DNA of 64,000 bases from Parvibaculum indicum (GTDB lineage Bacteria; Pseudomonadota; Alphaproteobacteria; Parvibaculales; Parvibaculaceae), in NCBI RefSeq assembly GCF_011762095.1, contig NZ_JAASQO010000005.1:1-64000 (forward strand), in the 5' to 3' direction. Below the pieces are notes generated by a model. It was not told the origin of the DNA, did not search any database, and saw only the letters and a list, made by a program, of their open reading frames with translations. Positions 1 to 64,000 of the stretch are shown here, piece by piece; within the stretch, counting starts at the first letter, position 1, and each line of letters starts with the position of its first letter. Made by a program: the position numbers and the translations under genes.

Positions 1-63
1 GATGAACTCCGTCTCGAAGTCCTCAAGCTCGCGAAACGCTGGAAGCCGAAAACAAGCCGGTGA
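1..63 (+). CDS. 3' end of an unidentified coding region
   Basis: Frame 1 is open from the window edge to a TGA at 61-63 and would encode a 20-residue amphipathic, basic C-terminus (begins DELRLEVLKLA). It is too short to assign. It could equally be noncoding, because another frame is also open over this stretch. No terminator is obvious in the following 235 bases before the DUF1302 gene. Confidence 0.25.
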   Translation, partial: DELRLEVLKLAKRWKPKTSR

Positions 64-298
64 AATGGGCGGGGTGTGACCGGAACACCGCTTACAAAAA
101 TGTCATACCGGGGCCGAATGTGGAGCGCTTCTCCGCGTCCAGCCCGCCCTCCGACTTGACTTGGCCCTTCAATAAAGGTGGGCTTGTGATTGAGGGATGC
201 TGACTGGCCGGGGGGGAACAGTCGATCGCTTCCAGATTACACCTCCCGATCCAGCTGCAAAGTTAGTGAAGACGTCGAGGATCGAGGAGGATCACTCA

Positions 299-2323
299 AT
301 GATAAAAAGGAGCTTGCGCTCGGCGCTGCTGTTTGGCGGTGTCGTGGCTACAGCGCTGGGGATGTCCCCGCAGGTCGCCCAGGCGACGCAATTGAAAGTC
401 GGCGATGTGGACATTACCGTCGACAATACGGTGTCGTTCGGCGTGGGTATCCGCGCCTCCAACCAGAATTGCGAACATATCGCGATTGTGAATGGCGGGT
501 GTCCGGCGGGCAACGGCGTGTCGATGGGCGTCAATGATGACGACGGCAATATCAATAACGGTCCCGGCGTGCCCTATACGATGACGGGCAAGATCACGAC
601 CGACATCAGCGCCCGCTACGAGAATTTCGGGGCCTTTCTCCGTATCAAGGGCTTTTACGATTATTGGGCGGACGAGCATGTGGGCAAACGCAGCTCCGGC
701 TACGGCACGCGGCCGCTCGAAGACGCCGTTCGCGGGAGTGATGCGCATCTCTCGGCAGCCCGGGACCTGTCCATTCTCGATGCCTATGTCTATGGCAATT
801 TCGACCTGCTGGGGCGGCCGGTCACGCTGCGCGTTGGCAAGCAGGTCGTCAACTGGGGCGAAAGTCTGTTCATTCCGGGCGGCATCAGCTCCTATCTGCC
901 GATGGATCTGAGCGCGCTGCGCACGCCGGGCTCGGAACTGAAGGAAGCTTTCCAGCCGATTCCGGCGGTCTATTTCAATATGGGCCTGCCGGCGAATTTC
1001 TCCATCGAGGCGTTCTGGCAGTTCGACTGGGAAAAGCTGACGCTCGATCCCGCCGGCACCTTCTTCTCCGGCTCCGACGCCGGCGGCGAGGGCGGCCGCT
1101 ATGTCCAGTTTATCGGTGAATATCCGCATCAGGTTACGCTTCCCCGCACCGCCGACGAGCAGGGCGAGGATACAAGCACATGGGGCGTCGCGTTGAGGTA
1201 TTATGCCGACTGGCTGAACGACGGCACCGATATGGGCCTCTATGTCAACCGCTACAGCCTTGTGGCGCCGGTCGGCTCCTTCACTGCGGCCAACTTGACC
1301 GTCGCCGACACAATCCTTGGTAGAGGCGCCCCCACTGGTGGGCCGACCACGCTGTACGGTGGCTGTAATTTTCTGGCAGGTGGCGGCCTTCCCGAAACCT
1401 ATGGGGGCTTCCTAACATGCGCAGGTACCGATTTAGGAGGCGGGACTACGGCATTGGAAACGGTTGTCGGCGCCGCGGCAATGACGAAGCACTATCTGCT
1501 GCAATATCCGATGACGACGACCTTCGGATTCAGCTTCAACACCCTGGTTCCGATCATGGGCGGCTCGGCCCTGTCCGGCGAAGTCTCCTATTCGCCCAAC
1601 ATGCCGTTCGCGCTCAGCGATACGAACATTAACTGTAACGATCTGGCCAATGCCGATCTGGGCGGCTTTACGGGTGTCCCGAACAGCTCGCTATGCGAAA
1701 CCTACAACCCGGCGGGGTATGGCGATGCCTATCGCGGCTATGCGCGTCACGACGTGATCAACGGCCAGTTGGGACTGATCAGCACGCTCAATCCGTCCTC
1801 TCCGGTGGTTTCGACCATCGGCGCGGATGTGATGTTCATGGTTATGAATGCCGGCTTCCAGTATCTGCCGGATTTCGACAGTGCAACCAGCGGTCTCGGT
1901 ATTCCGCGCGCGGCGAATAGAGCCAACAGCCCGTTTACGACCGCGATCCTGGGCGACGAGGCATGTTCGCAGATTGACCCCACCACTGGCGCTTTCGTGC
2001 CGGGTGCCTGCCAGGCGAAATACGCCTCGCAGTTTTCGTCCGGTTACCGTCTTGCCTTCAGCGCCCAGTACAACAATGCGTTCGACACGCCCTGGACGCT
2101 CACGCCGAATATCAACTTCGCGCATGACGTGACGGGCTATTCGGCCGGCCCGGTCGGTCCCGGTTTCGTTCAGGACAAGAAGGCGGTGTCGGTCGGTCTG
2201 ACGGCGGATCTTCAGTCGGTGTGGAAGGCGAATATCTCCTACACCCATAACTGGGGTAATCCGTTCCGCAACTTCTCGTCCGATAAGGATTTCGTCGCGG
2301 CGAGTATCTCCTACGCCTTCTGA
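299..2323 (+). CDS. DUF1302 family outer-membrane protein
   Basis: A 674-residue secreted protein. It has an N-terminal signal peptide (MIKRSLRS, hydrophobic stretch, cleavage near QAT) and ends in ISYAF, the terminal-Phe signature of outer-membrane beta barrels. The body is rich in alternating aromatic and polar strands. The overall pattern is that of DUF1302 (PF06980), a family of putative barrel proteins found next to DUF1329 in degraders of hydrophobic compounds. The ATG at 299 is chosen because AGGAGG (285-290) lies 8 bases upstream; a longer in-frame ORF from 197 has no such site and would bury the signal peptide. A strong terminator follows at 2349, so it is probably transcribed separately from DUF1329. 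The transported substrate is unknown. Confidence 0.88.
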   Translation: MIKRSLRSALLFGGVVATALGMSPQVAQATQLKVGDVDITVDNTVSFGVGIRASNQNCEHIAIVNGGCPAGNGVSMGVNDDDGNINNGPGVPYTMTGKITTDISARYENFGAFLRIKGFYDYWADEHVGKRSSGYGTRPLEDAVRGSDAHLSAARDLSILDAYVYGNFDLLGRPVTLRVGKQVVNWGESLFIPGGISSYLPMDLSALRTPGSELKEAFQPIPAVYFNMGLPANFSIEAFWQFDWEKLTLDPAGTFFSGSDAGGEGGRYVQFIGEYPHQVTLPRTADEQGEDTSTWGVALRYYADWLNDGTDMGLYVNRYSLVAPVGSFTAANLTVADTILGRGAPTGGPTTLYGGCNFLAGGGLPETYGGFLTCAGTDLGGGTTALETVVGAAAMTKHYLLQYPMTTTFGFSFNTLVPIMGGSALSGEVSYSPNMPFALSDTNINCNDLANADLGGFTGVPNSSLCETYNPAGYGDAYRGYARHDVINGQLGLISTLNPSSPVVSTIGADVMFMVMNAGFQYLPDFDSATSGLGIPRAANRANSPFTTAILGDEACSQIDPTTGAFVPGACQAKYASQFSSGYRLAFSAQYNNAFDTPWTLTPNINFAHDVTGYSAGPVGPGFVQDKKAVSVGLTADLQSVWKANISYTHNWGNPFRNFSSDKDFVAASISYAF

Positions 2324-2348
2324 TCGGCATTGGAGATCACGAAATCAG

Positions 2349-2384
2349 GGCCCGGCGGCAGCGATGCCGCCGGGCCTATTTCTT
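2349..2384 (+). terminator. Rho-independent terminator after DUF1302 gene
   Basis: A perfect 12-bp stem (2349-2360 with 2365-2376), a GCGA tetraloop and a T-rich tail lie 25 bases after the DUF1302 stop codon. Confidence 0.85.
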
Positions 2385-2742
2385 GCGCACCGCATTTTTT
2401 CAGGCGGGCGGGTTTCGCGGGGCGGATGCCGGGACGCGGCATTCTCTCCAGGTGTGCGGGGTAACATCCGTAGGCGGAGTATTTCCGGACAGGGCGATCC
2501 TCTGCCCGGGATGTGTCCGCGGACCGCTTCATTAAAAAGATTTAATGCAGTGCCGGGCAAAACTGGCGGAAAATGAGTAATGAGCGATGCTCGGGGGACA
2601 CAGAAATACGGGGGGGAACCGTTTGCTGCGGTCCTTTGTTTTGCTATGATCTTGCCAGAATAGGCGGGGAAACCGGCCTTGGCGTGTGCGTGAGTTTCGG
2701 ACGCGTCGGAAGCCTCATAAGAATCCAGTGGAGGGAACGTAT
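2385..2742. other. intergenic leader before DUF1329 gene
   Basis: About 360 bases without a convincing gene. It is less GC-rich near 2530-2660, as expected for a promoter region, and ends with the ribosome site GGAGGGA (2730-2736) of the next gene. I see no recognisable riboswitch or small ORF with a good start. Confidence 0.4.
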
Positions 2743-4101
2743 ATGAAAAGGACAACCATGCTGGTGTCCGCCCTTGTGTTCGGTGCGCTGACGACCAGCG
2801 CTCTGGCCAAGGTGCCGCAAGCACAGGTGAACCGTCTGGGTAACGACCTTACCCCGATGGGCGCCGAGAAGGCCGGCGACGGAGGGGACATCCCGGCCTG
2901 GACCGGTGGCCTGCAGACCGTGCCGAGCAATGTGAACTACAAGCCGGGCGACCATCTGGCCGACCCGTTCAAGGACGATCCGGTCAAATACACGATCGAC
3001 GCCTCGAATATGGCCAAGTATGACGACGTGCTGACGCCGGGCTACAAGGCGCTTATGAAGACGTATAAAGACTACAAGATGAACGTCTATCAGACGCGTC
3101 GTAGCTGCGCCTTTCCGGACAAGGTTTACGAAGCCAATAAGCGCAATGCGGCGGTCGGCGAACTCGTCGCCGGCGGCTCGGGCATCTCTGAAGCCATTTT
3201 CGGTTTCCCCTTCCCGATCCCGAACAATGCGCTCGAAATGATCTGGAACCACACGCTGCGTTACCGCTCCTTCAAGGCGGTTCGCCAGTTCGCGGCGGCG
3301 CCGGTGACGCGCTCGGGCGACTACACGATGCAGATCGTGCAGGACGAAGTGATCCTGAACTGGTCCGACCCGTCCGCCAAGCGCGCGGAGGATCTGGACA
3401 ACATCTCGCTTTATTACATCAACAACACGATCGCGCCTGCCCGTTCCGCGGGTAACGTGATCCTCGTGTATGATGCTATCAACGCCGAGAAGCAGCCGCG
3501 CCAGGCCTGGCAGTACAGCCCCGGCACGCGTCGCGTGCGTCGTGCGCCGAATATCGCCTACGACAACCCGGGCACGAACTCCGATGGTCTGTCCACGTCC
3601 GACAGCTTCGACGGCTATAATGGCGCGCCGGACCGCTACGACTGGACCGTTATCGGCAAGCACAAGCGCATCATTGCCGCCAACGACTACGAGGCGGAAT
3701 CCACGCCTTATGACGAGTTCATCCGGCCGCTTCACCTGAACCAGGACAAGATCCGCTACGAGCTGCACCGCGTGTGGGAATTCGAGGCGAACCTGAAGGC
3801 CGGTACGCGCCATGTCTATTCGCGCCGCGTCTATCACAATGACGAGGATGCATGGCAGATCGCCACGGCGGAACTCTATGACGGCCGCGGTCAGCTCTGG
3901 CGTGTGCAGGAGCTGCATCAGCTCCAGCGCTACAATGTGCCGCTTTGCGGTTCGGGCGCGGAAATCGTCTACGACTTGCAGGCCGGCCGCTACCTGGCGC
4001 TCGCCATGCAGAACGAAGAACCGCCGGTGAACTACTTCGCCGACGAGCTCGACAAGTCGCGCTTTACGCCGAACGCCATCCGTCAGATGGGTGTTCGCTA
4101 A
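2743..4101 (+). CDS. DUF1329 family periplasmic protein
   Basis: 452 residues with a clean signal peptide (MKRTTMLVSALVFGALTTSA, then LAK). The N-terminus of the mature protein, with NRLGNDLTPMGAEKAG followed by IPAWTGG, is the hallmark of DUF1329 (PF07044). These are secreted proteins of LolA/LppX-like fold that nearly always neighbour DUF1302 genes. GGAGGGA lies 6 bases before the ATG, deciding this start over an upstream in-frame ATG at 2686. Located between the DUF1302 barrel and the YCF48 gene, it probably handles a hydrophobic ligand in the periplasm; the ligand is not visible from sequence. Confidence 0.9.
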   Translation: MKRTTMLVSALVFGALTTSALAKVPQAQVNRLGNDLTPMGAEKAGDGGDIPAWTGGLQTVPSNVNYKPGDHLADPFKDDPVKYTIDASNMAKYDDVLTPGYKALMKTYKDYKMNVYQTRRSCAFPDKVYEANKRNAAVGELVAGGSGISEAIFGFPFPIPNNALEMIWNHTLRYRSFKAVRQFAAAPVTRSGDYTMQIVQDEVILNWSDPSAKRAEDLDNISLYYINNTIAPARSAGNVILVYDAINAEKQPRQAWQYSPGTRRVRRAPNIAYDNPGTNSDGLSTSDSFDGYNGAPDRYDWTVIGKHKRIIAANDYEAESTPYDEFIRPLHLNQDKIRYELHRVWEFEANLKAGTRHVYSRRVYHNDEDAWQIATAELYDGRGQLWRVQELHQLQRYNVPLCGSGAEIVYDLQAGRYLALAMQNEEPPVNYFADELDKSRFTPNAIRQMGVR

Positions 4102-4129
4102 GCAAGACCTCTCCTTTTCGGGAGATCGG

Positions 4130-4166
4130 CCGGGCCCCGGAGAAATCCGGGGCCCGGTTTGTTTCT
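4130..4166 (+). terminator. Rho-independent terminator after DUF1329 gene
   Basis: Stem CCGGGCCCCGG (4130-4140) pairs with CCGGGGCCCGG (4147-4157), with loop AGAAAT, followed by TTTGTTTCT. Confidence 0.85.
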
Positions 4167-4204
4167 AAGTCCGGTTTGTTTTTGAGCCCGGTTTGTTTCG
4201 GCGC
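4154..4204. repeat. three-copy 17-bp tandem repeat
   Basis: CCGGTTTGTTT recurs at 4154, 4171 and 4188, exactly 17 bases apart, with diverging 6-base tails. The first copy overlaps the terminator's 3' arm and T-tract, so the array looks like duplication of terminator sequence. Confidence 0.75.
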
Positions 4205-4663
4205 CGGGCCGGGTCCCGGATTAGACCTTTTCCACCGCGGCAAGCCCCCGGTTTCGGTGCCTGTCCGTCAGCCTCCGATCAGCGTCTGACATCTCCCGAA
4301 ACACTGACTTTGCCAGCATTGTTGACCGTGTCCGCGCAAATTTACCGCGTTTCATTTCCGTTGATGCATGACGCGCCGGAACGCGCTATAAGTCCGGCTG
4401 ACCAACATGGCGGCCGCGATAAAAGAATAAACGGGGCGGTCGTCGGGCCTGCGATCCATCCGAAATCCGGCCCCGGTATATCGGGGATTAAAGGGTAGGG
4501 GGAGCAGGCTGTCGCCTACTCGGCGCCGGGAGGCGCGCCCGGGAACATCCTGCGCAAGTTCAGCGCGGACGGGATGTTCCAGTGCTGTTTAGACGATCGG
4601 CATTCTGTTTTCGGGGATGTTGCCCGATAGCATGTCGATCTAAGTGAGGAGCCCTAGGGACCT
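4205..4663. other. long leader region before YCF48 gene
   Basis: About 460 bases with no supportable gene; a 101-residue ORF at 4193-4498 has no family resemblance or ribosome site. It includes a 9-bp inverted repeat GGAACATCC (4542-4550) / GGATGTTCC (4572-4580) with a 21-base loop, in what is probably the 5' UTR of the YCF48 gene. Confidence 0.4.
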
Positions 4664-5749
4664 ATGATTTCGAGCATCCAAACCATTACGCAAACGGTAG
4701 CGCGTGCACTGGCCTGCAGCGCCGTCGCCGCACTTGTCGCTTTCATGCCGCTGACCGCCCAGGCTGCCGAAGCCGCGGCACAGGGCCAGAATGGCGCCCA
4801 GAACGAAGAAATCGAATATGCGACCCAGTCTCGGCTGGCGGCAAAAGAGCTGCTGCTGGCCGCCGCCCATGCCGGCGACCGCATCGTCGCGGTGGGTGAG
4901 TTTGGCAATGTGGTCTATTCCGACGACCAGGGCCAAAGCTGGACCCAGGCCAAGACCGTGCCGACCCAAGCGACGCTGACCGACGTCACCTTCATTAACG
5001 ACAAGCTCGGCTATGCCGTCGGCCATGATGCGATCGTGTTGCGGACGCGCGATGCCGGTGTGACCTGGGAACGGGCCTTCTACGATCCGGAATCCGAAAC
5101 GCCTTTCATGACGGTGCTGTTCGAAACCAAGATGCACGGCTTTGCCATGGGTGCCTTCTCCAAATTCGTAGAGACGAAGGATGGCGGAGAGACCTGGAAG
5201 GAACGTTCGCTGAGCGAAGGCCTGCTGGACGACTATCATCTCAACAGTGCGTTCGAAACGACGTCCGGTGATATCTTTATCGCCGCCGAATTCGGTGTGG
5301 TCTACCGTTCCACCGACGACGGTGCCACCTTCGACCGTATCCAGACGCCTTATGAAGGGTCGTTCTGGGGTGGTCTTCCAATGGATGACGGTTCGGTGAT
5401 GGTTTTCGGCATGCGCGGCAACGCCTATCGCACGACGGATAATGGCGAGACCTGGAAGAAGGTCGATACGGGCACGGACAAATCCATCGCGGGCGGCGTC
5501 CAGCTCGACAAGGAGCATGTCGTGCTGACCGGTCTTCAGGGCTATGTCGGGTACAGCGCGGATGGCGGCCAGAACTTCAAGGAAGTCACGCGCTCCGACC
5601 GTCTCGGCTACTCCGCCGTGGTGAAGGGTGCGGACGGCCAGGTCGTCGTCTTCGGCGAGCCGGGTGCGAAGGTCATGCCCGATACCGCCGCCGAGGCTGA
5701 AAAGGCTGTGGGCGCCAGCTACTCGATCGCCGACCCGTCCGGCAGCTGA
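4664..5749 (+). CDS. YCF48/BNR-repeat beta-propeller protein, exported
   Basis: 361 residues. An N-terminal signal peptide ends at TAQAA, followed by repeated blade motifs of the BNR/YCF48 type (DDQGQSWTQ, DAGVTWERA, DGGETWKER, DDGATFDRI, DNGETWKKV, DGGQNFKEV). This fits a secreted or periplasmic beta propeller. YCF48-like proteins in non-phototrophs commonly sit with DUF1302, DUF1329 and an RND (MMPL) transporter; here the RND gene is absent and a crotonase operon follows. The ribosome site is unremarkable (GAGGAG 12 bases upstream, AGGGA 3 bases upstream), so the start is likely but not certain. Its role is probably as an assembly or accessory factor for the putative hydrophobic-compound export system. 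Confidence 0.85.
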   Translation: MISSIQTITQTVARALACSAVAALVAFMPLTAQAAEAAAQGQNGAQNEEIEYATQSRLAAKELLLAAAHAGDRIVAVGEFGNVVYSDDQGQSWTQAKTVPTQATLTDVTFINDKLGYAVGHDAIVLRTRDAGVTWERAFYDPESETPFMTVLFETKMHGFAMGAFSKFVETKDGGETWKERSLSEGLLDDYHLNSAFETTSGDIFIAAEFGVVYRSTDDGATFDRIQTPYEGSFWGGLPMDDGSVMVFGMRGNAYRTTDNGETWKKVDTGTDKSIAGGVQLDKEHVVLTGLQGYVGYSADGGQNFKEVTRSDRLGYSAVVKGADGQVVVFGEPGAKVMPDTAAEAEKAVGASYSIADPSGS

Positions 5750-5772
5750 TCGGTACGCTCTTCCGAGTTTGG

Positions 5773-5801
5773 AAACCCCGGCCCTTCGGCCGGGGTTTTT
5801 T
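5773..5801 (+). terminator. Rho-independent terminator after YCF48 gene
   Basis: AAACCCCGGCC (5773-5783), CTTC loop, GGCCGGGGTTT (5788-5798) and a run of six T. Confidence 0.9.
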
Positions 5802-5895
5802 CGTGCCTTGCCCGGCCCGCCGCTTTCCTCATCTCCCCTTCGGCGTCACAATCGTGAAAACAGAAAAGGCGATGCCGGCAAAAAGGGAGGACGAG

Positions 5896-6708
5896 ATGGC
5901 AGGGGAGCAGGGGGTCGATTTTTCGGGCTATGAGCGCATCAAGGCGACACGGCGCGGCCGCGTTCTGACGCTCAGCCTCAGCAATCCCGGCAAGCTCAAT
6001 GCTGTCGACGCGGTGATGCACCGAGAATTGTCGCGCGTCTTTCTCGATGCGGCTGACGATCCGGCCTCCGACATCGTCGTGCTGACGGGCGAGGGGGCGA
6101 GCTTTTCCGCAGGCGGCGATCTCAACTGGATGAAGCAGGGGTTCGAGGACGGCACGAAAGGCCCCGACGCGGCCGAGGCCAAGCGCATCGTTTTCTCATT
6201 GCTCGATCTGGAAAAACCGATCGTCGCCAAGGTCGCAGGGCCCGCCATCGGGCTTGGCGCCACCCTCTCGCTTTTCTGCGACGTGATCTTCGCCGCCGAG
6301 AGCGCGCGCTTTGCCGATCCGCATGTCCGTGCCGGCATCGTTGCCGGCGATGGCGGTGCGATCATCTGGCCCCAGCTGATCGGCTATGCGCGGGCGAAGG
6401 AATATCTCATGACGGGCGATGCGATCTCCGGCGCGGAGGCGGCCCGTATCGGTCTGGTCAATCATGCCGTGCCCGAGGATGAGCTGGACGCCCGTGTCGA
6501 CGCTTTCGCCGACAGGCTGGCGGGTGGCGCGCAGATGGCGATCCGCTATTCCAAGGTGTCGGCGAATATCGGGCTGAAGCAACTCGCCCATTCCATCCTC
6601 GATGCCTCGGTCGGTTATGAAATGGTCACCTTCACGACGGACGATCACCGCGAAGCGGTACGGTCCTTCCTTGAAAAACGGACGCCGAAATTCGGCCGCG
6701 GCATATGA
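5896..6708 (+). CDS. enoyl-CoA hydratase/isomerase family protein
   Basis: 270 residues of the crotonase superfamily: an N-terminal SNPGKLNAV segment, the oxyanion-hole block SFSAGGDLNWM and a second block around GPAIGLGATLSLFCD. It probably hydrates or isomerises an acyl-CoA in the cytosol. GGGAGG 5 bases upstream decides the ATG at 5896 over 5803 and 5872. The stop codon overlaps an ATG of the following flavoprotein, giving an operon of crotonase, flavoprotein, small membrane protein and SDR. The acyl-CoA substrate cannot be named from sequence. Confidence 0.9.
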   Translation: MAGEQGVDFSGYERIKATRRGRVLTLSLSNPGKLNAVDAVMHRELSRVFLDAADDPASDIVVLTGEGASFSAGGDLNWMKQGFEDGTKGPDAAEAKRIVFSLLDLEKPIVAKVAGPAIGLGATLSLFCDVIFAAESARFADPHVRAGIVAGDGGAIIWPQLIGYARAKEYLMTGDAISGAEAARIGLVNHAVPEDELDARVDAFADRLAGGAQMAIRYSKVSANIGLKQLAHSILDASVGYEMVTFTTDDHREAVRSFLEKRTPKFGRGI

Positions 6709-6722
6709 GGGAGGAAGAGGCG

Positions 6723-7892
6723 ATGACGGCAACAGACATTCTGGCAGCGGCCGACGGATTTTCGGAAGAGCTGGCGCAGCGCGCGGCGGAGGTGGAGGCC
6801 AATCGCTTTCTGCCGCAGGACATTGCGGCGAGGTTCGCGGCGGCCGGGTTTTACCGGCTCTGCATTCCCGAGGCCTGCGGCGGGCTCGAAGCCAATCCCC
6901 GCCTTCTGGTGGAGGTCGTGGAACGGCTGGCGCGTGCCGACGCCTCTCCGGCCTGGTGCGTGATGATCGGCGGGACAACCGGCCTTCTCGCGGGCTTCAT
7001 GCCGCCCGATGAGGCGCGGGCCGTTTTCGGCGCGCCGGACGTCATCAGCGCCGGCGTTTTCGCGCCGCGCGGCAAGGCCGTGCGCGAGGTGCGCGACGGT
7101 GTCGAAGGCTACCGCGCCATGGGACGCTGGCAATGGGGTTCGGGCTCGCGCAATGCGAACTGGATCGCGGGCGGGTGTCTCGTCTTGGGCGAGGACGGCA
7201 AGCCGGAAATGGCGCCCGAGGGCGTACCTCAGAACCGGATGCTGCTCTTTCCCGAAAGCGAGGTCACGTTGCTCGATACATGGGATGTGTCCGGGCTGAA
7301 CGGGACGGGCAGCACGGATTTTGAGGTGAACGATGTTTTCGTACCGGCCTCGCAGGCGATCAGCCTGATTTCCGACAAACCGCTTGCGCGCCCGCTCTAT
7401 GCTTTCCCGACATTCGGGCTTCTCAGCATCGGCATTGCGGGGGTGGCGCTTGGCGCGGCGCGGGGCGCCATCGACGATCTCGTCGAAACGGCAACGGCGA
7501 AGAAGCCGCAAGGCTCGTCCAAGACGCTGGCGGAGCGCGCCAAGGCGCATCTGGATGTGTCCGAGGCGGAGGCTCTCACCCGTTCCGCCCGCGCCTATCT
7601 CTATGAGGCGATAGACACGGCCTGGGAGGCGGCGACGCGGCATGGCGAAATCACTGAAGCCCATCGCCGCGATCTGCGTCATGCAAGCGTCCATGCCGTG
7701 AAATCGGCCGGGCGGACGATCGATCTCATGTATACGCTGGCGGGCGGTTCTTCGGTCTATCGCAGTCACGCCCTGCAGCGCCGTTTTCGCGACATCCACG
7801 TCGCCACGCAGCATGCGATGGTGGCCGACACGACCTATGAGCTGACGGGGCGTCTGTTTCTCGGCGTCCCGACCAACACCGCCATGCTTTAA
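6723..7892 (+). CDS. acyl-CoA dehydrogenase / HsaA-like flavin-dependent monooxygenase family protein
   Basis: 389 residues with acyl-CoA dehydrogenase fold: helical N-terminal domain (FAAAGFYRLCIPEACGGLE), middle beta domain (GRWQWGSGSRNANWI) and a C-terminal helical bundle containing HVATQHAMV. This middle and C-terminal pattern matches class D two-component flavin monooxygenases such as HsaA/HpaB relatives more than true dehydrogenases. No flavin reductase gene is present nearby. The ATG at 6723 follows a strong GGGAGG; an earlier in-frame ATG at 6705 overlaps the crotonase stop but lacks a site. It probably oxidises a ring or acyl substrate in the same pathway as its neighbours. Confidence 0.82.
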   Translation: MTATDILAAADGFSEELAQRAAEVEANRFLPQDIAARFAAAGFYRLCIPEACGGLEANPRLLVEVVERLARADASPAWCVMIGGTTGLLAGFMPPDEARAVFGAPDVISAGVFAPRGKAVREVRDGVEGYRAMGRWQWGSGSRNANWIAGGCLVLGEDGKPEMAPEGVPQNRMLLFPESEVTLLDTWDVSGLNGTGSTDFEVNDVFVPASQAISLISDKPLARPLYAFPTFGLLSIGIAGVALGAARGAIDDLVETATAKKPQGSSKTLAERAKAHLDVSEAEALTRSARAYLYEAIDTAWEAATRHGEITEAHRRDLRHASVHAVKSAGRTIDLMYTLAGGSSVYRSHALQRRFRDIHVATQHAMVADTTYELTGRLFLGVPTNTAML

Positions 7893-7904
7893 AGAGGAAC
7901 CTTC

Positions 7905-8285
7905 ATGAAAGCGGCCAAATCGATCTTTCTCCTCGCGGCGATCTACGGCTTCTTCGTCATCGTGCCGTCCTTCTTCATGGAGGAGAATTTCGCGCGGGGC
8001 GTTCCCTTCGCGCATCCGCAGTTCTTCTACGGCTTCATGGGGCTGGCGCTCGCCTGGCAGTTCGCTTTCATGGTAATCGCGCAGGATCCGAAGCGTTACC
8101 GGCCTTTCATCCTCGCGGCCATCGTGGAGAAGCTTTCCTTCTTCATCGCATCGCTGGCACTTTTTTCCGAGGGGCGCATCGTCAGCGGCGACCTGCCGGG
8201 GCCGGCGATCGACGGCATTCTGGGTATCGCCTTCATCTATGCATGGATCGTAACCGGCCGCGCGGAACCCGCCGCGGCCGACTGA
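7905..8285 (+). CDS. small four-helix membrane protein
   Basis: 126 residues with four hydrophobic segments (about 5-22, 40-60, 68-88 and 100-118) separated by short polar loops; I recognise no named family. The start is supported by AGAGGA (7893-7898). The gene lies 12 bases after the flavoprotein and 45 bases before the SDR, so it is almost certainly cotranscribed. It might anchor or supply substrate to the pathway, but nothing in the sequence shows catalysis. Confidence 0.75.
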   Translation: MKAAKSIFLLAAIYGFFVIVPSFFMEENFARGVPFAHPQFFYGFMGLALAWQFAFMVIAQDPKRYRPFILAAIVEKLSFFIASLALFSEGRIVSGDLPGPAIDGILGIAFIYAWIVTGRAEPAAAD

Positions 8286-8330
8286 GAATCGACAGTTCAC
8301 AAACCAGAAAAGAGTGAAAGGGAGTATCCG

Positions 8331-9116
8331 ATGACAGGAACCGCAAAGGGCCGCGTGACCGGCAAGATGGCCTTCATCACCGGCGGCGCGCAGGGGCTTG
8401 GCGAAGCCACGGCGCTGATGATGGCGCGCGAGGGCGCGAAAGTGACGCTTGCCGACATCAATGCGAAGGGCGCCGAAGAGGTCGCCAAGCGGATCAATGC
8501 CGAAGTGCCGGGCGCGGCCTTCGCGGTCGAACTCGACGTGACGCAGGAAGAGCAGTGGAAGCATGCGCTCGCCGCGGCGAACGATGCGATGGGCGGTATC
8601 AATGTGCTCTTCAACAATGCCGGTATCGGCGGTGGCACGACGGTGGAAGACACCGATTTCGAGACCTTCAAGCATGTGCAGGCGGTGGATGTGGACAGCG
8701 TCTTTCTCGGCTGCAAGCACGCCATCTCCTACATGGTGCCGCATGCGCCGGGTTCGATCATCAATACCTCGTCCATCGCCGGGCTGATCGCGGGGCACAA
8801 TATGGCCGCCTATAACGCGGCCAAGGCGGGCGTCTGGCTGTTGTCCAAATCGGTGGCGCTTCACTGCGCCAAGCGGGGCTATCGCATCCGCTCCAATTCC
8901 ATCCATCCGACCTTCATCGACACGCCGATCCTGGACGGCATGGCGCGGGGCATCTCGCGCGACGAACTGAAGGAAAAGCTCGCCCGGCAGGTGCCGCTGG
9001 GCGTGGTGGGCGATCCGGACGATGTCGCCTATGCGGTGCTGTTCCTGGCGTCGGACGAGTCCAAATTCATCACGGGCTCGGAGATCAAGATCGATGGCGG
9101 CATCTCCGCCATGTAA
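8331..9116 (+). CDS. short-chain dehydrogenase/reductase
   Basis: 261 residues, classical SDR. It has the Rossmann motif TGGAQGLG (17-24), NNAG (95-98), catalytic Ser near 147-148, Tyr161 and Lys165 (YNAAK), and a C-terminal IDGG. The acidic residue after strand 2 (LADIN) favours NAD(H). The family includes 3-hydroxyacyl-CoA and hydroxysteroid dehydrogenases; in this operon with a crotonase, a beta-hydroxyacyl or alcohol oxidation step is likely. Substrate uncertain. Confidence 0.92.
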   Translation: MTGTAKGRVTGKMAFITGGAQGLGEATALMMAREGAKVTLADINAKGAEEVAKRINAEVPGAAFAVELDVTQEEQWKHALAAANDAMGGINVLFNNAGIGGGTTVEDTDFETFKHVQAVDVDSVFLGCKHAISYMVPHAPGSIINTSSIAGLIAGHNMAAYNAAKAGVWLLSKSVALHCAKRGYRIRSNSIHPTFIDTPILDGMARGISRDELKEKLARQVPLGVVGDPDDVAYAVLFLASDESKFITGSEIKIDGGISAM

Positions 9117-9191
9117 TCGACCGTGGATGGAAGGGGCATGGGGCTTGCAGGTTTGGTGCGACCACCTCACATTCGAGGGGTCCAACCTCGC

Positions 9192-9911
9192 ATGAGTGCC
9201 ATGTCCCATTCCGTTGCCGATTCCCGGCCCATCCTCATCGTGCTGCATCAGGAGCGCTCGACGCCCGGCCGGGTCGGTCAGGCGCTCCGGGCTCGCGGGC
9301 ATAGGCTCGATATCCGGCGGCCCGCACTGGGCGATCTTCTGCCGGAGACGATGGAAGAACACAGGGCGGCCATCGTCTTTGGCGGGCCGATGAGCGCCAA
9401 TGACGATCTCGACTACATCAGGACGGAAATCGATTGGATCGGCGTGCCGCTGAAGGAAGAGGCGCCCTTCTGGGGCATATGCCTTGGCGGTCAGCTCATG
9501 GCGAAGCAGCTGGGTGCGAGGGTCTATGGCCGGGAGGACGACAAGGTCGAGATCGGCTATTACCCGATCCATCCCACCGACGAGGGAAGCGATCTCTTTG
9601 CCGATCCGACCTATGTCTATCAGTGGCATCGCGAGGGCTTTGAGCTGCCCTCGGGCGCGGTACGGCTCGCAGAGAGCGAGGCCTATCCCGTGCAGGCCAT
9701 GCGCTACGGGACGAATGCCTATGGCATCCAGTTCCATCCCGAGCTGACGGCACTGATGATGAATATCTGGCTGACCCGGGGCCGCGAGCGGCTGGAGCTT
9801 CCGGGCGCCCAGCCGGCACCGGACCATCGCCGCGACCGGCAGCAATATGACGGAGAACTCCGGGCTTGGCTGGAGCGGTTCCTGGATCATTGGCTGGGGG
9901 AGGCCAGCTAG
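9192..9911 (+). CDS. class I glutamine amidotransferase-like protein
   Basis: 239 residues with the GATase1 fold. The nucleophile elbow GICLGGQ places Cys97, and FHPELT gives His182 and Glu184, so the Cys-His-Glu triad is complete. Stand-alone members resemble the GMP-synthase glutaminase domain, but no synthetase domain is attached. Its role is therefore unknown: possibly ammonia delivery to a partner, or gamma-glutamyl hydrolysis as in GuaA-like stand-alone proteins. The start at 9192 has GAGGGG 11 bases upstream; 9201 is an alternative. It lies 75 bases after the SDR. Confidence 0.85.
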   Translation: MSAMSHSVADSRPILIVLHQERSTPGRVGQALRARGHRLDIRRPALGDLLPETMEEHRAAIVFGGPMSANDDLDYIRTEIDWIGVPLKEEAPFWGICLGGQLMAKQLGARVYGREDDKVEIGYYPIHPTDEGSDLFADPTYVYQWHREGFELPSGAVRLAESEAYPVQAMRYGTNAYGIQFHPELTALMMNIWLTRGRERLELPGAQPAPDHRRDRQQYDGELRAWLERFLDHWLGEAS

Positions 9912-9952
9912 CGGTCAGCGAGACTTCATGACAACCCAGTTGGCGTGAAGCT

Positions 9953-10023
9953 GTCTGCGTGGCTTCGTCCCTTCGACGCGGCAGCCTTCGCTACGATATC
10001 GCGGGCTTGCCGAGCCGTAGCCG
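9953..10023. repeat. 71-bp direct repeat, left copy
   Basis: Nearly identical to 10298-10368, differing mainly at CGTCCC versus TGCCAC. Internal GCTACG and CGTAGC arms make each copy partly self-complementary. The two copies flank the GIY-YIG gene. Confidence 0.9.
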
Positions 10024-10043
10024 GCTCTTTTGATTTGGGGGGC

Positions 10044-10280
10044 TTAGAGCCGTTTTTTGGCGAAGGCGCGACCAGATGCGGATTTCAGGTATTTTTCAAA
10101 TTCCGTCGCCTGCTTCTCATCGGTGAAAGCGACATAGGTCTTAATGCGCCAAGGTTTGAACTTGGATGTGTGGGGGACTTCACCTGCGTTGTGTTTCCGA
10201 AGGCGGGATTCCACATCACTCGTGACGCCGGTGTACCAGTGTTCGCCACACAGGCTTTGAAGAATATAGACAAATTTCAT
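10044..10280 (-). CDS. GIY-YIG domain protein
   Basis: 78 residues, essentially a lone GIY-YIG nuclease-like domain. VYIL (4-7), YTG (17-19) and Arg27 in SRLRKHN correspond to the conserved catalytic elements, and the Glu of TEFEKYLKS may be the metal ligand. Such short stand-alone proteins are widespread in alphaproteobacteria, with function largely untested. The start at 10280 gives the expected MKFVYIL N-terminus; the ribosome site is weak. The gene lies between two 71-bp direct repeats beside a tRNA gene, suggesting movement as a small unit. Confidence 0.85.
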   Translation of the reverse strand: MKFVYILQSLCGEHWYTGVTSDVESRLRKHNAGEVPHTSKFKPWRIKTYVAFTDEKQATEFEKYLKSASGRAFAKKRL

Positions 10281-10297
10281 GAGGGAAGTATGGGCCC

Positions 10298-10368
10298 GTC
10301 TGCGTGGCTTTGCCACTTCGACGCGGCAGCCTTCGCTACGATATCGCGGGCTTGCCGAGCCGTAGCCG
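10298..10368. repeat. 71-bp direct repeat, right copy
   Basis: Second copy of the 9953-10023 sequence, in the same orientation. It ends 12 bases short of the 3' end of tRNA-Ala. It does not contain tRNA sequence, so it is not a classical attachment site. Confidence 0.9.
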
Positions 10369-10380
10369 ATAGGCGAAGGC

Positions 10381-10456
<76 letters not shown>

Positions 10457-10700
10457 GTTCCAGCTTGCCTCGGCGGGGCCGAAAGCCCATGCGCCGGAAG
10501 CCGCTACATATGCTTTGCGACCGGCATATGTCAAGAGATTGGTGGCCTTCGGCGCCGTTCTCCATAGGGGGTGGAGCGCTTGCCGTGCTTGAACCGGGCG
10601 CTCTGGCCCGCTACATCTGCTTGAACGCCGTGTCGTCGCGCATTTCACCGGGAAACAGGGTGGAGTGCGCTTGCGCAGATGCCACATCAGAAGGGCTCCC

Positions 10701-10994
10701 ATGACCTCTCTCCTGCAGCTGATTTCCACCATCATCCATCTCTATATCTGGGTGATCATCATCCAGGCGGTGCTGAGCTGGCTGATCGCCTTCGACGTGG
10801 TCAATACGCGCAATCGCTTCGTCTATGCCGTGGCCGACACGCTCTACAAGCTAACGGAGCCGGTTCTGCGGCCCATCCGCCGGGTGCTGCCGGATCTGGG
10901 CGGTATCGATATCTCTCCCGTGGTCCTCATCCTGCTGCTGGTCTTCGCCCAGAACCTGATGTGGGAGACCTATGCGGCCTCCTTTGCCGGGTGA
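10701..10994 (+). CDS. YggT family membrane protein
   Basis: 97 residues with two transmembrane helices and the central motif of YggT (PF02325): a DTLYKLTEPVLRPIRR loop followed by GGIDISPVV. Members are inner-membrane proteins linked to osmotic or division-site functions. Its last 23 bases overlap the start of the DUF167 gene, so the two are translationally coupled, the usual yggT-yggU pairing. Confidence 0.9.
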   Translation: MTSLLQLISTIIHLYIWVIIIQAVLSWLIAFDVVNTRNRFVYAVADTLYKLTEPVLRPIRRVLPDLGGIDISPVVLILLLVFAQNLMWETYAASFAG

Positions 10995-11307
10995 TCTGCC
11001 GGTCCGGCGCGCACCGGACGGGGTGCTGGTCGCGCTCAAGGTGACGCCCAAATCCGGCGCCAACCGGATCGAGGGGCTGGTCGGCGACGGCGATGGGACG
11101 CGGTTGCGGCTGCGGGTCACTGCCGCGCCGGAAAAGGGCAAGGCCAATGAGGCGGTGATGAAACTCGTCGCCAAGGCATGGGGGCTTCCCAAAAGCTCCC
11201 TCAGCATCGCCTCCGGCGAGACGGCGCCGCTCAAAATGCTGCTGGTGAGGGGCGACAGCGCGGTGCTGGAAGAAGATATCGCGGCATATATCCGCGGCCT
11301 CTCCTGA
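10972..11307 (+). CDS. DUF167 / YggU family protein
   Basis: 111 residues. The pattern VTPKSGANRIEG, LRVTAAPEKGKANEAVMKLVAKAWG and IASGETAPLK is characteristic of DUF167 (PF02594, YggU), a small alpha/beta protein of unknown biochemical function. It overlaps yggT by 23 bases, and the folD riboswitch promoter starts immediately downstream, so folD is a separate transcription unit. Confidence 0.92.
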   Translation: MRPPLPGDLPVRRAPDGVLVALKVTPKSGANRIEGLVGDGDGTRLRLRVTAAPEKGKANEAVMKLVAKAWGLPKSSLSIASGETAPLKMLLVRGDSAVLEEDIAAYIRGLS

Positions 11308-11311
11308 GGCG

Positions 11312-11340
11312 TTGCCGCAAGGGGCGGGGCTCTCTATAGT
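11312..11340 (+). promoter_or_regulatory. sigma-70-type promoter of the folD riboswitch transcript
   Basis: TTGCCG (11312-11317), a 17-base spacer and TATAGT (11335-11340). The predicted start near 11347 falls at the 5' edge of the ZTP aptamer. Confidence 0.7.
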
Positions 11341-11344
11341 CCAC

Positions 11345-11448
11345 GCGACCTTGCGTGACTGGCGAGAAGAGGTGGATCGATCACCGGGGAGCGTAAGGGT
11401 TTTCCAAACGCCGCTCGCCTGGGCACCCACCCTCGTAAGAAAGGTGCC
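11345..11448 (+). promoter_or_regulatory. ZTP (pfl) riboswitch controlling folD
   Basis: The conserved pfl-motif blocks are present in order: GTGACTGGCG (11355-11364), CCGGGGAGC (11384-11392) and CCGCTCGCCTGGGCA (11411-11425). GGCG and CGCC can pair as expected. ZTP riboswitches sense the folate-stress alarmone ZTP/ZMP and typically precede folD or purH, and here folD starts at 11451. GGCACC (11422-11427) is complementary to GGTGCC (11443-11448), which carries the ribosome-binding purines. That suggests ligand binding frees the start site (translational control). The aptamer is recognised directly; the switching mechanism is inference. Confidence 0.92.
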
Positions 11449-11450
11449 GC

Positions 11451-12359
11451 ATGTCCGAAACAGTTTCCAATCGCATCGATGGCAAGGCCATCTCCACCGC
11501 GCTCAAGGCCCGTGTGGCGCAGGAAGTTGCACGCATCAAATCCGAGCACGGGCTGACGCCCGGCCTTGCCGTGGTGCTGGTCGGCACCGATCCGGCGAGC
11601 GAGGTCTATGTCCGCAACAAGGGCATCGCCACGCGCGAGGCGGGCATGAACTCCTTCGAATACAAGATGGATGGCAGCGCCAGCGAGGAAGAGGTTCTTG
11701 CCAAGGTTGCCGAGCTCAATGCCGACCCGGCCGTGCACGGCTTTCTCGTGCAGTTTCCGGTGCCCGAGCAGATCTCCCAGCAGAACGTCATCGACGCCAT
11801 CGATCCCGTCAAGGATGCGGACGGGCTGCATCCGCTGAATGCCGGCCGCCTTGCGAGCGGTCTGCCCGCCATGGTGCCCGCGACGCCGGAGGGCTGCGTC
11901 ATCATGGCGAAGCAGGCGGCGGGCGGGGAGCTTGCGGGCAAGCATGCCGTCATCATCGGGCGCTCCAATCTCGTGGGTAAGCCCGTGGCGCAGCTTCTGC
12001 TGAAAGAGAACTGCACCGTTACCATCGCGCATAGCCGATCGCGCGACCTGCCCGCGCTGGCGCGGCAGGCCGATATTCTGGTCGCGGCGGTGGGCCGCCC
12101 GAACATGGTGCGCGGCGACTGGGTGAAGCCCGGCGCCATCGTGATCGATGTCGGCATCAACCGCGTACCCGCGCCGGAAAAGGGCGAGGGCAAGACGCGG
12201 CTCATCGGCGATGTCTGCTTCGATGAAGCCAAGGAGGTCGCGGGCGCCATCACGCCCGTGCCGGGCGGCGTGGGGCTGATGACGGTTGCCTGCCTGTTGC
12301 GCAACACTGTGATCGCCGCCTGCCGACAGCATGGCATTGCGTTGCCCTCCGATTTTTAG
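11451..12359 (+). CDS. folD: bifunctional methylene-THF dehydrogenase / methenyl-THF cyclohydrolase
   Basis: 302 residues, full length for FolD. It interconverts methylene-, methenyl- and 10-formyl-tetrahydrofolate with NADP. The catalytic Tyr and Lys lie in SEVYVRNKG, the nucleotide-binding motif in [14 protein letters not shown], and the C-terminal signature in [11 protein letters not shown]. The ZTP riboswitch immediately upstream ties expression to one-carbon shortage during purine synthesis. Confidence 0.98.
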
Positions 12360-12395
12360 GGCGACTGGACGACTTTCAGGCAGAGGAGGCTCGCC

Positions 12396-13400
12396 ATGGA
12401 GATGCGTCAGCTTGGAGATTTGTGGCCCGTCAGCGCGCTGACGCTGGGCGGCGGCGGGCTGGGCCTCGTCTGGGGAAATTCGACGCGCGAGGAGGCCGTC
12501 GCGACGGTGCGCGCCGCGGTCGAAGCGGGCATCAATTTCCTCGACCTCGCTCCGCTTTACGGTCAGGCGGAATCGGTCGTCGGCGAAGCGTTCGACGGCG
12601 GCTGGCCGTCTCATCTGCGCGTTTCCACCAAGTGCATGGTCGGCGCGCGCCACGCCGACGACATTCCCGGGCGGCTCGAAAAATCGGTGCGCCTCAGCCT
12701 CGAGACGCTGAAGCGCGAGCATGCGGATTGCTACATCCTGCATTCCAACATTCATCCCGACGACTACGTTTATGAGCAGCATCCCGACTACGCCAAGAAC
12801 GGCGGCGTCTCCTGGTCGCGTTTCGTCGGGGAAGTGATCCCGACCTTCGAGAGCCTGAAGGCGCGAGGGATCATCGGCACCTGGGGTGTGACGGGGATCG
12901 GCCTGCCCATATCGATCATGGAAGCGCTCAGGAGCGAGCCGAAGCCCGACGTGGTGCAGGTGATTGCGAATCTGATGGATTCGGCCGGCGGGCTGAAGCG
13001 TTATGAAGAGCCAACGGAACCGCGCAACATCATCCGGACCGCGAAGAACAATGATGTCGGCGTGATGGGCATTCGCGCCGTGCAGGCGGGTGCGCTTACC
13101 GCGGCATTCGACCGTCCGCTCGAAGCGGGCGATCCCGACATGAAGGATTACGAGAAGGCCGCGCCTTTCCGCGCGCTCTGCGAAAGCTGGGGCGAAGATC
13201 CGGCCGCGATCGCGCATCGCTATGCGCTGGCCATCGAGGGCGTCGACACGGTGGTGCTCGGCGTCAAGAACCGCGCGGAACTCGGCCAGCTTGTCGACGC
13301 CGTGGAAAAAGGGCCGCTCGACCCAGCGCAGATCGCGGAGATCGAAGCGCTCGGTCTCAGGCGGCAAATTCCCCGGATACCGCTCGATGCGCCCATCTGA
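12396..13400 (+). CDS. aldo/keto reductase
   Basis: 334 residues with an AKR TIM barrel. The catalytic tetrad is visible as Asp50, Tyr55 (LYGQ), Lys79 (STKC) and His116 (LHSN). An NAD(P)-dependent carbonyl reductase or dehydrogenase is expected; the substrate is not predictable. GAGGAGG upstream supports the ATG. Its last 14 bases overlap the start of the membrane-inserted lactamase-like gene, so the two are coupled. Confidence 0.92.
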   Translation: MEMRQLGDLWPVSALTLGGGGLGLVWGNSTREEAVATVRAAVEAGINFLDLAPLYGQAESVVGEAFDGGWPSHLRVSTKCMVGARHADDIPGRLEKSVRLSLETLKREHADCYILHSNIHPDDYVYEQHPDYAKNGGVSWSRFVGEVIPTFESLKARGIIGTWGVTGIGLPISIMEALRSEPKPDVVQVIANLMDSAGGLKRYEEPTEPRNIIRTAKNNDVGVMGIRAVQAGALTAAFDRPLEAGDPDMKDYEKAAPFRALCESWGEDPAAIAHRYALAIEGVDTVVLGVKNRAELGQLVDAVEKGPLDPAQIAEIEALGLRRQIPRIPLDAPI

Positions 13401-14814
13401 TCGCGCGCGGGTCCGCGCCAGCCTTATCGGCTTTTGTCTTGTGCTGCTGACGGTGCTCGCGGCCTTGCCGGGCGCGCAGGCGAGTGACGCCAGAGTGGAT
13501 GGCGGCATGGCGCGCTGGCCGGTTGGCGATATGGCGCGCGCGCTCGACGATTACCTGCCGCGCCGTATGGCGGAAGAAGACGTGCCCGGCCTTGCCGTGG
13601 CCGTTATCCGCAAGGGCGTTCTGGTTTTCGAAAAGGGCTACGGGCTTGCCGATGCGCTGGGCGACCGCAAGGTGAGCGCCAACACGCTTTTCGAAGCGGG
13701 TGCGCTTGGCAAGTCGGTGGCGGCCTATACGGCGATGCGCATGGTGGGGGCGCGGCTTTTGACGCTCGGCGAGCCGGTTGCCGAACACGGGCAGGCCGTT
13801 CCGCTGCGACAGGTGCTGGAAGGAAAGGGCCGGCGTGCCGGCATCGTCTCGGGTATCTGGCAGAGCCGCGGTCGCGTGGCGGGCGCCGACCTGGTAATGG
13901 CGGGCGGTTATGGCGGGCTTGCCCGGGTTATGGAAGACAGGGTGGACGCCCCCTTTGAGCGCATCGTCACGGCCTATGTGTTCAAGCCTTTCGACATGCT
14001 GTCCTCGGGCTACCGGCTGCCGGAGGCGCTGACACGTTCGGTGGCGCGGGGCTATGTACCGCTATGGCAGGCGCTTGCCGCCGTTTTCCTGCCCTGGCTG
14101 GCCATGCTTGCATTGGCGCTGCCGCTCGCTTTCGCGGCGGTTCATTTCCTGCTGGACCGGATCCGGATGGTGCCGCGCGATTTCGTCATCGCGACGGCGG
14201 GCGCTTTCGCGGCGGCCATGGTGCCGATGGGGCTTTTCATTGGCTGGCCGATGCTCGCGGCGGTGCTGGCCTATGCGATTACCTTTCTCGTCTGCCTGGG
14301 TCTTGCGGGATTTCTTTTCTGGCGTTTTCTGGCACTGGTATACCGCCCGGGCCAGGGCGTGCTCCGTCGCGGTCACCGGGGGGAAGAACGCGCGCTCGTT
14401 TTCGGGGTTCTGTTGGCGCTGATCGCGGGGGTCTTCTTTCTGGAGCGCAATGTGCCGGTGCCGACGCTTGGCGGGAACGAACCGCGCGTGGCGTTGTCGC
14501 TGCGCAGCAGCGCGCATGATCTCGGTCTCTTCGCGGAAGGTTTTCTCGCCTCGAAAGGGCTCGATCCGGCGCTGCGCGACATGATGATCGGCGGCGGGCG
14601 CGAACCGGCGCTGGGCTTTCACACGCGCTCGACGCGGGACGGGTTCACGCTGTGGCAGTTGGGCGACCGGCCGGGCTTTTCGAGCCTGGTGGTCGTTCAT
14701 CCGCTGCGCGGCGACGCAGTGGTTCTGCTCGCCAATACGAACAAGGCGGCGGACCTCGTTCAGGAGGCCGCCGCCCAGATCATGGGGATGGAGGCAGGCT
14801 GGCGCCTGCCCTGA
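13387..14814 (+). CDS. beta-lactamase-like protein with inserted membrane domain, catalytic Ser missing
   Basis: 475 residues. After a signal-anchor (about 12-33), residues 55-220 look like the N-terminal half of a serine beta-lactamase/penicillin-binding fold (PGLAVAVIRKGVLVFEKGYG, LFEAGALGKS, VFKPFDML). Residues about 225-355 form four or five transmembrane helices. Residues 365-475 return to the fold (RPGFSSLVVVHP, VVLLANTN). The nucleophile motif SxxK reads A106-L-G-K109, the YxN position reads MAGGYG, and the usual HxG before PGF is absent. Hydrolase activity is therefore unlikely; a sensor or scaffold role is possible. It overlaps the aldo/keto reductase gene by 14 bases. Confidence 0.8.
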   Translation: MRPSDRARVRASLIGFCLVLLTVLAALPGAQASDARVDGGMARWPVGDMARALDDYLPRRMAEEDVPGLAVAVIRKGVLVFEKGYGLADALGDRKVSANTLFEAGALGKSVAAYTAMRMVGARLLTLGEPVAEHGQAVPLRQVLEGKGRRAGIVSGIWQSRGRVAGADLVMAGGYGGLARVMEDRVDAPFERIVTAYVFKPFDMLSSGYRLPEALTRSVARGYVPLWQALAAVFLPWLAMLALALPLAFAAVHFLLDRIRMVPRDFVIATAGAFAAAMVPMGLFIGWPMLAAVLAYAITFLVCLGLAGFLFWRFLALVYRPGQGVLRRGHRGEERALVFGVLLALIAGVFFLERNVPVPTLGGNEPRVALSLRSSAHDLGLFAEGFLASKGLDPALRDMMIGGGREPALGFHTRSTRDGFTLWQLGDRPGFSSLVVVHPLRGDAVVLLANTNKAADLVQEAAAQIMGMEAGWRLP

Positions 14815-14845
14815 TTTCCTCACGCGGTGATTGCTATCCGCTTTG

Positions 14846-15379
14846 TCAGGCCGCTTTGGCGCCTGCTTCGATCGATTTGACGATCAGTTCGCGGGCCTTG
14901 TCGGCATCCTGCCAGCCATCGATCTTCACCCATTTGCCTTCTTCGAGGTCCTTGTAGTGCTCGAAGAAATGGGTGATGCGCTGGAGAAGGATGTCCGGCA
15001 TGTCGGTGTAGTTGTGCACATCCTTGTAGTAGGGATTGAGCTTTTTCACCGGCACGGCGAGGATCTTTTCGTCCTGACCGGCCTCGTCATGCATCATCAA
15101 TACGCCGATGGGGCGCGAACGGATGACCGAGCCCGGCACGACCGGGATGCGGCTAACCACGAGGACGTCGATCGGGTCGCCATCGTCGGAAAGCGTATGC
15201 GGCACGAAGCCGTAATTGCACGGATAGTGCATTGCCGTATGCATGAAGCGGTCGACAAAGAGCGTACCGGACGCCTTGTCGAGTTCATATTTCACCGGGT
15301 GGCCGCCATGCGGCACCTCGATGATGACGTTGAGGTCTTCCGGCGGATTTTCCCCGACTGGGATGGCGTCGATACGCAT
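14846..15379 (-). CDS. ppa: inorganic pyrophosphatase (family I)
   Basis: 177 residues, the usual size. It hydrolyses pyrophosphate to phosphate with Mg2+. The family I signature DGDPID (66-71) and surrounding NYGFVPHT and DVLVVSR are intact. It lies 41 bases downstream of argG on the same strand. ArgG releases pyrophosphate, so cotranscription would be sensible. Confidence 0.98.
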
Positions 15380-15420
15380 CTGACTTCCATTACTGAGAGT
15401 TTCTTACAGGTTGCTGGGGG

Positions 15421-16650
15421 TTACTTGCCGACGCGCTTGTTGCGCGCGGCAAGAAGACGAAGGCGCAGCGCATTGAGCCGGATGAAGCCCTCCGCGTCCT
15501 TCTGATCGTAGGCGCCGGCATCGTCCTCGAAGGTGACGTGCTGCGCGGAATAAAGCGAATAGGGCGACTTGCGGCCGATGACGCTGACCGAGCCCTTGTA
15601 GAGCTTCAGGCGCACCGTGCCGGTCACCATTTCCTGGCTCTTGTCGATGGCGGCCTGCAGCATTTCGCGCTCGGGCGAGAACCAGAAGCCGTTATAGATG
15701 AGTTCCGCATAGCGCGGCATCATCTCGTCTTTCAGATGCGCGGCGCCGCGATCGAGCGTCGACTGCTCGATGCCGCGATGGGCGGCGAGCAGGATGGTGC
15801 CGCCCGGCGTCTCGTAGATGCCGCGCGACTTCATGCCGACGAAACGGTTTTCCAGGAGGTCGAGACGGCCGATGCCGTTGGCGCCGCCCAGCTCGTTGAG
15901 CTTCGTCAGCAGCGTCGCCGGGCTCATCTTCTCGCCGTCGACGGCGACCGCGTCGCCCTTTTCGAAATCGATTTCGACAACCGTCGGCTTGTCGGGTGCC
16001 TCCTCCGGCGAGACGGAACGGCTGTAGACATATTCCGGCGCTTCCTCGAACGGGTCTTCCAGCACCTTGCCTTCGGCGGAGATGTGCAGAAGGTTCGCAT
16101 CGACGGAGAAGGGCGCTTCGCCGCGCTTGTCCTTGGCGATCTGGATCTGGTGCTTCTCGGCAAACTCGATGAGCTTGGTGCGGGAGTTCAGATCCCATTC
16201 GCGCCAGGGGGCGATAATCTTGATGTCCGGATCGAGTGCGCCGTAGCTCACTTCGTAGCGGACCTGGTCGTTGCCCTTGCCGGTCGACCCATGGCTGACG
16301 GCGTCGGCGCCGGTCTCATGCGCGATCTCGATCTGGCGCTTGGCGATGAGCGGCCGCGCGATGGAGGTGCCGAGCAGATAGACCCCTTCATAGACCGCAT
16401 TGGCGCGGAACATCGGGAAGACGTAGTCGCGGACGAATTCCTCTCGGAGATCCTCGATATAGATTTCCTTGATGCCCAGCATTTCCGCCTTCTTGCGGGC
16501 GGGCTCGAGCTCTTCGCCCTGACCGAGATCGGCGGTGAAGGTCACCACCTCGCAGCCATAGGTCTCCTGAAGCCATTTCAGGATGACAGATGTGTCCAGC
16601 CCGCCGGAATAGGCAAGCACGACCTTTTTCACGTCTTTCACGTCGTTCAT
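15421..16650 (-). CDS. argG: argininosuccinate synthase
   Basis: 409 residues. ATP-dependent ligation of citrulline and aspartate in arginine synthesis. The N-type ATP pyrophosphatase motif AYSGGLDTS lies at 13-21, with GSTGKGNDQ and YSLYSAQHV further on. The ATG at 16650 has GGAG 11 bases upstream and matches family length; an in-frame ATG at 16713 would add an unusual 21-residue leader. Confidence 0.98.
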
Positions 16651-16788
16651 CGACGCCGCTCCGATAAATTGGGAATTGCGGCCACCGATATGACGGGGCC
16701 GTGCGATATCCATACCGCGTTGCGGCGCACTATAGGCATATTGAGAGGCCGCACAACCGGGGGGATTATTCCCCGGGTCCTTGCCTTT

Positions 16789-18111
16789 CTAGCCGTCCTC
16801 GGGGCCCCTGAGCACCCGGCCCATGCGGCGGACCAGCAGATAGATCACCACGATGAAGAGCGGGCCCATAACGGCCTTCCAGGTGAGCGGGTCGCCGGGC
16901 AGGGTCTCCCCGAAGGGGGCCTCGTGCAGGGCCTCCAGCGGATAGGCGAGGATGCTCAGCAGGTAATAGGCGATGGCGACGGCGGAGAGCCCTTCGACCA
17001 TCTCCTGCAGCCGGAGCTGGAGCCTCACGCCCCGTTCCACAGAGCCCAGAAGGCGCTGATTCTGCTCCTGAAGGGCGATATCGACCCTTGTCCGCAGCAG
17101 TTCGGAGGCCCGGCCGATATGCTCCGACAAGGTGTTGAGGCGGCGGCTGACCGCCTCCACGGTGCGCATGGCCGGGCGGAGGCGCCGGGTCACGAAGGTC
17201 GAAATCTGCTGATATCCCTCCATTTTTGCCTCGCTGAGCTCGCCGAGGCGGCGTTCCACCAGCTCGTAATAGGCCCGCGAGGCGGAAAAACGGTATTCGG
17301 TATGCGCCGACAGCCTTTCGGCATGGGCGGCCATCTCGGTCAGCCGTGCAAGCTGCTTCTGTTCGCCCTCCAGCCCCCGGATCGTGGCGGTTTCGGCGGC
17401 GATTTCGGCCAACGCGCTCTCCATATCGCCGATTTCGGGCGTCACCTCGCGGGCCAGCGGAAAGCCCAGAAGGGCGGTCATCCGATAGGTCTCGATCTCG
17501 ATCAGGCGCTGCAGCATGCGGCCCATCCGGCCGGGGCGCAGGCTTTCATTGGCGATCAGGATGCGGCCGAAGCCGTCATCGTCGAGGCGCAGATCGGTCC
17601 AGGCGGTGGCCAGGCCTTGCGCGAGGCGGGAGCCGGTCAGCTTGTTTTCGCCGAAGACCGAGGGCAGGAGGGGCTCCATTTCGGCTTCCGGGCACGGCAT
17701 GACGGCGATCTTCACCGCCGTCAGGATTTCCCCGTCGAAAAGCCGCGCCGCGCTGTCGGGCAGGTCGGAGAGCGGTGCGCAGGCAAAGACCTCTTCGGGT
17801 GTCATTCTGCCTTCCAGCGGCTTGAAGAACGTATAGGTCGAAAACTCGGTATGCCGCTCCCAGACGAGACGCACAGGCCCCAGGTCGTGCGACAGGTGAT
17901 TGCCCAGATCGCGCGCCAGGGGAGCACCCATTTCCTCGGCCAGTTCGCCGATCCGTTCGCGTTCGGCCTCCGCGCCGCGCTCGCCGGTCAGTACGGCGAA
18001 ATGGGTGCAGAGAAGCTGGCCGTCCACATCGGTGGGCGGGCGGCTGTGAACCTCTTCATGGAGGCCGCGGCGAAGGGAATATTCGGTGAGGCTCTTGAGA
18101 GAGAGCGGCAT
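16789..18111 (-). CDS. DUF3422 family membrane-anchored protein
   Basis: 440 residues. The N-terminal block GLHEEVHSRPP and the sequence through CTHFAVLTGE are typical of DUF3422 (PF11902). A long helical or coiled region (about 220-365) is followed by two C-terminal transmembrane helices (about 370-390 and 410-430). This suggests a cytosolic domain tethered to the inner membrane. Function is unknown for the family. It lies 75 bases downstream of an APC permease on the same strand and may share its transcript. Confidence 0.88.
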   Translation of the reverse strand: MPLSLKSLTEYSLRRGLHEEVHSRPPTDVDGQLLCTHFAVLTGERGAEAERERIGELAEEMGAPLARDLGNHLSHDLGPVRLVWERHTEFSTYTFFKPLEGRMTPEEVFACAPLSDLPDSAARLFDGEILTAVKIAVMPCPEAEMEPLLPSVFGENKLTGSRLAQGLATAWTDLRLDDDGFGRILIANESLRPGRMGRMLQRLIEIETYRMTALLGFPLAREVTPEIGDMESALAEIAAETATIRGLEGEQKQLARLTEMAAHAERLSAHTEYRFSASRAYYELVERRLGELSEAKMEGYQQISTFVTRRLRPAMRTVEAVSRRLNTLSEHIGRASELLRTRVDIALQEQNQRLLGSVERGVRLQLRLQEMVEGLSAVAIAYYLLSILAYPLEALHEAPFGETLPGDPLTWKAVMGPLFIVVIYLLVRRMGRVLRGPEDG

Positions 18112-18186
18112 GAGGGTCTTTCCGGCCGTTCGTTTGGCGCGATCATAGGCGATGAGGATGCCCGCAGGAAGGCGGCCCGCCCCGCG

Positions 18187-19425
18187 TCAGAGGGCGCGCC
18201 AGAGTTCCACGGCAAGGACCGCCGCGCTGAGCAGCGCGCCCAGCAGGGGGACGGCCAGCGGCACCGTGAAGGCGGCGGGTCCGGCGCCCTTGAGCTTCAG
18301 CGCGACGAGCGAGCCGTTCACCAGGGCGAAGACGGCGAGCACGATATAGGAAGTGGTGCGCGCCAGGCCCTCCAGCGGAAAAAAGAGGGCGAGCGCCACG
18401 ATAATTCCTGCGACCAGAGCCGTGGCAATGAGCGGTGTCTGCGTTGCGGGATGCACCATGCCGAGAAGCGCGGGGACGGCGCCTTTGCCTGCCAGCCCGT
18501 AGATGACGCGGGATGCCATCACCATCTGGATGAGGACGGTATTCACCGTGGCGATGACGGCGATGCCGGCGAAAAAAGCCGCGTCATGGCCCGTCGCCCG
18601 CTCGAAGACCAGCGCAAGGGGGGCGCTGCTTGCCGCAAGATCGGCGGCGGCAACCGTGTGAAGCGCCACTGCCGCGGTGGCGATGTAGAGCAGCGTGGTG
18701 ATGCAGAGCGTCAGGATGATGGCGCGGGGCATGGTGCGCTCCGGCGCCTCCGTCTCTTCCGCCATGTTCACCATGTCCTCGAAGCCGATAAAGGAGAAGA
18801 AGGCGAGCATCACGCCCGCCGTGACGCCGGCGAGACCGAAAAAGGGCAAGCCGTCCGCCACGAGGAAAGGCAGGAACATTTCCTGCAGCGTCGCTCCCTC
18901 GCCGGGAGAGGCAAGCCCCGCTGCGATGATGAGAAGGAGACCGCCGGTTTCGACCAATGTGAAGAGAATGGCGACGGCGACCGTCTGCACGACGCCCCAC
19001 ATGGCGATGCCCATGAGCAGCGTCACAAAACCGATCTTGATGACGAAAGGCGGCAGGGGAACCATTTCGCCGATATAGCCCGCCGCGCCATTGGTGACGG
19101 TGGACGACGAAACGATGCCGCCGGCCACCACCATCAGCCCAACCAGAAGCGACAACCATGAAAGCCTGAAGCCGGCCAGTACATAGGCCGCCTCGCCCGC
19201 GGCGAAGGGCATGCGCGAGGACAAATCGCCAAAGCTGAAGGCGGTCGGGGCGATGAGCAGGGCGGCGAGGAGAAACGACAGCGGCGCGGCGGCGCCCGCC
19301 GTTCCCGCGACGGCGCCCGTCAGCACGTAAATGCCGGCGCCCACCGTGACGCCGACGCCGTAAAGCGCGAGCGGAATGAGACGGATGGAACGGCGAAGGG
19401 GTGTGGGCGCGTCGCGCTCGGTCAT
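18187..19425 (-). CDS. APC superfamily amino acid/polyamine permease
   Basis: 412 residues, about twelve hydrophobic segments. The N-terminal GVGVTVGAGIYVLTG is the conserved helix-1 loop of the amino acid-polyamine-organocation family. FSFIGFEDMVNMAEETEAPERTMP (split by the helix 6 region) is typical of cationic amino acid transporter-like members. Expected role: uptake or exchange of an amino acid. The ATG at 19425 is chosen for the standard N-terminus; lemA runs divergently. Confidence 0.9.
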   Translation of the reverse strand: MTERDAPTPLRRSIRLIPLALYGVGVTVGAGIYVLTGAVAGTAGAAAPLSFLLAALLIAPTAFSFGDLSSRMPFAAGEAAYVLAGFRLSWLSLLVGLMVVAGGIVSSSTVTNGAAGYIGEMVPLPPFVIKIGFVTLLMGIAMWGVVQTVAVAILFTLVETGGLLLIIAAGLASPGEGATLQEMFLPFLVADGLPFFGLAGVTAGVMLAFFSFIGFEDMVNMAEETEAPERTMPRAIILTLCITTLLYIATAAVALHTVAAADLAASSAPLALVFERATGHDAAFFAGIAVIATVNTVLIQMVMASRVIYGLAGKGAVPALLGMVHPATQTPLIATALVAGIIVALALFFPLEGLARTTSYIVLAVFALVNGSLVALKLKGAGPAAFTVPLAVPLLGALLSAAVLAVELWRAL

Positions 19426-19554
19426 ACGGTTCTCTGCTGTGTCACGCTTTCGGCATGGCGGGATCGATGTTGGGACAGCGTGATTGTGCCTCAATCCGGT
19501 CTTGCGTTCACCGTCTCTGTGCTAGGCTTGGGGTATATTGGAGAAGAGGCCCCC

Positions 19555-20130
19555 ATGCTGACCGTCGGAATAATCGTCCTTATCGTTCTCGTGGCCGGAT
19601 ATGGCTGGTATGTCAGCCTGATCTCGCGGCGCAACAAGGCGCGGGAGGCGATGTCCTCCATCGATGTACAGCTCAGGAAGCGTTTCGATCTCGTGCCCAA
19701 TGTCGTGAAGCTCGCGCAGAATTTCATGACGCATGAGAAATCGCTGCTGACGGAACTGACCGCGCTACGGGCGCAGGTGGACCGGCCCTACAAGCGCGAC
19801 GACCCGGATGAGGTGAAGGCGCATCTCGACGCCTCGAAAAAGCTCGATGCCGGGCTCCGGCAGCTTTTCGCGGTCGCGGAGAATTATCCGCAGCTTCGTT
19901 CGTCCGACACGATCGTGCGCGCGCAGGAAACCTTCGAGGAGGTGGAAGCGAATATCGCGGCGGCACGGCGTTTCTATAATGCCTCCGTCACGCAACTCAA
20001 CAATGCGGTCGAAATCTTCCCCGGCAGTATCATCGCCAATATGGCGGGGGTGCGTTCCATGCCCTTTTACGAAGTGGAGGAGGAAGCGCGCGCGCCGGTG
20101 GATGTCGACGACTATATGAAGCCGGCCTGA
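19555..20130 (+). CDS. LemA family protein
   Basis: 191 residues: one N-terminal transmembrane helix, then a helical bundle with the LemA core (RRNKAREAMSSIDVQLRKRFDLVPN, split across 25-50, and ARRFYNASVTQLNNAVEIFP). GGAGAAGAGG lies just upstream. LemA proteins are membrane-anchored and face either side of the membrane; role unclear. It is followed after 4 bases by a DUF3137 gene, a common pairing. Confidence 0.95.
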   Translation: MLTVGIIVLIVLVAGYGWYVSLISRRNKAREAMSSIDVQLRKRFDLVPNVVKLAQNFMTHEKSLLTELTALRAQVDRPYKRDDPDEVKAHLDASKKLDAGLRQLFAVAENYPQLRSSDTIVRAQETFEEVEANIAAARRFYNASVTQLNNAVEIFPGSIIANMAGVRSMPFYEVEEEARAPVDVDDYMKPA

Positions 20131-20134
20131 TCCG

Positions 20135-21094
20135 ATGCGCCGGGAGATGCTGGATGCGGTGGCCGACGAACGGGCGCGCGCCTTTGACGGGTTCCTGACC
20201 GCGGAGCTGGAGCCCTGGCTCGCGGTGAAGGAAGGCGAGCGGGCGAAGATCGCACAGCGCTCCTACATTCTTGCGGGCGCGGCGGTCCTCTTTGCCATCG
20301 CCATGGCGCTGGCGCTGTCGACCTCCACGGAAATTCAGTTCGCTCTCTTCGCAGGCGGTTTCATCGGTATTGCAGGAACGGCGCTTGCCCTCTGGCCACT
20401 CTCGTCATGGGGCAAGACATTCAAGGCCGATCTCTTCTCCCGCATCTTTCGATGGTTCGGTTATGAATACAGCCCCGATGCGCCGGTGACGCTGATGGAG
20501 CCGCTGCGCCAATGCGGCATTCTTCCCGGATATGACAAGCGGCATCTGGAAGACCATGTCTGGGGCGAGATCGACAGGGCGCGTTTCGAACTCGCCGATT
20601 GCAAGCTCGTCGAGGAGCATCGCGACAGCAAGGGCCGCACCAGCGAGACGACGGTGTTTCACGGTCTCATCGGCTATTTCACTTTCGCCAAGCCCTTTCA
20701 GGGGCGGACCGTGCTTCACACAGATCACGGCACGATCTTCAATGCGCTGGGCGGCATGGGGCGCGACGGGGAGCGCGTGGCACTGGAAGACCCGAAATTC
20801 GAGAACGTGTTCGAGGTCTATTCGACCGATCAGGTGGAGGCGCGGTATCTGCTGACGCCTGCGTTCATGGAGCGGCTGCTGGCGATGCGCGACCGGCTGG
20901 GCGGGCGCATGCAGGCTGCCTTTCTCGACGAGAAGCTCTATCTGTCCGTCCATCTGGGGAAGGATCATTTCCGCAACCCGTCGGTCTTTACCCGCGTGGA
21001 CGATCCGCAAAAGGTGGAAAGACTCGTCTCGCCCATCCTCTTCATCGCTTCCGCCGTGCGCATATTGAAACTCAATCAGGAGACAAGAGTGTGA
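20135..21094 (+). CDS. DUF3137 domain protein
   Basis: 319 residues with two transmembrane helices (about 45-63 and 68-90) and a soluble C-terminal domain containing VEEHRDSKGRTSETTVFHG and IFNALGG, as in DUF3137 (PF11335). Function unknown; it is regularly linked to lemA, as here. The stop TGA overlaps the GTG start of the next gene. Confidence 0.88.
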   Translation: MRREMLDAVADERARAFDGFLTAELEPWLAVKEGERAKIAQRSYILAGAAVLFAIAMALALSTSTEIQFALFAGGFIGIAGTALALWPLSSWGKTFKADLFSRIFRWFGYEYSPDAPVTLMEPLRQCGILPGYDKRHLEDHVWGEIDRARFELADCKLVEEHRDSKGRTSETTVFHGLIGYFTFAKPFQGRTVLHTDHGTIFNALGGMGRDGERVALEDPKFENVFEVYSTDQVEARYLLTPAFMERLLAMRDRLGGRMQAAFLDEKLYLSVHLGKDHFRNPSVFTRVDDPQKVERLVSPILFIASAVRILKLNQETRV

Positions 21095-21681
21095 GTGAGA
21101 CAGTCGAATTCTGGTACGAGTTCGCCAGCACCTATTCCTATCCGGCGGCGATGCGGTTGGAAGAGGCGGCGCAGAGGGCGGACGTCTCCGTTCGCTGGCG
21201 GCCGTTTCTGCTAGGCCCGATTTTCGGCGAGCAGGGGTGGAACGACAGTCCGTTCAACATCTATCCCGCCAAGGGAAAATATATGTGGCGGGACATGGAG
21301 CGCATCTGTGACGCGCAGGGCCTCACGCTGAAGGAGCCGGTGCGCTTTCCGCAAAACGGACTTCGCGCCGCGCGTATCGTGCTGGCGCTGCCGGAAGCGC
21401 TCAGGCCCGCTTTCACGCGCGAGGTCTATCTCGCGAATTTTGCGGGACAGAGGGATATTTCCGAGGAAAACGTGCTGGCGCGCATTCTCGTCGCGCTGGA
21501 AGTGGAGCCTCAACCCGTTCTGGAGAAGGCCGGCAGCGACGAGGTGAAGGCCGCGCTCAAGGCTCAGACGGACGAGGCCATTGCCAAGGGTATTTTCGGC
21601 GCGCCGAGTTTCACCGTGGGCGAGGAGTTGTTCTGGGGGAACGACCGGCTGGAACAGGCGCTGGAGTGGGCGAGGCGGTAG
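21091..21681 (+). CDS. DsbA-family 2-hydroxychromene-2-carboxylate isomerase-like protein
   Basis: 196 residues, thioredoxin-fold kappa-GST/HCCA isomerase type: FWYEFASTYSYPAA, a WRPFLLGPIF segment and a C-terminal GIFGAPSFTVG with EELFWGNDRLE. Family members isomerise aromatic intermediates using glutathione or act as kappa-class transferases. The active-site position carries Ser (STYSY) instead of Cys, as in HCCA isomerases. The start is GTG, overlapping the DUF3137 stop as GTGA, with AGGAG 8 bases upstream. Confidence 0.88.
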   Translation: MSETVEFWYEFASTYSYPAAMRLEEAAQRADVSVRWRPFLLGPIFGEQGWNDSPFNIYPAKGKYMWRDMERICDAQGLTLKEPVRFPQNGLRAARIVLALPEALRPAFTREVYLANFAGQRDISEENVLARILVALEVEPQPVLEKAGSDEVKAALKAQTDEAIAKGIFGAPSFTVGEELFWGNDRLEQALEWARR

Positions 21682-21697
21682 CGAAAATGCTGCCGCT

Positions 21698-21780
21698 GTC
21701 ATTGCGAGAAACGAAGTGACGAAGCAATCCAGCTCCGCGCCGGCCGCTTCTGGATTGCTTCGCTCTCGCTCGCAATGACG
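21698..21780. repeat. dispersed palindromic repeat
   Basis: GTCATTGCGAG and GAAGCAATCCAG at the left are mirrored by CTGGATTGCTTC and CTCGCAATGAC at the right. This resembles the extragenic palindromes common in alphaproteobacterial genomes and lies between two convergent genes, where it may terminate transcription. Confidence 0.8.
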
Positions 21781-21806
21781 GCTATTGTTGGACGTGGCCG
21801 CTCGGC

Positions 21807-22133
21807 TCAGTGAAAGCGGTCGGGCAGGTCGGCTTCGGGGATCAGCAAATCGTCCACGATCTCCAGCCAGACTTCCTCGATGAGCTCCGCCTTGCCTTCG
21901 CCCTGTGGGGTGCGGCCTTCGCGCTTCTTTGTCACCTGTTCGAAGGCCTTGTCGCGGTCTTCCTTGCGGGACCAGCGGGCATAGGCAACCCAGTCGCCGT
22001 CCTCGGTCTTGTGAAGACGCGAGCCGCCGCCGCCATAATGTTTCATCACGTCTTCGGTGATTTCGTGCCAGCGGCGCTTGAAGTCTTCTTCATGTTCCGG
22101 CGCGACGCGCCAGCGATAGATGACGGCGATCAT
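21807..22133 (-). CDS. antibiotic-biosynthesis-monooxygenase-fold protein
   Basis: 108 residues of ferredoxin-like ABM/dimeric alpha-beta barrel type: [20 protein letters not shown] opening strand and helix, and a mid WVAYARWSRKEDRD. Such proteins are small dimers with roles ranging from quinone or heme oxygenation to none known. The start overlaps the previous stop (ATGA), so it ends the rlmN transcript. Confidence 0.75.
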   Translation of the reverse strand: MIAVIYRWRVAPEHEEDFKRRWHEITEDVMKHYGGGGSRLHKTEDGDWVAYARWSRKEDRDKAFEQVTKKREGRTPQGEGKAELIEEVWLEIVDDLLIPEADLPDRFH

Positions 22134-22654
22134 GGGCTTTCTCCCGCTCCCCTATCTTTCCTTCGAAGGGGCTTATAAAATCGACGATTCACTTTCCCAT
22201 AGATCAGTCCGCCAACGATACCGCCGAGCGGAATTGAGAGATAAGCGGAAAGCAGAAACCCCTCTATTGTTTGCCAATCGCCTTTTGGCGTCTCCGTTGT
22301 CTTCTGCCCCAGCAGGGGGAATATCGTCAGCGCGGTCAGAAGGCCAAGGAGTGCGTAGATAATTGGTTTCTCTATCCGGAAAAATTCGATCAGTGAAACA
22401 GCGATGGCGGATCCGGGTATCGCGAAAATGATCGCCATCATGAAAAATTGCATCCATGTATAGAGCGGGAAAACCAAGGCCGACAGAGCGCCGCCGAGAT
22501 AACCGCCGAAACCTCCTCCCATGACCCATCCCAGGATAATGAGCTTATAGGAGACCGGATAGGATGCCGCCAGGGCGGCTGCGGCGCAGCCGGCAAGATA
22601 GGAGGCAAGAATTCTCGCCGATCGATTGCCGAAGCTGTCGGTATTAGGGTTCAC
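22130..22654 (-). CDS. hypothetical polytopic membrane protein
   Basis: 174 residues with about five hydrophobic helices and a basic C-terminus ([16 protein letters not shown]); no family recognised. The start is GTG, overlapping the rlmN stop as GTGA, and its own stop overlaps the next gene's ATG. The stretch is visibly richer in A and T than its neighbours, and Lys/Ile/Phe codons are more frequent, hinting at later insertion into the rlmN operon. Confidence 0.7.
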
Positions 22655-23892
22655 GCCTCTGCAGCTTCTTTTCGTTCCTTGAGCTTTTCGCTCGCGCGCT
22701 TTTTCACGGTTTCGCTCTTGAGCTGGCCGCAGGCGGCCATGATGTCGCGGCCGCGCGGGGTGCGCACGGGGCTCGCATAGCCCGCGCGGTTCACCACATC
22801 GGCGAACTTCTCGATCTGCGCCCAGTCGGAGCATTCATAAGGCGAGCCCGGCCAGGGGTTGAACGGGATGAGATTGATCTTTGCCGGGATGCCTTTCAGC
22901 AGGCGGACAAGCGCTTTCGCATCCTCCACGCTGTCGTTCACGTCCTTCAGCATCACATATTCGAAGGTGATGCGTTGCGCGTTGCGCAGGCCGGGATATT
23001 GCCGGCAGGCATCGAGAAGTTCCTCGATCGGATACTTCTTGTTGAGCGGCACGAGCTGGTTGCGCACTTCGTCGTTCGGCGCATGGAGCGAGATCGCCAG
23101 CATGCAGCCGATCTCTTCGCCCGCGCGCGGAATCTCCGGCACGACGCCCGAGGTCGAGAGCGTGATGCGGCGTTTGGAAAGCTGCAGGCCCTCGCCGTCC
23201 GAGACGATGTTCAGCGCGTCGCGCACATTCTCGAAATTGTAGAGCGGTTCGCCCATGCCCATCATGACGATATTCGTCACCATGCGGTCGTCCGAATTGC
23301 GGATGCGCGGCTGGTCGGCGCTCTCCGGCCATTCGTTCAGGCTGTCCCGGGCGACCAGCAACTGGCCGACGATTTCACCGGGGGTGAGGTTGCGCACGAG
23401 CTTCTGCGTGCCGGTATGGCAGAAGGTGCATGTGAGCGTACAGCCGACCTGCGAGGAAATGCAGAGCGTGCCGCGGCCTTCCTCGGGAATATAGACGGTC
23501 TCGATTTCGGGGCCGGGCATGCCCGGCTTTTCCGGCGCCAGCCGCATCAGCCATTTGCGCGTGCCGTCCACGGAGACGAGTTCCTCGACCACTTCCGGCC
23601 GGGCGATCTCGTAGCGCTCGTTCAGTTGCGCACGCAGCTCCTTCGACAGCGAGGTGATGCCTTCGAAGCTTTTCAGGCCGCGATTATAGATGCCGTTCCA
23701 GAGCTGGTTGACGCGCATCCGGATCTGCTTTTCCGGCAGGCCGAGGGCCTTCAGCTCGTCGGCGAGCTGGGCGCGGGTGAGGCCGACCACGTTGATCCGG
23801 CGCGGGCGCGCGGCATCCGCCCCGCCGGTCTCCTGACCGTCGAGCGCGGGAGCGTTGGGGTTTGAACGCGCAATGTCGAGCTGGGGCGCCAT
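22651..23892 (-). CDS. rlmN: 23S rRNA (A2503-C2)/tRNA (A37-C2) methyltransferase
   Basis: 413 residues. A radical-SAM enzyme that methylates C2 of adenosine in 23S rRNA and some tRNAs. The cluster-binding CxxxCxxC is Cys151, Cys155, Cys158 (CTLTCTFC). GMGEPLYNF and the C-terminal AACGQL, carrying the methyl-transferring Cys, are present. The N-terminus is about 30 residues longer than in the E. coli protein and of low complexity. Confidence 0.97.
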
Positions 23893-24051
23893 GGCCGATG
23901 CCCTGTTTCGTGTCTGTTCCGGAAAATCATATCAGACAGCCGCCCGTCCTGCCCGTTTTCGGGCCGGGTCGCGGGACAGGCCGCCTTTGGCCGGTCTCAT
24001 ATCACAGATGAGGCCCGGATTCCTATATGGGGGCGGCGAACGGTAAACGGC

Positions 24052-24612
24052 CTATTTCGGGCAGGCCGTGTCGATCTTGCCGAGCGCGTCCGCGCTGCCC
24101 TTCAGCGAATAGGTGTCCGTGGTCAGCGTATCGCGCGAAGACGTGCCCTTGATGACCATTTTGTAGCCCTTCTTCAGGGCGTCGACCATGGCGGAGGAAC
24201 GCTTCACATTGTCGAGCCAGGCCCAGAAGCGATGCTCCCCGCCTTCTTTCACGCCCGTGAAGAGCTGGAACTTGTCCTTGTCGATGGTCGCGAAGGGACG
24301 GCTGGTCGAGGAAAAGGGATAGCCCACGCGCATGCTGATCTCGTTGCGCGTGCCGCGGGCCGGGCGGTGGGTGACCATGAAATAGACGTCGCCGCGATTG
24401 GCCCCCCGGGGCAGCATCTGCTTGGGCTCGGTCATCGCATAGCAGATGCGGTCCTTCCCAGTGCCATAGGTATAGGCGGCCCAGTCGCCATATTTTCCGA
24501 GCAGCTTCAGCTCATCCGCCGCCTTCGCAGGCGCGGTAGAAAGGGCAATAAGGGCAAGGGAAAGACTCAGGAATACAAGGCTTCCGGGGAAACGCATCGC
24601 TTTTGGCATCAT
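24052..24612 (-). CDS. invasion-associated locus B (IalB)-like exported protein
   Basis: 186 residues with a signal peptide ending at APAKA. The mature part (GKYGDWAAYTYGTGKDRICYAMTEP, read in two halves at 38-62) has the IalB family (PF06776) pattern of a GDW-x-aromatic motif followed by a Cys. A C-terminal Cys (DTACPK) may pair with it. Family members are periplasmic, linked to stress or host interaction in Bartonella; in environmental bacteria the role is unknown. It runs divergently from the quinone oxidoreductase. Confidence 0.85.
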   Translation of the reverse strand: MMPKAMRFPGSLVFLSLSLALIALSTAPAKAADELKLLGKYGDWAAYTYGTGKDRICYAMTEPKQMLPRGANRGDVYFMVTHRPARGTRNEISMRVGYPFSSTSRPFATIDKDKFQLFTGVKEGGEHRFWAWLDNVKRSSAMVDALKKGYKMVIKGTSSRDTLTTDTYSLKGSADALGKIDTACPK

Positions 24613-24882
24613 GTTCCACTCAGATTCGTCCGACCGTCGGGCGGCGTTCGACCATAACGGGGCGGGGGACAGATTTCCAGAGAATCACCCCCGGAGAATC
24701 GCCCCTGGATCATTATTCGGAAGCTAGAACGCAAATCCGGCAAAATTTGGAAGGGCAGGTCGCCACACGGCGTTCTCTTCCCTGTGTTCTGGCGGCTTTC
24801 GGGGGCCTTGTGATAAACAGGGCCATCGCAATCGACCAATCCAGAAAAGACAGATTCAACTACAAGCTCTAAGGGGACGCTC

Positions 24883-25887
24883 ATGAAAGCCGTTTTGTGC
24901 AAGGAATACGGACCGCCGGAGACGCTCGTCATCGAGGATGTGCCGAGCCCCGAACCCGGCAAGGGCCAGGTGGTGCTCGAAGTGCATGCCGCGGCGGTGA
25001 ATTTCCCGGACGTGCTCATCATCGAGAACAAATACCAGTTCAAGCCGCCGCTGCCCTTCTCGCCGGGCGGTGAGGTGGCCGGCAAGGTCGTCAAGGTCGG
25101 CGAGGGCGTGACCCGCGTGAAGGAAGGCGACCGGGTGATCGGCTCCTGCGGCTGGGGCGGTTTCGCCGAGGAGATCGCCATCGATGAGGGCCGCGTGACG
25201 CCCATTCCCGAAGAGATGGACTACACCACCGCATCCGCCTTCCTGATGACCTATGGCACCTCGCATCATGCGCTGAAGGATCGCGCCCAGATCAAGCCGG
25301 GCGAGACGCTGCTGGTGCTTGGCGCGGCGGGCGGCGTCGGGCTTGCCGCGGTCGAACTCGGCAAGGCGATGGGTGCGAAGGTGATCGCGGCCGCCTCGTC
25401 GGAAGACAAGCTTGCCGTCTGCAAAGAGCATGGCGCCGATGAGACGCTGCTCTACCCGTCCGGTGCGCTCGACAAGGAGGCGCAGAAGAAGCTCTCCGAC
25501 CAGATCAAGGAGCTGACGGGTGGGAATGGCGCCGATGTCGTTTACGATCCGGTGGGCGGCGACTATTCGGAAGCCGCGCTGCGCGCGACCAACTGGGAAG
25601 GCCGTTTCCTGGTGGTCGGTTTCGCTTCCGGTCCGATCCCGAAGATTCCGCTCAATCTGGCGCTCCTCAAGGGCTGCCAGATCGTCGGCGTTTTCTGGGG
25701 TGCCTTCACGGCGCGAGAGCCCCAGCGCAACCAGGAAAATCTTCAGGAACTGATGGACTGGTTCAAGGCGGGCAAGCTGAAGCCGCATGTCTCGAAGACC
25801 TACAAGTTCGAGGAAGTGGCCGATGCGCTGAACGACATGGCCGCCCGCAAGGTGAAGGGCAAGATCGTGCTCGTGCCGTCTCGCTGA
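24883..25887 (+). CDS. NADPH:quinone oxidoreductase family protein (MDR)
   Basis: 334 residues, medium-chain dehydrogenase/reductase without the structural or catalytic zinc ligands. Cofactor motif LGAAGGVGLAAVELGKAMGA (about 146-165) and VVYDPVGGDYSEAALR are typical of the quinone oxidoreductase/QorA-like branch. Expected to reduce a quinone or enoyl substrate with NADPH. Followed by a strong terminator. Confidence 0.93.
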   Translation: MKAVLCKEYGPPETLVIEDVPSPEPGKGQVVLEVHAAAVNFPDVLIIENKYQFKPPLPFSPGGEVAGKVVKVGEGVTRVKEGDRVIGSCGWGGFAEEIAIDEGRVTPIPEEMDYTTASAFLMTYGTSHHALKDRAQIKPGETLLVLGAAGGVGLAAVELGKAMGAKVIAAASSEDKLAVCKEHGADETLLYPSGALDKEAQKKLSDQIKELTGGNGADVVYDPVGGDYSEAALRATNWEGRFLVVGFASGPIPKIPLNLALLKGCQIVGVFWGAFTAREPQRNQENLQELMDWFKAGKLKPHVSKTYKFEEVADALNDMAARKVKGKIVLVPSR

Positions 25888-25907
25888 CGGCCCGCATTCG
25901 AGATTGA

Positions 25908-25938
25908 GGCGGGGCGAAAACGCGCCCCGCCCGTTTTT
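25908..25938 (+). terminator. Rho-independent terminator
   Basis: GGCGGGGCG (25908-25916) pairs with CGCCCCGCC (25923-25931), followed by CGTTTTT. Confidence 0.85.
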
Positions 25939-25961
25939 GGGCTGGGGGAGTACAGCGTTCC

Positions 25962-26822
25962 ATGCATCGCCTGATCGTCATTCTCGGCGGAGGCTTTCTT
26001 CTCCTCCTTCTGGCCCTTTTCGGATTTCTCATTCATGTGCTGCTCGCCTCGGGCGATGCGGATTACTGGGAAACCGAGATCGCCGCTTTCGAGCGGCGCG
26101 ACGTTTCCAATCCGCCACCGCAGGACGCGGTTCTCTTTCTCGGCGGGCGCAGCCTTCGCCGCTGGGCGACGCTCGAGCGCGACATGGCGCCCTATGTCGC
26201 CATCAATCGCGGTTTCGGCGGCGCGCAGGTTGCGCATATCACGCATTACGCCTCGCGCATTGCTACGCCCTACCGTCCGGCCGCCGTCGTCATCATGGCG
26301 GGCGCGGACGATCTGGCCGATGTGCATGGCCGCCGCCCGGAAGACGTGCTGAAGGATTTCGTGGAGCTGCTGCAGACGCTGCGCAAGGACGGGATTGAGG
26401 CGCCGGTCTTTTTCGTCTCCATTCCGCCGCAGCCCATGCGTACTTCGCGCTGGTACGGCATGGCGCGGGCGAACGAGCTTGTCGCGAAATATACGGAAAG
26501 CGATCCGAGCGTCCATTTCATCGATGTGACGAAGGACCTCCTGCTGCCGAACGGCAAGGTGAATGTCGACTATTTTCGCTGGGACGGGCTGACCTTGTCC
26601 GGCGCCGGTTATCAGGTTCTGTCGCGCCACATCAAACCGGCCCTCGCCGGTGCCGACATCGACCCGCAACGGCAGATGAATGCGCCGGTTGCGGATGGCG
26701 AGACATCTCCGCCGGCGCCGGCCGATGCGCAACCCGGCGGGGCGGAGATTGGCGGCGCGGCGAACGAAAATGAAGAACAAGGGGTGCCCGCTTCTGCGAG
26801 TGCAGGGGACGCGGCTCAGTAA
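25962..26822 (+). CDS. SGNH/GDSL-hydrolase-fold membrane-anchored protein, catalytic residues substituted
   Basis: 286 residues: an N-terminal transmembrane anchor (about 4-28), an SGNH domain (about 50-225) and a low-complexity Ala/Pro/Gly tail. Relatives carry GSSS, GxND and DGLH. Here block I is GGRS (Arg63 at the nucleophile position, Ser one residue later), block III is GADD (Asp116 for Asn) and block V is DGLT (Thr211 for His). The block II Gly (INRGFGG) is kept. The fold is clear but hydrolysis is doubtful. The following serine hydrolase starts about 28 bases downstream. Confidence 0.8.
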   Translation: MHRLIVILGGGFLLLLLALFGFLIHVLLASGDADYWETEIAAFERRDVSNPPPQDAVLFLGGRSLRRWATLERDMAPYVAINRGFGGAQVAHITHYASRIATPYRPAAVVIMAGADDLADVHGRRPEDVLKDFVELLQTLRKDGIEAPVFFVSIPPQPMRTSRWYGMARANELVAKYTESDPSVHFIDVTKDLLLPNGKVNVDYFRWDGLTLSGAGYQVLSRHIKPALAGADIDPQRQMNAPVADGETSPPAPADAQPGGAEIGGAANENEEQGVPASASAGDAAQ

Positions 26823-26850
26823 TCCCGATACGAACCAAAAACAGGGAAGG

Positions 26851-28086
26851 ATGTTTCAGGACATGACCGGGAATTTTTCGCGCGAGACCAGCGTCGGCAA
26901 AGTGGAAGGCATTTGCGACCCGAAGTTCGAGGGCGTTGCGGAAGCGTTCGTCGAGAATTTCGAGAAGCGCGACGAGGTGGGCGCCAATGTCTGCATCACG
27001 CTCGAAGGCACGACGGTGGTCGATCTGTGGGGTGGGCGCAAGGCGCGCGACGGCGATGCCTGGGACCGGGACACGGTCTCCATCGTCTTTTCCTGCACCA
27101 AGGGGGCGACGGCGCTTGCCGCCCATATGCTGGCCGATCGCGGCAAGCTCGACCTCGATGCGAAGGTCACCGATTACTGGCCGGAATATGGCACGAACGG
27201 CAAGGAGGAGACGCTCGTCTCCATGATGCTCGACCATTCCGCCGGCGTGCCGCATGTGCGCGAGAAGGTGAAGCCCGGCGGTTATTGGGACCACGATTAT
27301 ATGTGCGGGCTGGTCGCCGGCGAGACGCCCTTCTGGGAACCGGGGACACGCAACGGCTATCACGGTGTCACCTTCGCCTGGACGGTGGGCGAGATGGTGC
27401 GGCGCGCATCGGGCACGTCGCTGGGCGCGTTTTTCCGCGATGAAATCGCCGGCCCGCTCGGTCTCGATTTCTGGATCGGTCTGCCGGAAGACAAGGAGCC
27501 CCGGGTCGCGGCGATGATCGATGCGGAAATTCCCGCCGATGCGGCAACCTCGCGCTTCACACAGGCGGTGATGAACGACCCGCAATCGCCATCGCATCTC
27601 TTCCTGCTCAATAATGGCGGCGCCAATTTCAATTCGCGCGAATGCCATGCGGCGGAAGTGGGATCGGCCAACGGCATCACCAACGGACGCGGCCTTGCGG
27701 GCATGTATCAGCCGCTTGCGAATGGCGGCGGCAAACTCGTTTCGGCGGACACGCTCAACCGCATGGGGCGCGTTGCCATGGCGACGCATGAAGATGCGAC
27801 GCTGCTCATCCCGTCGCGTTTCGCGCTGGGTTTCATGAAGTCGATGGACAATTCGGCGGTGCCGAACGCGATCAATTCGAGCTGTGTGCTGTCGGAAGAT
27901 GCATTCGGCCATGTCGGCATGGGCGGGTCCATCGGCTTTGCCGATCCGGGCGCGCAGATGAGCTTCGGCTACAACATGAACCGGATGGGCTTCGGCATCC
28001 TGCTCAACGATCGCGGTCAGGCGCTTGTCGACGCGGCGTATGACGCGATCGGATACAAGCGCTCGGGCGGCGTCTTCGCAGGGTAA
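26851..28086 (+). CDS. serine hydrolase, beta-lactamase/EstB type
   Basis: 411 residues, class C lactamase-like esterase family. Nucleophile motif SCTK within FSCTKGATALAAH, a conserved Tyr in NGYHGVTFAW and the third element GHVGMGGS are all present, so activity is expected, probably on an ester. Two in-frame ATGs (26851 and 26863) compete; AGGGAAGG immediately precedes the first. It is likely cotranscribed with the SGNH-fold gene. Confidence 0.92.
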   Translation: MFQDMTGNFSRETSVGKVEGICDPKFEGVAEAFVENFEKRDEVGANVCITLEGTTVVDLWGGRKARDGDAWDRDTVSIVFSCTKGATALAAHMLADRGKLDLDAKVTDYWPEYGTNGKEETLVSMMLDHSAGVPHVREKVKPGGYWDHDYMCGLVAGETPFWEPGTRNGYHGVTFAWTVGEMVRRASGTSLGAFFRDEIAGPLGLDFWIGLPEDKEPRVAAMIDAEIPADAATSRFTQAVMNDPQSPSHLFLLNNGGANFNSRECHAAEVGSANGITNGRGLAGMYQPLANGGGKLVSADTLNRMGRVAMATHEDATLLIPSRFALGFMKSMDNSAVPNAINSSCVLSEDAFGHVGMGGSIGFADPGAQMSFGYNMNRMGFGILLNDRGQALVDAAYDAIGYKRSGGVFAG

Positions 28087-28089
28087 GGA

Positions 28090-28518
28090 TCAGCCCTCTT
28101 CCTCGAGGTCCTCGCGGGGCGGCATGTGCAAGGCCTCCCGCGCATGACGGCGATGGGTCGGTTTGATGTGGCTCGAGACGAGCCCCATCGCCGCCATCAG
28201 CACGGTGGCATCGTCGGTGAAGCCGAAGCCTGCCACGACATCGGGAATGAGGTCGGCGGGCGTCACGAAATAGGCGAGCGCGGCCAGCAGGATCGCCTTC
28301 ACGCGCACCGGCGTTGCGGGGTCGCGCACGCAGTAATAGGCCGCGCCCGCTTCCTCCGAGAAGGGGATGCGGCCGGCCACCTTCAGGAGCTTCTTCCAGA
28401 AACCCTTACGAACCTTTTCCTCATTGCGGTGCATCACGGCAGGCAACATGAGCCGGGGGCTTTCCAGCTCGCGCTCGACGCCGTCCGGGCTGGAATGTGA
28501 GCCTTGCGAAGGGGCCAT
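28090..28518 (-). CDS. DUF1232 / YkvA family protein
   Basis: 142 residues. The core AILLAALAYFVTPADLIPDVV followed by GFTDDATVL (in two parts, about 73-105) is the DUF1232 (PF06803) signature: a hydrophobic helix pair with an acidic-proline loop. Function unknown. The ATG at 28518 is preferred; an upstream ATG at 28602 would add a leader unlike the family. Confidence 0.9.
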   Translation of the reverse strand: MAPSQGSHSSPDGVERELESPRLMLPAVMHRNEEKVRKGFWKKLLKVAGRIPFSEEAGAAYYCVRDPATPVRVKAILLAALAYFVTPADLIPDVVAGFGFTDDATVLMAAMGLVSSHIKPTHRRHAREALHMPPREDLEEEG

Positions 28519-28840
28519 CTCGCTTTCGTCGCCTTTCCTGCTTATGCCATTTGGTACACGCAGTAGAAAAATGGGGGCGGAGAGGGGGCGTTGCAAGCGC
28601 AAGGCGCCCCTGCGTCAATCGTGACGCCGATCTCATTTTGCGCGGTTTCCCAGCATTTTCGGGCATTTAACGCTCGCGTAAAGGGGCCGGAATTTGCTAA
28701 ATCCCATAGCCGAACCCGTTGCCGGAGGCCCTTTCTGCGCCCCCGGGCACAGGCCATACAAAGCGGGGCGGATGCGCCGGACTGCCGGCCGCTTCGAACC
28801 CCCGAACCATTCCCGCTCGGGGAAAAACAGGGAGAGCCCA
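28519..28840. other. divergent intergenic region between DUF1232 and SDR genes
   Basis: Holds an imperfect hairpin, GGGGCG TTGC (28585-28594) against GCAA GG CGCCCC (28599-28610), and presumably two divergent promoters. I see no gene. Bases 28829-28836 (AGGGAGAG) are the SDR ribosome site. Confidence 0.4.
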
Positions 28841-29623
28841 ATGAAACTCGACTCCAATATTTCCGCCGTCATCACGGGCGGTGCGTCCGGTCTCGGCGAA
28901 GCGACGGCCCGTGCGCTGGCTGCGCAGGGCGTGAAATGCGCGCTGTTCGACCTGCAGGAAGACAAGGGCGAAGCGGTCGCCAAGGATATCGGCGGCGTGT
29001 TCTGCAAGGTGAACGTGACCGACGAGGACAGCGTCGATGCCGGTTTCGCCAAGGCGCGCGAGGCCATCGGCCAGGAGCGTATCCTGGTGAACTGCGCCGG
29101 TACCGGCAACGCCATCAAGACGGCGTCCCGCAACAAGGAGACGGGTGCGATCGAGCACTTCCCGCTCGACAAGTTCAACCTCATCATCCAGATCAATCTG
29201 GTCGGCACCTTCCGCTGCATCGCCAAGTCGGCGGCGGGCATGATGTCGCTCGATCCGCTGGAAGACGGCGACCGCGGCGCGATCGTGAACACCGCTTCCG
29301 TGGCGGCCGAGGACGGCCAGATCGGTCAGGCCGCCTATTCCGCCTCCAAGGCCGGTGTGGTCGGCATGACGCTGCCCATCGCGCGCGACCTTTCCCGCGA
29401 AGGCATCCGTATCAACACCATCCTGCCGGGCATCTTCGATACGCCGCTTCTCGCCGGTGCACCGGAAAAGGTCCGTCAGGCGCTGGGCGCGCAGGTGCCC
29501 TATCCGTCCCGCCTCGGCAATCCGACCGAATATGCCAACCTGGCCATGACCATGATCCAGAACGGCTATTTCAACGGCGAAGACGTCCGTCTCGACGGTG
29601 CGATCCGCATGGCGCCGCGCTAA
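28841..29623 (+). CDS. SDR family 3-hydroxyacyl-CoA dehydrogenase (HSD17B10-like)
   Basis: 260 residues. TGGASGLG (12-19), NCAG (84-87), Ser153, Tyr166 and Lys170 (YSASK) give a complete catalytic set. The C-terminal GAQVPYPSRLGNPTEYA is typical of type II 3-hydroxyacyl-CoA (2-methyl-3-hydroxybutyryl-CoA) dehydrogenases. Likely acts in fatty acid or branched-chain oxidation with NAD. AGGGAGAG supports the start; a terminator follows. Confidence 0.93.
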   Translation: MKLDSNISAVITGGASGLGEATARALAAQGVKCALFDLQEDKGEAVAKDIGGVFCKVNVTDEDSVDAGFAKAREAIGQERILVNCAGTGNAIKTASRNKETGAIEHFPLDKFNLIIQINLVGTFRCIAKSAAGMMSLDPLEDGDRGAIVNTASVAAEDGQIGQAAYSASKAGVVGMTLPIARDLSREGIRINTILPGIFDTPLLAGAPEKVRQALGAQVPYPSRLGNPTEYANLAMTMIQNGYFNGEDVRLDGAIRMAPR

Positions 29624-29646
29624 GCGACAAGGCCTCACGGCAAAAG

Positions 29647-29677
29647 AAAGCCCCGGCGGAAACGCCGGGGCTTTTTC
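29647..29677 (+). terminator. bidirectional terminator between SDR and PCD genes
   Basis: AGCCCCGGCG (29649-29658), GAAA loop, CGCCGGGGCT (29663-29672), T-run on the plus strand and A-rich on the other side. It sits between convergent genes. Confidence 0.9.
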
Positions 29678-29696
29678 GTTTGCGCTCTTTCGTCGC

Positions 29697-30023
29697 CTAT
29701 TTCTTCTTCGTTGTCTTGGCAGGCCGCCCCGCCGCGCCAGCGTACCTGTCCATCGCCTTTGCCATGGCGATGTCCTTCTCGCTCACGCCGCCTGCGTCAT
29801 GCGTCGTCAGCACGACGTCGACGCGGTTATAGACATTGGCCCATTCGGGATGGTGGTCGGCTTTTTCGGCGACGAGCGCGATGCGGCTCATCCAGCCGAA
29901 GGCTTCGTTGAAATCCTTGAAGCGGTAGCTTTTCTCGATAGCGTCGCGTCCGCGCACCTTGGTCCAGCCCTTGAGCCTGGCCAGCGCCTTGCGCCGCGCC
30001 GCATCGGACAGCTTGTCGGTCAT
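29697..30023 (-). CDS. pterin-4a-carbinolamine dehydratase
   Basis: 108 residues, full family length. The motif EKADHHPEW (53-61) matches the conserved [EDKH]-x3-[H]-[H]-[PCS]-[W] active site. It recycles 4a-hydroxytetrahydrobiopterin and can act in pterin or molybdopterin metabolism. The Lys-rich end (AKTTKKK) is short. The ATG at 30023 gives the usual N-terminus. Confidence 0.96.
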
Positions 30024-30131
30024 ATCCGTATCCTTTGCCTCTGATGTCCGCCGCAACTCTTCATGTCGATTGGGCGATTGATGCGCGACCATCGCGCACC
30101 TACCTTTGCCATGCAAGTCAGGGAGAAAGAT

Positions 30132-30530
30132 TTGGACTGGTCGGAGACGAAGGCCCCCACGCTCGAGGAATTCGAGCGGATCGCGCAAACCGCTTTCAGC
30201 GAATTGCCGGACCATTTTCGCACGCGCTGCGCGGATGTGATCCTCCGCGTTCAGGATTTTCCGGATGCGGATGTGATGCGCGAGATGGAACTGGAAAGCC
30301 CGTTCGATATTCTGGGCCTCTATCACGGCGTGGCGGAGACGCATCGCAGCGTGCTGGAGGTGTCGCATCTGCCCGATATGGTGTTTCTCTATCGCCGGCC
30401 GATGCTCGACTACTGGACGGAATATGACGAGACGCTGGGCGACATCATCCGCCATGTGCTTGTTCACGAAATCGGCCATCATCTGGGTTTTTCGGACGAT
30501 GACATGCATGCCATCGAGCGCGGTGCGTGA
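30132..30530 (+). CDS. zincin-like metallopeptidase (Zincin_1/PF06262 family)
   Basis: 132 residues from a TTG start chosen because AGGGAG lies 6 bases upstream; in-frame ATGs at 30063, 30081 and 30111 have no ribosome site. [18 protein letters not shown] near residues 112-129 carries the HExxH zinc motif and the downstream acidic motif typical of this small metallopeptidase family. Substrate unknown. The stop overlaps the phosphatase start codon. Confidence 0.88.
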
Positions 30531-31003
30531 TGGGTAGCGTTACGCGTCCCGCCGTGCTTTTCGTGTGTCTGGGCAATATATGCCGTTCGCCCACGGCGGA
30601 GGCCGTGTTCCGCGCCCGCGCGGCGGCGGCCGGGCTCGATGTGGAAATCGACAGCGCGGGTACGGGCGCCTGGCATGTCGGCAAATCGCCGGACCCGCGC
30701 GCGCAGGCGGCGGGTGAAGCGCGCGGCTACGATCTGTCGTCCCTTCGGGCACGGCAGGTGAAGAAGGGGGATTTCCAGCGCTTCGATCTCATCCTCGCCA
30801 TGGATGAGGACAATTACGAAATCCTGCACCTGCAGGCGCCGGCGGATGCGAAAGGCCGTATCGTCATGATGATGGATTTCGCCCCCGACCATCCCGAGCG
30901 CTCGGTGCCCGATCCCTATTATGGCGGGGATGACGGGTTCGCCCGCGTGCTCGACATGCTGGAAGAAGCGTCGGACGGGCTGATTTCGCATCTTGCGGAT
31001 TAG
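30530..31003 (+). CDS. low-molecular-weight protein-tyrosine phosphatase
   Basis: 157 residues. P-loop CLGNICRS (13-20) is the CX5R(S/T) signature; the general-acid Asp lies in VPDPYYGG. It removes phosphate from protein tyrosine or small substrates in the cytosol. TGATG couples it to the metallopeptidase, and its 3' end overlaps thpR on the other strand by 4 bases. A GTG at 30527 is an alternative start. Confidence 0.95.
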
Positions 31004-31572
31004 GTTTCGCTATCGGCCCATTCCTCATCCGGCTCGAAGGCGTCTTCCGGATAGGTCTTTTCGATGACGTAAGGCCCGCCGCCCTTGCTGGCGCGCGAGG
31101 AAAAGAGCGCGAACCGCGTGGCCGTAAAGCCCGGCGTTGCAAACAGGTTATGGGCCTGGATGAACTGCGCGATCTCGGCGGGGTCGGCTCGTTTCAGCCG
31201 TGCAATGGTAATATGGGGCAGGAAGTTGCGCGTTTCGGGTTTGAGCCCGATGCGGCGCATGGCGCTTTCGTGGCGGCCCTGCAGGACGCGCAACGGTTCG
31301 GACGGTTTGACCCGCGCCCATAGCGCGCGCGGCTCTGCCCCGCCGAATTCGCCAAGCCCTTCGATCTCGACGGGGAAGGGCGTCATCGGGATTTGCGAAA
31401 GCGCCTCGTCGGCATCGTCGGCAAGGTTTTCCGGGATGTCGCCCAGGAAGCGAAGCGTGATGTGGAAATCATGCGGTTCGATCCAGCGGGCGCCATCGAG
31501 CCCGCGCTGAAGCTGGGTCAGCTTCCCGGAGACTTCCGGCGGAATTTCCAGCGCTGTGAAGAGGCGGATCAT
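31000..31572 (-). CDS. thpR: RNA 2',3'-cyclic phosphodiesterase
   Basis: 190 residues of the 2H phosphoesterase superfamily. The paired HxT/S motifs are HITL at His37 and HITI at His120, as expected for ThpR/LigT. It opens 2',3'-cyclic phosphates at RNA ends. It overlaps convergently with the phosphatase gene. Confidence 0.95.
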   Translation of the reverse strand: MIRLFTALEIPPEVSGKLTQLQRGLDGARWIEPHDFHITLRFLGDIPENLADDADEALSQIPMTPFPVEIEGLGEFGGAEPRALWARVKPSEPLRVLQGRHESAMRRIGLKPETRNFLPHITIARLKRADPAEIAQFIQAHNLFATPGFTATRFALFSSRASKGGGPYVIEKTYPEDAFEPDEEWADSET

Positions 31573-31640
31573 GGGAACGCTCTCTAGCATGTCACCCCGG
31601 CTTCATGCCGGGCCCAGGGCGACGGGTTTTGAGCTAACAA

Positions 31641-31677
31641 CCCCTGTCATCCCGGGACAAGCCCGGGATGACAGGGG
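31641..31677. repeat. perfect 16-bp inverted repeat, probable terminator
   Basis: CCCCTGTCATCCCGGG (31641-31656), ACAAG loop, CCCGGGATGACAGGGG (31662-31677). This is a dispersed-repeat-like palindrome (GTCATCCCGGG type) just downstream of the aldo/keto reductase gene, where it can end its transcript. Confidence 0.85.
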
Positions 31678-31689
31678 CGGAAGAAAACA

Positions 31690-32736
31690 TCAAGGGCAGG
31701 GGTTGGGCTGGCTCTGGTGAATCTCGTGGATTTCCTTTTCCAGCTCCTCCGTCCACTCCAGATCCTTCGAGGCGATGTTGAGCTTCAGCTGCTCCATCGT
31801 CGTCGCGCCGATGATGTTCGACGTCACGAAAGGCCGCGTGGTGGCGAACTGGTTGGCAAGCTGCGAGGGGTCGAGCCCGTGCTTCTTTGCCAGTGCCAGA
31901 TATTTCTCGATGGCGGTGTCGGCCTGCGGGCTTTCATAGCGCTGCAGGCGGTTGAAGAGCTGTTTGCGCGAGCCCTTGGGCAACGCCCCGTTCTGGTATT
32001 TGCCGGTGAGATAGCCTTGCGCCAGCGGCGAATAGGCGAGAAGCCCGACCTGCTCGCGATGGGCGATCTCCGCGCCGCCCAGTTCGAAGGTGCGGTTGAG
32101 GAGGTTATAGGCGTTCTGGATGGAGGCGATGCGGGCAAGGCCTTTGGTTCCCGAGGCCTGAAGGAATTTCATCGTGCCCCAGGGCGTTTCGTTGGACAGG
32201 CCGATATGGCGCACCTTGCCGGATTTCACGATCTCGTCCAGCGTTTCGAGGATTTCCTCGATGGGATGCGTTTCCGCTTTGACATGGCGATAGGCGAGCC
32301 CGCTGCTGCCGAAAAGCGCGACGGGCCGGTCGGGCCAGTGGAGCTGGTAGAGGTCGATATAATCCGTCTGCAGACGTTTCAGGCTCTTGTCCACCGCTTC
32401 CATGATCTGGGCGCGGCTCTGCTCGACCGGCGAGCCGTCGTCGCGCAGCCAGTCCATCGGCGCGCGGCCCGCCACCTTGGTGGCCAGGATCACCTTGTCG
32501 CGATTGCCCCGGGCCTTGAACCAGCTGCCGATGATCTTTTCGGTCGAGCCTTGCGTCTCCTTGCGCGGCGGCACGGCATACATTTCCGCGGTGTCGAAGA
32601 AATTGATGCCCTGGTCGATGGCGTAATCCATCTGCTCATGGCCCTCGGCCTCGGTGTTCTGCTCGCCCCAGGTCATGGTGCCGAGACAGATCGAACTCAC
32701 CTTGAGGCCGGTACGGCCGAGTTCACGATATTCCAT
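31690..32736 (-). CDS. aldo/keto reductase (Tas-like)
   Basis: 348 residues, AKR barrel with Asp48, Tyr53, Lys87 and His133 as the catalytic tetrad. The N-terminal MEYRELGRTGLKVSSICLGT and the extended loops match the Tas/YajO-type NADP-dependent branch. Substrate unknown; stands alone on its strand. Confidence 0.95.
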   Translation of the reverse strand: MEYRELGRTGLKVSSICLGTMTWGEQNTEAEGHEQMDYAIDQGINFFDTAEMYAVPPRKETQGSTEKIIGSWFKARGNRDKVILATKVAGRAPMDWLRDDGSPVEQSRAQIMEAVDKSLKRLQTDYIDLYQLHWPDRPVALFGSSGLAYRHVKAETHPIEEILETLDEIVKSGKVRHIGLSNETPWGTMKFLQASGTKGLARIASIQNAYNLLNRTFELGGAEIAHREQVGLLAYSPLAQGYLTGKYQNGALPKGSRKQLFNRLQRYESPQADTAIEKYLALAKKHGLDPSQLANQFATTRPFVTSNIIGATTMEQLKLNIASKDLEWTEELEKEIHEIHQSQPNPCP

Positions 32737-32792
32737 GCGGTTGCCCCCTCTTTCGTGTTGATGGCGGTTTGTGTCGTTACTGGTTTGGAAAT

Positions 32793-33530
32793 TTACGGTG
32801 CGTCCGCCGGGGCTGCGCTTTCGCGCGCCTCCCTGCGCGTCCGGGCAATCAGCTTTTCGACATCGGGCATGATGCGGGTCACGATTTCCGCGACGCCTTC
32901 GGCGGTGGGATGCAGGCCGTCGCTCAGCATGAGCTTCGGGTGGGTGACAACGCCGTCGAGAAAGAAGGGATAGAGGGTGAGGTCGTGTTTTTCGGCGAGT
33001 TCCGGATAGATCGGGTTGAAGCGCGCCGCATAGTCCTTGCCCAGATTGGGCGGCGCATACATGCCGGCCAGCAGAATGGAGAGATTGCGCTCCTTCAGCC
33101 GGGTGATGATTTCGTCGAGGTTCTTGCGCGCAATCGCCGGGTCGATGCCGCGCAGCGCGTCGTTTGCGCCGAGTTCGAGGATCACCGCGTCCGTTTCCGG
33201 TCCGACCGCCCAGTCGAGCCGGGAGAGCCCGCCCGAGGTCGTGTCGCCGGAGACGCCCGCGTTCCTGACCGTTACATTTTCATGCCCCCGGGCTTTCAGC
33301 GCAGCCTGAAGCTGCTCGGGAAAACCGGCATCGGGCGGCAGCAAATAGCCCGCCGTCAGGCTGTCGCCGAACGCGACGATCGTCAGCGGCGTCGCGACCG
33401 GCGCCGCCGCGGGCGGTTCGGCCATTGCCTTTAGCGGCCATGAGGCCAGAAACGCCATTGCGAAAGCCGTCATCGCAACCCGAAACGGGGCTTTTCCGCG
33501 ACGGCCTTGCTTGTCTCGCGTCTGGAACAT
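32793..33530 (-). CDS. tesA: arylesterase / acyl-CoA thioesterase I (TesA-like SGNH hydrolase)
   Basis: 245 residues: signal peptide about 1-37, then GDSLT (Ser57), NAGVSGDTT, GAND (Asn123) and DGLHP (Asp204, His207), a complete catalytic set. A periplasmic lysophospholipase/thioesterase of the TesA type. It runs divergently from ybbA-ybbP, the widely conserved tesA-ybbAP arrangement. The ATG at 33530 gives a proper signal peptide; the long in-frame extension upstream overlaps ybbA and is rejected. Confidence 0.95.
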   Translation of the reverse strand: MFQTRDKQGRRGKAPFRVAMTAFAMAFLASWPLKAMAEPPAAAPVATPLTIVAFGDSLTAGYLLPPDAGFPEQLQAALKARGHENVTVRNAGVSGDTTSGGLSRLDWAVGPETDAVILELGANDALRGIDPAIARKNLDEIITRLKERNLSILLAGMYAPPNLGKDYAARFNPIYPELAEKHDLTLYPFFLDGVVTHPKLMLSDGLHPTAEGVAEIVTRIMPDVEKLIARTRREARESAAPADAP

Positions 33531-33606
33531 GCCATATGCCTTAATTGTTGCGTGATGCGGCGGGCGGGTCCGTCCCTCGCGATATGCAGGCGGACGGGGT
33601 GAGGAT

Positions 33607-34299
33607 TTGATCGAGAACATCATCGAACTCGAAAATGTGAGCCTGACCTTGCCCAGCGATGCGGGGCCGGTCAACATTCTGCGCGGGATCGACCTGGCCG
33701 TTGCGCGGGGCGAGGCGGCCGGCCTTGTGGGGCCTTCAGGGTCCGGCAAATCCACCCTTCTCATGGTGCTGGCGGGCCTGGAGCGGCCTTCGGGCGGACG
33801 AATTTCGGCGGCGGGCGAGGATCTGACGGGGCTTGGCGAAGATGCGCTGGCGCGCTTCCGCCGCGATCACATAGGTATTGTGTTCCAGAGTTTCCACCTC
33901 GTTCCCACCATGACGGCGCTGGAAAACGTCGCCATCCCGCTCGAATTCGCCGGGCGCGCCGATGCGTTCGAGCGCGCGGAGGCGGAGCTTTCCCGTGTCG
34001 GGCTTTCACACCGCCTCAGCCATTATCCCGGACAGTTGTCCGGTGGCGAGCAGCAGCGCGTGGCGTTGGCGCGCGCCGTGGCCGGCAATCCGGAAGTCCT
34101 TCTTGCCGATGAGCCGACGGGCAATCTCGATCAGTCCACCGGCTCGGAAATTATCGAACTCATGTTCGAGCTTCATGCGCAGAAGGGCACGACGCTTGTC
34201 CTCATCACGCATGACGAGGCGCTGGCCGCGCGTTGCGACCGCGTCATCCGCCTCAAGGATGGGCGTATTTCCTCCATCGAAGCCGGGGTGCCCGCATGA
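33607..34299 (+). CDS. ybbA: ABC transporter ATPase, YbbA type
   Basis: 230 residues. Walker [10 protein letters not shown] (42-50), Q-loop near FQSFH, signature LSGGEQQR (144-151) and Walker [13 protein letters not shown]. It belongs to the LolD/MacB-like group that powers FtsX-type permeases. The start is TTG, preceded by GGGGTGAGGA. Overlaps ybbP by ATGA. Confidence 0.95.
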
Positions 34300-36869
34300 G
34301 CGGCGCCGATATGGCGCCGGGCTGGAAGCTCGCCTGGATCTATGCCCGGCGCGAGCTGCGGGGCGGGATGCGCGGTTTTCGTGTGCTGATCGCCTGTCTT
34401 GCGCTGGGCGTCGCGGCGATCGCGGCGGTCGGCTCGGTTTCGATGGCGCTGACGCGGGGGCTGTCGGAGCGGGGACAGGAAATTCTCGGCGGCGATGTCG
34501 ATATCCGTCTCATCCACCGCCAGGCGACACCCGAGGAACTGGCCTATCTCACGGAGGGGAACCGGGTTTCCGTCAGCGCGGAGATGCGCGCCATGGCCCG
34601 AAGCGGCGGCGCGACCTCGGACGGGCAAAGCCTGGTCGAGCTGAAAGCCGTGGACGGGCTTTATCCGCTTTACGGTGCGATGACGCTTGCGCCGGCGCAG
34701 CCGCTTTCATCCGCGCTGGCAAAACGCGATGGGCTGTTCGGCGTGGTTGTGGAGCCCAACCTGCTCGACCGGCTGGCGCTGAAAGTGGGCGATACCCTCG
34801 TCATCGGCGACGAGACGTTTCGTATTCGCGCCGCGATCGATCATGAACCGGACCGGGTGGCAGGCGGGTTCGAGCTGGGCCCGCGCGCGATGATTGCGCA
34901 ATCGGCGCTGTCCGCGACGGGGCTCGTGCAGCCGGGCAGTCTCGTTAACTGGCACTACCGCATTCGCCTGCCGGAAAGCGCGCGAGGCGATGTCGCGCTC
35001 AAAAGCTGGATCGATGGATTGCGGGAACGCTTTCCCGATGCGGGCTGGCGGGTGCAGGACCGCACGGACAGCTCGCCCGGCGTGCGCCGCTTCGTGGAGC
35101 GCGTGGCGCTGTTCCTGTCGCTGGTGGGGCTGACGGCGCTGCTGGTCGGCGGCGTGGGCGTTGCCAATGCGGTGAAATCCTATCTCGACGGCAAGCGGAG
35201 CGTCATCGCGACCTTCAAATGCCTCGGCGCGCCGGGCGCGCTCATTTTCCGGATCTATCTTCTGCAGGTGATGGCGCTGGCCATGGTCGGCATCGCACTG
35301 GGGCTGGCGGCGGGCGCGGCCGCGCCCTTCATCGTCGATGCCGTCGCCGGGAACATGATCCCCGTGCCCGCCGATCTTCGCGTTTATCCCGGCCCCCTCG
35401 TACTGGCCGCGGCCTATGGCGTGCTGACGGCGCTGGCCTTTGCGATCTGGCCGCTTGCGCGGGCGCGGGAAGTGCCTGCGACCGGGCTTTTCCGCGACAT
35501 CATCGCGCCGATGCGGCGTTTTCCGCCGCGGCGCTATGTGCTCGCAGTCGGGCTTGCGCTGGGCGTCCTCGCCGCCTTGGCGGTGGGGCTTGCCGAAGAC
35601 CGCTTCTTCGCAATGTGGTTCGTCCTCGGCGCCGGTTTGGTGTTTTCGCTTTTGTGGCTTGCCGCGCGCGGCGTCATGAAACTTGCCGAGAAAAGCCCGA
35701 GGGTGCGGCGGCCCGAGCTTCGGCTCGCCATTGCCAATCTGCACCGGCCCGGCGCGCCGACGCCCTCCATCGTGCTGTCGCTGGGGCTCGGGCTCACGTT
35801 GCTGGTTACGGTCTCGCTCATCAACGGCAATCTGTCGGGCGAGATCACGGGCAATCTGCCGGCCCGCGCGCCGTCCTTCTTCTTTGTCGATATCCAGCCC
35901 GACCAGACGGCGGCGTTGCGCGATCTCGTGACGGCGCATGAGGGCGTGACCGGGTTTCAGGAAGTGCCCATGCTGCGCGGGCGCATCGCGGCGGTGAACG
36001 GCGTGCCCGCCGACGAGGTGAACGTCGCGCCCGACGCGCAATGGGCGCTCAGGGGCGATCGCGGCATCACCTATTCGTCCGCCATGCCGGATAATTCGAC
36101 GCTGGTGCGGGGGCAGTGGTGGGCGAGCGATTATCAGGGGCCGCTTCTGGTTTCCTTCGCGGAGGACCTGGCCCGGGGTTTCGGCGTCGGCCCCGGAGAC
36201 AGGATTACCGTCAATGTGCTGGGCCGTGAAATGACGGCGACCATCGCCAATACGCGGCAAATCGACTGGACCAGCATGGGCATCAATTTCGTGCTGGTGT
36301 TTTCGCCCGGGCCGCTCGCTTCCGCGCCGCATACCGACCTTGCGACCGTCACCATGGATAACGGGCTCGTGGGCGAAGACGGAGAGCGCAAGCTGGAAGC
36401 CGATGTAACCCGCGCCTTTCCCAACATTACCTCGATCCGGGTGAAGGAGGCGCTCCAGGCGGTGAACGGCCTGCTGGACGATTTCGCGTTGGCGGTCCGT
36501 GCGACGGGCATGGTGACGCTCGCCTCCGGTGTGCTGGTGCTGGCCGGCGCCATGGCGGCCGGCTATCGCGCGCGGGTGCGCGACGCTGTCCTGCTCAAGG
36601 TGCTGGGCGCGACAAGGGTGCGGGTGCTCGGCATTTTCTTGCGGGAATATGCGGTGCTGGGGCTCGTCACGGCGCTGATCGCGTCCATGGCCGGGTCGCT
36701 GGCCGCCTGGATCGTCGTCGTGCGGGTGATGGATCTGCCCTGGCATTTCCTGCCCGGCACGCTGGCGCTGACGGTCGTGCTGGCGGCGCTTGCCACCATG
36801 ATCATGGGGCTTTTCGGCACCTGGCGGTCCCTCTCGGCGCCGGCCGCGCCGGTTCTCAGGGCGGATTAG
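34296..36869 (+). CDS. ybbP: ABC transporter permease, YbbP type (FtsX-like)
   Basis: 857 residues: two FtsX-like permease domains, with transmembrane helices near 30-50, 265-290, 310-340, 370-395, 430-480 and three at the C-terminus, and a large periplasmic domain between helices 1 and 2. Mechanotransmission-type permease rather than a classic importer. It is coupled to ybbA (overlap) and opposite tesA, suggesting a joint role in lipoprotein or lipid handling of the envelope. Confidence 0.92.
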   Translation: MSGADMAPGWKLAWIYARRELRGGMRGFRVLIACLALGVAAIAAVGSVSMALTRGLSERGQEILGGDVDIRLIHRQATPEELAYLTEGNRVSVSAEMRAMARSGGATSDGQSLVELKAVDGLYPLYGAMTLAPAQPLSSALAKRDGLFGVVVEPNLLDRLALKVGDTLVIGDETFRIRAAIDHEPDRVAGGFELGPRAMIAQSALSATGLVQPGSLVNWHYRIRLPESARGDVALKSWIDGLRERFPDAGWRVQDRTDSSPGVRRFVERVALFLSLVGLTALLVGGVGVANAVKSYLDGKRSVIATFKCLGAPGALIFRIYLLQVMALAMVGIALGLAAGAAAPFIVDAVAGNMIPVPADLRVYPGPLVLAAAYGVLTALAFAIWPLARAREVPATGLFRDIIAPMRRFPPRRYVLAVGLALGVLAALAVGLAEDRFFAMWFVLGAGLVFSLLWLAARGVMKLAEKSPRVRRPELRLAIANLHRPGAPTPSIVLSLGLGLTLLVTVSLINGNLSGEITGNLPARAPSFFFVDIQPDQTAALRDLVTAHEGVTGFQEVPMLRGRIAAVNGVPADEVNVAPDAQWALRGDRGITYSSAMPDNSTLVRGQWWASDYQGPLLVSFAEDLARGFGVGPGDRITVNVLGREMTATIANTRQIDWTSMGINFVLVFSPGPLASAPHTDLATVTMDNGLVGEDGERKLEADVTRAFPNITSIRVKEALQAVNGLLDDFALAVRATGMVTLASGVLVLAGAMAAGYRARVRDAVLLKVLGATRVRVLGIFLREYAVLGLVTALIASMAGSLAAWIVVVRVMDLPWHFLPGTLALTVVLAALATMIMGLFGTWRSLSAPAAPVLRAD

Positions 36870-37002
36870 GCGGTCCCCTGAGTAACAGCCTGTAAACCCT
36901 GAATGAAATCCGGTTCAGAAACGTCCCGAAATGTCCGGTTTTCCTTGAATTTCAGTGGGCGTCCGCCAATATACTCACCAACCACTCAGGAGGGTGATTT
37001 AT

Positions 37003-37761
37003 ATGGCGAACTACGATCAAGACCGGCTTCAGCAGACGCAATACGGCGCCAGCGCACGCGCCGGAATTGATGAAGGCCTGCGCAGCTACATGCTGCGGGT
37101 CTACAATTACATGGCGGGCGGTCTCGCCCTGACCGGCTTCATTGCCTATTTCACGTTCCAGGCCGCGGTTCAGGAAACCGCCCAGGGACTGATGCTGACC
37201 TCCTTCGGTCAGGTGATCTATCAGAGCCCGCTGGCCTGGGTGATCATGTTGTCCCCGCTGGCCTTCGTGCTGGTGCTGAGTTTCGGCATCAACAAGCTAA
37301 GCCTGGGGACCTCGCAGATCCTGTTCTGGACCTTCGCAGGGGTGATGGGGCTTTCGCTTTCCAGCATTTTCCTGCGCTTTACCGGCGAGAGCATCACCAC
37401 GACCTTCTTCGTGACGGCGGCGGCCTTCGGCAGCCTGAGCCTGTACGGCTACACCACGAAGCGTGACCTCTCACCCATCGGTTCGTTCCTGATCATGGGG
37501 CTTATCGGCCTCATCATCGCGATGGTGGTGAACATCTTCCTGCAAAGCTCCGCGCTGCAGTTCGCGATTTCGGCGATCGGCGTGCTGATCTTCGCAGGCC
37601 TCACCGCCTGGGATACGCAGCGGATCAAGGAAATGTACTTTGCCGGCGACAGCGCCGCCGTCGCAGGCAAGAAGGCGATCATGGGCGCGCTGGCGCTTTA
37701 TCTCGACTTCATCAACCTGTTCATGTTCCTGCTGCAGTTCCTGGGTAACCAGCGCAGCTGA
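37003..37761 (+). CDS. Bax inhibitor-1 family (YccA/YbhL-like) membrane protein
   Basis: 252 residues with seven predicted transmembrane helices after a short basic, Gln-rich N-terminus. The GLTAWDTQRIKEMY motif and C-terminal LYLDFINLFMFLLQFLG are hallmarks of the BI-1 family (PF01027). Bacterial members modulate FtsH or act as pH-sensitive calcium leak channels. A very strong ribosome site (AGGAGGGTGA) precedes the ATG; a terminator follows. Confidence 0.96.
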   Translation: MANYDQDRLQQTQYGASARAGIDEGLRSYMLRVYNYMAGGLALTGFIAYFTFQAAVQETAQGLMLTSFGQVIYQSPLAWVIMLSPLAFVLVLSFGINKLSLGTSQILFWTFAGVMGLSLSSIFLRFTGESITTTFFVTAAAFGSLSLYGYTTKRDLSPIGSFLIMGLIGLIIAMVVNIFLQSSALQFAISAIGVLIFAGLTAWDTQRIKEMYFAGDSAAVAGKKAIMGALALYLDFINLFMFLLQFLGNQRS

Positions 37762-37783
37762 CGCGAACACGCGGACGAAACGC

Positions 37784-37814
37784 AAAGCCCCGGTGGAGAC
37801 ACCGGGGCTTTTTC
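37784..37814 (+). terminator. Rho-independent terminator after BI-1 gene
   Basis: AAAGCCCCGGTG (37784-37795), GAGA loop, CACCGGGGCTTT (37800-37811) with five consecutive T. Confidence 0.92.
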
Positions 37815-37834
37815 GTTTCGTCGGAGAAGGGCGC

Positions 37835-38257
37835 TCAGTAGTCCACGATCTTGAGCGAGCGTTTTTCGAAGACCTTCAAGACCTGTTTCAGGTCGTGGCC
37901 GCGTTTCAGGATCTGGCCGTCAGCGCCGAGCACCGCCCAGGCCCCCTGGCGTCGGGCGAGTTTGGGACGCTTTTCGATGCGGTAGAGCGGCATCTCGCTC
38001 GTGCGACGGAAGATGGAGAAGATGGCGGTCTCGCGAAATCCGCCCATGGCGTAGTCGCGCCATTCGCCTTCGGCCACTTTCCGCCCATAGACTGAGAGGA
38101 TGGCGTCCAGTTCCGCCCGGGTGAAGAAGACGTCCGGTTCGCGGTGCTTTGCCGGTTTCGGCGCGGTGGACGAGCTGACAAGGGTAAGCCGCGGTTGCGA
38201 GTCCCCGGACAGGGCGATGGGCTGGCGACCGTCGATAACGCTTCCGGTGTCTGTCAT
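37835..38257 (-). CDS. DUF2794 family protein
   Basis: 140 residues. VFFTRAELDAILSVYGRKVAEGEWRDYAM (in two parts, about 43-71) and IFSIFRRTSEMPLYRIEKRPKL (split) are the conserved DUF2794 (PF10984) features of alphaproteobacteria. Function unknown. A TTG three codons upstream is another possible start. Confidence 0.93.
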   Translation of the reverse strand: MTDTGSVIDGRQPIALSGDSQPRLTLVSSSTAPKPAKHREPDVFFTRAELDAILSVYGRKVAEGEWRDYAMGGFRETAIFSIFRRTSEMPLYRIEKRPKLARRQGAWAVLGADGQILKRGHDLKQVLKVFEKRSLKIVDY

Positions 38258-38476
38258 GGGGCGCAACCACTCCTCTGGACCGAATTCAGTACCCCGGCAG
38301 TGTAGCTGGCGAAAGGCATGACAGGCCAGCCTTCGTCACGGTTCCGTCATCCGGGACCTCGAGAAAAAGCCCGCAAAAAATGGCTGAACCCGGCGGAAAA
38401 CATGCAAAGGGCAGACAACACAATATTGCCTTTTTTCAGCCCTTGAGCGGCCACACTGGGGGGGCATCTTGTCATC
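38258..38476. other. divergent region upstream of the 6S-like RNA
   Basis: No gene seen. It carries the DUF2794 promoter region on one side and the promoter of the structured RNA on the other: TTGAGC (38443-38448), 17-base spacer, ATCTTG (38466-38471). Confidence 0.45.
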
Positions 38477-38660
38477 GTTGCCTACATGGCCCGGTCCCTT
38501 GAGTTCCGGTTTCATCAGCCCCCCAGCCCCACCGGGATTTAGCGGGGGCCGGGCCTCCCTACCCCGGAAGGCAACGCGCCTGACGGCCTTCGGGCCGCAG
38601 GCAACAATCAGAGAGATAACTGCCGTCCAGGACGCCCCCCGCCTGGACGGCTTTTCTTTG
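38477..38660 (+). ncRNA. ssrS: probable 6S RNA, with promoter and terminator
   Basis: A compact structured transcript. The predicted start (about 38477) coincides with GTTGCCT, which pairs with AGGCAAC (38599-38605). Inside, GGCCCGG (38488-38494) pairs with CCGGGCC (38549-38555). The 3' side of the large internal loop holds a CGGCC-TTCG-GGCCG hairpin (38584-38597). The stretch GGTCCCTTGAGTTCCGG resembles the E. coli 6S block GGCCAGTCCCCTGAGCCG. Terminator: GCCGTCCAGG (38622-38631) / CCTGGACGGC (38642-38651) then TTTTC. Architecture (closing stem, open bubble, terminal stem) and size (about 150-180 nt) fit 6S RNA, which binds sigma-70 RNA polymerase. Identity is inferred from structure, not from a search. 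Confidence 0.62.
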
Positions 38661-38842
38661 GGCCGCTTCTGCGCAGCCACCATGAGCGGTGCGATGTTAA
38701 GTGTAAGAGCTGAATGACCTTTTCTTCACTTGATGCGCCGGGATAGCTGCCTTACACCCATCATTCGTTTGCGTTGGGAGGCGCGGGCAAAGACGGATCG
38801 CGCAAAGGGTCCGCCTGATCAGGGAGCAGCAGAATTTCGGAC
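38661..38842. other. intergenic region before ABC/GldG operon
   Basis: About 180 bases with no gene seen; probably holds the operon promoter. AGGGAG at 38821-38826 is the only purine-rich site, 16 bases before the first ATG. Confidence 0.35.
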
Positions 38843-39889
38843 ATGCAGGGCAAAGCAGGGGCGGCGGAGGTCATGGTCTCTATCGAGGCATTGACCAAGC
38901 GTTTCGGTCCGTTCACCGCGGTGGACCATATCGGTTTCGACGTCCGTCGTGGCGAGGTGCTCGGTTTTCTCGGCCCCAACGGGGCGGGCAAATCCACCAC
39001 GATGAAAATGGTGACGGGCTTTCTTACCCCCAGTTCCGGGACGGCCAGCATTTGCGGGCATGACGTCGTCAACGACACGCTGAATGCGCAGCGCTCGCTC
39101 GGCTATCTGCCGGAAGGCGCGCCGGCCTATGGCGACATGACGCCGCTCGGTTTCCTGCGCTTCATCGCACGTATCCGCCGCCTGTTCGGGCGGGATGCGG
39201 AGCGCGCCATCGAAGAGGCGGTGGCCGCGACCGAACTCGAGGCCGTGCTCGAGCAGCCCATCGACACGCTGTCCAAGGGCTTTCGACGCCGGGTGGGGCT
39301 TGCCCAGGCCATCCTGCACAATCCGCCCGTTCTCATCATGGACGAGCCGACCGACGGTCTCGATCCCAACCAGAAATTCGAAGTGCGCAAGCTCATCGCG
39401 CGGATGGCGCCGGAAAAGGCGATCATCATCTCCACTCATATTCTCGAAGAGGTGGATGCGATCTGCTCGCGCGCGCTCATCATCGACCGCGGAGAGATCG
39501 TCGCCGACGGGACGCCCGCGGCGCTGACCGCGCGTTCGCGCTATCACAACGCGGTGTCGCTGACGGTGCCGAGCGCCATTGCCGGCGAGGTGCGAGAGGC
39601 ACTGGAAGGCGTGCAGGGCGCGGCGAAGCGCGAGGAAGCGCAGCGCGGCGACGATACGACCTTCACGCTTTTCCCGCGCGACGAGGTGGGACAGCAGGGC
39701 ATGGAAAGCGATACGACCCTGATCGACGCCGTGGCGGCGCTCGCGCGCGCGCGCAACTGGCCGGTGCGGGCGCTGCATGGCGAGCCGGGCCGGCTGGACG
39801 AGGTGTTTCGCCATCTCACGCGGGCCGATACCGAACCCGTGGAAGCCGGCGGTCTCAAGGGCAGCGCCAGCGGAAGGAGCGCGGCATGA
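38843..39889 (+). CDS. ABC-2 type transporter ATPase (GldA/NatA-like)
   Basis: 348 residues. Walker [10 protein letters not shown], signature within LSKGFRRRVGLAQA, Walker B VLIMDEPTDGLDPNQ and a switch His in IISTHILEEV. A C-terminal extension of about 110 residues is usual for GldA/DRA-type subunits. It starts a four-gene operon (ATPase, permease, GldG-like, DUF4340); its stop overlaps the permease start. ATG 38873 is an alternative start. Confidence 0.93.
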   Translation: MQGKAGAAEVMVSIEALTKRFGPFTAVDHIGFDVRRGEVLGFLGPNGAGKSTTMKMVTGFLTPSSGTASICGHDVVNDTLNAQRSLGYLPEGAPAYGDMTPLGFLRFIARIRRLFGRDAERAIEEAVAATELEAVLEQPIDTLSKGFRRRVGLAQAILHNPPVLIMDEPTDGLDPNQKFEVRKLIARMAPEKAIIISTHILEEVDAICSRALIIDRGEIVADGTPAALTARSRYHNAVSLTVPSAIAGEVREALEGVQGAAKREEAQRGDDTTFTLFPRDEVGQQGMESDTTLIDAVAALARARNWPVRALHGEPGRLDEVFRHLTRADTEPVEAGGLKGSASGRSAA

Positions 39890-40620
39890 ACGAAATGCGC
39901 GCCATTTTCCGCCGCGAGCTCGCGGCCTATTTCGCCACGCCGCTCGCCTTCGTCTTCATCGTCATTTTCCTGCTGACGATGGGCGCTTTCACCTTTTATC
40001 TGGGCGGCTTTTTCGAGAGCGATCAGGCGAATCTGTCGATTTTCTTTTCCTACCATCCCTGGCTCTATCTCTTCCTGATCCCGGCGATTTCGATGCGGTT
40101 GTGGGCGGAAGAGCGCCGCACGGGCTCGATCGAGCTGCTGTTGTCGCAGCCGGTGCCGCTCTATGCGGCCGTTCTCGGCAAGTTCTTCGCGGCCTGGGTG
40201 TTTTCGGGCTTGGCGCTCGTGCTGACCTTCCCGATGTGGCTGACGGTCAACTATCTCGGCTCGCCGGATAACGGCGTCATTCTGGCCGGCTATATCGGCA
40301 GCTTCTTCATGGCGGGTGGCTATCTCGCCATCGGCTCGTGCCTGTCGGCGACTACGCGCAACCAGGTCATCGCCTTTGTGGTGTCGGTAGCGGTCTGCTT
40401 CCTCTTCACGGTGTCGGGCCTTCCCATCGTCATCGATTTCTTCAGTGGCTGGGCGCCGCAAACGCTCATCTCCACCATTGCGTCCTTTTCGTTCCTGACG
40501 CATTTCAACTCCATCACCCAGGGCGTGATCGACCTGCGCGACATCGTGTATTTCGGCTCGCTCATTGCGGTCTGGTTGATCGCCTGCGGCGTGGTGGTCG
40601 ATATGAAGAAGGCGGGGTAA
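39886..40620 (+). CDS. ABC-2 type permease (GldF-like)
   Basis: 244 residues with six transmembrane helices. RRELAAYFATPLAFVFIVIF and the loop RLWAEERRTGSIELLLSQPV are typical of ABC-2 permeases in gld-type operons (GldF, NosY relatives). It partners the preceding ATPase (ATGA overlap). Confidence 0.93.
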   Translation: MNEMRAIFRRELAAYFATPLAFVFIVIFLLTMGAFTFYLGGFFESDQANLSIFFSYHPWLYLFLIPAISMRLWAEERRTGSIELLLSQPVPLYAAVLGKFFAAWVFSGLALVLTFPMWLTVNYLGSPDNGVILAGYIGSFFMAGGYLAIGSCLSATTRNQVIAFVVSVAVCFLFTVSGLPIVIDFFSGWAPQTLISTIASFSFLTHFNSITQGVIDLRDIVYFGSLIAVWLIACGVVVDMKKAG

Positions 40621-40624
40621 ACGG

Positions 40625-42565
40625 ATGAACATGCCCATCAGCCGGTCCGCCTACCGGATTCTCACGCTCGTGCTGCTCGCGGTTCTTTTCGTGGCGGTGA
40701 ATACTTTCTCGAACACGGTGTTCCGCGCGGCCAAGGTCGACCTGACGGCGAACGATCTCTACACGCTGTCGGACGGCACGAAGGAAGTGCTCGCCAATAT
40801 CGACGAGCCCATCACGCTGCGGTTTTTCTATTCGGAAAAGCTCGCCACGGATTTTCCGCGCATCCGCACCTATGCCAATCAGGTGCGTGACCTGCTGGAG
40901 GAAATCCGCGACGAGTCGAACGGCAAGATCGTCCTGCGGGTGATCGATCCGGAGCCTTTCTCCGAGCAGGAAGATCTCGCCATGTCGCTGGGGCTCAAGG
41001 GCGCGCCGACGACGGAGGGCGATGTCATCTATTTTGGTCTTGTCGGCAACAATCTCGTGGACGGGCTCGAGCGTATCCCCTTCTTCACGGATGAGCGGCA
41101 GGACTATCTCGAATACGACATCATGAAGATGGTGCAGACGCTGTCGCGGGCGAAAAAGCCGGTGCTGGGCATCGTGACCAACCTGCCGCTCGACACCGGC
41201 TCGGGCGGGCTGATGGCCGCTATGAAAGGCCGGTCCCAGCCGTTCATGATCTATACCGAACTCGTCAACCGCTTCGAGATGGAGTTCTTGGAGCAGAAGT
41301 TCAATCGCGTGCCCGACAATGTGGACGTGCTGATGATCGCGCATCCCAGGGAACTCGACGAGCAGACGCTTTATGCCATCGACCAGTTCGTGATGCGCGG
41401 CGGGCGCGTACTCGCCTTTGTCGATCCCTTCTCGGAAGTGAGCATGGAGCGCGGCGAGGACGGCAAGCCCGTGCGCGGCTTCACCCAGACCTCCGACCTG
41501 CATCGTCTGTTCCGCAGCTGGGGCGTCGATTACGCCCCGGACAAGATTGTCGGCGACAAGGGGCTCGCGCAGCGCGTGCGCACCGGCTTCGATGCGCGCA
41601 AACAGGACAGCGATTATGTGATCTGGCTGAGAGTACCCAAGGAACACATGAACCGATCCGACATCGTGACGGCGGATGTGGACCGGATCAATCTGGGGAC
41701 GGTCGGCTATCTCACGCCGGAAAAGGGCGCGACGACCAGCTTCACACCGCTCATCACCTCGTCGAAGGATTCGCGGCTTTACGACCGCGACTATGTGGCG
41801 ACCGGGCCGCGGCCTGACCAGCTGCTGGCGGGGTTCAAGCCGGATGACGAGCAATATGTCATTGCCGCGCGCCTGTCCGGGCCGGTCGAGAGCGCCTTCG
41901 AGGCCGAGCCGCCCGCGCGGGCCGAAGACGACCGGAAAAGTTCGTCGACCAAATCGAAAATGCCGGACTACAAGGCCAAGAGCGACAAGCCGGTCAATAT
42001 CATCGTGGTGGCCGACAGCGACATCTTCGCCGACCGGTTCTGGGTCCAGACCCAGTCCTATAGCGGCGAACGGGTGGCGCAGCCCATTGCCGACAATGCA
42101 AATTTCATCATGTCGGCCATCGACAATCTGATGGGGTCCAACGAACTGATTTCGCTGCGCGCACGCGAACGGGCCGACCGCCGCTTCGAGGTGGTCGAGA
42201 AGCTCAAGACGAAGGCCGAGGAGCATTACCTCGCCCGGCAGAAAGCCTTGCAGGCGACGATTGACAAGACCGAGGCCCGTCTTTCCGACCTCCAGACGGG
42301 CGACGACGTCGCGCCGGAAGACAGGGAAAAGGCGAATGCCGAGATCCGCCAGTTCCGCAAGGAGCTGCTGGCGGCGCGGCAGGAAATGCGCGGTGTCCAG
42401 CGCAGCCTGCGCGAGAATGTCGAGACGCTGGGCAGTTATGTGCGTTTCCTCAATGTGCTGGCGATGCCGATTCTGGTGGCCCTTGTCGCCTTGGGGCTGG
42501 CGGTCTGGCGCTATCGCCGCCGCAAGGCGCGGGTCGCGCGCGGTGCCGGCAAGAAGGGAGCCTGA
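40625..42565 (+). CDS. GldG-like ABC transporter auxiliary protein
   Basis: 646 residues: a transmembrane helix near the N-terminus (about 12-30), a large periplasmic GldG/ABC_transp_aux domain (NDLYTLSDGTKEVLANIDEPITLRFFYSEK region, VMRGGRVLAFVDP), a helical coiled segment (about 520-600) and a C-terminal transmembrane helix (about 610-635) with a basic tail. The GldG family works with GldA/GldF-type transporters; in non-gliding bacteria the substrate is unknown. Four bases separate it from the permease. Confidence 0.9.
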   Translation: MNMPISRSAYRILTLVLLAVLFVAVNTFSNTVFRAAKVDLTANDLYTLSDGTKEVLANIDEPITLRFFYSEKLATDFPRIRTYANQVRDLLEEIRDESNGKIVLRVIDPEPFSEQEDLAMSLGLKGAPTTEGDVIYFGLVGNNLVDGLERIPFFTDERQDYLEYDIMKMVQTLSRAKKPVLGIVTNLPLDTGSGGLMAAMKGRSQPFMIYTELVNRFEMEFLEQKFNRVPDNVDVLMIAHPRELDEQTLYAIDQFVMRGGRVLAFVDPFSEVSMERGEDGKPVRGFTQTSDLHRLFRSWGVDYAPDKIVGDKGLAQRVRTGFDARKQDSDYVIWLRVPKEHMNRSDIVTADVDRINLGTVGYLTPEKGATTSFTPLITSSKDSRLYDRDYVATGPRPDQLLAGFKPDDEQYVIAARLSGPVESAFEAEPPARAEDDRKSSSTKSKMPDYKAKSDKPVNIIVVADSDIFADRFWVQTQSYSGERVAQPIADNANFIMSAIDNLMGSNELISLRARERADRRFEVVEKLKTKAEEHYLARQKALQATIDKTEARLSDLQTGDDVAPEDREKANAEIRQFRKELLAARQEMRGVQRSLRENVETLGSYVRFLNVLAMPILVALVALGLAVWRYRRRKARVARGAGKKGA

Positions 42566-42570
42566 CACGG

Positions 42571-43740
42571 ATGACTGGTAACGGTTCCAACAAGGGGAAG
42601 CGGGATTTCCTGACGGTGCTGCGCGAAGAGCGGCCCTTGCGCAATCTCGTTGTGCTGGCGGCGCTGACCACCATCGTGGTGATTGCCGCGGTCGTGGCGG
42701 TTACCGGCGCGCAGCGCAGCGTGGCGACGGATTTCGAGCCGATGCCGCTTTTCGCGGGGCTTGCCGACCGCCTCGATAAGGTGCAGAGCATCGAATACAC
42801 GTTCAGCCGTGGGCTGCAGGGCACCGACAAGATCGTGATCACCCGCAAGGAGGACGGCGTGTGGCGTTTGCCTGCGCGTCACGGTTATCCCGCCGATACC
42901 GAGCTGGTCAAAAAGGCGTTGCTGGGACTTTCCGAGATGGAGGCCTATGAGCCGCGCACGGCCAACAAGGAATGGCACCGCAATCTGGGGCTGCTTGCGC
43001 CGGAAGATCTCGGTTCCGCGGTGCGGGTGAGTTTCAGGGATGCCGACGGCAAGTCGATGGCGTCGCTTCTGGTCGGCCATGTGCCGGACCGGACGGTCGA
43101 TGCGGGCGGGCAGGGCGTGATCTATGTGCGGCGCGCCGACGAAGACCAGACCTGGCTTGCCCGGGGCCGTCTGCCGCTCTTCAAGAAGACGAATGCCTGG
43201 CTGGCGCCGGGCTTCCTCGGGCTCGACAAGAAGGACATCAGGTCCGTGACGCTCTGGGCGGGGAGCGAACATCCGGTGGTGCTCGACCGGGCAACGCCGG
43301 AGACCGAGCATTTCAGCATCGCCAATATGCCGGGCGGGCGCGTGTCGCGCGGCGGACCGGTGCTCGACGGCGTGGCGACCGCGCTGGCCGGAGTGAATTT
43401 CGACGATGTGCTGAAGGCCGATCAGCTGAACTTCCCCGACACATCGCCGGTGGTGAAGCTCACCACCTATGATGGGCTGGCGCTGACCCTCACGATGAGC
43501 GGCGCGGGCAGCGGGCTCTGGGCGAAGATCGACGTGGACGCCACGAAGGACGCCGCCAGGGAGCGGGCGGACACGCTCAGGGCGCGCGTCGATGGCTGGG
43601 CCTACAAGATGCCGTCGAAGGTGACCACGCAGGTTACCCAGACCATGGCCCTGCTGACACGGGCCGACACCACGGTCGACGATGCGGTGCGGGGCATGAT
43701 GGAAGACGCCGGGGCGGATGCCGGGCGGGGCGGCGAATAG
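42571..43740 (+). CDS. DUF4340 domain protein
   Basis: 389 residues: cytosolic N-terminal tail, one transmembrane helix (about 28-48), then an extracytoplasmic domain with repeated beta segments (ITRKEDGVWRLP, VLKADQLNF) typical of DUF4340 (PF14238). DUF4340 genes commonly follow GldG-like genes, as here (5 bases apart). It probably completes the envelope complex; no enzymatic motif is visible. Confidence 0.9.
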   Translation: MTGNGSNKGKRDFLTVLREERPLRNLVVLAALTTIVVIAAVVAVTGAQRSVATDFEPMPLFAGLADRLDKVQSIEYTFSRGLQGTDKIVITRKEDGVWRLPARHGYPADTELVKKALLGLSEMEAYEPRTANKEWHRNLGLLAPEDLGSAVRVSFRDADGKSMASLLVGHVPDRTVDAGGQGVIYVRRADEDQTWLARGRLPLFKKTNAWLAPGFLGLDKKDIRSVTLWAGSEHPVVLDRATPETEHFSIANMPGGRVSRGGPVLDGVATALAGVNFDDVLKADQLNFPDTSPVVKLTTYDGLALTLTMSGAGSGLWAKIDVDATKDAARERADTLRARVDGWAYKMPSKVTTQVTQTMALLTRADTTVDDAVRGMMEDAGADAGRGGE

Positions 43741-43743
43741 AAG

Positions 43744-44484
43744 CTAGTCGTCCACCCGCATATCCGGTTCGGCGACAGCCAGAATGCGGCCGAGGCCGGG
43801 CTCTTGCAGCAACACGACGCAGCGTGCGTCCTTGTCCGGCATGACGTCTTCTCCAGGCAGCATGATGCGCATCTTTCGTCCGTCCCACATGCCGATTGGG
43901 GCGATACCGCGCACGACATTGGCATAGGTAATCGTCTCGCCCCGGTTTTCGCCGCGTTCGATCCCGACCGTTTCCGATTTCGCATAGCGGACAAGCCAGA
44001 TGACGGCCGGTTTTTCCGGCGCGGGCCCGGCGGCAATCGACACGGTGAGGCGGCCTTCCTCTTTCTTGAGCGACATGGAGACGCTATTGGCGGCGGGCTT
44101 GCGCGCAGCGATCAGGGCGTCGATCTCGCGACGGTTGCTGCCGATGCCTTCGGCGGCGCCGTCCACCACCATTTGTGGCGTATAGACGCCGGAGAGGCCA
44201 AGGGCGCGGCCATAGGCCCGCTGGCGGGCGGTGTTGTCGGGGCTCGCCAGCGTGTCGCGCCAGCCGAGATAGTCCCAGTAATCGACATTGAAGGAGAGCG
44301 GCAGGACGTCTTCCCGGCGCGTAAGATCGCGCAGATAGGCGTCGGCGGGCGGGCAGCTCGAACAGCCCTGACTGGTGAAGAGTTCGACAATGACGGGGCG
44401 CGTCTGCGTATCGGCGGCGACGGCGGCCGGGGCCACGATCCCGGCGGCAAGGGCGAGTGCAATATGGAAGAGCGGCTTTCTCAT
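43744..44484 (-). CDS. DUF1223 family exported thioredoxin-like protein
   Basis: 246 residues, signal peptide ending at AVAAD. The mature N-terminus [19 protein letters not shown] carries a CSSC redox-like motif on a thioredoxin fold, the DUF1223 (PF06764) signature. A periplasmic thiol role is plausible but unproven. It converges with the DUF4340 gene after 3 bases. Confidence 0.93.
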
Positions 44485-44573
44485 GAGCGCAGCATAGGCG
44501 GCGCGCCGGACACGAACGAGTCACGATGCGGTGAAGCTGCGGTGAGGGCCGGAAGCAGCGAGAAGCCCAAGAA

Positions 44574-44601
44574 AAAGGGCGGTTCCGAAGAACCGCCCTT
44601 T
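44574..44601 (-). terminator. Rho-independent terminator of the aconitase gene
   Basis: AAAGGGCGGTTC (44574-44585) pairs with GAACCGCCCTTT (44590-44601), loop CGAA. On the minus strand the stem is followed by TTTTTCTT. Confidence 0.9.
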
Positions 44602-44682
44602 CGCGTTTCGTATGGCGCTTTCGCTTATGTCCACTCGTCGCGGTTCCGGACGGCGAACCGGAACCACTTCGCCTGGAACCGC

Positions 44683-47600
44683 TTATGCGGCGAGGTTGCG
44701 CAGCACGTAGCGCAGGATGCCGCCATGCGTGTAGTAGTCGAGCTCGTCCTGCGTATCGATGCGGGCGAGCGCGTCGATCACCTTCTTGGTGCCGTCGGCG
44801 AAGGTGATGGTGACCTTGACCGTGTCACGCGGCTTCAGCGTTTCCAGACCGTCGATGCTGACCGTCTCCGACCCGTCGAGGCCCAGCGATTCCCAGCTCT
44901 CGTCGTTCAGGAACTGGAGCGGGGCAACGCCCATGCCAACCAGGTTGGAGCGATGGATACGCTCGAAGCTCTGGGCGATCACGGCCTTCACGCCGAGGAG
45001 CACGGTGCCCTTGGCCGCCCAGTCGCGGCTGGAGCCGGTGCCGTATTCCTTGCCGGCGAAGATCACCAGCGGGGTGCCGCGGCGCTTGTACTCCATCGCG
45101 GCATCGTAGATCGGCATCTGGGTGCCTTCGGGCTGCAGCTTGGTGTAGCCGCCCTCGATCCCCTTCAGCATCTGGTTCTTGATGCGGATATTGGCGAAGG
45201 TGCCGCGCATCATGACCTGATGGTTGCCGCGGCGGGCGCCGTAGGAGTTGAAGTCCTGCTGGCCGACCTGCTTGGAAATCAGGTACTCGCCGGCGGGGCT
45301 TTGCAGCTTGATGGAGCCGGCGGGCGAGATGTGGTCCGTCGTGATCGAGTCGCCGAAGAGACCCAGCACACGCGCATCGTCCACATTTTCCAGCTTGCCC
45401 GGCTTCTTCGTCATGTTCTCGAAGTAGGGCGGGTTCTGGACATAGGTGGAGTTGTCGTCCCAGCTATAGGTGTTGCCGCCGGTGACCTTGATGCTCTGCC
45501 ATTTGTCGTCGCCATCGAAGACGTTGGCGTAGCGCGAGCGGAACATTTCCGGCGTGACGCAGGCATGAACGATCTCGGCGATCTCCTTGGAGGACGGCCA
45601 GATGTCCTTCAGATAGACCGGTTGACCGTTAGAACCTATTCCGATGGGTTCAGTCGTCAGGTTCTTGCGGGTGGAACCGGCCAGCGCATAGGCGACGACG
45701 AGCGGGGGCGAAGCGAGGTAGTTCGTCTTCACATCCTGGCTCACGCGACCTTCGAAGTTGCGGTTACCCGACAGGACCGACGAGACGACCATGTCGTTCT
45801 TGTTGATCGCCTGGCTGATTTCCGTCTGCAGTGGGCCGGAGTTGCCGATACAGGTGGTACAGCCGTAACCGACCAGGTTGAAGCCCATCGCGTCGAGGTC
45901 TTTCTGCAGGCCCGACTTGGTGAGGTAGTCGGTCACGACCTGCGAGCCGGGGGCGAGAGAGGTTTTCACCCAGGGCTTCACCTTCAGGCCGAGCTTATGA
46001 GCGTTGCGGGCGACGAGGCCGGCCGCGACGAGCACGTTCGGGTTGGAGGTGTTGGTGCAGGAGGTGATGGCGGCGATCATCACATCGCCATGGCCGATGT
46101 CGTAATCCTCGCCTTCGACGGGGACGCGCTTGTCGGCTTCCGACGCCTTGCCGAATTCACCCGTCAGGGCGTTTTCGAAATTGTCTTTCACCTTCGACAG
46201 GCCGACACGGTCCTGCGGACGCTTGGGACCGGCCAGGCTCGGCTCGACGGAAGAAAGGTCCAGTTCCAGCGTATCGGTGAAGACCGGCTCTTCCATGTTC
46301 GGCTCGTGGAACATGCCCTGCGCCTTGAGATAGGTCTCGACCAGCGCGACGCGCTCCTCGGAGCGGCCCGTGGCCTTGAGGTATTTCAGGGTCTCGTTGT
46401 CGACCGGGAAAAAGCCGCAGGTCGCGCCATATTCGGGAGCCATGTTGGAGATGGTCGCCCGGTCGGCGAGGGAAAGGTGCTGCAGGCCGTCGCCGTAGAA
46501 TTCAACGAACTTGCCGACCACGCCCTTCTTGCGGAGCATTTCGGTAACGGTGAGCACCATGTCGGTCGCCGTGATGCCCTCGGCGAGTTCGCCGGTGAGC
46601 TTGAAGCCGATGACTTCCGGAATGAGCATCGAGACCGGCTGGCCGAGCATGGCCGCTTCGGCTTCGATGCCGCCCACGCCCCAGCCGAGAACCGACAGGC
46701 CGTTCACCATGGTGGTGTGGCTGTCGGTGCCGACGCAGGTGTCGGGATAGGCGACTTCCGTGCGGCCTTCCTTCTTGGTCCAGACCGTCTGGGCCAGATA
46801 TTCGAGGTTCACCTGGTGGCAGATGCCGGTTCCGGGCGGCACGACGCGGAAATTATCGAAGGCCTTGGAACCCCAGCGCAGGAACTCATAGCGTTCGCGG
46901 TTACGCTGATACTCGATTTCCGTGTTCTGTTCGAAGGCGAGCGGGGTGCCGAACTTGTCCACCATCACGGAGTGGTCGATGACGAGGTCCACCGGCACCT
47001 GCGGGTTGATCTTGCTCGTCGAGGCGCCGAGCGTCTTCACGGCGTCGCGCATGGCGGCGAGGTCCACCACGGCGGGAACGCCGGTGAAGTCCTGCATCAG
47101 CACACGCGCCGGACGATAGGCGATTTCGCGGGTGGAGGTGCGGTTCACCATCCATTCCTTCACCGCGCGAATGTCGTCGGCGGTGACGGTGCGTCCATCT
47201 TCATGGCGCAGCAGGTTTTCCAGCAGCACCTTCAGCGAGAGAGGCAGACGCTCGATACCGTCGAGACCGGCCTTCGCCGCGTCGGGCAGGCTGTAATAGG
47301 TATAGGTGCGCCGTCCGACCTTCAGCGTCTTCCTGGCGCCGAAGCTGCCGCCGGTCTTGGTCGCGGCCTTCTTGGCGGGAGCCTTGCGGGCGGCAGGTTT
47401 GGCCGCCGGCTTGCGGGCAGGCGTCGCCTTGCGGGCGGGCGCCGTCTTCGCAGCAGGCTTGCGCGCCGTCGCGGTTTTCTTCGCAGGGGCTGCCTTTCCG
47501 GCCGTCGTCGCCTTCCTGGCAGGCGCGGCCTTGCGGGTCGCGGCGGTCTTTTTGGGCGCCGCTTTCTTCGCTACCGGCTTTTTCGCGGCGGGTTTCTTCG

Positions 47601-48084
47601 CTGTCGCGGTCTTGCGGGTCGCGGTTGCCTTTTTCGGGGCGGCTTTCCGGGCGGCGGGCTTTTTTGCCGCCGTTTTCTTCGCAGGCGCCTTTTTCGCGGT
47701 CGTCTTGGGTGCCGCTTTCTTCGCTACCGGTTTTTTGGCGGCGGTCGTTTTCTTTGCCGTGGTGGCCTTTTTGGTGGCCGCGGTCTTTTTCGGCGCGGTC
47801 TTGCGGGCTACCGGCTTTTTGGTGGCGGTCGCCTTTTTTGCGGCGGGTTTGGCCGTCGTCGTCTTCTTCGCAGCGGGCTTCTTGGCAGCCGGTTTCCGGG
47901 TGGCGGCCGTCTTCTTGGGCGCGGCCTTCTTGGCTACGGCCTTTTTCGCAGGCGCCTTTTTCGCGGGGGCCTTCTTTGCCGCGGTCTTCTTAGCGGTGGC
48001 GGTTTTCGCCGCCGCTTTCTTCTTTGCTACGGGCTTCTTTGCGGGGGCCTTTTTACTGGCCTTCGCCACTGCCTTTTTCGCCAT
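44683..48084 (-). CDS. acnA: aconitate hydratase with long histone-H1-like N-terminal extension
   Basis: 1133 residues. Residues 1-246 are almost entirely Lys, Ala, Pro, Thr and Arg in AAKK/PAKK/TARK repeats, as in bacterial H1-like proteins and AlgP tails. Residues 247-1133 are a complete AcnA (citrate to isocitrate, TCA cycle): [4Fe-4S] ligands in SCTNTSNPN and [10 protein letters not shown], plus VCPDT-like VGTDSHTT and [11 protein letters not shown]. There is no stop or alternative ATG between the parts, so one fused protein is predicted. GAGGA lies 8 bases before ATG 48084; the in-frame extension to 48243 is not supported. Typical AcnA is about 890-900 residues, so the extension is additional. 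A nucleic-acid or polyanion-binding role is inference. Confidence 0.93.
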
Positions 48085-48318
48085 CAGTTCGATCCTCGAT
48101 GCTGCTTGCCGGGCCCGGAAATGCGATGCGATACGATGTGGCGCGATGCGTGTTACGCACGCCTCCAACGCCGCTGTCGATCCGCCGCCGATCTGTCGTT
48201 GCGGGCCGCTGTTCGTGACGCGGCGGACTATAATGACTTTCATCGGCTAATGCCATGCTTCGCACGCGGTCTTGAGCCATGATAATGAGCATCACGGAAC
48301 AGTTCAGGGGAGGTGGCG

Positions 48319-49131
48319 ATGGAAGCGGTGAGAACGGAGAAAAACGGCGCCGTCACGACGATCGTGCTCAGCCGGCCGGAGGTGAAGAACGCGGTGGATC
48401 GCGAAACCGCCGATGCACTGGCGCAGGCCTTTCTCGATTTCGAGCGCGACGAGGACGCGCTGGTCGGTGTGTTTCATGGCGAGAACGGAACCTTCTGCGC
48501 CGGGGCCGACCTGAAAGCGGTGTCCAGGGGCGGGGAAGGCGGCGCCAATCGCATGACGTCGCCCGGGACCGGTCTCGAAGCGGACAGGCTCGCCGCGGAC
48601 GGCCCGATGGGGCCCTCGCGCATGGTCCTTTCCAAGCCCGTTATCGCGGCGATTTCCGGTTATGCGGTGGCGGGCGGCATGGAGCTCGCCTTGTGGTGCG
48701 ACATGCGCGTCATGGAACGGGATGCCACGATGGGGGTATTCTGCCGGCGCTGGGGCGTGCCGCTGATCGATGGGGGCACGGTCCGCCTGCCACGGCTCAT
48801 CGGCCATTCGCGGGCGATGGATCTCATTCTCACCGGCCGGCCGGTCGATGCGGAGGAAGCGTTGCAAATGGGTCTTGCCAACCGGATCGCGGAACCGGGG
48901 ACGGCGCGGGAAACCGCCGAAGAGCTGGCGCAGCAGATCGCACGGTTTCCGCAAGGCTGTCTCCGGCACGACCGGATGTCGGCCTATGAGCAATGGGATT
49001 TGCCCTACGATCAGGCGCTCGCAAACGAGTTCACACATGGCCGGAAGGTGCTCGCCTCCGGTGAAACGGTTGCCGGCGCGACGCGCTTTGCCGGCGGCAA
49101 GGGACGGGGCGGGAATTTTGACGATATTTGA
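48319..49131 (+). CDS. crotonase/enoyl-CoA hydratase family protein
   Basis: 270 residues. Oxyanion blocks [11 protein letters not shown] and [15 protein letters not shown] match the crotonase fold; [24 protein letters not shown] is a frequent pattern in short EchA-type proteins. GGGGAGG 5 bases upstream decides ATG 48319 over the GTG at 48313. Acyl-CoA substrate unknown. Transcribed divergently from acnA and only 7 bases before ccmA, so it may lead the ccm transcript. Confidence 0.92.
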
Positions 49132-49138
49132 GGATGCG

Positions 49139-49786
49139 ATGGCGCCGCCCGCCGCGCGGATGATGACATTGCGGGCAGCCGATCTTGCCTGCATCCGGGG
49201 CGGACGCCTCGTTTATGAAGGCTTGAGTTTCGAGGTGGCGAGCGGCGAGGCGCTGGTGCTGGTGGGGCCCAACGGGGCGGGCAAGTCGAGCCTGTTGCGC
49301 CAGATTGCCGGGCTCGTGGAGCGGGCGGCGGGCGATTTGACGCTCGAAGGCGGGAAAGAGGACACGCCAGTCGGCGAGCAGGCGCATTATCTCGGCCATC
49401 TCGACGCGCTGAAACCCGCCTTTTCGGTGGAAGAGACGCTTCGGTTCTGGGCTGCGTTTCTGGACGGCCCGGGGGGCGGCGCCCTCGATGTTCTCCCCGC
49501 GCTCGATGCCGTGCGGCTCGGCGATCTGGCCGATCTCTCGGTTGCCTATCTTTCCGCCGGGCAGCGCAAGCGGCTGGCGCTGGCGCGGCTTCTGGTGGCG
49601 CCGCGCCCTCTCTGGCTGCTGGACGAGCCCAGCGTTGCGCTGGACAAGGCCTCGACCGCCATCCTGGCGGAGCTTATGGAAGCGCATATGGCACTGGGCG
49701 GGCTCATCGTGGCGGCGACGCATCTCGAATTGGGGCTCAAGCGCCAGCTGACGCTCGACCTTTCGCCGCGCCGGCAGGTGGCCTGA
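49139..49786 (+). CDS. ccmA: heme ABC exporter ATPase CcmA
   Basis: 215 residues. Walker [10 protein letters not shown], signature [14 protein letters not shown], Walker [13 protein letters not shown]. With CcmB and CcmC it drives release of holo-CcmE during system I cytochrome c maturation. GAGGA lies 4 bases upstream; ATG 49160 is an alternative. Its stop overlaps the ccmB start (TGATG). Confidence 0.97.
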
Positions 49787-50463
49787 TGGGACGCGCCATT
49801 GCAGCCTTGATCGCACGGGATTTGCGGCTCGCCGTGCGCGCAGGGGGCGGGGGCGGCATGGCCGTCTTCTTTTTCCTGATTACGGTAAGCGTCGTCGCGG
49901 TGGGCGTCGGCCCCAACCTGTCGCTGCTGGCGCAGATTGCGCCGGGTATCCTGTGGGTGGCGCTGCTGCTCTCGTCTCTCTTGACGCTGGAACGCCTGTT
50001 TCAGGCGGATCTCGAAGACGGGACGCTCGATCTCCTCGCCATGGGGCCTTTGCCGCTGGAGGCGATCGCGGCGGCCAAGGCGTTCAGCCACTGGCTGACG
50101 ACGGGATTGCCGCTGCTCGTCGCCGCGCCGCTTCTGGGCCTGCTGCTCAACCTGCCGGTCAATGTGTTTCCCCCGCTCATCCTCTCAATGGCCATCGGGA
50201 CGCCCGCCCTGAGCTTTCTCGGCGCCATCGGGGCGGCGCTGACCGTCGGGGTGCGGCGCGGCGGCCTGCTCGCCTCGCTGCTCGTGGTGCCGTTCTATGT
50301 GCCGGTGCTGATTTTCGGCGTTGGGGCCGCGGATGAGGCGATTTCCGGCGCGCCGCCCGGCGTCATGCTGCAGGCGCTCAGTCTTCTCGGGGCGGTGACG
50401 CTGGCAAGCCTCGTCATTGGCCCGGTGGCCGCGGCGGCGGGGCTGCGGGCCGCGCTGAAATAG
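49786..50463 (+). CDS. ccmB: heme exporter protein CcmB
   Basis: 225 residues, six transmembrane helices. The LERLFQADLEDGTLDLL loop and SHWLTTGLPLL are standard CcmB features. Membrane partner of CcmA in cytochrome c maturation. Confidence 0.97.
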   Translation: MGRAIAALIARDLRLAVRAGGGGGMAVFFFLITVSVVAVGVGPNLSLLAQIAPGILWVALLLSSLLTLERLFQADLEDGTLDLLAMGPLPLEAIAAAKAFSHWLTTGLPLLVAAPLLGLLLNLPVNVFPPLILSMAIGTPALSFLGAIGAALTVGVRRGGLLASLLVVPFYVPVLIFGVGAADEAISGAPPGVMLQALSLLGAVTLASLVIGPVAAAAGLRAALK

Positions 50464-50556
50464 GGGGCATGTTCGAATGAGGCGCGACCTTATGTCGGGA
50501 TCACAAACCGCCCCGCTCTCTTGCCGTTTCCCGCCCTGCCGGGCTACATCACAGGC

Positions 50557-51303
50557 ATGACCATGCTCACCGCCTCGCAGCGGCTCCAGGCCTTTGCCAA
50601 TCCCACGCGCTTCATGGCGCTGTCGGGCCGTCTTGTCGCGCCTCTCGGCGTGCTTACGGCGGCGGTGATGGCGGTGGGGCTCTATTTTGCGCTCTTCGCC
50701 TCGCCGCCCGACTATCAGCAGGGCGAGACGGTGCGGATCATGTATATCCATGTGCCGTCGGCCTGGCTGTCGCTTTTCGTCTATTCGGTGATGGCGGTGG
50801 CAAGCGGTGTGGCGCTCGTGTTCCGTCATCCGATCGCCGATGTCTGCGCCAAAGCGGCGGCGCCCATCGGGGCGGCCTTCACCTTTCTAGCGCTGGTCAC
50901 AGGCTCGCTCTGGGGCGAACCGATGTGGGGCACGTGGTGGGTCTGGGATGCCCGCCTCACCTCCGTCCTCATCCTTTTCTTCATCTATCTGGGCTATATG
51001 GCGCTCCGCGCCACCATCGACGACCCGCATGCCGCGACGCGGCCGGCGGCGGTGCTGGCCCTGGTCGGGTTCGTCAATGTGCCGATCATCCATTACTCGG
51101 TGAACTGGTGGAATACGCTGCACCAGCCGGCCAGCGTGTTCCGGATCGACGGACCGACCGTCGCATCCTCCATGCTCGTGCCGCTGATGACGCTCGCTGT
51201 CGGTTTCACGCTGTTTTTTGTCGTGATGCTGCTTGTGCGGATGCGGGCGGAAGTGCTCAGGCGGCGTGTGCGGGCGATGAGCCTGCGCCGGGCCGAAGGG
51301 TAG
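50557..51303 (+). CDS. ccmC: heme exporter protein CcmC
   Basis: 248 residues with six transmembrane helices. The tryptophan-rich GTWWVWDARLTS heme-handling motif and flanking histidines (YIHVPSAW and NWWNTLH) are intact. CcmC attaches heme to CcmE. ATG 50557 or 50563 could start it. Confidence 0.97.
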   Translation: MTMLTASQRLQAFANPTRFMALSGRLVAPLGVLTAAVMAVGLYFALFASPPDYQQGETVRIMYIHVPSAWLSLFVYSVMAVASGVALVFRHPIADVCAKAAAPIGAAFTFLALVTGSLWGEPMWGTWWVWDARLTSVLILFFIYLGYMALRATIDDPHAATRPAAVLALVGFVNVPIIHYSVNWWNTLHQPASVFRIDGPTVASSMLVPLMTLAVGFTLFFVVMLLVRMRAEVLRRRVRAMSLRRAEG

Positions 51304-51310
51304 GGCGAAT

Positions 51311-51490
51311 ATGGCCGAATTTTTCCATATGGGCGGATATGCCGCCTTCGTCTGGCCGAGCTACGGGCTGGCCGCGCTTGTCTTTATCGGTGTGATCTGG
51401 CAGAGCCTGGCCGATCTCAGGGCGCAGAAGCGTCTGGTGGACAAGCTGGAAACGCGCCGCCGCAACCGCAAACCGGAGGACGGCGCGTGA
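51311..51490 (+). CDS. ccmD: heme exporter protein CcmD
   Basis: A 59-residue single-helix protein: MAEFFHMGGYAAFVWPSY, a hydrophobic helix (about 19-33), then a basic cytosolic tail. The size, order and aromatic N-terminus are those of CcmD, which stabilises CcmC-CcmE. It lies 7 bases after ccmC and its stop overlaps the GTG start of the thioredoxin gene. Confidence 0.93.
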   Translation: MAEFFHMGGYAAFVWPSYGLAALVFIGVIWQSLADLRAQKRLVDKLETRRRNRKPEDGA

Positions 51491-52077
51491 CGGACGAGCC
51501 TTCGGCGGGAGGAAGACGGCGACTGCTGGCGCTGATCCCGGCCGCGGTTTTCTTCGTTCTGGCCGGTTTCTTTCTCGTGGCGCTGTTCAGCGGCGATCCA
51601 TCCCGTGTGCCGTCGGCACTGATCGGGCGGGAGGTGCCCGCGTTCGACCTGCCGCCCGTCGAAGGGCTACAGCAGCCGGGTCTCGCCGACGGAAACTTGC
51701 GCGGGGGCAAAGCGAGCATCGTCAATGTCTGGGCGAGCTGGTGCGTGCCGTGCCGCGAGGAAATGCCGATGCTGGTCGAGTTTCGGCAAAAGCACCCCGA
51801 GGTGCCGCTCTACGGGATCAATTACAAGGACGATCCGCGCGCCGCGCGGCGTTTCCTTTCCGAACTGGGCAACCCGTTCGACCGGATCGGCGCCGACGCC
51901 AAGGGACAGGCCTCCATCGACTGGGGCGTCTATGGGGTGCCGGAAACCTATGTGGTGGATGGCGAGGGGCGGATTGCCGTGAAACATGTCGGCCCGCTCA
52001 CACCGGAAAGTATCGAGAACGATATCCTTCCGGCGCTGCGGGCCGCATCCCCGGCAGCCGAGGCCGCCGGGTCCTAG
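51487..52077 (+). CDS. ccmG: thiol:disulfide interchange protein CcmG/DsbE
   Basis: 196 residues: N-terminal membrane anchor (about 12-35), periplasmic thioredoxin domain with active site WCVPC and the GVYGVPETYVVDG loop with the cis-proline. It reduces apocytochrome c cysteines before heme attachment. GTG start overlaps the ccmD stop (GTGA). ccmE, ccmF and ccmH are not in this window. Confidence 0.96.
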   Translation: MTDEPSAGGRRRLLALIPAAVFFVLAGFFLVALFSGDPSRVPSALIGREVPAFDLPPVEGLQQPGLADGNLRGGKASIVNVWASWCVPCREEMPMLVEFRQKHPEVPLYGINYKDDPRAARRFLSELGNPFDRIGADAKGQASIDWGVYGVPETYVVDGEGRIAVKHVGPLTPESIENDILPALRAASPAAEAAGS

Positions 52078-52121
52078 TCTGGGGTGGCAGCCGCCGCTGC
52101 CGGGCCACTGGCGAAAACGGA

Positions 52122-52721
52122 TTACTTCTTCTTGCGGGCCGTCGCCTTCTTCGCCGCCGGCTTGCGGGCGGGGGCCTTCCTGGCGGCGGGCTTTTTCGCG
52201 GCCGGTTTCTTACGGGCCGGCGCGCGCTTGGCCGGGGCCTTTTTGGCAGGCGCGGCACTTTCCCCGGCCTTCAGGCCTTCCACCGCTTCATTCAGATGGG
52301 TGAGCGCCTTCATCAGGTCCGACTGGATGGTCTTGGGCATGATGTCGAGAAGCGCCTTCTCGGCGGCCAGAGCGCGCGGCATGGCGCTTTTGAGCGCGCG
52401 GCGGCCGGCGGCGGTGAGGCGCACGGAATTGGCGCGGGCATCTTCGGCGGTGCGCTTGCGGGCGAGAAGGCCGTTCTTGATCATGCGGCTGATCATGTCG
52501 GCCAGCGTCGAACGGTCGATGCCCGTGCGGTTCACCAGATCGGTCTGGCTCAGGCCCTCTTCCTCGTTGACGGCGAATAGAACGATGAACTGGCGGGGCG
52601 TGAGCGAGCTGTCGCCCATTTCCTGCACGAACTGGTCATAGGCGAATTGCTGCGCGCGGCGCAGCAAATGGCTCAGCGAGCTTTCAAGGTCGAAACTTCC
52701 GGCAGTCTTCCTCGGGGCCAT
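52122..52721 (-). CDS. MarR family transcriptional regulator with H1-like C-terminal tail
   Basis: 199 residues. Residues 10-150 form a MarR winged helix (LTPRQFIVLFAVNEEEGLSQTDLV in two parts; DRSTLADMISRMIKNGL recognition helix; RKRTAEDARANSV wing). Residues 155-199 are a Lys/Ala/Arg/Pro tail of the histone-H1 type, absent from ordinary MarR proteins. A DNA-binding dimer is expected; the effector is unknown. AAGGA 9 bases upstream supports ATG 52721. Confidence 0.92.
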   Translation of the reverse strand: MAPRKTAGSFDLESSLSHLLRRAQQFAYDQFVQEMGDSSLTPRQFIVLFAVNEEEGLSQTDLVNRTGIDRSTLADMISRMIKNGLLARKRTAEDARANSVRLTAAGRRALKSAMPRALAAEKALLDIMPKTIQSDLMKALTHLNEAVEGLKAGESAAPAKKAPAKRAPARKKPAAKKPAARKAPARKPAAKKATARKKK

Positions 52722-53153
52722 GCAATTTTCCTTCAGATGTTTGTCGCCGGAGTGATCCGCGGGAAACGGGCCGCATGCGGAAAGCCGACGGCTGGCTTGA
52801 GCCATGTTGTCATTCTGGACGCGTTGTCCTGCTGGCTGAATCGAGCGCATAACGACAACGCTGCCCGGCGCGCGATGGCCGGCCATGGCAACACCGCATA
52901 TTCGAATGCCTGTGTGCCGGGATATGGCCTGAACGTCTGCGCCGATCTATCATCATATGCACCTGCGGACCCCTGCCGCGCAAGAGGGTAGGACGAAAGA
53001 ATCGTGCTTATGGGGCGCATATATCTGTAGCCGGAGCAATAATGCGCCGCTTCGGCTGCCTATCCGAGCGGTAGTTGCGTAATTCCGTGGGCAGACAGAC
53101 CCTTTCGGGCGGGCGGTAACGATTGAGTAGCAATAACGAAAAGTGACACGGCG
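52722..53153. other. divergent region between MarR and Nudix genes
   Basis: About 430 bases lacking any convincing gene. It probably contains both promoters and, by analogy with other MarR genes, an operator, but I cannot point to a clear palindrome. Its lower GC from 52940 to 53150 fits regulatory DNA. Confidence 0.4.
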
Positions 53154-53801
53154 ATGACGGGCGACAACCGAGACGACAACGAAGATGAACGAACTGCAAT
53201 GCGCGACGCCGTCACGCATCGTGTGCCCAAGCCCCAGGAGCCGGGGCGGGCGGAGGATGTCGCCTTTTCGCGCCGCGTGCCGGATGGAGACAATCTTGCC
53301 CGCGACATCTGCGACGCTTGCGGTTTTATCGATTATGTGAATCCGCGGATCGTGGTCGGATCCGTCGTCGAGCACGACGGGCGTATTCTGATGTGCCGCC
53401 GTTCCATCGAGCCGCGCCGGGGGTTCTGGACATTGCCGGCGGGGTTCATGGAGCAGGGCGAAACGACGGAGGACGGCGCACGGCGCGAGGCACGCGAGGA
53501 GGCGAATGCTGAAATCGCCATTCACGATCTGCTGGCCGTCTACAATATTCCGCGTATTTCGCAGGTACAGCTCATGTATCGCGCAACGCTGGCCCGGCCC
53601 GAATTTTCCGCCGGCGAAGAGAGCCTTGAGGTGGCGCTTTTTGCATGGGACGATATTCCGTGGAAAGAGCTTGCCTTCCCCAGCGTCTATTGGGCGCTCA
53701 CACAATATCGCAGCGTTATGGACAAGGCCGGTATCGTACCGTTCGGCAATCCGGAAGGAGAGAACGGGAATTTCTTTCCCGCGGCCCCTTCCGCGGGCTG
53801 A
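53154..53801 (+). CDS. Nudix hydrolase
   Basis: 215 residues. The complete Nudix box lies at 97-121 (GFMEQGETTEDGARREAREEANAEI read in two halves: Gly97, Glu102 and the REAREEA core). An N-terminal CDACGFIDYVNPR is the half zinc-ribbon typical of the ADP-ribose/NADH-type subgroup. It hydrolyses a nucleoside diphosphate derivative. ATG 53199 is an alternative start; the first 20 residues are acidic and poorly conserved-looking. Confidence 0.93.
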   Translation: MTGDNRDDNEDERTAMRDAVTHRVPKPQEPGRAEDVAFSRRVPDGDNLARDICDACGFIDYVNPRIVVGSVVEHDGRILMCRRSIEPRRGFWTLPAGFMEQGETTEDGARREAREEANAEIAIHDLLAVYNIPRISQVQLMYRATLARPEFSAGEESLEVALFAWDDIPWKELAFPSVYWALTQYRSVMDKAGIVPFGNPEGENGNFFPAAPSAG

Positions 53802-53916
53802 GGGCTTTCGTATTTTCGCCGCTTGGCGTTGCCGTCTCCTTTGGGCATGATCCCCGACGGAGGAGGCCCGTTCGTGCGGAAGGAGACGGGCCGTTTCATC
53901 GGGGGAGGGAAATGAC

Positions 53917-55584
53917 GTGGCCGAATTGTCGGGCGGTGAGCAGGCTTATAAGCACAAGATGACACGCGAAGAGAGGCGGGTCATTTTCGCCTCGTCGCTG
54001 GGCACGGTTTTCGAGTGGTACGATTTTTATCTGTACGGTTCGCTTGCCGCGATCATCAGTGTCCAGTTCTTTTCTGGCGTGAACCCGACCGCGGGATTTA
54101 TCTTCGCCCTGCTCGCTTTTGCCGCGGGTTTTGCCGTGCGGCCCTTCGGGGCGCTGGTGTTCGGTAGGCTGGGCGATCTTGTCGGCCGCAAATATACATT
54201 TCTCGTCACCATCACCATTATGGGGCTTTCGACCTTCATCGTAGGCCTTCTGCCCAATTATGCGACCATCGGCATGGCGGCCCCGATCATCCTGATCGCG
54301 TTGCGTCTGGCGCAGGGTCTTGCACTGGGCGGCGAATATGGCGGCGCCGCGATCTATGTCGCGGAACATGCGCCGACGCATAAGCGCGGCAATTACACCT
54401 CATGGATTCAGACGACGGCGACGATGGGCCTTTTCCTGTCGCTGCTGGTCATTCTCGGTGTGCGGCTGTCGATGGACGGCGCCGAATTCGAAAGCTGGGG
54501 ATGGCGCATTCCTTTCATTCTCTCGATCATCCTGCTCGGCATATCCGTCTGGATTCGCGTGCAGCTCAACGAGTCGCCGCTCTTCAAGAAGATGAAAGAG
54601 GAAGGCACGCTCTCCAAATCGCCGATCAAGGAAAGTTTCGGCAAATGGCCCAATCTGAAGATCGTGCTGATCGCGCTGCTCGGTCTCACGGCGGGGCAGG
54701 CGGTGGTCTGGTATACGGGCCAGTTCTACGCCCTTTTCTTCCTGACGCGGATTTTGAAGGTGGACGGGCAGACGGCCAATCTGCTGATCGCGGCCTCGCT
54801 GCTGCTTGCCACGCCCTTCTTCATTGTGTTCGGGTCGCTTTCCGACCGGATCGGTCGCAAGCCGGTGATCCTTGCAGGCTGTCTCATCGCGGCGCTGAGC
54901 TACTTCCCGATCTTTACCGCGCTGACCCATTTCGCCAATCCTGCGCTGGAAGTCGCGCAGCGCGAAGCGCCGGTCGTGGTCGTGGCCGATCCCGCGGAAT
55001 GCTCCTTTCAGTTCAATCCGGTCGGCACGGCATCCTTCACCTCGTCCTGCGACGTGGCGAAATCGGTACTGGCAAAAGACGGCATTCCCTACAGCAATGA
55101 AGCCGCGCCCGCCGGGACAGGGGCGGTCGTGAAGGTCGGCGAGGCGGAGATCGCGTCTTTCGACGCCACGCAGGACGGCGCGATGGAGATGCGCGCTTCC
55201 TTCACGGCAACGCTCGAGACCGTGCTGCGCGATGCGGGCTATCCGAAATCGGCCAATCCGGACGAGATCAACTATGTGGCGGTGATCGCACTGCTCTTCG
55301 TGCTCGTACTGCTGGTGACGATGGTCTACGGCCCGATCGCGGCGGCGCTTGTCGAGCTCTTCCCCACGCGCATCCGCTATACTTCCATGTCGCTGCCCTA
55401 TCATATCGGCAATGGCTGGTTCGGCGGTTTCCTGCCCACGGTTTCCTTCGCCATCGTGGCGGCGACGGGCAATGTCTATTCGGGGCTGTGGTATCCGGTC
55501 ATCATCGCTTCGATGACCTTCGTGATCGGGCTTCTGTTCCTGCCGGAGACAAAAGACAGGGAACTGCATCCAGAAGGAGAGTAG
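53917..55584 (+). CDS. MHS-type MFS transporter
   Basis: 555 residues, twelve transmembrane helices. GTVFEWYDFYLYGSLA, GRLGDLVGRKYTF and RLAQGLALGGEYGGAAIYVAEH are the signatures of the metabolite:H+ symporter (ProP/ShiA-like) branch. An extra periplasmic loop of about 100 residues (about 345-450) lies between late helices and holds two Cys (362 and 378). GTG start with GGGGGAGGG 7 bases upstream. Substrate probably a carboxylate or compatible solute. Confidence 0.93.
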   Translation: MAELSGGEQAYKHKMTREERRVIFASSLGTVFEWYDFYLYGSLAAIISVQFFSGVNPTAGFIFALLAFAAGFAVRPFGALVFGRLGDLVGRKYTFLVTITIMGLSTFIVGLLPNYATIGMAAPIILIALRLAQGLALGGEYGGAAIYVAEHAPTHKRGNYTSWIQTTATMGLFLSLLVILGVRLSMDGAEFESWGWRIPFILSIILLGISVWIRVQLNESPLFKKMKEEGTLSKSPIKESFGKWPNLKIVLIALLGLTAGQAVVWYTGQFYALFFLTRILKVDGQTANLLIAASLLLATPFFIVFGSLSDRIGRKPVILAGCLIAALSYFPIFTALTHFANPALEVAQREAPVVVVADPAECSFQFNPVGTASFTSSCDVAKSVLAKDGIPYSNEAAPAGTGAVVKVGEAEIASFDATQDGAMEMRASFTATLETVLRDAGYPKSANPDEINYVAVIALLFVLVLLVTMVYGPIAAALVELFPTRIRYTSMSLPYHIGNGWFGGFLPTVSFAIVAATGNVYSGLWYPVIIASMTFVIGLLFLPETKDRELHPEGE

Positions 55585-55587
55585 GGC

Positions 55588-56256
55588 TTACTCCGCCGGT
55601 CGGACCGCATCCGTCGCTTCGTCGTCGGGTTTTTGTGGGGCGTGCTTTGTGAGCACGCCAAGCTGCGCCATGCCGAAAACGAGGGTGATGGGCGTGACGC
55701 CGAAGAGCTTGAAGCTGACCCAGAAATCGGTCGAGAAGTTGCGCCAGACGACTTCGTTCACGATGGCGAGAAAGACGAAGAAGAGGCCCCAGCGCACGGT
55801 GAGGATCATCCAGCCCGTATCGGTGAGGTCGAATGCGCTGTCGAAGAGCTTCTTCATCAGCGGCTTGCCCATCATCGCGGCGCCCAGCAGCGCGGTGGCG
55901 AACAGCAGGTTCACGATCGTAGGCTTCAGCTTGATGAACTCGTCGTCATGCAGCCAGAGCGTCAGTCCGCCAAAGACCATCACAAAGACGCCGGTGACGA
56001 GCGGCATGGTGGGAACATGGCGGTATTTCGCATAGGAGACGCCGAGCGAAACGACCGTCGCGATCATGAAGGCGCCGGTGGCCCAGAAAATCGTCTGTTT
56101 TTCCGGGACACCGAACAAATTGTCGGCCTGGGCATTCATGATGAAGAACACGGCCAGCGGACCGAGCTCGATGGCCATGCGGCCCCATTGGGAGCCGGTC
56201 ATGCCCGCATGTGTCGTATCGGCTTTCGTCTCGGTCATTCCGGACTCCGCATTCAT
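55588..56256 (-). CDS. yciB: septation protein A / inner membrane protein YciB
   Basis: 222 residues with five or six transmembrane helices. LGPLAVFFIMNA at the first helix, KPTIVNLLFATALLGA and NEVVWRNFSTDFWVSFKLFG are the IspZ/YciB pattern. The family is involved in envelope integrity and division. It converges with the transporter gene after 3 bases and is downstream of ftsY on the same strand. Confidence 0.96.
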   Translation of the reverse strand: MNAESGMTETKADTTHAGMTGSQWGRMAIELGPLAVFFIMNAQADNLFGVPEKQTIFWATGAFMIATVVSLGVSYAKYRHVPTMPLVTGVFVMVFGGLTLWLHDDEFIKLKPTIVNLLFATALLGAAMMGKPLMKKLFDSAFDLTDTGWMILTVRWGLFFVFLAIVNEVVWRNFSTDFWVSFKLFGVTPITLVFGMAQLGVLTKHAPQKPDDEATDAVRPAE

Positions 56257-56330
56257 GAATATCGGCCGCCTGTTTCTTTCTACGCGCGGCGCCCTCCGGC
56301 TGGATCAGTTCCGCCCGTCAGGTCGCGCGT

Positions 56331-57293
56331 TCAGTTCGCTCCGGCAATCGCCTTTGCATAAGCGTCCGCCGAGAAGCTTTGCAGGTCTTCCACGCTTTCG
56401 CCGACGCCGATCATATGGACCGGCATGCCGAATTTCTCGGCAATGGCAACCAGGATGCCGCCCCGCGCCGTACCGTCCAGCTTGGTCATGACAAGGCCCG
56501 TGACGTCTGCGGTATTGCCGAAAATCTCTACCTGATTCACCGCATTCTGACCGGTGGTGGCATCGAGTACCAGCAGCGTCGCATGCGGCGCTTCGGGCTC
56601 TATCTTCTTCACGACGCGGATTAGCTTTTCCAGCTCCGCCATCAGATCGGCCTTGTTCTGGAGACGGCCCGCCGTGTCGATCAGCACGACGTCGGCGCCT
56701 TCCTCCTTGGCGCGCGCAATCGCCTCATAGGCAAGCCCCGCCGCGTCGCCGCCGAGCTTGGTGGTGACCACCGGCGCGCCGATGCGTTCGCCCCAGACCT
56801 TGAGCTGTTCCACGGCGGCGGCGCGGAACGTGTCGCCGGCTGCCAGAATGACCGACTTTCCTTCCGCGATCAGCTTTGCGCCGATCTTGCCGATGGTGGT
56901 GGTCTTGCCCGCGCCGTTCACCCCGACCATGAGGAGCACATAGGGCTTTTTCGCGGTATCGATCTCGAAGGGTTTTTCCACGGGCTTCAGGATGGCGGCG
57001 ATTTCGGCGGCCAGCGCCTCGCGGATTTCCTCCGGGCTCACTTCCTTGTTGAAGCGGTCCTTGCGGATTTCGCCGGCGATCTTCGCGGCCGCATCGAGGC
57101 CCAGATCGGCGGAGATCAGGAGGTCCTCCAACTCTTCCAGCGTCTCGTCGTCAAGCTTTCGCTTGGTGAAGATGCCGGTGACGCCTTCGGAGATGTTCTT
57201 CGCGGAGCGGGAGAGCCCCTCCTTCATGCGGCGAAAGAGGCCCTTCTTCTTTTCTTCCGACCCGGTCTCGGTCTGGGTCTTGCTGTCGCTCAT
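56331..57293 (-). CDS. ftsY: signal recognition particle receptor FtsY
   Basis: 320 residues: short acidic/basic N-terminal A region, N domain, and G domain with GVNGAGKTT (near 123-131), DTFRAAAVEQLK, DTAGR and TKLDGTARGG. It docks Ffh-ribosome complexes at the membrane. Its start overlaps the mtaB stop (ATGA). Confidence 0.98.
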   Translation of the reverse strand: MSDSKTQTETGSEEKKKGLFRRMKEGLSRSAKNISEGVTGIFTKRKLDDETLEELEDLLISADLGLDAAAKIAGEIRKDRFNKEVSPEEIREALAAEIAAILKPVEKPFEIDTAKKPYVLLMVGVNGAGKTTTIGKIGAKLIAEGKSVILAAGDTFRAAAVEQLKVWGERIGAPVVTTKLGGDAAGLAYEAIARAKEEGADVVLIDTAGRLQNKADLMAELEKLIRVVKKIEPEAPHATLLVLDATTGQNAVNQVEIFGNTADVTGLVMTKLDGTARGGILVAIAEKFGMPVHMIGVGESVEDLQSFSADAYAKAIAGAN

Positions 57294-58561
57294 GCCGCCA
57301 ATAATCCCTTGAAACGCTTGCCGTCATGCCCGGCGAGCTGGACGGGCAGGATGTCGCCCGCCTGTGCCTTGCCGCCTTCGAGCCTGACCGGCGTGAACTG
57401 GTGAGTGCGGCCCATCGTGCCGGTTTCCATCAGCACCGGGCAAGTGGCGCCGAGACCCGATTCCAGGTGGGCGCGCAGGCGCTCGACGCCCTTCTGGCGA
57501 AGGCGGGCCGCGCGTTCCTTTATGAGGGCGCGTTCCACCTGCGGCATGCGCGCGGCGGGCGTGCCGGGGCGCGGCGAATAGGGAAAGACATGCAGCCAGG
57601 TGAGGCCGCATTCATCGACATGGCGCAGCGAGTTCTCGAACATTTCGTCGGTTTCGGTCGGGAAACCGGCAATGATGTCCGCGCCGAACACGATGTCGGG
57701 GCGCAGGCGGCGGGCTTCCTCGCAAAAGGCGATGGCGTCCTCGCGCGAGTGGCGGCGCTTCATGCGCTTCAGGATCATGTTGTCGCCGGCCTGCAGCGAA
57801 AGATGGAGATGCGGCATCAGCCGTTCCTCTTCCGCGATGAGACGCATCAGCGCATCGTCCGCCTCGATGCTATCGATAGAGGAAAGCCGCAGGCGTTCCA
57901 GCTCCGGCACCAGCTTCAGGATACGGGTTGCCAGATTGCCGAGAGAGGGCCGGCCCGGCAGGTCTGCGCCATAGGAGGTGATGTCGACGCCCGTCAGTAC
58001 GATTTCGCGATAGCCGTTCTCGACGAGGTTGCGCACTTCGGAGACGACCTCGCCCGCGGGCACGGAGCGGGAATTGCCCCGGCCATAGGGAATGATGCAG
58101 AAGGTGCAGCGATGGTCGCAGCCGTTCTGCACCTGTACGAAGGCGCGGGCGCGGCCTTCCAGCCCCTGCACGAGATGGCCGGCGGTTTCGCGTACCGACA
58201 TGATGTCGTTGACGCGGATCTTTTCATTGGCGTGGAGCGCGCGGGCGGGCGTCCAGCTTGACGCTTCCATCTTTTCGGCATTGCCGATGACGAGATCGAC
58301 CTCGCCCATATCGCCGAAGCTTTCCGGATCCACCTGCGCGGCGCAGCCGGTCACGATGATACGGGCCTCGGGGTTTTCGCGGCGCGCCTTGCGGATCGCC
58401 TGCTTGGCCTGGCGCACGGCCTCGCCCGTCACGGCGCAGGTGTTGAAGACGATGGCGCCTTCGAGCCCTGCCTCGGCGGCGTGGCCGCGCATGACTTCCG
58501 ACTCATAGGTGTTGAGGCGGCAGCCGAAGGTGACGATTTCGGTGGGCTTCTTCTCGCTCAT
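57290..58561 (-). CDS. mtaB: tRNA (N6-L-threonylcarbamoyladenosine(37)-C2)-methylthiotransferase MtaB
   Basis: 423 residues. N-terminal UPF0004 Cys ligands (FGCRLNTYES, FNTCAVTGEA, TGCAAQ), the radical-SAM CxxxCxxC in CDHRCTFC and the downstream IIAGFPTETDEMF are MtaB-type. It adds the methylthio group to t6A37 of tRNAs. It overlaps both dapF and ftsY, forming a dapF-mtaB-ftsY operon. Confidence 0.97.
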   Translation of the reverse strand: MSEKKPTEIVTFGCRLNTYESEVMRGHAAEAGLEGAIVFNTCAVTGEAVRQAKQAIRKARRENPEARIIVTGCAAQVDPESFGDMGEVDLVIGNAEKMEASSWTPARALHANEKIRVNDIMSVRETAGHLVQGLEGRARAFVQVQNGCDHRCTFCIIPYGRGNSRSVPAGEVVSEVRNLVENGYREIVLTGVDITSYGADLPGRPSLGNLATRILKLVPELERLRLSSIDSIEADDALMRLIAEEERLMPHLHLSLQAGDNMILKRMKRRHSREDAIAFCEEARRLRPDIVFGADIIAGFPTETDEMFENSLRHVDECGLTWLHVFPYSPRPGTPAARMPQVERALIKERAARLRQKGVERLRAHLESGLGATCPVLMETGTMGRTHQFTPVRLEGGKAQAGDILPVQLAGHDGKRFKGLLAA

Positions 58562-59442
58562 GCCGCTCCCCCTGAAAGAAGTGCGGGATCGAGTTCGCTT
58601 TCATAATCGAGCGTCGCGGGGCCGGTCATGTAGATGTGGTTGTCGGCCTCGCGCCATTCGAGCGTCAGGTCGCCGCCGGGCAGGCTTACCGTCATGATCC
58701 GTTCCGTCTTGCGGCGGCGGATCGCGGCGACGGCGCTGGCGCAGGCCGCCGTGCCGCAGGCCTTGGTGAGGCCTGCGCCACGCTCCCAGGTGCGAATGCG
58801 GATATGGGTCGGCGAAAGCACCTGCGCGACGGAAATGTTCACGCGCTCGGGAAAGAGCGGGTGATGTTCCAGCATCGGACCGATGCGGCCAAGGTCGATG
58901 GCGTCCACATCGTCGACGAAGAAGATGGCATGCGGGTTGCCGACATTCACCACGGCGGGCGAATGCATGATGGGATCGCCCAGCGGACCCACTTCGAGCT
59001 CGATGGCGCGGGTGTCGCGAAATTCTTCGGAAAGCGGGATCTCGTCCCAGTTGAGGCGCGGTTCGCCCATATCCACCGTGATGGTACCGTCGGGGCCGTG
59101 CATGGCGACCGTGTCGCCGCCCAGCGTTTCGATGGTGACGCTGTCCTTGTCCGTCTCGTCGAGCAGGATCTGGCCGATACAGCGGGCCGCGTTGCCGCAG
59201 GCCTCCACCGTGCCGCCGTCATTATTGCGGATGCCCATAAAGGCGTCGCCGCCCTCGCGGGCCGGTTCGATGGTGATGAACTGGTCGCAGCCCACGCCGT
59301 TTTCCCGGTCGGCGATGCGGCGCACAAGCTCCTCCGTCAGCGCGAGCGGATGCGCGCGCAGGTCCAGCACGACGAAGTCGTTGCCGAGGCCGTTCATCTT
59401 GCGGAACGGCATGGGACGGGGTGTTGCGGTCAAAGCTGCCAT
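58558..59442 (-). CDS. dapF: diaminopimelate epimerase
   Basis: 294 residues. Both catalytic cysteines are present (ACGNAARC and ACGTAAC), as are NGLGNDFVV and GNPHAIFFV. It epimerises LL- to meso-diaminopimelate for lysine and peptidoglycan. ATG 59412 could be the true start, since the first ten residues are not conserved in the family. Confidence 0.98.
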   Translation of the reverse strand: MAALTATPRPMPFRKMNGLGNDFVVLDLRAHPLALTEELVRRIADRENGVGCDQFITIEPAREGGDAFMGIRNNDGGTVEACGNAARCIGQILLDETDKDSVTIETLGGDTVAMHGPDGTITVDMGEPRLNWDEIPLSEEFRDTRAIELEVGPLGDPIMHSPAVVNVGNPHAIFFVDDVDAIDLGRIGPMLEHHPLFPERVNISVAQVLSPTHIRIRTWERGAGLTKACGTAACASAVAAIRRRKTERIMTVSLPGGDLTLEWREADNHIYMTGPATLDYESELDPALLSGGAA

Positions 59443-59741
59443 AATGAGGGGATATATGGCGCTTTTGGCCCGAAATTGCCAGAGGAATGAGGAATCGGCG
59501 GTGCCGGGCGGGGAAGCGGGCCGGGGTGAGGTTCGACGGGCTCGTCGGGGTCATGATCCTCCGTTATCGGATGGATTTCATTTGCCGGAATTTCGAACCT
59601 TCCATAGAGTTTTCCCCGGGTCGCCCGGAGGTGATTCCAAGACTAAGGCAAGGATGCCTCCGTGGCCGTCGAGAGAGCCCGCATCGGTTCGCGGTCGGCC
59701 CGGGCTTCCTCTACCGGCCGGAACCTTCCGGTGACGGACCC
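59443..59741. other. region between dapF and H1-like peptide gene
   Basis: About 300 bases. ORFs cross it, but none has a ribosome site or family likeness. Presumably it holds divergent promoters for dapF and the small basic peptide. Confidence 0.35.
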
Positions 59742-59912
59742 ATGCGCAACCAGACCGCATGGATGATCGACATGGCGACGAAAACTGCCAAGGCTTCCAA
59801 ACCCGCTGCCGCCAAGGCCGCGAAACCGGCTGCCAAGCCCGCCGCGAAAAAGGCCGCCGCCGCGGCTCCGGCGGCGAAGCCGGCCGCCAGAAAAGCCGCG
59901 AAGAAGAAATAA
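59742..59912 (+). CDS. very small histone-H1-like basic protein
   Basis: 56 residues from ATG 59742 (46 if the ATG at 59772 is used). From residue 11 on it is a Lys/Ala/Pro repeat (KPAAK, KKAAAA, KAAKKK), the composition of H1-like nucleoid proteins and of the aconitase and MarR tails nearby. The ribosome site is weak for either start. A good terminator 26 bases downstream supports a real transcript. Function presumed nucleic-acid binding; it could also be a decayed fragment of a longer tail. Confidence 0.6.
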   Translation: MRNQTAWMIDMATKTAKASKPAAAKAAKPAAKPAAKKAAAAAPAAKPAARKAAKKK

Positions 59913-59938
59913 TCCGGCTGTTCCACGAGACGATGCGG

Positions 59939-59968
59939 GCCCGGTGCGCAAGCACCGGGCTCTTTTTT
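59939..59968 (+). terminator. Rho-independent terminator
   Basis: GCCCGGTGC (59939-59947), GCAA loop, GCACCGGGC (59952-59960), then TCTTTTTT. Confidence 0.9.
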
Positions 59969-59987
59969 GTTCGGGTCGGGGGAGGGG

Positions 59988-60212
59988 TCAGGCCTTCTTC
60001 AGAAACTCGGTCTTCAGCACCAGCCCCTTGACCTGCTTGGTGCTGCAATCGACCTCGCCGGGATTGGCCGTCAGGCGGATATTCTTCACCAGCGTGCCGC
60101 GCTTGAGGGTCTGGGAGGTGCCCTTGACCTTCAGATCCTTGATGAGGGTGACGGAATCTCCGTCATTGAGTTCGGTGCCGTTGCTGTCGCGCACGATGAT
60201 GTCGTCGGTCAA
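59988..60212 (-). CDS. PhnA-domain (YjdM-like) protein
   Basis: 74 residues: RDSNGTELNDGDSVTLIKDLKVKG and LVLKTEFLKK are the SH3-like C-terminal PhnA domain (PF03831). The N-terminal zinc ribbon of full-length YjdM is absent. The start is TTG with AAGGA 8 bases upstream. The name PhnA is historical; a phosphonate role is not supported. The gene converges with the small basic peptide. Confidence 0.93.
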   Translation of the reverse strand: MTDDIIVRDSNGTELNDGDSVTLIKDLKVKGTSQTLKRGTLVKNIRLTANPGEVDCSTKQVKGLVLKTEFLKKA

Positions 60213-60486
60213 TGCCGTATTCCTTAAACTGGCGGGTGGGTTGAGGGAGCGTAAAATCGGCCCTACTGCGGGTAAGGGCAAGCGAATATCCGCCGCGGGG
60301 AGAGGTCGAGTGCTGAAACTTGACTTGATCGCCCCCAAACCCTAGTTTCCGCCCACGTTTTTCGGGACATTGCCGTTTTCCCGACCCGCCCCAGGCGTTT
60401 TGCCGGGGTCCCCCTCCGCCGACGATATTCGTTCGCGGAGGCGATTTTGCTTTGTGATACCGGAACTTGAAGGCTGAAAGGGCCCC

Positions 60487-62049
60487 ATGTTCGAAAACCT
60501 GTCAGGCCGTCTGGGCGACGTCTTCACCAAACTCAAGGGCCGCGGCTCGCTGAGCGAGAAGGATGTCGACGAGGCGATGCGCGAGGTGCGCCGGGCCCTG
60601 CTGGAGGCCGATGTCGCGCTGCCGGTCGCCCGCTCCTTCATCGACAAGGTGAAGGCGCGCGCGGTGGGCGCGGAAGTGCTGCGCTCCGTGACGCCCGGCC
60701 AGCAGGTCATCAAGATCGTCCATGACGAACTGGTGGAGATGCTGGGTGGCGAGGGTGTCGATACCTCGATCTCGCTCGCGGCAGCGCCGCCGGTCTGCAT
60801 CATGATGGTGGGCCTGCAGGGGTCCGGTAAGACGACCTCTACGGGCAAGATCGCCAAGCGCCTGACCGAGCGCGACAAGCGCAAGGTGCTGATGGCCTCG
60901 CTCGATACGCGCCGCCCCGCCGCGCAGGAACAGCTGAAAGTGCTGGGCGAGCAGACGGGGGTGGCGACGCTGCCCATCGTCGAGGGCCAGCAGCCCGTCG
61001 CCATCGCCAGGCGCGCCATGGAGGCGGCCAGACTCGGCGGCTACGACGTCGTCATGCTCGATACGGCGGGCCGTATCCATATCGACGAAGAGCTGATGGC
61101 CGAGGTCGCGCAGGTGCGCGATGCGACCCATCCGCACGAGACGCTGCTCGTCGCCGACAGCCTGACCGGGCAGGACGCGGTCAATGTAGCGGAGAACTTC
61201 AAGGACCGGATCGGCGTTACCGGCATCGTCCTGACCCGTGTCGACGGCGACGGGCGCGGCGGCGCGGCGCTTTCCATGCGCGCCGTCACGGGCGTGCCGA
61301 TCAAGGTGCTGGGCACGGGCGAAAAGCTCGATGCCGTCGAGGATTTCAAGGCCGACCGCGTGGCGGGCCGCATTCTCGGCATGGGCGATGTCGTGTCGCT
61401 GGTGGAGAAGGCCGCGGAGACGATCGACGCCGACAAGGCGAACAAGATCGCCGAGAAGATGCGGAAGGGGCAGTTCGACCTGGACGACATGGCCGAACAG
61501 CTCAAGCAGATGGGCCGCATGGGCGGCATCAAGGGCGTGCTCGGCATGCTCCCCGGTCTGTCGCCGAAGCAGATGGCCGGCGCCAATATGGACGACAACG
61601 TCTTCAAGCGTCAGGGCGCGATCATCTCCTCCATGACCAAGGCGGAGCGCCGCAACCCCAAGCTCCTCAATGCCAGCCGCAAGAAGCGCGTGGCGAAGGG
61701 GTCGGGCACGGATGTTTCGGAGATCAACAAGCTTCTGAAAATGCACCGCCAGATGGCCGATCTGATGAAGCAGATGGGCAAGCAGAAGGGCGGCGGCATG
61801 CTGGGCAAGATGTTCGGCGGCGGCGGGATGCCCGAGCTTCCGCCCGAGGCCGCGCAGGATCCGGACGCGATGAAAAAGCTCATGGATCAGGGCGGCGGCG
61901 CGACGGGTGGGGGCTTGCCGGGTCTTCCCGGCGGTATGCCGGGCGGCATGGGATCTGGCGGCCTTCCGGGCCTTCCCGGCGGCGGCTTCGGCGCACCGGG
62001 CGGCGGGCGCAAGGCGACCAAGAGCCCCAAGAAGAAGCGGCGTAAATAG
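60487..62049 (+). CDS. ffh: signal recognition particle protein Ffh
   Basis: 520 residues. N domain 1-95, G domain with GLQGSGKTT (109-117), DTRRPAAQEQLK, DTAGR and TRVDGDGRGG, then the Met-rich M domain (about 330-435). A long Gly/Met/Pro-rich tail (GGMLGKMFGGGG, GGLPGLPGG) and a final basic KSPKKKRRK extend it past the 450 residues of the E. coli protein. Such tails are common in alphaproteobacteria. It starts the ffh-rpsP-rimM-trmD-rplS cluster. Confidence 0.98.
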   Translation: MFENLSGRLGDVFTKLKGRGSLSEKDVDEAMREVRRALLEADVALPVARSFIDKVKARAVGAEVLRSVTPGQQVIKIVHDELVEMLGGEGVDTSISLAAAPPVCIMMVGLQGSGKTTSTGKIAKRLTERDKRKVLMASLDTRRPAAQEQLKVLGEQTGVATLPIVEGQQPVAIARRAMEAARLGGYDVVMLDTAGRIHIDEELMAEVAQVRDATHPHETLLVADSLTGQDAVNVAENFKDRIGVTGIVLTRVDGDGRGGAALSMRAVTGVPIKVLGTGEKLDAVEDFKADRVAGRILGMGDVVSLVEKAAETIDADKANKIAEKMRKGQFDLDDMAEQLKQMGRMGGIKGVLGMLPGLSPKQMAGANMDDNVFKRQGAIISSMTKAERRNPKLLNASRKKRVAKGSGTDVSEINKLLKMHRQMADLMKQMGKQKGGGMLGKMFGGGGMPELPPEAAQDPDAMKKLMDQGGGATGGGLPGLPGGMPGGMGSGGLPGLPGGGFGAPGGGRKATKSPKKKRRK

Positions 62050-62154
62050 ATTTTCGTGTTTCGGGCCCGCCTATACCGGGCCTTTCAGGATCAACAGATT
62101 ATCCGCTGCAAGCACAACAAGGCAGCGGCAAGGTTCAACGAAGGAAGTAGAACT

Positions 62155-62586
62155 ATGGCACTCAAGATCAGGCTTTCCCGTGGTGGCACCAAGAAGCGCC
62201 CCATCTATCGCATCGTCGTGGCCGATACCCGGTTCCCGCGCGATGGCCGCTTCATCGAGAAGATCGGCACCTACAATCCGATGCTCGCCAAGGACAATGA
62301 GCAGCGCATCGTGCTCGATGCCGAGCGCGCCAAGCACTGGCTCTCCAATGGCGCCCTGCCGACCGACCGCGTCGCGCGCTTCCTGACGGATGCCGGCCTC
62401 TGGGAGCGCAAGCCCAGCAACAATCCGCAGAAGGCCAAGCCGAAGGCGAAGGCGCAGGAACGCCTCGAAGCCGCCCGGATGGCCGAAGAGGAAGCGGCCG
62501 CCGCCGCGGCAGCGCCCGCCGAAGAGGCGCCTGCCGAGGAAGCTCCCGCGGAAGAGGCCGCCGGCGAAGAGCAGGCCGAGGCCTGA
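62155..62586 (+). CDS. rpsP: 30S ribosomal protein S16
   Basis: 143 residues. [20 protein letters not shown] and [14 protein letters not shown]-like [13 protein letters not shown] are S16. The core ends near residue 85; a Lys- then Glu/Ala-rich tail of about 50 residues ([20 protein letters not shown]) follows, as in many alphaproteobacteria. AAGGAAG lies 7 bases upstream. Confidence 0.98.
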
Positions 62587-62622
62587 TCTCTTGCCATGTG
62601 AGCGCTGCGCGGAGATCGCCTC

Positions 62623-63183
62623 ATGAGTACGGACAAAAAAGTCTGTCTCGGCGTCGTCGCCGGCGCACACGGCGTGCGCGGCCAGGTCCGGGTGAAGTTC
62701 TTCACGGAGGCGCCCGACGGCGTTGCGGCCTATGGGCCGGTGGAGACGAAAGACGGCAGCCGCAGCTTCGGGATCGTCTTCAAGGGCGTCGCCAAGGGCC
62801 TTGCCCTTTGCGCGCTGGAGGGCGTCACCGACCGCGACGAGGCGGAAGCGCTCAGGGGCACGGAGCTTTACGTGTCCCGGGAGCGGCTGCCCGAGCCGGA
62901 TGAGGATGAAGACGGCTGGTATTACGCCGACCTGGTCGGCCTGGCGGTCATCGGTGTCGACGGGACGCGTTATGGCAGGGTCGCTGCGATCCAGAACTTC
63001 GGCGCGGGCGACCTGCTGGAAATTTCGCCGGAAGGCGGCGGCGCCACGGTGCTGATGCCCTTCACGGCGGAGAATGCGCCGGAGGTGGATATCGAAGGCG
63101 GGAAGATCGTGATCGACCCGCCGATCGGCACCTTTGGCGACGAAGAGGGTGGCGACGAAGAAGAGGAGGCGGCGGATGAATGA
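62623..63183 (+). CDS. rimM: ribosome maturation factor RimM
   Basis: 186 residues: N-terminal beta-barrel domain ([15 protein letters not shown]) and C-terminal PRC-barrel ([30 protein letters not shown]). It binds S19 and assists 16S rRNA processing in 30S assembly. The acidic tail (EEGGDEEEE) is long. It overlaps trmD by 8 bases. Confidence 0.98.
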
Positions 63184-63928
63184 GGCCGGCGTCTCCGATC
63201 CGGAAAGAATATGGGAAGCCGACGTGCTGACCCTCTTTCCGTCCATGTTTCCCGGCCCGCTCGGCATTTCGCTGGCGGGGCGGGCGCTCGAAGAGGGCAC
63301 ATGGCGGCTCAGGGCTGTGGACATTCGCGGGTTCGCGAGCGATAAACACCGCAGCGTTGACGATACGCCGGCAGGCGGCGGTCCGGGCATGGTGATGCGG
63401 GCCGACGTGGTGGCGGCGGCGGTGGATGCGGTGCATCGGCCGGAAAGCGCCAAGCCCTTGATTTATTTGAGCCCTCGGGGTAAGCCGCTGACCCAGAAAC
63501 GGGTCCGGGAGCTGGCCGCCGGGCCCGGTGTGACGCTTCTGTGCGGGCGTTTCGAAGGGGTGGATCAGCGCGTGATCGAGGCGCGGTCCATGGAAGAGGT
63601 GAGCCTCGGGGATTTCGTGCTCTCCGGCGGCGAACCGGCCGCGATGGCGCTGATCGATGCCTGTGTAAGGCTGTTGCCCGGCGTGATGGGCAGCGGGCTT
63701 TCGGGCGAGGACGAGAGTTTCGAGAGCGGGTTGCTTGAATATCCGCACTACACCCGGCCTTCGGTTTTCGAAGGACGGGAGATTCCGGCGGTTCTGACCT
63801 CCGGCGACCATGCAAAGGTTAACGCGTGGCGCAGAGAGCGGGCCGAGGAGCTGACAAGAACGCGGCGACCGGACCTTTGGGAAAAATTCCTCACGGAATC
63901 GCCCAAAGGTGGTCGCCATACGGATTAA
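63176..63928 (+). CDS. trmD: tRNA (guanine(37)-N1)-methyltransferase
   Basis: 250 residues. The trefoil-knot SAM site is visible as [11 protein letters not shown] and [14 protein letters not shown], plus [10 protein letters not shown] at the N-terminus and YTRP. It makes m1G37 to prevent frameshifting. ATG 63176 has AGAGGAGG upstream and fits the family; the in-frame ORF from 63134 reads through the rimM tail and is rejected. Confidence 0.98.
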
Positions 63929-63947
63929 AACGTGATAGTGAACCGCG

Positions 63948-63972
63948 CTTCCGGAGGCATTTTGCCCGGAAG
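63948..63972 (+). promoter_or_regulatory. hairpin in the rplS leader
   Basis: CTTCCGG (63948-63954) pairs with CCGGAAG (63966-63972) with an 11-base loop. No T-run follows, so it is more likely a leader or processing structure than a terminator. Confidence 0.35.
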
Positions 63973-63997
63973 GCCTTCACATTCGAGGTTGATCGTT

Positions 63998-64000
63998 ATG
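63998..64000 (+). CDS. rplS: probable start codon of rplS (ribosomal protein L19), cut by window edge
   Basis: The window ends in ATG, preceded by GAGG about 9 bases upstream, 69 bases after trmD. rplS follows trmD in nearly all alphaproteobacteria. Only the start codon is visible, so this is inferred from position. Confidence 0.5.

Follow-up and report, generated by a model that had tools for sequence, protein, structure and literature searches.

A histone H1-like N-terminal arm on the AcnA-type aconitase of Parvibaculum indicum and its relatives

Introduction

Aconitases of several organisms have second roles involving nucleic acids, which are hard to separate from catalysis. The mitochondrial aconitase of yeast, Aco1, belongs to a different aconitase family from AcnA. 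PhaF of Pseudomonas is, like PhaM of Ralstonia, a Lys/Pro-motif protein that links a metabolic body to the nucleoid. In Ralstonia, PHB granules are kept on the nucleoid by PhaM (PMC3556143), an attachment attributed to the Pro and Lys residues of a PAKKA motif (PMC11352279). The available text on yeast describes an aconitase associating with the mtDNA nucleoids of mitochondria, and mentions no histone-like arm on it (PMC6124551). The PHB granules of Herbaspirillum yielded both AcnA and a protein with an HC2 domain; the authors remark that AcnA could stick to the granules non-specifically (PMC3783465).

Parvibaculum indicum has an AcnA/IRP1-type aconitase (TIGR01341; PDB 2b3x, 3snp) with a full-length core and the three cluster cysteines, but with 246 extra residues ahead of that core. 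This extension, or arm, shares with HC2 and the bacterial histone H1-like proteins (PF07382) a Lys/Ala-rich, low-complexity composition and a Pfam score above the cut-off. It differs from them in being fused to an enzyme and in falling below the NCBIfam cut-offs, and the likeness is known from composition, not from descent. PhaM and PhaF are granule-associated adaptors, whereas here the arm belongs to a TCA-cycle enzyme. The enzyme and the type of tail are each known; no aconitase with a histone-like arm is reported among the listed matches in the open-licence PMC literature, and the combination is new as far as those matches show. A nucleic acid-type arm has been added to what is apparently the sole aconitase, has been kept through the order, and has a counterpart that arose independently elsewhere. 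The case may illustrate the recruitment of histone-like tails for positioning an enzyme of metabolism.

Results and Discussion

Gene structure and start site

The window (the whole stretch of DNA analysed, 64,000 nt) carries the armed acnA gene on the minus strand at 44683-48084, where an unbroken reading frame encodes 1133 residues. The arm (residues 1-246) is encoded at 47347-48084 and the AcnA core (residues 247-1133) at 44683-47346, both on the minus strand. Two neighbours lie outside the fusion: downstream, a DUF1223 protein (43744-44484, minus strand; Pfam PF06764) and, divergently oriented, a member of the enoyl-CoA hydratase family (48313-49131, plus strand; Pfam PF00378).

The ATG at 48084 is taken as the start because the start sites and Shine-Dalgarno sequences of relatives match that place. 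The putative ribosome-binding region (48085-48106, minus strand) contains GAGGA, the last base of which is eight bases upstream of the ATG. The motif [G/A]AGGA is found shortly upstream of the ATG in all 30 armed acnA genes that were measured, the start being set in each gene at the first MA[K/R] of its open frame, which makes the shared start a matter of construction. Another in-frame ATG, at 48243, gives a longer frame; it was rejected as the start, since the common start of the relatives and their Shine-Dalgarno sequences correspond to 48084. From the start to ten codons past the junction, the sole further ATG, GTG or TTG in frame is a GTG at codon 6. This means that the AcnA core has no usual start codon of its own, and a separate AcnA start was discarded. 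The arms of relatives contain some GTG codons, and some genes also have one in the core stretch LKVG, at a position that is not common to all. The original prediction had described one uninterrupted frame, joining a histone H1-like extension without internal Met, and hence without a separate start, to an intact, complete AcnA; all of these features are confirmed here and in the two sections that follow, the histone likeness as one of composition.

Opposite acnA and a neighbouring gene there is also an open frame of 1492 residues (43804-48282, plus strand). It has the appearance of a read-through shadow, cast by GC-rich DNA coding for Lys and Ala, and not of a gene.

The AcnA core

By the sequence tests that were run, the fused protein is AcnA. 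The core scores 1410.7 bits with the equivalog model TIGR01341 (cut-off 945), is matched by both Pfam Aconitase and Aconitase_C, and aligns with human IRP1 (2b3x) over residues 278 to 1132 (E 4.4e-291). It contains the motifs SCTNT (at 675) and GCTTCIGN (at 741). C676, C742 and C745 are invariant across 29 aligned sequences, and we take them, from the roles known in IRP1 and AcnA, to be the three Fe-S cluster cysteines.

In the genome that includes the window (G000), the AcnB model finds no match, and the other two PF00330 matches score as LeuC. Within the reach of these models, the armed protein must therefore carry the TCA step, and it looks like the only recognisable aconitase of this genome. 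Ten of the eleven genomes of Parvibaculum's family (designated f1) that were searched, G000 included, are likewise without an AcnB match. The remaining one, G030, has an AcnB-type aconitase (G030:C29:5064-5744).

Composition and predicted disorder of the arm

Counted to the first core residue, the arm in the window is 248 aa long. It consists of 31% K, 35% A, 14% T, 10% P and 4% R, has no D or E and no internal Met, and carries a net charge of about +87. Across 30 measured arms, length ranges from 150 to 280 aa and Lys content from 30 to 45%; every one of them has no more than one acidic residue and a net charge between +58 and +112. One of these relatives (L008, genome G014), which appears to be the type strain P. 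lavamentivorans DS-1, has an arm of 210 residues. This strain is culturable and would make an arm-deletion test possible.

The whole protein scores 61.4 bits with Pfam HC2 (PF07382; curated cut-off 40), with the best stretch at residues 58-195, a match that may be purely compositional. The arm alone stays below the cut-offs of two NCBIfam models, HC2 (52.9 vs 135 bits) and the Burkholderia H1-like protein (57.7 vs 80 bits), and for this reason it is called H1-like here and not a member of HC2. In an AlphaFold model computed from a 29-sequence alignment (mean pLDDT 63.6, pTM 0.62), residues 1-245 have a pLDDT below 50 with no secondary structure assigned, as expected of a disordered region, while the core is predicted with moderate confidence apart from some poor stretches.

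Conservation in the family of Parvibaculum

A search at the level of the order returned 40 genomes, all belonging to f1, whose members are environmental bacteria. Five of them (G003, G012, G020, G021 and G034) have no readable 5' end of acnA, leaving 35 that can be assessed. The arm is present in 34 of the 35, and in 32 it is uninterrupted and starts with MA[K/R]; the arm of G027 begins with MAP, while that of G790 is broken in its 5' part, in an assembly that contains ambiguous bases. Among the 13 best loci from Parvibaculum and other Parvibaculaceae (L040-L052), all have the arm. The exception is G031, a genome labelled f1 with an armless AcnA whose core is 69% identical to the query, compared with 75-79% for its genus mate G027. 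Given this lower identity, the gene possibly comes from a stray contig in the bin, which is 68% complete. The armed acnA of G027 (L189, G027:C4 near 171.9 kb) has a change of frame inside the core, due either to sequencing error or to decay.

Relatives also settle whether the fusion might be an artefact, with two genes, one H1-like and the other acnA, run together over an overlooked stop codon or frameshift. A free H1-like gene does exist elsewhere in the genome, but the same unbroken fusion recurs in the 32 genomes noted above, the Shine-Dalgarno sequence keeps its position in each of the 30 genes measured, and no gap run between aligned arms departs from a multiple of three. We give an assembly artefact practically no credence; the relatives already refute it. 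Conservation of the arm in related genera, the check proposed with the original prediction, is thus clearly positive. The prediction is supported in part: the binding of nucleic acid or polyphosphate and the localising or regulatory role that it considered for the arm are possibilities (see below), and it did not extend to the presence of the arm throughout the order, to the separate gain in f93 or to Lys/Ala tails on other proteins. The accompanying view that ordinary AcnA proteins are without such an arm also stands: a Lys/Ala arm is found in none of the 67 named loci L053-L119, one of which (L080) is cut 10 residues upstream.

Selection on the arm

Nine pairs of arms were compared at the DNA level. 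One is free of gaps, and in each of the other eight all gap runs are multiples of three. Substitutions are most frequent at the 3rd codon position in all nine. The dN/dS ratio of the arm (NG86) is 0.06-0.24 in all 14 pairs for which it was computed. This range is biased downward, because dN comes out too low when repeats are aligned with the protein as a guide; the value for L015/L016, the pair without gaps, is 0.20. For the core, the ratio is 0.03-0.14 in the ten pairs that offered 651 or more core codons, and 0 to 0.18 in the remaining four, where it is based on 78-80 core codons only. In one pair (L011/L013), arm and core have the same value (0.14). By these comparisons of coding DNA, the arm is under purifying selection as a protein. 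Its repeats and length turn over fast, with close species differing, for example, by 248 vs 276 aa when their cores are 98% identical, while charge and composition are kept.

Arms outside the family and their origins

Searches of the class and of the phylum matched 290 of 385 and 293 of 398 genomes, respectively, with the best matches listed. From these, 5' ends were read for 68 (30 loci and 38 regions) in the class search and for 20 in the phylum search; regions were chosen mainly for long open frames, so that arms elsewhere, short ones above all, may be missed. Five loci outside f1 (L029-L033) have no long arm, and one of them (L029, family f18) has a short K-rich start. A further 25 unnamed loci (L125-L149) include two long arms, both from f93, another alphaproteobacterial family, and six short ones of 16-32 residues from f121 and f18. 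Among 39 additional regions outside f1 there is a long arm in L152 (f93) and a short one of 42 residues in L151 (f18), so that the short versions in f18 and f121 span 16-42 residues. Within the 20 regions of the phylum search, one gave no match (L198) and none of the other 19 has an arm. As candidate arms, the long open frames that precede acnA in other families were also considered; they are mostly GC-rich read-through and not Lys-rich.

Family f93 has an acnA match in 15 of 18 genomes. The 5' end is readable in 14, and 11 of these have a Lys-rich arm, the armless ones being L222, L225 and L228. Among ten armed f93 genes measured, eight arms are 75-132 aa long, counted from a shared Val that is a GTG codon in L143 and L145; the arm of L224 is 40 aa, and L216 is without the shared Val, its length being counted over the whole open stretch.

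A tree of 77 core sequences was made without L028, which is partial, and without the incomplete f1 genes, those of G027 and G031 among them. Its 24 f1 sequences form one clade (SH-aLRT 99). Presence of an arm requires at least five changes on this tree, and at least three for arms labelled long, the 40-residue arm of L224 being among those so labelled. Placing f1 and the armed f93 sequences in one clade is rejected (AU test, p 0.000128), which indicates at least two origins and discounts a single common origin of all arms; judged by the core tree, the f93 arm is a separate gain from that of f1. A clade of f1, f18 and f121 is not rejected (p 0.088), so the short arms of the latter two families and the f1 arm may be related by descent.

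Possible function of the arm

The best explanation, to which we assign a probability of about one half, is that a disordered, electrostatic arm tethers AcnA to the nucleoid or to another polyanion. One polypeptide combines a strongly cationic, histone tail-like arm, predicted to be disordered, with an AcnA that appears to have all of its catalytic parts. The arm would bind polyanions without sequence specificity, nucleoid DNA first (or RNA near the nucleoid), and once bound would hold this TCA-cycle enzyme on the nucleoid. As to the purpose, one may speculate that an Fe-S enzyme is placed with its partners, or that its level or redox state influences DNA packing. With a charge cloud of about +60 to +110, no particular sequence is required, in keeping with the turnover of repeats and length while charge is retained. 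The retention of the arm in evolution suggests attachment of the enzyme to DNA or to some other negatively charged component of the cell. Composition, the HC2 match, predicted disorder, low dN/dS, the separate gain in f93, the apparent status as sole aconitase and the precedents described above all point towards a tether. The Herbaspirillum finding is suggestive, as counterparts of the two fused parts occur there side by side (PMC3783465). Counting against a tether are the armless gene of G031, the possibly compositional HC2 score, the scores below both NCBIfam cut-offs, the chance of non-specific sticking that the Herbaspirillum authors raise for AcnA, and the downward bias of dN/dS, although one of the pairs is free of gaps. 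A bolder form of the proposal is that the main aconitase in Parvibaculum's order is a nucleoid-associated protein, coating or bridging the chromosome by means of a histone-like tail and coupling metabolism to DNA packing or expression, and that this evolved at least twice in the Alphaproteobacteria. It is offered tentatively, as something that we would not expect to hold.

An arm without any particular target, only mildly useful or nearly neutral, has a real though minor chance of being the right account. In GC-rich genomes, DNA coding for Lys/Ala repeats is prone to expand; such repeats are tolerated at the ends of proteins and help with solubility or expression. The differences in arm length and repeats between close species agree with such an origin, as do the free H1-like gene and the comparable tails of UvrA and trigger factor (see below). 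Neutral expansion, however, should leave many short, broken or lost arms, whereas the arm is kept in nearly all f1 genomes that can be assessed, its substitutions are mostly synonymous, acidic residues are nearly excluded, and f93 acquired its arm separately. The target may also be other than DNA: polyphosphate, PHB granules, ribosomes and RNA, the anionic membrane, or a cluster or condensate of TCA-cycle enzymes. Polycations generally bind polyanions, the Herbaspirillum proteins come from PHB granules, and the genome paper of strain DS-1 predicts PHB storage (PMC3368416); granule preparations, on the other hand, may carry nucleoid contaminants, and we regard this alternative as unlikely. The arm may also bear on the RNA binding of AcnA that has lost its cluster: mycobacterial AcnA in that state binds an mRNA element (PMC7527780), and the core aligns with human IRP1. 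That the arm strengthens this iron-sensing state, making a broad-affinity regulator from a moonlighting enzyme, is nevertheless distinctly improbable, since the arm is permanently charged and loss of the cluster is not needed for it to act.

Lys/Ala tails on other proteins

The tether proposal is further weakened by the occurrence of Lys/Ala tails elsewhere, which makes the aconitase arm less special. The window genome has a free H1-like, Lys/Ala-rich protein of about 258 aa (L035, G000:C1:288997-289746), which scores 100.6 with NCBIfam HC2 (cut-off 135) and 78.8 with the Burkholderia H1-like model (cut-off 80). In three other f1 loci, a gene of similar type adjoins a putative gene that we take to be gatB. 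UvrA, as we presume the protein at L251 to be, ends in a Lys/Ala-rich tail in one f1 genome (one locus examined). Trigger factor, recognised with the Trigger_C model, was read in seven f1 genomes; six copies end in a Lys/Ala tail, that of the window genome being the one without. With such tails on trigger factor and UvrA, the aconitase arm may reflect a general habit and not a function specific to aconitase. The C-termini of f1 trigger factors (L258-L264) carry His/Asp-rich stretches, Lys/Ala tails or both, and that of the window genome (L259) has the His/Asp stretch only.
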